Positions 1 through 27,099 of a stretch of DNA of 27,099 nucleotides are shown piece by piece. A model generated the notes under the pieces. That model made no database searches, was not told the DNA's origin, and saw only the letters and a list, made by a program, of their open reading frames with translations. The translations under genes were made by a program, and so were the position numbers. Each line of letters opens with the position of its first letter. Position 1 is the stretch's first letter. The stretch covers positions 1 through 27,099 of the IMG/VR virus record IMGVR_UViG_3300017527_001347; one strand, 5' to 3'. This DNA comes from a virus.

Positions 1-343
1 CCCAATAAACATACCACGCCCTCCATCGTGGCATCCCATCTTCCAAGCATAATTGCTTCAAGATTTTATCCGCTAATTTCCTAAAACTTAGTGGGTAAAT
101 TTTTTTAGAAATCAACTGATACAAAGCATCGTGTACTAATGACGGCCTCATAAACGAAGTTGTATGCAATGTAATTCCTCCGCTTGGGCCATCCCATTCA
201 AAACTACTCTTAATCAGTATTTTTTTTGGTGAGGCATTTATGAGATCGCTTGACGCAGTGAGGTTTGGCAAAAGATCACTATTGTAATAATAATCTTCTG
301 CTAAAGTATAATGATGTGTTCCTTTGATAATTTTCGGATACAT
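1..343 (-). CDS. DUF1353-like phage protein (partial, C-terminus beyond window)
   Basis: The reading frame runs leftward from an ATG at 341-343 and stays open to the window edge, giving 114 codons without a stop. The start is supported by an AAGGAG ribosome site at 350-355, which overlaps the stop of the preceding gene, so the two are probably coupled. The protein begins MYPKIIKGTHHYTLAEDYYY. It later has an FEWDGPSGGI stretch and RPSLVHDALYQLI, the His-Asp-containing signature I associate with the DUF1353 family, which is common in tailed phages. The function of that family is not established. It is the last gene of the leftward tail operon visible here. The family call rests on motif resemblance only, and the missing C-terminus cannot be judged. 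Confidence 0.65.
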   Translation of the reverse strand, partial: MYPKIIKGTHHYTLAEDYYYNSDLLPNLTASSDLINASPKKILIKSSFEWDGPSGGITLHTTSFMRPSLVHDALYQLISKKIYPLSFRKLADKILKQLCLEDGMPRWRAWYVYW

Positions 344-354
344 AAACAACTCCT

Positions 355-918
355 TTATAATTCTCTATTTAAGTTTTTAGAAAGCTGGACTTTAAATCGT
401 GTAATTGTTGATTTAGCTACACCATCAGCTTTATCAGCCGCCACGGTTTCAATCCCAGTTGACCATTTAATTTCCTTTATCGGATACCGAGGTACCCGCT
501 TTGCCCCTATCTTCACACGTCTAAAAACCCCCTTATAACCAGTCTTAGGCAAAGTTGCGATAAAGGCTGAGCGCATAACTTTACGCTTACCTTTTACTTT
601 GATGGACACCCCACTCTTTACTTGTCGTGGTTGATACTTTATAACAGGTACAAAATGTCGTCGCCTAGATACCTTCAAGCTGGAATCATCACCAGAATCC
701 ACACTAATTTCAACACCGTTAGGGATGCGCTTTAGCGACATTGCACGCTCAATAAAAGCATCATCCAAAGACAACTCATCCTTAATCGTTTTAGCCAGCT
801 TATCCTCAACAAACTTCCCAGCATCAATTGTAGCCTGAGTTATTGCCCTATCAATAGCCTTATTTAGATGCCTCATCAAACCGTTTTTCTGTTTTATATC
901 TGCCTTAACATCCAGCAT
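355..918 (-). CDS. Minor tail protein Z (gpZ)-like protein
   Basis: This 187-residue basic protein starts at ATG 916-918 after a G-rich ribosome site, two bases beyond the hub gene's stop. The N-terminal 60 residues look helical (AIDRAITQATIDAGKFVEDK). A Lys/Arg-rich beta-type half follows, with SRRRHFVPVIKY, VKGKRKVMRSAFIATL, GYKGVFRR and RYPIKEIK. The order 'SRR..PV..', 'G.FI..L..G..GVF+R', 'R.PI..I' resembles the prophage minor tail protein Z / HK97-gp10-like tail completion families, which act at the head-proximal end of tails. The position just after gpD agrees with a tail role. I cannot distinguish gpZ from other tail-completion families by eye, so the exact name is an inference. Confidence 0.5.
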   Translation of the reverse strand: MLDVKADIKQKNGLMRHLNKAIDRAITQATIDAGKFVEDKLAKTIKDELSLDDAFIERAMSLKRIPNGVEISVDSGDDSSLKVSRRRHFVPVIKYQPRQVKSGVSIKVKGKRKVMRSAFIATLPKTGYKGVFRRVKIGAKRVPRYPIKEIKWSTGIETVAADKADGVAKSTITRFKVQLSKNLNREL

Positions 919-920
919 AA

Positions 921-2270
921 TTACCCCCCACTTATTACTGCTACCACTCGCCTATTTTTGGCATAATCATCAGCCGTATTTTCAGGACTAACCAACAACT
1001 GACTTTCACCATAACCTTTTGTCGTCACCTGCCCGGAACTTATGCCAAACTTTCTCACCAAAACATCGCGCACTGCATTAGCTCGCCGTTGCGATAAAGC
1101 CAAATTATAAGTTTTAGTATTCCTACTATCAGTATGCCCTTGTAGTTCCACTTTTTTTGACGAATCCTTTCTCAATATATCCGCTAAACTTTTAATCTCA
1201 GTATAATATTCAGGCTTCACAATCGCCTTGTTAGTATCAAATAAAACCTTCAAATTAATAACCACATCCTCATCAGGCAACCAATCACCCTTCAATGAAA
1301 CCTTATATCCACTACTACCATCAAGCGTATGAGTAACGCTTGTTACAATCCAACTGCCATTCACCTCACTTCTAAAACCTTGCAACTTTAGTTTCATTCC
1401 AGCCCTAATGTTTGGATCGCCTGGAGCTGTTAAATTATCAAGAGTCTTTGTTCCACGTTTAAGTCCTTGTAATTTAGCCTCAGCCGCCGCATTCGCGCCT
1501 GCCTTAGAGCTAAAAGTCTTTCTAATCTTAAATTCAGGTTCGCCTTCCCCCGCCGTCTCGCTAGTGCGCTTAGCCTTATCTTTATCTTGCCAATAGGCTT
1601 TTACAGACTCATATTTATTCCTAGTGTTTTCGGTAACGGATACGCTACTAGGAACTGTTACCACCATACCAGGGTAAGAGAAAGTGGGTAACGATCCATC
1701 TTTAGCAATTGTAACCACCCCCTGGGTTTTGCTTCTTGATCTAATCATCAACTTTTTATCTTGAAATTTCACAAAAGCATCATGCTCATCCGCTACCCGC
1801 GTAAGCAGATGAATATCACTTTCTTCACTTTGATCAATATGATCAAATTTTAATTTCTTTAAATCTTCGTCAACCTCAGTTGCATATCCATGTTTTATGG
1901 CAATTTTATTTACCACCTCACCAAATGTTGTTTTATCCCAAGATTTAGTTGTCGGTGCTTTCATCGAGTTATTGTAAGTAAACAAGGCATTCCCTGACAC
2001 TTCCATCATAGCCGCAGGTGTTTCCAAAAACTTTATTTCATCAACTTGAAATATGCCCAACCGAGTTAAAGCAGGCCCGCCGCTTTTATAGCCCAAATAA
2101 ACCTCAAACTCCTTTCCTAAAGCCGGCGATTGCAAAGAATAATGCTCATCATCAAAGCGTATTTGCACCTTATCGCTTTTAATCCCCTGCTCATCTGTTA
2201 CCGTAATTGACAATAAATGCTCTTTTGCCGAATCACTAAGCCCAGTAATTTTAAAAGCAATGCTACTCAT
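921..2270 (-). CDS. D: Baseplate hub protein gpD fused to an OmpA-like peptidoglycan-binding domain
   Basis: Residues 1-330 match the phage late control gene D family, the hub that sits above the gpV spike: LGIFQVDEIKF, the ALFTYNNSMKAPTTKSWD segment, HLLTRVADEHDAFVKF and the end GYKVSLKGDWLPDED. Residues 336-449 are a complete OmpA C-terminal-like domain: VLFDTNKAIVKPEYY, ELQGHTDS (376-382), YNLALSQRRANAVRD, TTKGYGES and KNRRVVAVI. These include the conserved Asp and Arg that usually hold diaminopimelate of peptidoglycan. P2 gpD (about 390 residues) has no such domain to my knowledge. The start at 2268-2270 has an AGGTGG ribosome site. The gene overlaps gpX by 8 bases, which suggests translational coupling. 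The gpD identity is well supported. The OmpA domain is clear from its motifs, and its role in gripping the cell wall during penetration is inferred. Confidence 0.9.
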   Translation of the reverse strand: MSSIAFKITGLSDSAKEHLLSITVTDEQGIKSDKVQIRFDDEHYSLQSPALGKEFEVYLGYKSGGPALTRLGIFQVDEIKFLETPAAMMEVSGNALFTYNNSMKAPTTKSWDKTTFGEVVNKIAIKHGYATEVDEDLKKLKFDHIDQSEESDIHLLTRVADEHDAFVKFQDKKLMIRSRSKTQGVVTIAKDGSLPTFSYPGMVVTVPSSVSVTENTRNKYESVKAYWQDKDKAKRTSETAGEGEPEFKIRKTFSSKAGANAAAEAKLQGLKRGTKTLDNLTAPGDPNIRAGMKLKLQGFRSEVNGSWIVTSVTHTLDGSSGYKVSLKGDWLPDEDVVINLKVLFDTNKAIVKPEYYTEIKSLADILRKDSSKKVELQGHTDSRNTKTYNLALSQRRANAVRDVLVRKFGISSGQVTTKGYGESQLLVSPENTADDYAKNRRVVAVISGG

Positions 2271-2496
2271 TAAATATCGCCACCTGTTTAGAACCGCTTA
2301 AAATGTCTTCCGATAGCTCAGGCAATAATATTTTCTGTCCAGCCGTCAAAAACACCCCATTACGCGATAAATTTTGATTCAGTTGCAAAACATATTCAAC
2401 TGCACTACCTGTAGCTACAGCCTCATTGCCATAATATTTATGGATAATCATATCCAACATATCATTATCTTTAGTCGTATAGATTCTATCTGGCAT
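2263..2496 (-). CDS. X: Tail protein X (gpX, LysM-like)
   Basis: The 77-residue protein belongs to the P2 gpX family of small tail proteins with a LysM-like fold. Visible features are the N-terminal YTTKDNDMLDMIIHKYYG, a helix with VEYVLQLNQNL, and the closing VFLTAGQKILLPEL, which follows the family pattern 'G..L..G..I.lP'. P2 gpX is about 67 residues, so the length fits. It starts at ATG 2494-2496 behind AAGG. It sits between gpU and gpD as in P2, 8 bases into the hub gene. Family members connect the tube and hub region of the baseplate. The order U-X-D makes the identification firm. Confidence 0.88.
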   Translation of the reverse strand: MPDRIYTTKDNDMLDMIIHKYYGNEAVATGSAVEYVLQLNQNLSRNGVFLTAGQKILLPELSEDILSGSKQVAIFNE

Positions 2497-2504
2497 TTTT
2501 TACC

Positions 2505-2915
2505 TTAAAATATCTTAAAACCCTTTCCATAGCTTTTCAGCTCAATAGAAAAATCATTCTTTCTCGCCCGATGATCATCCATTAAGCCCGTAAAATTATC
2601 ATTAATGCTCGTAATTACATATTTTCCCAGATAAATACCGCCACCTGTGATTAGCGGAATAGGACGACCTAACGAAGCAATAGCACGCAAAGCGACCAGT
2701 TCATACATACGTCCATGAAATTGAGGATACACAGTTCCGCTTAAAGAAATGTTTTCAACACCTTCGCCTACGAACTGATGAATCGGAGTTCTACCGATTA
2801 AACTATGTTCCGCCCATCTATATTCCTTTTTGCGTCCGTACTTACTAACAGAATACCGATTAGCACGAAATATATAGCCACCCACTATAAATTGAAATCC
2901 GCCTAAAATGGCCAT
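2505..2915 (-). CDS. U: Tail protein U (gpU)
   Basis: The 136-residue protein matches P2 gpU. It opens with LGGFQFIVGGYIFRANRYSV, then has the aromatic-basic stretch KKEYRWAEH and a typical GEGVENISLSGTVYPQFHGR. The end is VITSINDNFTGLMDDHRARK followed by FSIELKSYG. gpU proteins sit at the tail tip or hub and are needed for tail completion. The gene lies 9 bases downstream of the tape measure stop and 8 upstream of gpX, as in the P2 order T-U-X-D. The ribosome site is weak, so translation may be coupled to the tape measure. It is slightly shorter than P2 gpU (about 159 residues). Confidence 0.9.
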   Translation of the reverse strand: MAILGGFQFIVGGYIFRANRYSVSKYGRKKEYRWAEHSLIGRTPIHQFVGEGVENISLSGTVYPQFHGRMYELVALRAIASLGRPIPLITGGGIYLGKYVITSINDNFTGLMDDHRARKNDFSIELKSYGKGFKIF

Positions 2916-2924
2916 CTAATATAC

Positions 2925-5900
2925 CTACGCATAATCATACATTGACCTTCTTAGCTGTTCATCCAAAGACATATCCAAGTGTTCACGGACTACTATAGCC
3001 AGTTCTTTAGCATCAAAATTATTACGATCACCACCTGAAACATTAACAATAATATCTCCGAAAGAAATATTATTGGTTTTGGCATTGCCGATTAAATCAC
3101 TTGAGCCGTCAATCGCTGTATAATTATCATTAGCTACTTCTATTTCAGCAGCCACTTGAGGGATAGAAAGAGGCAAATTATCCAATAAACTATTTGATTG
3201 ACGCTTTTCTAAACCCTTGTTTATTCTATTCAATTTCAGCAAAGTTTGATTTAGGCTGTTTAAAGCATTGCTTGCAGTTGGTTGATGAGATGCAGAATTT
3301 CCAATTGCCTGTAGTTGAATTGGATTAGCATTGATACTTTTTTGTGCATAAGCAAGTGAATTACTCAAGCTTTTACCAAGACTACCCTCTCCTTTTCTAA
3401 CACCTATTGCCATTGTCGTCATAATGGCGCGGCCACTAGCTGTCAAATGTTTAAAAGGCCCTTCTTTTGCGTCAGAGTGAGGAAATAAATTTGTAATTGA
3501 CTTAAATGCACTCCGAACACTCTCTTTTAAGCCGCTAAATTTTTGTTGAATACCTCTTTTCAAGGTATTGCCAATAGCTTCTATCATTGCCGATAATTTT
3601 GCTTTCATAGCATTCCATAAATCCTGTATAGCGTTAAGTATTTTATTTTTTGAACCGAAAATACCTCTCGCCAAATACAGCAGCATATCACCGCCAAAGC
3701 CCAACATTCTCGGTAGCCATGTTGTGATCAGGCTAATACCCATTTGAAACACACCAGATAAGCCGTCAAGCAAAAAGCTCGCAGCAGCCAAAGCACCCGC
3801 ACCAATAGCGCGTAAAATTGCCATACCAGCATCAGCCCAGTTTCCTGATGCAATCGCACCTACCACTTGCCCTACCATAGTTCCTACAATCGTAATCACA
3901 TCCGCCAACAATCGTACTGGAGCCATAATCACAGTGCCTAAACCAGCCCATAAATTATTAAGCGAACTCTCAATTAAATTGCCAAATGCTTCTAATGTTC
4001 CTAAAAAACCTAGATTCGCAAATGAAAGCGTCAATTCTTGCCAGGCAAAACTTATGAACCCAGCTAAATTCGCAAAAGCTGGTTGAACTGAATTAGTCCA
4101 CCATCCAGAAATAGCTGCCGCTGTCGCAAAACCAAAATCCAGAATCGCAGTAACAACAATTCTTGCGCCCTCTCGAACAACTTCAAATTGATTTAACCAT
4201 TCACCGATTTTCCAACCTAAAAAAGCTGCGCCCGCAATTAATGCGACTTTAGATAGCACCCCCAAAAGTACGATAGGATCAAACAGCATTGTTGATATTG
4301 TTAGCGCGAGCATTCCAACAGATGCCATATTTTCTTTGAAATATTGCCAAGCCATTTTGCCCTTTTCTAGCGCAACTGTAAGCAAACTCACCGACTCTGT
4401 AGTTTGATTTAATTCCCCAGCTTGAGCATTACCACCGCTCATCAACATGCCGGCCGTACCAGCAGCTATCAGTAACCCAGCTCCACCTTTCAAATGCCGC
4501 CGACGTTGCCCCATTCCAGAATTAGGATTCGCTTTACCATCATCGTATTGCTCATATTTCCCTTGCAGATCAATATTAGGTGTTGGCGGTCTTCTAAAAA
4601 GTGTTCCTAAATTATGCGTCTTCGGAGGAGAGGTCTGGCGAATACTGGTATCCGGTGATAGCTTGCTACCTAAGCCCATTTTAGCTAACTCATTCATCTG
4701 GCGTTGAGTTTGCTCTTGTATTCGCTCCGCAGATAACTTTTTAGCAATTAATTTTGATTTTTCTTTTTTTGCTATTTTTTGTTCTCTAAATATTTCTTTT
4801 TGTTCACGCTTACGAGCAGCTTCAATTCCCTTAATACGTTCCTCTTGAGCTTTTGCTGCTTGTTGTATTTGCTGACTTCTTGCTTGTTGTTGCTGTTCTA
4901 TTCTTAATTGTTGTGCCTTTTTTTGCCTATTAGTAATATCATCAGCCGAAGCCTTAACTTTATCAGCAAAACCAATCGCAGCTTTTTGAAATAAAGTTGG
5001 TTTAAAAAATTTCATACTTTCACGAGCAGCTTTTACTTTAGCTTGTTCGTGGGAAAGAGCTTTTTTAATCAGGCTACCTTTTTCTAATTGTGCAGTTCTA
5101 TTATCTGTCCAGCTTTTAATCCGTTCATCTGATCTACTTTGACCATTTCTACCTGCGTCAAGATAACCAGATGCTCTTTCAAACAAAGTTGGCTTAAAAA
5201 ACTTCATGCTTTCCCTAGCAGCTTGTTTTTCTGCTCGTTCAAAAGCCATACCTTTAGCTCGCAACAGCTTACTCTGATTTTTTGTCCATTGACCAATTTG
5301 TTTATCGGACATTTGCTGTGTTGACAGTTTTTTATCTAAAGCTGCAATTCCGTTTTCAACTCTTTGTCTAGCAGAATCGAAAAAAACAGCAAACCCACCA
5401 CGAATCCGCGAAAAAAAGCCACCAATTTTATTAAAAGTGTTACCAGTTTTTTTCTTGAAATTATCCCAACCAGAAGACATTGAACTGGTTATTGAGCCGC
5501 CCAAATCCAGTAAATGTTGTTGGCTACGTTTTAATGCGGTTTTTATTCCTTTAGGTGTTACTTTATTTTGTACGGTATTGCGATTTTGAACATACGCTTT
5601 TTCTTTAATACGAAATTGGCTTTCCCTTAAACGTCTATCTAATCTAGCTTTTTGAACTTTAGCACTTGAATAACTTTCCCTGCGTACAAAATCGGCTTTT
5701 GTCGTAGGTGGGTAATATGGTTTTTGTTGATACAATCGTTCCTGTAATTGCTTGCGCTTAGCTAAAAGCGCAGCTCGCTTCTCGCTAGTAAAACGTTCTT
5801 TTTTGGCGGCGACATCAATTCGTCTATTATGAATCGCTGTATCTCGTAATGCTTTATCAGCCTGGCTAACTCTATTTTGTGTGACTGCTTGTTTGTTGCT

Positions 5901-8900
5901 AAATATATCCATTTGCTTTGGTGCTACCGTAGCAGCAACAGCTTTAGGCTTAAAAATTTTATTTTTAGCTCGTTGCCAAAATGGAGTCTGCGGTACAGCT
6001 TTTGCTGGGACTTGCCCTCCGCCACCAAACATATCCATTTGTTTTGATGGTGCTACAACAGGTTGTGCCTTCGACGGTAATAATTTTTTACTATTCTCCC
6101 TAAAACGTTGCAATAATGACGGTGCTTTTTGCTTACCTTTATTAGTTGGAGCTTGCCTTATTATAGGCGTTGGTACAGCCTTAATCTGACTAGAACTATT
6201 AGAAGAGATTGCTCCGCCGCCAAGTCTATTTACCTTATCTTGTTTTTGGATAAAATTAGCTTGTTGAGTTGTCCTTTGGCTACTTAACCCTTCTTGATAT
6301 AAACGATTTTCGATTAATTTTCGTTCTTGTCTTGCAGCAGCTTGTTTTGCACTATTGCTTTGGAAAATTCGCCACTTTTGCCTAACCTTTTCCTTGATAC
6401 TGGCTTGTTTACTTACATTTTCTTTTTTCTGTAATTGTTGGTAATCCCTTTCTAATTGTTCCCGAATTCTTCTTGATGATTCTAAAGCGTTTTGTCTTTG
6501 CTGCTGAACAGCGACTAATTTTTGATGTTGTTTTTTATCTTGAGAAACTTTTTGCTTAGCCAATTTATCCTTATTTGCCAGCTCCTTACGACGCTCATTA
6601 AATGATGGAAATTGACGATTCATAAAATCATCTCTACCACCAAATTTAGGATCAGGCTTCATCCGTGTTTGACCAGTTGCCCACATTTGCTTAGGTTTGC
6701 GGCGGTCTCTTTCATCAGCCTCTCTTTGCATTTCAGCAAAAGACTTAAACTTTTTCCGTGTAAATTCCTGTTCAGCTTGCTTTAATCCTTGTGCAAAATG
6801 AGCTTTGCTACCTTTTTTACCTCCAGCTTTTTCTCGTGCTATTTCCCACGCCCTCTTATTGAGCTTCGATTGATCAATGGGCGGAGTGGCAACTTTTTTT
6901 GCAATTTTTTTTGCAATTGGATTTGTTGCAGAGCTGTTAGTTGTGCCACCACATTTTCCACAACAAATTACGCATAATTGCTGTTTTTGTGCCGAAGATA
7001 AATTATTATTGGCTAAAATTGGTGACGTAGTTAGCTGCTTAGGATGTTCAATTATTGTTTTCGATGGTTTCGTAAAAGGTTCAACTTTAGGCTGAATTAC
7101 TGGTTTTGCAGGCCCAACCCTATTAGAAAAAATACCGCTTGGTTTTTGTTTATACCCAACAGGTTCTGGCTTTTGGCGGTAAAAAATGCTTGTTGCATTA
7201 CTACGCCGCTCATTTGATAATGATGATTGATAAGGGTTTATTTTTATGGCAACTAATTTTCTAAACGAGTTAGCAATTAGCTTATTTTCCCTTTTTACAG
7301 CCTTGCCAAAATTATTTACCCAAGAATTACCAGCTTTGCGAGACGCTTTTTCATGTGTTTTCGATAATTGATCCATATTCATCGCACATCCCTTAAAAGA
7401 ATCACAAAAATTAACTTGCTTGGTAACTTGTTTAGCCTTGCGAAAAAATCCTAATAAACCCTTACTTTTCTTTGTTATTACTTGGCTAGTGGGAAAAAAG
7501 CAGCTTTGCATAGTTGTACAAGCTGAACCAGTCATTTCAGAGGTTTTCTTTTTGAAGAATTGCCACCAGCGTTTGCTCTTTTTTTGTAGATTTCCTTGAG
7601 GAGTGAAGCAGGACGCGATGGAACCACATGTGTCTGTCACACTTCTAACGCCTTCAGGTTTTTTTCTAGTCGCAAAAGCGTACATTTTTCTTAAAGTGCC
7701 GCCTTTTTGCTCTGCTAACCTTTGCTGACATCCACCTGCTTGATTTGGATTTGCTACAAAAGTTGTCATCAAAAACCTTTTGTAGCGCATTCGCATAAAG
7801 GCCAAAGCACCTACGAATGCCGCAATAAATCCTGCAAAAACCAAAGTCCCTGTCCCTTTGTCCTCAAAAACTTCATTTAACCATTCTCGGAACTGCATCA
7901 ACCGATTAAAGATATGAGTAATTCCAAGGATAATATGTCCAGTTATAGTTCCTATCGCAGTAATAATACTTCCAAATGGGAGTGTTTTTAAATCTGCCCA
8001 AAGGGCAGATACATGCACGCCTGCTTCTTTGAACGCGATTCCAATTGCAGGTGCCACTTGCATAAAACCTGACCACCAATATTTTAAACCTGCTGCCGAT
8101 GCTATTATTGTGGCGCGTAAAATCAAAAATTTTGTATTTAAACCAAATACCCATTTCACAACAAATGATAACACTATGCCGATAGCAGCGAAATTTCGTT
8201 GAACGCTAAATAATTCTTTAGCCATGCGAGATATTGAATCCCCAGCATGTGTAAATGCAATAAGATTAGCATTTTTACCTAAAGGAGAAGATTTAACCAT
8301 AATTCCTATTAATTTAGGAAGAAAGATTAAAAATTTACTGAGAAAAAATAACCTCTCTAATGGATAAATTAAAAATCGCAAATACCCGCCAAAAGTAGAT
8401 ACAAATTTTATAAATAAAAGCTTCCAGGTTTGGAATGCAAATAGTTGTTTTGTTTGAAAGGCATTTTTCAGCAAATTAACCTTTTGAGTGACATTACCAG
8501 TTGCGATTTCAACTTTCATAAATAAAGCCGAAATTCCACCCATTATCACGCCTAAACCTAAAACACTACCTATATCTCCAAGCATTGTAAACGGAAGCTT
8601 TAGATACTCCCAACTGATAGTGGATATAGTGGAAATAAAAGTTTTAATTACATCCCAAATCCCAATATCAAAAACTGATCGAAGTATGTTCCAAAATCCT
8701 GTCCACAAAGCTGATCCTGCTGTAGCCAAGCCATCTCTGATAGCTTGAAGTGATCCAGAGATCATACCGCTCCAGCCAAGCTCCGCTGCTTGCGCTAGGC
8801 CATTTTGAAAAGATGCCCCAATTGTGCTTGTGGCATTGGATATTTTTTTCCCAATACCGGTAAAATTTTCAAGCAACTTCATCCAAACGCCAGAAAGATC

Positions 8901-11498
8901 AAAGCCACCTACTCCTGCCCAAAGTTTGTAAATTAGAGTGGACAGAAGGACTCCACTCAGCATTTCTGCACCAAGTAGCAAGGCGGCTGTTACGGGATTT
9001 GAGACAAAAAGTCCTTTTAACGCCATCCCAAGCGTGGTTGTGATTAACTTTCCACCTATCTTTTTTCTTATTTTTCCTACAAATATAGTAATCAGTACTT
9101 CAACGGCAACAAACGCTGACATAATAGTTGCAAGCATTAATCCAGATAAATCTTTTGGAAAGGCGTTTCTTATATTGTCCCAAAAGGTACCGAGATTGCC
9201 GCTAAGGACTAAACCTAGTCCTGAAAAAGCCGCCATTGCTAAGACTATTGGCATTGCGAAAATATTTTTTAAAACATTCGCTAAAATGCCGCCTCCAGAA
9301 ATAACTCCTTTGGCAATTGTTGTGATAATCTTGAGTCCATAAAATGTGAGCTTGGATAGCGGTCCAGCCTTTGCGTCACTTGAAGGAAATAGTGGGCGTG
9401 TGAAACTAAATACACCCAGAATTGCATTCCAAAATGCTTGCCTAGCACTTTCAATCCCTGCACTAATAGTTAAAATTAAAGCTGTGCCGAAGTTTGCAAA
9501 ATTTGTTAAGCTAGGTAAGCTAAAATTACTAAAGTTCAATTCTGGTAATTTTAAGTTAGCAAGAAATGCAACTCCTTTACCAATCAAAACTCCTAAAATC
9601 CTCACTGAATTAATAATTTTGGCAATTGATGCACCTAAAATTGCTCCAACAAATTGTCCAGTATTGCTAAAGCCTAATAGTAATTCAGTGCTGTGTTTAA
9701 TTGGAGTAAATAATCCTGAAAATAGTTCAGCAATAGGGCTAAACAGTACAGCCAGCGATTCAAATACTGGGATTACTGGCTCAAACCCATTTTTTAAACC
9801 ATCTAAAAAACCCGTAAAGAAAGCTCCTAAAGGTTGCCAATATCTATATATCAACATGCCTACACCAGCTAACGCAGCTAAAGGGACTGCAAAAGCCGAA
9901 ACACCTACAAAAGCAGCTTTCAAAACACTAAAAATCAAAACAGAAGCAGCAGCTCCTTTTAAAAATACCGCAATCCCAATGGCTGCACCCGCAACCGCAG
10001 CAGTCACCATCATAATTTTTTTGACTAGTGGCTCATGTGCTTGCACCCAGTCATTTATTTTTCCTACTACTTGCGTAATTCCTTTAACGATTATGCGTAA
10101 AATTGGCTGAACCGTGTTATAAATTGAAATTTTTAAGGCTTCAGTGACAGAACCTAAAATAGCAAGATCACCTTTCAAATTTCTGATCATTTCAGATGAT
10201 ACAGCTTGAGCAGTGCCAACTATTTTTGAGCCTTTATCACCCATTCTTGCAATTTCATTATCCAGTTCTCCATTCTTGGCAGAGCTAACCAAGGTGGCAA
10301 AGCCTGAAACTGCTGTAAGTCCTGCAATATCAGCTAATAATCCAGTTCGTGTTGCTGTGCCTAGTTTTTTAGCGTCCATTGCTTTAGCAATGTCTTTTAA
10401 AATTTCAGGGAATTTGCGTAGATTTTTTGCCCCAGTTTTTTTATCTATTTCGTATGTTTGAACTCCAAGATATTTGAGGGCATCAGCGGCAACTCTAGGA
10501 GGACTAGCCAAGCGAGTTAAGGATTTTCTAAGTGTTGTGCCTGCCATGCTTGCTTGAATGCCGCTATTACCCAAAATGCCTGCGGCAGCACTCAAGGTTT
10601 CGAGAGAAACTCCTGTTTTTGCAGCAATTGGAGCAGCGTATTTCATTGTTTCGCCAAGCATTACCATATCAACATTGAAGTTAGTAATGGTATGAGCCAT
10701 GACATCGCCAAGTCGCTTCATTTGATTGGCGGCATCATTTTTGCCAAACATTGCAGTAGCAACATTTGAAGCAATATCAGAAGCACGAGCTAAACCAATC
10801 CCACCAGCGGCTGCTAAATCAGCGACGCCACGCATGGACACCAGAATATCTTTAGCTTCCATACCAGCCATACCAAGGAATGACATGCCTTCAGCTATTT
10901 CAGTAGCACTCCATTTTGTAGCTGCACCAATTGCTCTAGCTTTGGCGGTTAAAGCATCTAAGGCTTGGGCGGCAAGATTGGTTCCAGCGATAGAATCTTG
11001 TTTGCGGATAGTAGAAAGGGTGACTGCACTAACTTTGGACATAGCTGCCTCAAAGTTCATACCTGCTTGGACAGGGGCTTGTAATGCACTTGTGACTTTT
11101 TTGCCAAAATCCTCTAAGCCATAGGCGGCTATGGTGACATTAGCAATAGTTTGAATTGTTTTTTTGAGAGATTCAGTTTGACGTTGAATACGAGCAAAGG
11201 ATTGTTGAAATGAACGCGCAATGCGATTAGGTGCATTACCAGCAGTCAATGAATTAATTTTACGTTGAGCCGCATTTACTCCCATTTCAATATTGCGTCC
11301 AGCCTGCTTCAAGGAAAGTTTGTTAAGCTCTTTTTGAGCGTCAGTAATATCAACATGAGGCTGAAAAATTTTTTTAAACAGACGAGCAAAGCCAGCGAAC
11401 TTTTTGGTCAAACCTTTGATAATTCCATTGACATTTCTTGAAGCATGATCAATTGCTCCAACGATTATATTTACACGAGCTGTTGCTGACGATGACAT
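2925..11498 (-). CDS. T: Giant tail tape measure protein (gpT, TP901 type)
   Basis: This 2857-residue protein sets tail length and is ejected during infection in its family. Residues about 130-430 carry the TP901/PhageMin_Tail core (KWSATEIAEGMSFLGMAGM, ETLSAAAGILGNSGIQAS, GTTLRKSLTRLASPP). Hydrophobic helices follow (about 490-560 and beyond). Residues about 703-713 (FPSSDAKAGP) repeat the motif normally near a tape measure's C-terminus, and it recurs at about 2670 (FPHSDAKEGP). Residues about 1260-2260 are Lys/Gln/Arg-rich, probably coiled coil or disordered. This region contains three CX5C units (C1291-C1297, C1327-C1333, C1365-C1371), a CxxCCxxC knuckle (1509-1516), two QMD[MI]F boxes (1820, 1862) and a repeated ARESMKFFKPTLF. 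A second hydrophobic block precedes the C-terminus. P2 gpT is about 815 residues, so this one is several times larger. AAGGAAAA precedes the ATG at 11,498. Confidence 0.93.
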   Translation of the reverse strand: MSSSATARVNIIVGAIDHASRNVNGIIKGLTKKFAGFARLFKKIFQPHVDITDAQKELNKLSLKQAGRNIEMGVNAAQRKINSLTAGNAPNRIARSFQQSFARIQRQTESLKKTIQTIANVTIAAYGLEDFGKKVTSALQAPVQAGMNFEAAMSKVSAVTLSTIRKQDSIAGTNLAAQALDALTAKARAIGAATKWSATEIAEGMSFLGMAGMEAKDILVSMRGVADLAAAGGIGLARASDIASNVATAMFGKNDAANQMKRLGDVMAHTITNFNVDMVMLGETMKYAAPIAAKTGVSLETLSAAAGILGNSGIQASMAGTTLRKSLTRLASPPRVAADALKYLGVQTYEIDKKTGAKNLRKFPEILKDIAKAMDAKKLGTATRTGLLADIAGLTAVSGFATLVSSAKNGELDNEIARMGDKGSKIVGTAQAVSSEMIRNLKGDLAILGSVTEALKISIYNTVQPILRIIVKGITQVVGKINDWVQAHEPLVKKIMMVTAAVAGAAIGIAVFLKGAAASVLIFSVLKAAFVGVSAFAVPLAALAGVGMLIYRYWQPLGAFFTGFLDGLKNGFEPVIPVFESLAVLFSPIAELFSGLFTPIKHSTELLLGFSNTGQFVGAILGASIAKIINSVRILGVLIGKGVAFLANLKLPELNFSNFSLPSLTNFANFGTALILTISAGIESARQAFWNAILGVFSFTRPLFPSSDAKAGPLSKLTFYGLKIITTIAKGVISGGGILANVLKNIFAMPIVLAMAAFSGLGLVLSGNLGTFWDNIRNAFPKDLSGLMLATIMSAFVAVEVLITIFVGKIRKKIGGKLITTTLGMALKGLFVSNPVTAALLLGAEMLSGVLLSTLIYKLWAGVGGFDLSGVWMKLLENFTGIGKKISNATSTIGASFQNGLAQAAELGWSGMISGSLQAIRDGLATAGSALWTGFWNILRSVFDIGIWDVIKTFISTISTISWEYLKLPFTMLGDIGSVLGLGVIMGGISALFMKVEIATGNVTQKVNLLKNAFQTKQLFAFQTWKLLFIKFVSTFGGYLRFLIYPLERLFFLSKFLIFLPKLIGIMVKSSPLGKNANLIAFTHAGDSISRMAKELFSVQRNFAAIGIVLSFVVKWVFGLNTKFLILRATIIASAAGLKYWWSGFMQVAPAIGIAFKEAGVHVSALWADLKTLPFGSIITAIGTITGHIILGITHIFNRLMQFREWLNEVFEDKGTGTLVFAGFIAAFVGALAFMRMRYKRFLMTTFVANPNQAGGCQQRLAEQKGGTLRKMYAFATRKKPEGVRSVTDTCGSIASCFTPQGNLQKKSKRWWQFFKKKTSEMTGSACTTMQSCFFPTSQVITKKSKGLLGFFRKAKQVTKQVNFCDSFKGCAMNMDQLSKTHEKASRKAGNSWVNNFGKAVKRENKLIANSFRKLVAIKINPYQSSLSNERRSNATSIFYRQKPEPVGYKQKPSGIFSNRVGPAKPVIQPKVEPFTKPSKTIIEHPKQLTTSPILANNNLSSAQKQQLCVICCGKCGGTTNSSATNPIAKKIAKKVATPPIDQSKLNKRAWEIAREKAGGKKGSKAHFAQGLKQAEQEFTRKKFKSFAEMQREADERDRRKPKQMWATGQTRMKPDPKFGGRDDFMNRQFPSFNERRKELANKDKLAKQKVSQDKKQHQKLVAVQQQRQNALESSRRIREQLERDYQQLQKKENVSKQASIKEKVRQKWRIFQSNSAKQAAARQERKLIENRLYQEGLSSQRTTQQANFIQKQDKVNRLGGGAISSNSSSQIKAVPTPIIRQAPTNKGKQKAPSLLQRFRENSKKLLPSKAQPVVAPSKQMDMFGGGGQVPAKAVPQTPFWQRAKNKIFKPKAVAATVAPKQMDIFSNKQAVTQNRVSQADKALRDTAIHNRRIDVAAKKERFTSEKRAALLAKRKQLQERLYQQKPYYPPTTKADFVRRESYSSAKVQKARLDRRLRESQFRIKEKAYVQNRNTVQNKVTPKGIKTALKRSQQHLLDLGGSITSSMSSGWDNFKKKTGNTFNKIGGFFSRIRGGFAVFFDSARQRVENGIAALDKKLSTQQMSDKQIGQWTKNQSKLLRAKGMAFERAEKQAARESMKFFKPTLFERASGYLDAGRNGQSRSDERIKSWTDNRTAQLEKGSLIKKALSHEQAKVKAARESMKFFKPTLFQKAAIGFADKVKASADDITNRQKKAQQLRIEQQQQARSQQIQQAAKAQEERIKGIEAARKREQKEIFREQKIAKKEKSKLIAKKLSAERIQEQTQRQMNELAKMGLGSKLSPDTSIRQTSPPKTHNLGTLFRRPPTPNIDLQGKYEQYDDGKANPNSGMGQRRRHLKGGAGLLIAAGTAGMLMSGGNAQAGELNQTTESVSLLTVALEKGKMAWQYFKENMASVGMLALTISTMLFDPIVLLGVLSKVALIAGAAFLGWKIGEWLNQFEVVREGARIVVTAILDFGFATAAAISGWWTNSVQPAFANLAGFISFAWQELTLSFANLGFLGTLEAFGNLIESSLNNLWAGLGTVIMAPVRLLADVITIVGTMVGQVVGAIASGNWADAGMAILRAIGAGALAAASFLLDGLSGVFQMGISLITTWLPRMLGFGGDMLLYLARGIFGSKNKILNAIQDLWNAMKAKLSAMIEAIGNTLKRGIQQKFSGLKESVRSAFKSITNLFPHSDAKEGPFKHLTASGRAIMTTMAIGVRKGEGSLGKSLSNSLAYAQKSINANPIQLQAIGNSASHQPTASNALNSLNQTLLKLNRINKGLEKRQSNSLLDNLPLSIPQVAAEIEVANDNYTAIDGSSDLIGNAKTNNISFGDIIVNVSGGDRNNFDAKELAIVVREHLDMSLDEQLRRSMYDYA
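5000..5330 (-). repeat. Two ~64-residue repeats in the basic tape measure region
   Basis: ARESMKFFKPTLF occurs at residues of about 2093 and 2157. Similar upstream sequence in each copy (IGQWTKNQSKLL versus IKSWTDNRTAQL) shows a duplicated unit of about 64 residues rather than a short motif. Confidence 0.7.
7380..7645 (-). repeat. Three CX5C units inside the tape measure gene
   Basis: The encoded residues C1291-C1297, C1327-C1333 and C1365-C1371 each form Cys-five-Cys, spaced 36 and 38 residues apart. Between them the pattern KKSK, aromatic or hydrophobic pair, FF and basic residues recurs (KKSKRWWQFFKKKTSE and KKSKGLLGFFRKAKQ). The units are diverged at the sequence level but keep the same spacing. 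Confidence 0.75.
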
Positions 11499-11516
11499 TA
11501 TTTATTATTTTCCTTT

Positions 11517-13013
11517 TTAACCAAAATTCTTAAACGCTTTGCAATATAAAACTAAGCCATCGCTAAAGAAATCAATAATATCAATTCCATTTGGGGTTGA
11601 TGTTAATGTGGGTATTGTTTGGTTTTGAAATTTATAGGCACTCCCAAAACTTAATTGGCGATTACCTAAGTTATCCTGTTTAACAACCAAGTGATATGTA
11701 GCTCCACTAGTCAAATTAACTGGATTTTTTAAATTTCTATCGCCTTCCAAAGTTATCTCAGCGGAATCGTCTCGCCCAACATCCCAATAAATTTGATTCT
11801 CATCTTGTAGAACTTGCCAACTTCCAGCCCCTACAGCGGCTACACCAGACAAATGTTGAATATTCTTTTTTCTAAAATCAATATATTCACTGCCGTCATG
11901 ATCTACTGAAACAATTCTTGCTTTGGGTATGTTTTCGTACCAAGTCGCGGTTTGGAAAATAATTGTAGCTATTAGATACGATTCCGCAAACGGTAAGCCT
12001 ACTATTTCAGTAGCTTCAATTGCCGCAGCCCTCCTTGCTGCACCAGAACGAGGATATTGATTTTTGCCTAAGACAGCTATAATTGGATGACGAATATCGT
12101 GTGTAGCAAAAATATGCACTAAGACATAATCATTGTTATTTACTTCGGTAAACCCGTGAATCCCACCATCAAAAGAATTGTAAGGCAATCTAATCCCAGT
12201 ATAACCAGCCGTACCGTTATAAATAATTGGAAAATCATCAGCTTGCTTGGTTAGCCATTTTCCACTCGCTCCCCATTGATACAAAATAGGAATTTGAGCT
12301 AAAGGCTGTAATGTTTGTGGAGAGCCACCAATAATTTCATGAATTAAGTCTTCATCTACTATTGATCCGTCTGCTACACCAAATTGCGCGTGAGCATCTT
12401 CATTTGCATTGCCATCAACTGATAGATTTGTTAATCCTAAACCTGCTATGAACTGAGTGCCAAAAGTATGATGAATGTAGGCATGTGTTGCCCAATCCAT
12501 AGTCAAGCCATGTCTCTCGTCTCCAAAAACTATAGCTATTTGCGTAGATGACCAATATAAATACGCTATATAAGCAACACCAAAAATTAAATTTAAATCA
12601 GCAGGTTCAGTGCTATCAATTAGTTGATCACCATCATAAAAAATAAAGTGAGGGCCTTCAGTATCGCTAATAACAATATTTCCCTCGTCAAACTGTTCAT
12701 ATCTCTTACCTTGAATCCAATATTCAAAACTATCTTCTGTAGGAGAGATGGTGAAAGTACGAGTTTCCTCGTCAAATTCAATTACTGTTGCGCTTCTATT
12801 GGGAAATCCTGTGGGCTCGCGTTGGACTTGCATTATCTTTCCAGTCAACTCTGGTTCCCACTTCTCATTCCCGTCAAGTTCAAAGGCACTTGACGATGTA
12901 TGCTGAACAAGGCAACGATACCGAACGCTATTAGCTATGACTTCCATTTCTGGAAGATATAGATAATTAGGTTGCCAATTAGCGATAGCTTGAACTTGAC
13001 GAGGATTAAACAT
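11517..13013 (-). CDS. Putative tail appendage protein with carbohydrate-binding-like N-terminus
   Basis: I do not recognise this 498-residue protein as a whole. Residues about 12-55 (NWQPNYLYLPEMEVIANSVR, then YRCLVQHTSSSAFELDGN and KWEPEL) follow the 'W..n..Y..g..V..ng..Y.c...HTS...F..d...W' pattern. That pattern is typical of the chitin/CBM5-12-like modules on phage tail fibres. The rest is mixed beta-rich sequence with the notable stretches YNSFDGGIHGFTEVNNNDYV, VHIFATHDIRHPIIAVLGKN and TATWYENIPKARIVSVDHDG. The gene starts at ATG 13,011-13,013, overlapping the upstream stop by one base, with a GGCGG-like site. It lies directly before the tape measure. A structural or adsorption role is inferred from context and the N-terminal module; an enzyme is not excluded. 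Confidence 0.55.
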   Translation of the reverse strand: MFNPRQVQAIANWQPNYLYLPEMEVIANSVRYRCLVQHTSSSAFELDGNEKWEPELTGKIMQVQREPTGFPNRSATVIEFDEETRTFTISPTEDSFEYWIQGKRYEQFDEGNIVISDTEGPHFIFYDGDQLIDSTEPADLNLIFGVAYIAYLYWSSTQIAIVFGDERHGLTMDWATHAYIHHTFGTQFIAGLGLTNLSVDGNANEDAHAQFGVADGSIVDEDLIHEIIGGSPQTLQPLAQIPILYQWGASGKWLTKQADDFPIIYNGTAGYTGIRLPYNSFDGGIHGFTEVNNNDYVLVHIFATHDIRHPIIAVLGKNQYPRSGAARRAAAIEATEIVGLPFAESYLIATIIFQTATWYENIPKARIVSVDHDGSEYIDFRKKNIQHLSGVAAVGAGSWQVLQDENQIYWDVGRDDSAEITLEGDRNLKNPVNLTSGATYHLVVKQDNLGNRQLSFGSAYKFQNQTIPTLTSTPNGIDIIDFFSDGLVLYCKAFKNFG

Positions 13014-13924
13014 TAAATTACCGCCTCTACTGAAAATTCATCACCGACATCAAGTGGATGCGTAAAATGAAAACTGTTTTGTGAATTCCACGCTATCGGA
13101 GGATTTGTGCCACCTTTCCTTTGATGAACATCATTGTATCGAATATCTAAATCATGATCAGCGATAAATTTTGCTGATGTGTCAGGCAGCGATACAGAAT
13201 TACCTTCTGCTGTTGCTACGCCTGAACCAGCGCCATCACCTGTGGATAAACTAATTACCTCATTTACCGCAAATGCTGTGGTTACAGTGAAATACCTGAT
13301 AACAGGAGATTTTTTAGGTGAAATTATATCAACACCTGTTAAGCCGGCACCGCCGTTGATTTTTCTTGAAGCTGGTAGGTTTAATTCCGCAAAAACCTTA
13401 TTTACCTGAAATTCTATATCACCAGTTAGGCTGACAGATACCAAAGTTCCATCATCGGAATCTCTAACAAAATCAAGCTGTAAATTTTCCGAACCTGTAG
13501 TACCCACAGCATCACCATCCGTAACAGTGTTCGCACAATGAAGTAAGCCATACACCTTCCATTCATCTATTAAGATTGGATCATGTGTCGTAGCATTTCT
13601 AATTTCTACCATGTTCCAGACATCGCCTAACGTGTCAATAGCAACTCCAATACTTGCGGAGCCGACTGTGCCTGGTAATGCACTTACAGATATTGAGCCA
13701 TCAACCGCAGCAGTTGAAGTACCTATCCCTAATTTACCAGTAAGAATATTGGAAGCCAATAGGGCAAATTGTTGATTACTTACTGAAACAACCTGTGTAT
13801 TAATGAAGCCAAGCGGTAAACATTGGCGACGTTCGACAAAAGCTTGCAAAGAAGGGTAGTCGCCAACACCACCATCGCCTAATGATTTTCTAAAATGGAC
13901 ATTTCTTGCGTTAGTGCCTGACAT
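13013..13924 (-). CDS. Unrecognised phage structural protein
   Basis: This 303-residue protein begins MSGTNARNVHFRKSLGDGG. It is rich in Gly, Ser, Thr, Val and Asp, with alternating hydrophobic patterns that suggest beta-sandwich domains (GSISVSALPG, ASIGVAIDTLGDVWNMVEIR, SVSLTGDIEFQVNKVFAELN, AFAVNEVISLSTGDGAG). It has no signal peptide, membrane segment or catalytic motif I can recognise. AGGAA lies 7 bases before the ATG at 13,922-13,924. It sits between two other unknown genes with a 9-base gap upstream and a one-base overlap downstream, so the three are co-translated. Composition and neighbours suggest a virion component such as an appendage, collar or baseplate part. This is a context inference. 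Confidence 0.5.
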   Translation of the reverse strand: MSGTNARNVHFRKSLGDGGVGDYPSLQAFVERRQCLPLGFINTQVVSVSNQQFALLASNILTGKLGIGTSTAAVDGSISVSALPGTVGSASIGVAIDTLGDVWNMVEIRNATTHDPILIDEWKVYGLLHCANTVTDGDAVGTTGSENLQLDFVRDSDDGTLVSVSLTGDIEFQVNKVFAELNLPASRKINGGAGLTGVDIISPKKSPVIRYFTVTTAFAVNEVISLSTGDGAGSGVATAEGNSVSLPDTSAKFIADHDLDIRYNDVHQRKGGTNPPIAWNSQNSFHFTHPLDVGDEFSVEAVI

Positions 13925-13933
13925 TATATATTC

Positions 13934-14746
13934 CTATGGGGTTAAAGCTATAAAAAAATCGCCTTGATCGACAATTTCCGTATAACGAAAGCAGTGTTTG
14001 CTAACATAAAGCACAGCGATAGCTTTTTCTAATAATCTACCATTCAATAATATTTGAATTGAGCCACTGTTATTAAAGTCATTAGCGTTTTCTCCAAGGT
14101 TCATATTTGAATCATGTCCTGAAGCGGTATAATCAAGAGTATCCTCAGTTGGATATAGAGAAAACAGACCATTCTCTATTGATGTATGTATAGCTAATTT
14201 TCTTTGTTTGAGTTCTGACATCAACATATCAAGCGGTACAGCTCCTATGCTTCTAGGATGATAACAATTTTTGGCATTAGGAAAAAAGACAAAAACATTT
14301 GTTGGCTTAGCTGGCAAAGTAGATTCTGCGACTTTCTTGAAAACATAACCGTTTCTAATTTCGCCGACCATTTGGGTTGAAATTATACCATCATAAACTT
14401 CATCTTTTATATAGTCAGGTTTCCACACTAGTTGTACAGAATATTCATGCATAGTAGTGTCTGTAGCAGGATTGATTATTATTGGATTTTCTCTTAACGT
14501 AATAAAAAGGCTAGTTAGATCAATTGGAATTGCTTTGTCGGTAAAAAACCTAACTGCCACACTCCCCTGCATCTCGGCAATAATTTCTAACTTATCGTCC
14601 ATTGTAGTGGGATTAATTAGTTTTAATACCGGGAAAAGTATAGTAAAATTAGTGGCACTCCATTTGTCTGCAACTGCATCTGGCAGAACATTTCTTGTGA
14701 TTTCAGTTATAGCGGTATTTAATATCTCTCTAATCATAATTATCAT
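13934..14746 (-). CDS. Unrecognised protein, first gene of the leftward tail operon
   Basis: The protein is 270 residues if started at ATG 14,744-14,746 (MIIMIREILN), or 267 if started at the ATG nine bases later. Neither start has a good ribosome site. Sequence features are an amphipathic N-terminal helix (ILNTAITEITRNVLPDAVAD), beta-rich central sequence (MHEYSVQLVWKPDYIKDEVY), a KCHxx-like stretch NAKNCYHPRSIGAVPLDMLM, and a C-terminus with ILLNGRLLEKAIAVLYVSKH. I recognise no family. As the first gene of the operon that leads into tape measure, U, X and D, it is probably a tail or baseplate component or an assembly factor. That is inferred from position only. Confidence 0.5.
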   Translation of the reverse strand: MIIMIREILNTAITEITRNVLPDAVADKWSATNFTILFPVLKLINPTTMDDKLEIIAEMQGSVAVRFFTDKAIPIDLTSLFITLRENPIIINPATDTTMHEYSVQLVWKPDYIKDEVYDGIISTQMVGEIRNGYVFKKVAESTLPAKPTNVFVFFPNAKNCYHPRSIGAVPLDMLMSELKQRKLAIHTSIENGLFSLYPTEDTLDYTASGHDSNMNLGENANDFNNSGSIQILLNGRLLEKAIAVLYVSKHCFRYTEIVDQGDFFIALTP

Positions 14747-14764
14747 GAATATCTTAAAAAGTTA

Positions 14765-14770
14765 ATTATA
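14765..14770 (-). promoter_or_regulatory. Candidate -10 box for the leftward tail operon
   Basis: On the minus strand, TATAAT lies 19-24 bases before the first ATG of the leftward operon, inside the 30-base gap between the two divergent operons. A recognisable -35 hexamer at 16-18 bases is missing (TTAGCT is the nearest). If it is used, transcription may need a phage activator, as P2 late promoters do. In AT-rich DNA such boxes occur by chance. Confidence 0.3.
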
Positions 14771-14776
14771 TTTGTT

Positions 14777-15115
14777 ATGGTTAATAAAGCTAATTTAAAT
14801 AATGCGACACATAATAAAATTTTTGTAGGTGTTGCTATTTTATTGTTAGGCGCAACACTCATTGGACTATTCAAACAAAATGATACAGTACATAGAATTG
14901 AATGGGAAGCACAATCCCTACGTATCGCCGTAAATAAACTTGAACAAAATATCAAAGAATTTGTCGGATCAGGCGAAAGATTTACTGCGAAAGATGGGAA
15001 AGTTTTGAAGGAATATATCGACTTACATATGAAAATTACGAAAGTGAAGATACAAGAGATTATAAACGAGCAAAAACAATGTCAGAAAAAACTGTATCAG
15101 AAAAGTAATGAATAA
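14777..15115 (+). CDS. Small single-pass membrane protein with coiled-coil tail
   Basis: This is the first gene of the rightward operon, 112 residues. A short polar N-terminus is followed by one membrane helix at residues about 15-32 (KIFVGVAILLLGATLIGLF). A charged, probably coiled-coil, domain comes next (HRIEWEAQSLRIAVNKLEQN), then GERFTAKDG and another helix. The N-in, C-out layout and size recall inner-membrane spanins and small holin-associated proteins, but no diagnostic motif is visible, so its function is unknown. No clear ribosome site precedes the ATG at 14,777. Its end overlaps the start of gpV by 8 bases. Lysis proteins sit near gpV in several P2-type phages, which makes a lysis role possible but unproven. 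Confidence 0.55.
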   Translation: MVNKANLNNATHNKIFVGVAILLLGATLIGLFKQNDTVHRIEWEAQSLRIAVNKLEQNIKEFVGSGERFTAKDGKVLKEYIDLHMKITKVKIQEIINEQKQCQKKLYQKSNE

Positions 15116-15968
15116 TACTGAGCATACGGCATGGAATGCCGCAGAATCTAATAGACGGATTGATTTACTTTTTAGAATTGGCACGATCGTAGAGGCTAAA
15201 TTTGAAGAAAAAGGCTATTCTGAGGAAGAGGTAAATTGGACGAACGAAGACAAAAATAATTATTTTCGAGGGCCGTTATATCGTGTCGAGATGGCGGATA
15301 ATAAAACTTATTGGATGCCGATGCTTGCCTTGCGAGCAGGCAAAGATCAAAGTTATTGGGCTTTAGAAATTGGTGAGCAAGTTGCTGTGTTGGCCGCTTC
15401 AGGTGATCCAATGCAGTCGGTAATTATTGGCGCGTTATATCAAGATACTTACCGTCCGCCCGTCGGCTTGGATGACGGCACAAGTGACAAGCGTCCTTGG
15501 CGAGCTTCGGTAAAAAGAGAGCGTTTTGCAGATAATACAATCTTTGAGTATGACCGTGAAAAACATCGTTTCACAGCCTCGTTTTTAAGTGCTGAAGATA
15601 ACCAGTTCCAGTATCAAGGTGACACCTCTGTTAGAAAGCTGAGTGTTCACATCAAAGAAATTGATATCAAAAATGATGAGAATACAAAAGTAGACGCTGA
15701 TGGGACTATTGCTTATAAGTCTGGTGGCAATATGACTTTAGAAAGTGATAGCGATATAACGGAAACTGCTTCTGGAAAAATTGATATTGGAGCTGGTAGC
15801 AATGTCAATATTAAAGGTTCAAGCAATGTCAATATTGAGGCTGGTTCATCAGTTTCCATAAAAGGGGCCACAGTAAAAATTGAAGGTGGTACGATTGAAG
15901 TAGAGGGTGGATCGGTAAAAATCACAGGTGGCACAGTTGATGTCAAAGGTATGATTAATTTAAATTAA
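15108..15968 (+). CDS. V: Baseplate spike protein gpV
   Basis: The 286-residue protein matches the phage baseplate assembly protein V family, which forms the trimeric membrane-piercing spike below the hub. Residues about 20-112 form the OB-fold part (LLFRIGTIVEA, YRVEMADNKTYWMPML, WALEIGEQVAVLAASGDPMQ, VIIGALYQ). The segment DGTSDKRPWRASVKRERFAD and a 'D....Y+++' part then lead into the C-terminal needle. Residues about 205-284 are a run of short repeats such as GSNVNIKGSSNVNIEAGSSV and KIEGGTIEVEGGSVKITGG. These are typical of the intertwined beta-helix of such spikes. P2 gpV is about 211 residues, so the needle is longer here. A PAAR gene two genes downstream would cap it. The start overlaps the upstream gene. 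Confidence 0.92.
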   Translation: MNNTEHTAWNAAESNRRIDLLFRIGTIVEAKFEEKGYSEEEVNWTNEDKNNYFRGPLYRVEMADNKTYWMPMLALRAGKDQSYWALEIGEQVAVLAASGDPMQSVIIGALYQDTYRPPVGLDDGTSDKRPWRASVKRERFADNTIFEYDREKHRFTASFLSAEDNQFQYQGDTSVRKLSVHIKEIDIKNDENTKVDADGTIAYKSGGNMTLESDSDITETASGKIDIGAGSNVNIKGSSNVNIEAGSSVSIKGATVKIEGGTIEVEGGSVKITGGTVDVKGMINLN

Positions 15969-15982
15969 GAGTTTAAAAAATT

Positions 15983-16273
15983 ATGGCAAATCCAATCGAA
16001 AATATAAAAAAGCGACTTGATAATATTGAAGCACTTTTATCTAAAACAACTATGAAAATTCCTCTAGCAAGCACGCTTTCATTAGAGTATGTCAGCTCAG
16101 AAGATTTAGATAAGAATAAATTAATATACGGGCAGGATTTTATTTTTGTTCCTGAAGATACCCCTATTATGCTTCAACAAATAAACCTTACCGCCTTAAA
16201 CAGCAATCCAGCAATCTTACAAATCACGAAAAATACATACCATAAAAAACCTTCATCATGGGGGCAAAAATAA
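15983..16273 (+). CDS. Small protein of unknown function between spike and PAAR genes
   Basis: This 96-residue protein begins MANPIENIKKRLDNIEALLS, a likely amphipathic or coiled-coil helix. A beta-prone segment follows (LIYGQDFIFVPEDTPIMLQQ) and a basic end. No family is recognised. It starts 15 bases after the gpV stop and ends one base before the PAAR gene. It is therefore in the spike cassette and may help spike assembly or fill a connector position. That is inferred from neighbourhood only. The length, frame and flanking spacing make it a believable gene. Confidence 0.55.
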   Translation: MANPIENIKKRLDNIEALLSKTTMKIPLASTLSLEYVSSEDLDKNKLIYGQDFIFVPEDTPIMLQQINLTALNSNPAILQITKNTYHKKPSSWGQK

Positions 16274-16274
16274 T

Positions 16275-16583
16275 ATGCCTCCAGTATGTACAGTAGGAGA
16301 TATTGGCGTTGGTGTTTGTCCGGCTCATTATCCATCTCCAATTCCTTTTGTGACAAATTTTAGTCAAGGTGTGCCTACGGTAAACGCAAACGGGCAAAAT
16401 ATAATTACGATTGGCGGTTCCGGCAATGCCAGTTGTGGACATAACACAATTGCTTTATCTGGTAGTTCAACCGTTATGGCTGGAGGTATGGGTGTGCATA
16501 GACTTGGTGACTCTGGTATCGGTTCTGGTGGTGGTGCTTATACAGTCACAAGCGGACAACCAAATGTGAACGCTGGCGGTTAA
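16275..16583 (+). CDS. PAAR-domain spike tip protein
   Basis: The 102-residue protein is a PAAR-type cone that sharpens the spike and binds a metal ion at its tip. Visible features are the opening CTVGDIGVGVCPAHYPSP with an early Cys and His, then NGQNIITIGGSGNASCGHNT, the hydrophobic turn pattern TVMAGGMGVHRLGDSG, and the end GGGAYTVTSGQPNVNAGG. The repeated short Gly-rich turns and conserved His/Cys positions suit the family. Its place two genes after gpV and before gpW is the usual one in contractile injection systems. No C-terminal effector extension is present, so it is a plain tip. Confidence 0.85.
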   Translation: MPPVCTVGDIGVGVCPAHYPSPIPFVTNFSQGVPTVNANGQNIITIGGSGNASCGHNTIALSGSSTVMAGGMGVHRLGDSGIGSGGGAYTVTSGQPNVNAGG

Positions 16584-16586
16584 ATT

Positions 16587-16931
16587 ATGCGCGGTATGGA
16601 TAGGCAAACTGGGAAAGCTATTAATGGCAATGATCATCTACTTCAAAGCCTAGATTGTTTATTTACTACTCGCAAAGGTACGCGAGTAATGCGTCGAGAG
16701 ATAGGAATTGATTTGGACATCGTTGATGTTCCAATCAATTCTGGTTTAGCTGGATTATGGGTTTACGCTTTGTCTGAGGCATTAGAAAGCAGCAAAGAAA
16801 CTCGCTTTGAAATAAGCGAGGGGAAAATCAATCTGGTAGATAAAGAGGGAAATATCTCTCTACAAGTGTTTGGAGATAATCAGGAGATGGGCGGAAAAAT
16901 AGATGTAGTGACGAGAAAGCCTCATGAGTAG
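16587..16931 (+). CDS. W: Baseplate wedge protein gpW (gp25-like)
   Basis: The 114-residue protein matches the gpW/T4 gp25 family, the sheath-initiating baseplate component. It has DRQTGKAINGNDHLLQSLDC, then LFTTRKGTRVMRREIGIDL, which is the conserved 'l.T..Gsr.mrreyGs.L' region, and a helix LAGLWVYALSEAL. P2 gpW is about 115 residues. An alternative start at the next Met (16,596) is possible. The gene overlaps gpJ by 8 bases through ATGAG, as commonly seen for W-J. Confidence 0.92.
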   Translation: MRGMDRQTGKAINGNDHLLQSLDCLFTTRKGTRVMRREIGIDLDIVDVPINSGLAGLWVYALSEALESSKETRFEISEGKINLVDKEGNISLQVFGDNQEMGGKIDVVTRKPHE

Positions 16932-17823
16932 TGTTTCGCAAGCAATTCAAATTGATCTGCTTCCCATTCCAACGATAATAGAAGAACTTGATTACGAAAC
17001 TATTTATCAAGAATTGCGCGATGATTTTCTATCGCGTGACCCTAAATACACTGCATTAGTTGAAAGTGATCCGGCATTAGTATTAATGCAAGCTTTTGCG
17101 TATCGAGAATTACTGTTGCGACAAAGAATGAATGACGCTGCACGAGGCGTTATGCTGGCGTATGCAATCGGAAGTGATTTAGAGCATTTAGGAGTTTTAT
17201 TTGGGATTGGCAGAAGAGAAGATGAAACTGATGAAAAGCTTCGACAAAGGATTCAACAGTCGCTTGAGGCTCATACAACAGCAGGTTCTCATGGTAGTTA
17301 CGTTTATTGGGGCATGAGTACAGAATCAAGAGAATCTGGTGGTATTAAGGATATTTATGTTACGTCCAAACATCAAATTACACCTGGTAGTGTCTTTATT
17401 ACGGTCTTGGCAAATAATGATGGCGGTATGCCTAATCAAGCTCTTTTGGATGCTGTTTATGATGTTTTAGATAATGATGTTCGCCCTTTAACTGATCAAG
17501 TTTTTGTTTTTGCACCTGAGCATATATACAAATATACAGTTGAAGCAACTATATATTTATATAGCCGGTTGGATGCTGAAACAGCTCCAGAAATTGCCAA
17601 AAATTCTCTTACTGAATATGTTACCAAGAATCATTTTTTAGGGAAAGATATTACGGTTAGTGGTATTTATTCTTCTCTGCACCAAAATGGTGTTCAAGAT
17701 GCCGATTACACAGTGACAGTTGATGGTCGTATTTTAAATGCTGACGAAAACATTGTTGTGGCTCCTGAAGAAGTTGCTTTTTGTGAGGAAATAACAGTAA
17801 CTATTGGAGGATACAGAGTTTAA
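16924..17823 (+). CDS. J: Baseplate protein gpJ
   Basis: The 299-residue protein is a baseplate J family wedge protein, close in length to P2 gpJ (about 302). Diagnostic stretches are SDPALVLMQAFAYRELLLRQ, NDAARGVMLAYAIGSDLEHL, GVLFGIGRREDETDEKLRQR, TAGSHGSYVYWGMS and VLDNDVRPLTDQVFVFAP. It forms the wedge with gpW and gpI, transmitting the trigger from fibres to sheath. It overlaps gpW at its start, and its stop TAA shares a base with the gpI ATG (TAATG). This implies coupled translation and fixed ratios. Confidence 0.94.
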   Translation: MSSVSQAIQIDLLPIPTIIEELDYETIYQELRDDFLSRDPKYTALVESDPALVLMQAFAYRELLLRQRMNDAARGVMLAYAIGSDLEHLGVLFGIGRREDETDEKLRQRIQQSLEAHTTAGSHGSYVYWGMSTESRESGGIKDIYVTSKHQITPGSVFITVLANNDGGMPNQALLDAVYDVLDNDVRPLTDQVFVFAPEHIYKYTVEATIYLYSRLDAETAPEIAKNSLTEYVTKNHFLGKDITVSGIYSSLHQNGVQDADYTVTVDGRILNADENIVVAPEEVAFCEEITVTIGGYRV

Positions 17824-18767
17824 TGGAATTTAAAAGTATTTTGCCTAATAACGCTACGCAGCTTGAGAGAGATATTGAGGCAAGCGTATCGCGTTTTGAA
17901 AAATTTTCTACTGAAACAATATTAGATATTTGGCAATCTGAAACCTGCCCATTAGACATTGTAACGTGGTTAAGTTGGACTCTTTCGGTTGAAATTTGGA
18001 AATTAGACTGGCCAGAATCCATAAAAAGAGATTTTCTTAAAAAGAGTGTTGAACTGCATTTGAAAAAAGGCACAAGACATTCTATAGATTTGATTTTAAG
18101 TTGTTTAGGAATCAAAACTTATAGGATTGTAGAATGGTGGGAGCTTGAACCAAGAGGCACTCCTTATACTTTCACGTTAGCTTTTTCATTGGAAGAAGGT
18201 TATGACCCCGAATTATTCACCTCAAGCAATTATAAATTTGTACAGGATGCTATAAACGCAGTAAAACCAGTTCGTGCAAGTTATGATTTTGGTGCTGAAG
18301 CTGCATCTAAAACATCTTTCTCACTTGCAAACCAGTTAAAAATTGAAGAAATTTCCAATAGCATTACTCCGCATTATCCGTTAAACACTCTTCTAGGTGA
18401 GGAAAATTCATCTTCATTAGGTGGAGGAGCGGTTGAGCTTACTCCAATAGTTAGACCAGAAGCCGCCTTGGGTTATCCAGTAAATACTCTTTTATGGAAA
18501 AATAATTCTTCAACTTTAAGTACGGCGATGGAGGTGTCTGAAATAATTCGCTCTCCAGAAGCTGCATTTACTTATCCAGTAAATGCTCTTTTAGGGAAAA
18601 ATAATTCTTCAGCTTTAAGCGGTGCAGTAGAGGTATCTGAAATAATTCGGCCACCAGAAGCGGCATTTAGTTATCCAGTTAATACTCTTTTGGGGAAAAA
18701 TAATTCACCATCTTTAGATGGCGCAGTTTCATTTAGATCATTTCACCGATTTGATGTAACGCTGTGA
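17823..18767 (+). CDS. I: Tail protein gpI with a C-terminal tandem-repeat extension
   Basis: Residues 1 to about 165 are the phage tail protein I family: LPNNATQLERDIEASVSRF, LDIWQSETCPLDIVTWLSW, VEIWKLDWPESIKRDFLKKS, HLKKGTRHSIDLILSCLG and RIVEWWELEPRGTPYTFTL. The extension after residue 184 consists of four 33-residue units starting at Y185, Y218, Y251 and Y284. Each begins YP[VL]N[TA]LL and most end with a PEAA-containing stretch; the last is incomplete and runs into the C-terminus. P2 gpI is about 176 residues, so the repeat tail nearly doubles it. gpI links the wedge to tail fibres. The ATG overlaps the gpJ stop, with GGAGG upstream. Confidence 0.9.
   Translation: MEFKSILPNNATQLERDIEASVSRFEKFSTETILDIWQSETCPLDIVTWLSWTLSVEIWKLDWPESIKRDFLKKSVELHLKKGTRHSIDLILSCLGIKTYRIVEWWELEPRGTPYTFTLAFSLEEGYDPELFTSSNYKFVQDAINAVKPVRASYDFGAEAASKTSFSLANQLKIEEISNSITPHYPLNTLLGEENSSSLGGGAVELTPIVRPEAALGYPVNTLLWKNNSSTLSTAMEVSEIIRSPEAAFTYPVNALLGKNNSSALSGAVEVSEIIRPPEAAFSYPVNTLLGKNNSPSLDGAVSFRSFHRFDVTL
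18375..18764 (+). repeat. 99-base tandem repeats encoding the gpI extension
   Basis: Four in-frame units with an exact 99-base period begin at 18,375, 18,474, 18,573 and 18,672. Units 2-4 are closest to each other (all contain tatccagt followed by aa or ta and then ctctttt). The first is the most diverged and the fourth is cut short by the gene end. The lack of indels shows selection for the 33-residue spacing. Confidence 0.9.
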
Positions 18768-18782
18768 GAATCTGAAAAAAAA

Positions 18783-19607
18783 ATGTCATTAATAACTCTA
18801 GCCCCAGTGATTACAACCGTAGGTTTAACTGCTGTTTTTAACGCACAAAATACCGGCTTAAAATGTGAAATTGCAGAAATAGCTCTAGGCGATGGCTCTT
18901 ACACTCCAACAGAAGATAGAGTCGCGCTGGAGAATGAAATTACTCGTGTGCCTGTTTCTGGAGGCATTCGACAATCAGAACATCAAATCCATATCACGGG
19001 CGTGCTTGCCACGCAAGTGGCATTTTGGGTGAAAGAAATTGGGTTTTATTTAGCTGACGGAACTTTGTTTGCTGTGTGGAGTGACGATCAGCCTTATCAT
19101 ACGGTTAGAAATATCCCAAAAGTTGATAGTGATGGTACTTTGGCAGTATCTGCGTATGGCTCTGCTTTGCAAGAAGGAATTTATAAACTGATTTGTGTGG
19201 AAACAACAAATGGTGGCCCTGCCCGTTTTGTCATAAGTGCCCCAGATGGCACTGATTTAGGCTCAGTAAATACTGACACAGCCTTCTCTAACGACCACCT
19301 GGACTTTTTGTTGACAGAAGGTGGGGTTCCTTGGGCAATTGATGATGAAATTCAAATAAGGTTATGGCTAGAAAGACCCTTAATTTATGCAACGTCCTAC
19401 GGCGATATAGTAATTGGCTTTGATTTATTGCTAACAGCAATCCCACCAGATTCAATTACAATCAATGTGCCTGACAATACATATAATATGGCGTTATATG
19501 AGGAAAATATAACAAAATTAGCGACAGTGATTGTAAGAAATCAAATCACAAACATAAAGCTACAAGAGCAAATTTGCTGTCTGAAAAAGACTTGTTGTAA
19601 TAAATAA
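18783..19607 (+). CDS. H: Short gpH-type tail fibre adaptor (tail-collar fibre N-terminal domain)
   Basis: The 274-residue protein matches the N-terminal tail-collar fibre domain (DUF3751 type) that attaches fibres to the baseplate: GLTAVFNAQNTGLKCEIAEI, ALGDGSYTPTEDRVALENEI, VAFWVKEIGFYLADGTLFAV. P2 gpH is about 669 residues; here the distal fibre is missing. Instead the chain ends in a coiled-coil-like stretch (LATVIVRNQITNIKLQEQI) with two Cys pairs (CCLKKTCC) in the last ten residues. The next two genes start with a coiled coil and a Cys pair, which suggests they join it. The gene starts 15 bases after gpI, with a weak ribosome site in an A-run. Confidence 0.8.
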   Translation: MSLITLAPVITTVGLTAVFNAQNTGLKCEIAEIALGDGSYTPTEDRVALENEITRVPVSGGIRQSEHQIHITGVLATQVAFWVKEIGFYLADGTLFAVWSDDQPYHTVRNIPKVDSDGTLAVSAYGSALQEGIYKLICVETTNGGPARFVISAPDGTDLGSVNTDTAFSNDHLDFLLTEGGVPWAIDDEIQIRLWLERPLIYATSYGDIVIGFDLLLTAIPPDSITINVPDNTYNMALYEENITKLATVIVRNQITNIKLQEQICCLKKTCCNK

Positions 19608-19620
19608 AAGGATAATTTTT

Positions 19621-20928
19621 ATGAGTTTAGGTGACGCAGTTGCCGAATTAACTTTGGTCACTCAAAGTCTTCAGTCACAAGTAACGAATACATTAGCTGA
19701 GTGTTGTGGAACTGAAGCCAGCCATTTTATTAATCAGGTAACATTAAATGTTCCGTCAGATTATGCAACGTTAGAAGAAGCTCTGTCGTTTTTGGCTGGG
19801 AAGGATTGGTCGGTAAATGGCAAGCCTACTATTCAATTGCCTGCTGGCACTATAAACCTTTCTAATACAGCACATATTTATAAGAGCGGAATTAAAATTA
19901 AAGGTGCTGGAATGATTGAAAAAACCATTTCTGGTCATCCCAGTAGCACGCCAATAGATAGTGCTTATAAAGACGTAAATAATAATATTCTTGAACATGA
20001 TATTGTCCTAACTTTGAACGACACTACAGAATTATCTGTAGGCATGTATGGAAGATTGTCTAATTTAGCTCCAGCAGCTCTAACTAGAACTGATCCTCCT
20101 ACTTCTGTGACAGATAATTATGCCGCTGATATTTACGCAGGTTGCGGAGTTATCACGGCAATCAGTGGTAACGATATTACCTTGAGAATAATTCTGACTA
20201 CGAATAATTCTGGTTCCGGCATAGAAATTCTTAGTGGTAATTTTTCCGCTTTTAAAACACAAATCAAATTCCCAGTTGGAATCTCAGGTTTTAAAATCAG
20301 TTCAAGAGAGCAAAATTCTATTCTGGAAGATTTGATAATAGTTGGAGAACGTACAACAACGGAATTTGAAACCATAGCAACGGCTATCACAATCAAAGAA
20401 AAATCTTGCCTTGAGCTGAACAATATTGGAATTGTTAATATTGGTATTGGTATAAAAGGTCAGGGTAATTCCTCGCTGATTAAAGGAAATGGATTCGTTG
20501 TTATATCTGGATTAGGTGGTTTTTTAGCGGCTGGTACTACTGGTGAAAAACGACCGTATTTCGGAATCTATCTGACAAATTCAGCGTATGCACAGATAGA
20601 TGGAGTGCAAGTAGTTGGAAACGCTGAAACACATGCAGTATATTGCCAAAATAATTCTACAGTTTCTATTCAGGATTCAATTATAAGTTCTAATTTCAAT
20701 GGCTGTATTAGTTATAACGGTTCTATGATTCGTGCTTGTGATGGAATCATGGCATTTAATGAAAACATTGATTGCATTTCTGAAAACCACAGCACCTTTG
20801 TATATAATAAAGCTCTTCTTCAGAATGGCAATTCATATTCTCCAGATGATGCTTTGTCTACTAACAGTAGAACTGGTAATAATGGCGCAGTGATAATTTT
20901 TGATTGCAATAATCGACTTGAAGGATAA
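19621..20928 (+). CDS. Beta-helix tail fibre/spike protein, copy 1
   Basis: The 435-residue protein has an N-terminal coiled-coil-like segment with a Cys pair (LQSQVTNTLAECC, up to about residue 33). LNVPSDYATLEEALSFLAG and PTIQLPAGTI follow, the usual entry into a right-handed beta-helix (pectin-lyase-like) of receptor-binding phage spikes. The body shows helix-rung repeats: GIKIKGAGMI, SILEDLIIVGE, CLELNNIGIVNIGIGIKGQG, AQIDGVQVVGNAETHAVYC, STVSIQDSIISSNFNGCISY. No catalytic residues can be assigned by eye, so whether it cuts polysaccharide is open. AAGGAT precedes the ATG. The downstream gene is a paralogue. Confidence 0.8.
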   Translation: MSLGDAVAELTLVTQSLQSQVTNTLAECCGTEASHFINQVTLNVPSDYATLEEALSFLAGKDWSVNGKPTIQLPAGTINLSNTAHIYKSGIKIKGAGMIEKTISGHPSSTPIDSAYKDVNNNILEHDIVLTLNDTTELSVGMYGRLSNLAPAALTRTDPPTSVTDNYAADIYAGCGVITAISGNDITLRIILTTNNSGSGIEILSGNFSAFKTQIKFPVGISGFKISSREQNSILEDLIIVGERTTTEFETIATAITIKEKSCLELNNIGIVNIGIGIKGQGNSSLIKGNGFVVISGLGGFLAAGTTGEKRPYFGIYLTNSAYAQIDGVQVVGNAETHAVYCQNNSTVSIQDSIISSNFNGCISYNGSMIRACDGIMAFNENIDCISENHSTFVYNKALLQNGNSYSPDDALSTNSRTGNNGAVIIFDCNNRLEG

Positions 20929-20932
20929 TTAA

Positions 20933-22162
20933 ATGAGCTTAGTAGATGAAGTAGCTTCGCTTGCTGTAGCAACTCAGGAATTACAGGCACAGGTTACAAA
21001 TACATTGACTGAGTGTTGCGGTGGAGGCAGTGCTAGCCAAGACACACATTTTATTGAGCAAGTCACTCTTAATGTGCCAGCAGATTATGCGACATTAAAC
21101 GATGCGTTGGCGTATTTGGATGACAAGTATTGGGCTGCTAGTACTACTCCAATAATCCAATTACCAGAAGGTGAAATTACATTTTCTAGCCCAATAGAAA
21201 TAAAACCGGATGGCGTCACCATACAGGGTGCTGGTGTTATACCACAGCAAATGGTAGAACATGTTGATACACAAGAGATCAATCGAGGATGGTACCAATC
21301 TGTTTATCGTGTAGAAAATGTAACGGGCATAACCGTTGGTATGAGCGTTATTGTTTCAAATACAATGCAAGGTGACGATTATGAAGACCCTGAATATTAC
21401 AGAGTAGAACAAGAAGGTAGCTGGGAAGTCACACAAGTTGATAGAAACTATAATTTGGTAATGGTGGCATCGAAAGCCATCTCAAGTACTCGAATGCTTG
21501 CTGAAATAAAATTAGCTAGTGCAACTTTAACTTTTTGTAAAACGAAATTAGATTTTTCTGGATTAGGCATAAACGGTATTGTGATAGATTCTGTTAGAAA
21601 CATTTCCTTAAAAGATTTAACAATAAAAGGAAAGCAAGCTTCTGGTAATTATGGAATCATTTTGAAGAATTCAGCTACATTGAATACAAGTAATCTAGCA
21701 GTGAATGATTTTAGGAATAATATTCAACTAGTTAATAAATCCAGATTGACGCAACAAAGTGGATATTTAGCCTGTTCTGGTGCGGCTGATAACGGTATGT
21801 ATATAGAGGGTAATTCCACAGCTATTATTCCTTATGGAATTTTTACCGGCAATAATTATGGCGCGTTTTGTAACCATCACTCAATGGCTGAACTTGAGCA
21901 TACTGTTGTTGCTGGCAACCATATCATGGGAATAGTTTGCTCGAATAATTCGTTTGTAACAGCTTGTAATGCGAATGCTGTATGGAATTATGATTTAGAT
22001 TATGCGGCTGATCAAAATGCTACTATTATTGTTAATTCTGATTCCGCTTACGACTATGCTTATACATCTCCAGGTATAGATAATGAAGCATATAATAACG
22101 ATGGTATGATTGGTTCTTGTGGACATAAATATTATGATGAATATTATTATGAAGGTTACTAA
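20933..22162 (+). CDS. Beta-helix tail fibre/spike protein, copy 2
   Basis: The 409-residue protein is a paralogue of the gene just upstream. The first about 100 residues correspond closely (LQAQVTNTLTECCGG, QVTLNVPADYATLNDALAYL, IQLPEGEI, VTIQGAGVI), and the beta-helix body shares only the rung pattern (LKDLTIKGKQ, YGIILKNSATLNTSNLAVND, NGMYIEGNSTAIIPYGIFTG). The C-terminal 40 residues are rich in Tyr, Asp and Asn and end in DEYYYEGY, unlike copy 1. It starts four bases after copy 1 with AAGGA before the ATG. Conserved base and diverged shaft suggest both attach to the same adaptor and bind different receptors. That is an inference. Confidence 0.8.
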   Translation: MSLVDEVASLAVATQELQAQVTNTLTECCGGGSASQDTHFIEQVTLNVPADYATLNDALAYLDDKYWAASTTPIIQLPEGEITFSSPIEIKPDGVTIQGAGVIPQQMVEHVDTQEINRGWYQSVYRVENVTGITVGMSVIVSNTMQGDDYEDPEYYRVEQEGSWEVTQVDRNYNLVMVASKAISSTRMLAEIKLASATLTFCKTKLDFSGLGINGIVIDSVRNISLKDLTIKGKQASGNYGIILKNSATLNTSNLAVNDFRNNIQLVNKSRLTQQSGYLACSGAADNGMYIEGNSTAIIPYGIFTGNNYGAFCNHHSMAELEHTVVAGNHIMGIVCSNNSFVTACNANAVWNYDLDYAADQNATIIVNSDSAYDYAYTSPGIDNEAYNNDGMIGSCGHKYYDEYYYEGY

Positions 22163-22168
22163 ATAATT

Positions 22169-22612
22169 ATGATATGCACAATAAAACACCAAAAGATTTT
22201 AGGCTATTCTTATAAACTTCCTAAGAAGATAATGGATGGTTGTGAGGTTATTGCTGTTCCAAATTCAAAAAATATCGGAATTGGTCAAAAAGACCCACGC
22301 TTAACCATGACACCCGAAGAAAAAATCGTGGTGCAAAAATTAACTTTATCATTAACTCGAAAAATAAATGAACAAAAAGGGGTGTTATGGAATGGCAATG
22401 AATATCATTCTGACCCTGAATCCCAAGCTAGATTAGCTAACACAATGTACGCGCTTGATAAAGGAATGTTGACAGCACCTATTTCATGGAAAACCAAAAA
22501 TGGAACATTCGTAACACTTTCCGCAGTAGATATTGGGGCATTGGCTCAAGCGATTGCACAGCATGTGGAAGCACAATTTAACTCAGAAAAAACCGCTTTG
22601 GAGGCATTATAA
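22169..22612 (+). CDS. DUF4376-like protein, probable fibre-associated or assembly protein
   Basis: The 147-residue protein follows the fibre genes. Residues about 70-145 fit the DUF4376 pattern found at the end of many tail fibre assembly proteins: VLWNGNEYHSDPESQARLAN, SWKTKNGTFVTLSAVDIGAL and AQAIAQHVEAQF. The first 65 residues (ICTIKHQKILGYSYKLPK, PRLTMTPEEKIVVQKLTLSL) do not resemble a family I know. Position after fibre genes suggests a chaperone for their folding or attachment, as gpG does in P2. It is separated by six bases from copy 2 of the fibre and abuts the sheath gene. Role inferred, domain moderately supported. Confidence 0.65.
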   Translation: MICTIKHQKILGYSYKLPKKIMDGCEVIAVPNSKNIGIGQKDPRLTMTPEEKIVVQKLTLSLTRKINEQKGVLWNGNEYHSDPESQARLANTMYALDKGMLTAPISWKTKNGTFVTLSAVDIGALAQAIAQHVEAQFNSEKTALEAL

Positions 22613-24694
22613 ATGGGTGACTTTTTACATGGTGTTGAAGTAATTGATATTTCAACCGATAAGCGTCCAATCACAACTGTAGCATCAAGTACGATTGGAA
22701 TCGTTGGCACTGCTCCTGATGCTGATGAAAAAGCATTTCCATTAAACACTCCGGTTTTATTTACGGGTTATGACACAGATAAGTTAGCTAAATTAGGCAG
22801 TAAAGGCACATTGCCGTGGTCATTGGATTCTATTTTTCAGCAATTTGGGGCAAATATTGTTGTAATCAGAGTATATAGAACTCCTAGCGCTGAAAAAATT
22901 AGCACTTTAAAATCATTAACCCGTCCAATTGTTGTAGTGACTGAAGAAGATGTGGTTCGTGCTACAGGTAATGATAAAGATGCGGTTCAGAATACCGACA
23001 TTGTTGGTTTTGATAAGCTTTGGGCAGGCAGTGAAACATACGAAAAAAATGTCGATTGGCAACGCAATGGGCATGATATTGAATGGATTAGAAAATCTGT
23101 TGTGGAAACTGTGAATAAAGGTGCAGCGACAGTAGATGAGCTTCAACATCAAAATATACTCTTGAAAATTAAGCAAGTCTATCAAGGCGATACTATTTAT
23201 GTTGAAAATACTGATTATGAAAAAGATTCTGCAACTGGCGGTGTCAAGTGGCTTGGTACCAGTCAACCTAACGAAAGAAGCAATTATTATGTTTCATATG
23301 AGTACGGTAAACGACCTGCAACTGGGAGCAGCTATAAAGCTAGTTATTCTTATTATGATTATGCTAGAACAGAAGAAACGGTTACTCGTGTTTCAGGTTC
23401 AAATCTTGATGGTTTAGCTCGTTACGACATTGTTAGTTTTGAAAAAGTTTTTGTTGGTGACAAAACTTATGTGTTGAACACTGATTATCAGTTAGATGAA
23501 ACTAAGAATAAGATTGAATGGCTTAATAATAACACTGTAGATACGATTACTAGGCAAACTGGAACTGATATTGACGCTTTGTTGCATTCCGATATTTTGT
23601 TAGGTGTTGTAGCCATAACACAAGGTGCGGAAACATTTGTTAAAGATACTGATTGGCAAATAACTGTTGACGGCAAAATTGAATGGCTTACTGCAAACAA
23701 ACCGCTTGATGGTGAACAATATTCTGTTGAATATAGCTATGGTGACAGACCATCAGCAGGTACAAGCTACACAGTCAAATATAGTTACAAACTAGGCGAG
23801 CTTACCGCTATTTCTAAAGTGATAGGTCGTATAAATCCTGATAATGGTGGATACGAAGGGCTGCACGCTTTAAAAGCGGCTGAAAGTGCTGTGAAAATTA
23901 AACCTAAGATTATCATTGCGCCAGGATTCACGCAGTTCCGCGAGGTTGCAAATGAAATGCTTGATATAGCCGAGAGATTAAAAGCGATTGCCTTAATTGA
24001 TGCTCCTAATACTACAGATGAGCAAGCGATAAATTATCGTGGGCAGTTCAATAGTAAACGTGCATATATTATTGATCCTTGGCATAAATATCTGAATGGC
24101 TCAGAAGTAGATATACAGCCTACATCTGCAAAAATTGCAGGACTTATTGCCAAAACTGACGCTGAGAAGGGGTTTTGGTATTCACCCTCAAACAAAGAAA
24201 TTAACGCTTGTTTAGGACCTGCACGTCCAATTGAATTCGCTATTGGTGATAAAAATTCTCGTGCCAATAAACTAAATGAAAATGAGGTAGCAACGATTAT
24301 CACTGCGGACGGCAGTTACCGATTATGGGGTAATCGAACTACATCCAATAACCCAAAATATATTTTTCTGAATGCTGTTCGGGTTGATGATCTTATTGAA
24401 GAAAGTTTGCAAAAAAGCATTTTATGGGCTGTCGATCAAAATCTAAGTAAAACGTTTTTTGATGCTGTGGTAGATGCTGTGAGTGCTTATATTCGTAGCT
24501 TAGCTGCAAAAGGGGCGGTGATAATCGGACAAAAACAGCCTTGTTGGATTGATCAAGAGTTAAATACTGTAGATAGTTTGCTTCAAGGTAAAGCGGTGTT
24601 TAGTTTTGATTATGATCGACCTTATCCAGCAGAGCATATCACCCTACAACGCTTTATTAATCATGAGTATCTGAAAACTATTGTTGAAGCGTAA
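22613..24694 (+). CDS. FI: Tail sheath protein FI with a large inserted repeat cassette
   Basis: The protein is 693 residues against about 396 in P2 FI. Residues 1 to about 105 (FLHGVEVIDISTDKRPITTV, VASSTIGIVGTAPDADEKAF, FQQFGANIVVIRVYRT) and about 396-693 (GRINPDNGGYEGLHALKAAE, IIIAPGFTQFREVANEMLDI, PTSAKIAGLIAKTDAEKGFW, SPSNKEINACLGPARP, YRLWGNRTTS, ILWAVDQNLSKTFFDAVVDA) are the typical sheath core. Between them, residues about 111-395 are an insertion of four related units, arranged as two copies of a short-plus-long pair. Each unit has a D[IV] strand, a T[YF] strand, DY or DW, and an [EK]WL strand. The contracting core should sit inside with the insertion on the outside. GGAGG precedes the ATG. 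Confidence 0.93.
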   Translation: MGDFLHGVEVIDISTDKRPITTVASSTIGIVGTAPDADEKAFPLNTPVLFTGYDTDKLAKLGSKGTLPWSLDSIFQQFGANIVVIRVYRTPSAEKISTLKSLTRPIVVVTEEDVVRATGNDKDAVQNTDIVGFDKLWAGSETYEKNVDWQRNGHDIEWIRKSVVETVNKGAATVDELQHQNILLKIKQVYQGDTIYVENTDYEKDSATGGVKWLGTSQPNERSNYYVSYEYGKRPATGSSYKASYSYYDYARTEETVTRVSGSNLDGLARYDIVSFEKVFVGDKTYVLNTDYQLDETKNKIEWLNNNTVDTITRQTGTDIDALLHSDILLGVVAITQGAETFVKDTDWQITVDGKIEWLTANKPLDGEQYSVEYSYGDRPSAGTSYTVKYSYKLGELTAISKVIGRINPDNGGYEGLHALKAAESAVKIKPKIIIAPGFTQFREVANEMLDIAERLKAIALIDAPNTTDEQAINYRGQFNSKRAYIIDPWHKYLNGSEVDIQPTSAKIAGLIAKTDAEKGFWYSPSNKEINACLGPARPIEFAIGDKNSRANKLNENEVATIITADGSYRLWGNRTTSNNPKYIFLNAVRVDDLIEESLQKSILWAVDQNLSKTFFDAVVDAVSAYIRSLAAKGAVIIGQKQPCWIDQELNTVDSLLQGKAVFSFDYDRPYPAEHITLQRFINHEYLKTIVEA
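22943..23797 (+). repeat. Duplicated two-unit cassette inside the sheath gene
   Basis: Residues about 111-250 and 256-395 of the sheath align along their length at an offset of about 143-146 residues. Matching points are TDIVGFDKL with YDIVSFEKV, KQVYQGDTIYVENTDY with VAITQGAETFVKDTDW, and YGKRPATGSSYKASYSY with YGDRPSAGTSYTVKYSY. Within each copy a short unit and a long unit are themselves related. Confidence 0.85.
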
Positions 24695-24712
24695 GGAAAG
24701 GAAGGAGATAAA

Positions 24713-25246
24713 ATGGCTATACCAACAAACACAGGCGTAAGAATGCCTTACGGATTGCGGAATTTTGCTATGCACGTTACCAATGTTGGTTACGCAGGTG
24801 TAGTAACAAAGGGCAAATTACCTGATGTTGCCTCAAAAACAGAAGATCATCGCGCTTCTGGTATGGATTTTAATCGTAAGTTGGATCACGGTTTAGAAGA
24901 TTTAGAATCTACTTTTTCATTAGCCGAATTTAACGATGCCATTATGAAACAAGTGAGCACATTAAATGCTTCTGAAACGGAATTAAAATTTTACGGAGCA
25001 TTGAATGATGATGCTTCACCAAAAGCAATCAAGGTGGAAGCAACCCTTAAAGGAGCGATTCATAAAGGTGAGCCTGGCGATTGGGAATCTGGCGGCAAAA
25101 CTGAAACTTCATTCACTGTTAATTGTAAATTTTACGAATTAAAAATTGATGCAGAGGAAATTTATCACATTGATAATGATAATTTAATTCGTAGAATTGA
25201 CGGCGTTGATCAATTGGAATCCATTAGAGCGGCGATAAAACTGTAA
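24713..25246 (+). CDS. FII: Tail tube protein FII, copy 1
   Basis: The 177-residue protein belongs to the P2 FII major tail tube family: PYGLRNFAMHVTNVGYAGVV, DHRASGMDFNRKLDHGLEDL, then ATLKGAIHKGEPGDWESGGK with KTETSFTVNCKFYELKID, and the closing DNDNLIRRIDGVDQLESIRA. P2 FII is about 172 residues. A strong site GGAAGGAG lies 7-10 bases before the ATG, as expected for a highly expressed structural gene. It follows the sheath by 18 bases. Its stop overlaps the start of a second tube-family gene. It forms the rigid inner tube on the tape measure. Confidence 0.9.
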   Translation: MAIPTNTGVRMPYGLRNFAMHVTNVGYAGVVTKGKLPDVASKTEDHRASGMDFNRKLDHGLEDLESTFSLAEFNDAIMKQVSTLNASETELKFYGALNDDASPKAIKVEATLKGAIHKGEPGDWESGGKTETSFTVNCKFYELKIDAEEIYHIDNDNLIRRIDGVDQLESIRAAIKL

Positions 25247-25758
25247 TGAGTTTACGGCTACCCAGCTCCCTGAAAAACTTTAACCTTCATATTGAAGGCG
25301 TGGGTTATGCTGGAGTTATTGAACAGTTTGTGCCGCCAAAAATAACGGTGCAAACTGAAGAATATCGCGGTTCAGGTTTGGATACGCCTGTATCTTTGGA
25401 TATGGGTATTGCAGCTATGCAAGCTTCATGGACTATGGCGGAATGGTCTTCAGATGTCCAAAATTTAGTTGGGGTTGTTGGCGGTGGGACTTCGCTAACT
25501 GCTTATGGCGCAATTAACGATGATTCCAGTTTATCCGCCATTGGCGTGAAAATTACTATGCGTGGGCAAATCACGGAATCTGATCCTGGCACATGGAAAG
25601 CGGGTGTAAAAACGCAACATAAATATACTATGAAGTTGCGGTATTTAAGGATTGAGACAGATGGCAATATCAATGTAGAAATTGATATTGAAAATATGAA
25701 ACGTGTGATTAATGGTGTTGATCAAATAGAAATATTACGCGATAAAATTAAATTTTAG
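25246..25758 (+). CDS. Tail tube protein FII paralogue, copy 2
   Basis: The 170-residue protein is a second member of the FII family: LPSSLKNFNLHIEGVGYAGV, EEYRGSGLDTPVSLDMGIAA, VKITMRGQITESDPGTWKAG, KYTMKLRYLRIETDGNINVE, ENMKRVINGVDQIEILRDK. It shares only a minority of residues with copy 1 but keeps every family landmark in the same order. The EYRGSG, MGI and EID..NM..VINGVD motifs appear nearer to P2 FII than copy 1 does. The start is coupled by TAATG to the stop of copy 1, so both are made together. Both may build the tube, or one may form a terminal ring. The sequence does not decide this. Confidence 0.85.
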   Translation: MSLRLPSSLKNFNLHIEGVGYAGVIEQFVPPKITVQTEEYRGSGLDTPVSLDMGIAAMQASWTMAEWSSDVQNLVGVVGGGTSLTAYGAINDDSSLSAIGVKITMRGQITESDPGTWKAGVKTQHKYTMKLRYLRIETDGNINVEIDIENMKRVINGVDQIEILRDKIKF

Positions 25759-25767
25759 GAATTTAAA

Positions 25768-26124
25768 ATGGCAGAAGATAAAGATTCAAAACAACCTGAA
25801 TGGGAAGTGGCAGAGCCCGAACAAGTACAAGATGAAGATGAGCTGCTGATCCCATTAAAACGTGCAATCAAAGTCAATGAAACAGACTATCAGTCCATAA
25901 AAATACGCTATCCCAATAGAGGGGACATCAAGCGTATGAATAAGCAAAAGAAAATTAAAAAGCTTGATGAAGATGATATGACTGAATTTTTGCTAATGAA
26001 CTTAGCAATTGAACCGCAAATGACTCCGCCAGACATGGAAAAGATTGCAATAAGCGACTTTTTGTACGCACAAAAAAAACTGGATGAGTCGGGTTTTTTC
26101 GGTATAGTCAAGAAGGAGACTTAG
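25768..26124 (+). CDS. E: Tail assembly chaperone gpE (unshifted product)
   Basis: The 118-residue protein is the short form of the P2 gpE chaperone, which binds the tape measure before tube assembly. It has an acidic N-terminus (WEVAEPEQVQDEDELLIPL), then KRAIKVNETDYQSIKIRYPN, RGDIKRMNKQKK, MTEFLLMNLAIEPQ and MTPPDMEKIAISDFLYAQKK. It ends with FFGIVKKET and TAG at 26,122-26,124. P2 gpE is about 91 residues. It follows the two tube genes as in P2, with AGGA before the ATG. A second product arises by frameshift near its end. The tape measure it should serve lies far away on the other strand. Confidence 0.88.
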   Translation: MAEDKDSKQPEWEVAEPEQVQDEDELLIPLKRAIKVNETDYQSIKIRYPNRGDIKRMNKQKKIKKLDEDDMTEFLLMNLAIEPQMTPPDMEKIAISDFLYAQKKLDESGFFGIVKKET

Positions 26125-26270
26125 AGGATCAACTTGACGAAATTATAGCGGATATTGCTTTTATTTTTCATTGGACTTTTACGGAACTCAATAGAATGCC
26201 AGTAGGCGAATTAATAAAATGGCATAAAAAGGCACGTTCTAGGTTTAAAGATGCGCCAAGGTTATTTTAA
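25768..26270 (+). CDS. E': Tail assembly chaperone E+E' (-1 frameshift product)
   Basis: A -1 shift at 26,094-26,100 would join 111 codons of gpE to 56 codons of the -1 frame, giving about 167 residues and ending at TAA 26,268-26,270. The shifted tail reads QEGDLEDQLDEIIADIAFIF, HW, then TELNRMPVGELIKWHKKA. It carries the family's typical 'DIA.IFHW....L..M...EL..W..KA' of P2 E'. This tail has no start codon of its own in a suitable place. P2 makes E and E+E' in the same way, and the longer form acts as the link to the tape measure. The identification rests on clear motif match plus the slippery site. Confidence 0.88.
26094..26100 (+). promoter_or_regulatory. Slippery heptamer T_TTT_TTC for -1 frameshift
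   Basis: In the gpE frame the codons read ggT TTT TTC, a X_XXY_YYZ heptamer. The -1 frame has a TGA at 26,085-26,087 and the 0 frame has TAG at 26,122-26,124, so a productive shift can only occur between these points, and the heptamer lies there. P2 uses a similar T_TTT_TTG site. Confidence 0.82.
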
Positions 26271-26947
26271 TGTATGAAATGTATCAAATACAATTTGTTA
26301 AAGGTGATTATTCTTACCGCCAATATCTTGCTAATCTACAAAAATGTGATTCTTATGTTGAGCATCATTTTAATTCTTCTAAGAAAAAACAAGCTAAATA
26401 TTGCTTAGGTTTTGTAGGTAGTAATGCTTCACAAAAAAGCCAAGATTTAGCTGCATATTATGCCCAAAAAATCCATGAAACTTTTGGAGTTCCTAAAGGT
26501 GGTAGGAATGGTGTAATGCAAGCTCACAAAGGTGGGCGTGGAGATGGAAATCTTGTCCATACTGATATGTGTGCCATATTGCTTGAGCCATTATTTGGTA
26601 GTAATCCACAACATGCAAAAATTATAAAAAGTGAACAAGGACAAGAGCAATTAGCTAAAGCACTTGTGGATACCATTGTACATTTTTTTCCAAAAGGTGC
26701 AAAGATAGCTTTTTCTGTTGGACATAAATATAAAAAATCAAAGCCTTTTGATAGGGGGGCAAAACTTTGGGGCGGCGGTTATGAAGCAGATTATGCGGAA
26801 TTAGTTTTAAATAAGGCTGCTGATATGTTAAGGAATATTAGAAACCAAATCAATGATAACGGAGAAAATATTTTTGTGCCAAGCCCTTTAGTAAATCATA
26901 TCAAAGGTATATGCGAAGTTTATAAAAATAAATGCTCGAAAATTTAA
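26270..26947 (+). CDS. Amidase_3-type N-acetylmuramoyl-L-alanine amidase, circularly permuted motif order
   Basis: In this 225-residue protein all landmarks of zinc Amidase_3 enzymes can be found but in rotated order. The half that is normally C-terminal comes first: YSYRQYLANLQKCDSYVEHH with FNSS (His33 as the usual second zinc His of '[ST].H.N'), SQDLAAYYAQKI, and CAILLEPLFGSNP with Glu106 as the catalytic Glu of 'iLvE..F.sN'. The half that is normally N-terminal follows: AKIAFSVGHKYKKSKPFDRG with His152 (usual 'DPGHGG..PGA' region), then GGYEADYAELVLNKAADML with Glu172 as zinc ligand. The family breaks peptidoglycan between muramic acid and L-alanine. Here it may be an endolysin or tail-associated enzyme. 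The start is set by TAATG overlap with the E+E' stop; no signal peptide is visible. The end overlaps the portal gene by 16 bases. Confidence 0.72.
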   Translation: MYEMYQIQFVKGDYSYRQYLANLQKCDSYVEHHFNSSKKKQAKYCLGFVGSNASQKSQDLAAYYAQKIHETFGVPKGGRNGVMQAHKGGRGDGNLVHTDMCAILLEPLFGSNPQHAKIIKSEQGQEQLAKALVDTIVHFFPKGAKIAFSVGHKYKKSKPFDRGAKLWGGGYEADYAELVLNKAADMLRNIRNQINDNGENIFVPSPLVNHIKGICEVYKNKCSKI

Positions 26948-27099
26948 TAAGTTACATTTCGCCAAAGTGGGCAGCAGAAAGAGCGAAACATCGTCAAATC
27001 CTTGCTTATTATGAGGCAGGAACATATTCGCGTTTGCGAACACGTCCGCCTGTAGATTCTGGCACGGCTGATTTATCTGCTCAGGTAGCTGGCTATGAA
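26932..27099 (+). CDS. Portal protein, lambda family (partial, N-terminus only)
   Basis: The frame from ATG 26,932-26,934 stays open for 56 codons to the window edge. The protein begins MLENLISYISPKWAAERAKH, then RQILAYYEAGTYSRLRTR and DSGTADLSAQVAGYE. This follows the N-terminus of lambda-type portal proteins ('i..isP.wA..R..aR....yEaa..sRlR....~sgd..v..ag'). Portals form the dodecameric ring through which DNA enters and leaves the head. It starts the head module, which would continue to the right. It overlaps the amidase gene by 16 bases, so the two are co-translated. It argues for a complete phage rather than a headless tailocin, though only the start is seen. Confidence 0.8.
   Translation, partial: MLENLISYISPKWAAERAKHRQILAYYEAGTYSRLRTRPPVDSGTADLSAQVAGYE

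Follow-up and report, generated by a model that had tools for sequence, protein, structure and literature searches.

An Amidase_3-type phage protein with a circularly permuted order of its active-site segments, a probable endolysin

Zinc amidases of the Amidase_3 family carry their active-site motifs in the order GH-E-HxN-E. Is a protein in which these motifs appear in another order a rearranged member of the family, or a truncated amidase followed by something else? The question is raised by a 225-amino acid ORF (P0001; 26270 to 26947, plus strand) in the window, the stretch of 27,099 nucleotides from virus record IMGVR_UViG_3300017527_001347 that we analyzed. The initial annotation had read this ORF as a circularly permuted enzyme, and all the motifs that it named are present in the permuted order: EHHFN at residues 31-35, LLEPLF at 104-109, SVGH at 149-152, FDRGA at 160-164 and YEADY from 171. 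The residues expected to build the active site therefore follow each other as H33 (in EHHFN), E106 (in LLEPLF), H152 (in SVGH) and E172 (within YEADY). The ATG overlaps the stop of the preceding ORF in the sequence TAATG (26268-26272), from which it had been argued that no missing N-terminal copy is available upstream. The same order recurs in independent contigs and genomes, and in one phage homologue (L003) a stop immediately precedes the ATG; because of both observations we rejected an assembly artefact or a lost upstream copy, and the original argument holds. Several homologues begin where P0001 has its second ATG (26279), which in the alignment immediately precedes the strand 'Y-x-V-x-F'; the true N terminus may therefore be three residues shorter. 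The choice of start codon leaves the permutation argument intact.

We compared P0001 and its homologues with the Pfam Amidase_3 profile (PF01520), both as they are and after rotation, with the C-terminal piece put first. In its natural order P0001 matches profile positions 58-172 through residues 16-136, with 48.4 bits against a gathering cut-off of 27, and thus passes as a family member by score. Both Pfam and PHROGs matches end before or at the GH piece. Rotation widens the Pfam match to positions 11-172 and raises it to 55.1 bits, whereas three P0001 controls in which the C-terminal piece was shuffled score 47.1-47.5 bits with no extension. The rotated form of L001 likewise matches positions 10-173 with 45.6 bits, compared to 38.5 as it is. 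In a further set of seven homologues, six gain 3 to 12 bits upon rotation and match from profile position 5-11 (rotated and natural order, respectively: L004, 51.8 and 46.4; L006, 60.1 and 48.4; L009, 51.9 and 43.0; L010, 55.5 and 52.1; L007, 47.4 and 38.6; L015, 55.7 and 44.9). In the seventh, L003, the match is not extended (39.5 and 39.1 bits). For single sequences, the gains from rotation are modest.

Local models of canonical phage amidases gave a larger number of controls. With a model of six canonical-order phage amidases and 1,000 shuffles of the C-terminal piece, rotated P0001 reaches 60.4 bits; its shuffles average 51.5 bits, and only one of them equals it. For L006, L015 and L003, not a single shuffle out of 1,000 equals the rotated protein. 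When the model comprised 80 canonical phage amidases, with 500 shuffles per protein, most permuted members exceeded all or nearly all shuffles (L003 and L015 were equaled by five each), and three were not clearly above them (L007, L012 and L013, with 56, 17 and 108 shuffles as high, respectively). The comparison between profiles points in the same direction. The rotated family aligns with canonical columns 3-183 (score 137.7) and the family in its natural order with columns 67-183 only (score 110.9). On its own, the C-terminal piece (a profile of 13 sequences) matches canonical columns 3-44 (E-value 1.1e-5 for that one comparison). On the basis of the shuffles and the profile comparison we rejected a GH motif that occurs by chance.

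The active-site residues can be compared directly with those of characterized bacterial amidases. Rv3717/Ami1 binds zinc through H35, E70 and H125 and has E200 as its catalytic residue (PMC11579945). Homology with Rv3717/Ami1, CwlV, 4rn7 and AmiA/B/C makes H152 (26723-26725, plus strand, like the next three codons), E172 (26783-26785) and H33 (26366-26368) the putative zinc ligands of P0001, as counterparts of Ami1 H35, E70 and H125, and E106 (26585-26587, in LLEPLFGSN) the putative catalytic glutamate, as counterpart of E200. Two zinc histidines, a zinc glutamate and a catalytic glutamate would thus all be available in P0001, although its segment order differs from that of these enzymes; nor are a signal peptide, an AMIN domain or a regulatory helix insert evident in the permuted family. 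In a joint alignment of 17 permuted and 12 canonical proteins, none of the four residues varies among the 17, and each coincides with the invariant residue of all 12. The assignment of E172 is also supported by the alignment of the rotated family profile with 4rn7, which extends from 16 to 179 and places E172 opposite the glutamate of YEKDLNL, whereas the unrotated profile aligns from residue 64 only. Three further residues, E177, D161 and R17, are invariant in the permuted clade only; E177 is unconserved in the canonical rows, and together with the loop SVGHK-K-x-D-x-G it distinguishes the permuted proteins. In L012 and L013, the most divergent permuted members, the zinc loop is lengthened between D161/G163 and E172 by insertions of approximately 20-30 residues.

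An AlphaFold2 model of P0001, built from an alignment of 11 sequences (pLDDT 89.1, pTM 0.82), displays the same rearrangement. Its predicted elements are strands (E) and helices (H) at E6-9, H14-23, E28-32, E45-49, H55-72, E82-84, H92-95, E101-106, H113-120, H122-139, E145-150 and H172-189, followed by a tail helix of low confidence. As a control we modeled in the same way L060, a canonical-order phage relative encoded on the same contig as L008, with elements E4-8 and H26-36 and then E42-44, H54-65, E72-76, E89-94, H98-115, E119-125, H133-138, E143-147, H154-161 and H164-176. The P0001 list is that of L060 with the first two elements (beta1 and alpha1) shifted to the end. In VIA-align, residues 1-143 of the model superpose on solved Amidase_3 domains from residue approximately 40 onward, with Z 10.8-13.8 to 24 amidase entries (best, 4rn7, Z 13.8 over 136 residues at 2.2 A; 1jwq, 43-179, Z 12.9), and the control aligns with solved amidases over its full length (1-178, Z 16-22; for example, 1xov, Z 22.5). 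When superposed in sequence order, the model gives TM-scores of 0.45-0.50, normalized by query length. Foldseek searches against the PDB and viral models indicate the same family. The predicted fold is therefore that of Amidase_3, with 1-143 superposed and the other two elements in circular shift, rather than the unlike fold that the initial annotation had named as evidence against its reading.

The gene falls into three parts. Residues 1-143 (26270-26698) correspond, by Pfam and superposition, to the second canonical segment, from beta2 to the last helix, and contain H33 and E106. The linker helix noted earlier in front of the GH strand (about 121-140) is this last helix of the canonical domain. 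Residues 144-190 (26699-26839) correspond, by profile and model, to the first canonical segment, with the GH strand beta1, the zinc loop and alpha1, now C-terminal. The tail (residues 191-225; 26840-26944) lies outside the conserved domain, with a pLDDT of about 50-62, a predicted helix at 206-223 and no conservation among the homologues. We also considered a relation to class III extradiol dioxygenases, since the model aligns end to end (2-189) with 7txy_E (Z 8.8, rmsd 4.0) and gives Z 6.4-7.7 with further structures of this class. We rejected it, as both the sequence and the residues of the active site agree with Amidase_3, and we take the likeness to reflect a shared general alpha/beta arrangement.

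Overall, we found 17 distinct permuted proteins, P0001 and 16 others with the same order, in phage contigs and gammaproteobacteria. The phage members from IMG/VR are L003-L007 and L009-L013, L004 and L005 being the identical protein. The others come from a Methylococcaceae MAG (L001), from genomes G117 (L015) and G065 (L016), from three loci (L046-L048, reread as L056, L054 and L055, respectively) and from a plasmid of Candidatus Thiodictyon syntrophicum. They form one clade in a tree with 22 canonical proteins (support 99/99) and in a tree with 79 (SH-aLRT 99). The gammaproteobacterial members cluster together (96/88), nested in the phage diversity. The permuted enzyme proposed for the window thus turns out to be shared by phages and gammaproteobacteria, and several independent permutations find no support in the tree, a result that could change with other canonical relatives, as these were sampled by similarity search. 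The incidence of the gene among genomes around L001 is low (3 out of 398 in the phylum, 4 out of 369 in the class and 1 out of 301 in the order, L001 included each time), and a tblastn search with three queries detected no permuted member in 50,697 INPHARED phage records. The GH motif comes first in all 80 related canonical phage amidases that we fetched (73 recognized by pattern and seven by reading), and no tandem-duplicated intermediate was seen among the loci that we read. Some members carry additional sequence. In L001 a Glucosaminidase domain is fused to the N terminus of the permuted amidase, and in L015 a Pesticin-like lysozyme stretch, below the curated cut-off, follows at the C terminus. 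An extension of approximately 40 residues behind the permuted domain, roughly 'IRVxxGxxxxxxxIDxDxxVxWDPVxGxLxI', occurs in L001, L004, L015, L016, L054 and L055, and P0001 is without it.

The gene neighborhoods differ between the members. In the window, which carries genes of a contractile-tail phage of the P2/Mu type, P0001 comes after those for the tail sheath, the tail and chaperone-like proteins. The contig ends 152 bases behind P0001, and no lysis cassette was seen before this end. The L006 amidase is encoded upstream of an ORF that weakly matches a holin (E-value 1.7e-4), with a predicted opposite-strand ORF between the two. In L009 it is followed by ORFs of 58 and 105 amino acids, each resembling, as read by eye, a single-helix membrane protein. 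In L054, L055 and L056, three chromosomal loci of gammaproteobacterial genomes, the permuted amidase adjoins a gene that by eye is pcnB-like; no phage genes were found nearby and the amidase has no evident signal peptide. Other genes of the window have features of their own. A gpD-type baseplate hub (PF05954; 921-2270, minus strand) ends in an OmpA-family domain (PF00691, E-value 2e-22), an unusual combination in the hub of a contractile tail. The tail sheath (22613-24694, plus strand; 693 amino acids) contains an insert weakly matching an Ig-like major tail protein family, and among the phage relatives listed for it the sheaths of Wolbachia phage WO come closest, with approximately 50% identity over half the length. 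The adjacent genes at 24713-25246 and 25246-25758 (plus strand) encode proteins that resemble paralogs, the first of which matches PHROG 55, labeled head closure.

These results bear on what the GH piece is and on whether one chain forms the active site. The C-terminal piece of P0001 alone has no Pfam match and individual C-terminal pieces reach no more than 0 to 7 bits with canonical models, as might be expected if a truncated Amidase_3 domain were followed by a second domain of unrelated origin, or by a motif that arose by chance. The initial annotation itself had named the former as a possible refutation. We find this reading scarcely credible and already largely refuted: the profile of the piece matches the beginning of the canonical profile, E172 aligns with the zinc glutamate of 4rn7, the piece is conserved in 17 proteins with H152 and E172 invariant, and it supplies exactly the first two elements that the fold is missing. 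Domain swapping commonly accompanies permutation, and the two pieces of P0001 are linked by a short loop. The beta1-alpha1 unit of a second copy could therefore complete the site in a swapped dimer, in which case the functional unit would not be a permuted monomer. The monomer model is nevertheless confident in both pieces, with a pLDDT of 95-98 for residues 141-190, and we consider such a dimer very improbable.

A second group of alternatives accepts the permuted fold and concerns its function. P0001 could be devoid of amidase activity, either as a pseudoenzyme or with a structural or regulatory function in the tail, as its place behind the tail genes and the pcnB-linked chromosomal copies lacking an evident signal peptide might suggest. 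The invariance of the four catalytic and zinc positions, also in divergent members, the fusions to other wall-hydrolase domains in L001 and L015 and the holin-like neighbor in L006 argue against this, and we regard it as highly implausible. Most likely, P0001 is instead an active zinc N-acetylmuramoyl-L-alanine amidase. Because the gene follows tail genes and no lysis cassette appears before the contig ends, its product might be a lysin associated with the virion, which opens the wall when the phage enters, and not an endolysin acting at exit. This is unlikely, albeit worth keeping in mind, given the holin-like or membrane ORFs downstream of the amidase in L006 and L009; moreover, no permuted homologue was seen fused to a tail protein. 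With such ORFs beside some of its homologues, P0001 is probably an endolysin. This endolysin role is proposed for the phage members of the family.

Canonical phage endolysins of PF01520, such as the Croceibacter phage P2559S amidase (L042) and PlyPSA (1xov), have the same fold and the same four active-site residues. Canonical and permuted phage amidases are both small free-standing proteins with LLEPFFGSN and ELHFD/N motifs, and they differ in the GH strand, which comes first in the former and last in the latter. The canonical chain order (beta1 with GH, alpha1 with Glu, HxN, catalytic Glu) is replaced by HxN, Glu, GH, Glu in all 17 proteins, and because of this order we class P0001 as a permuted variant and not as a canonical member. 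The plasmid protein of Candidatus Thiodictyon syntrophicum (WP_100923257.1, plasmid pTs485), a database match 63% identical to L016, belongs to the same permuted family and has no adjoining phage genes; its record says only N-acetylmuramoyl-L-alanine amidase, the permutation being unrecognized. The NCBIfam equivalogs CwlD, AmiB and Rv3717 score below their curated cut-offs on P0001 (CwlD, 28 bits against 221; the others lower), and no NCBIfam model covers the permuted family. Natural circular permutants with swapped active-site order are known in another family of wall enzymes, NlpC/P60 (YaeF, LRAT; PMC6403190, PMC10318531), which are papain-like cysteine enzymes unrelated to zinc amidases such as P0001. 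Our literature search, with subscription journals mostly outside its reach, returned these and unrelated uses of permutation, and neither a permuted endolysin nor a permuted member of the very common Amidase_3 family. Since NlpC/P60 is the only wall hydrolase family in this literature with natural permutation, no NCBIfam model exists and Pfam and PHROGs matches stop before or at the GH piece, the P0001 family is apparently an undescribed and new permuted form of an established family of enzymes.

Taken together, P0001 is very probably a natural circular permutant of an Amidase_3-type zinc N-acetylmuramoyl-L-alanine amidase, of single origin and most likely an endolysin. The beta1-alpha1 unit, with the GH zinc histidine and the zinc glutamate, would have been transferred from the front of the chain to its back. 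The old C-terminal helix (122-139) would now lead through a five-residue loop into the old beta1 (145-150), with the new termini placed between alpha1 and beta2. The rearranged chain would keep its fold and its zinc site of four residues, with H152, E172 and H33 as ligands and E106 as general base, and P0001 would cleave the MurNAc-L-Ala bond as a phage endolysin. The permutation would have arisen once, and inheritance and exchange would then have spread it among phages and gammaproteobacteria. A broader scenario, quite possible if just short of probable, is that one ancient permutation founded a separate Amidase_3 lineage, mobile among uncultured phages and gammaproteobacteria. In the bacteria the gene would have become fixed at chromosomal sites adjoining pcnB, its product lacking an evident signal peptide and perhaps domesticated for lysis or for recycling of the wall. 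Fusions with a glucosaminidase in front and a lysozyme-like domain behind may have become possible through the new termini.

If confirmed, the permutation would mean that a zinc site spanning both halves of a chain survives re-wiring. Profile-based annotation conceals permuted amidases, because they resemble truncated ones. The permuted family provides material for asking why and how phage enzymes permute, and it offers new end positions for natural domain fusions.
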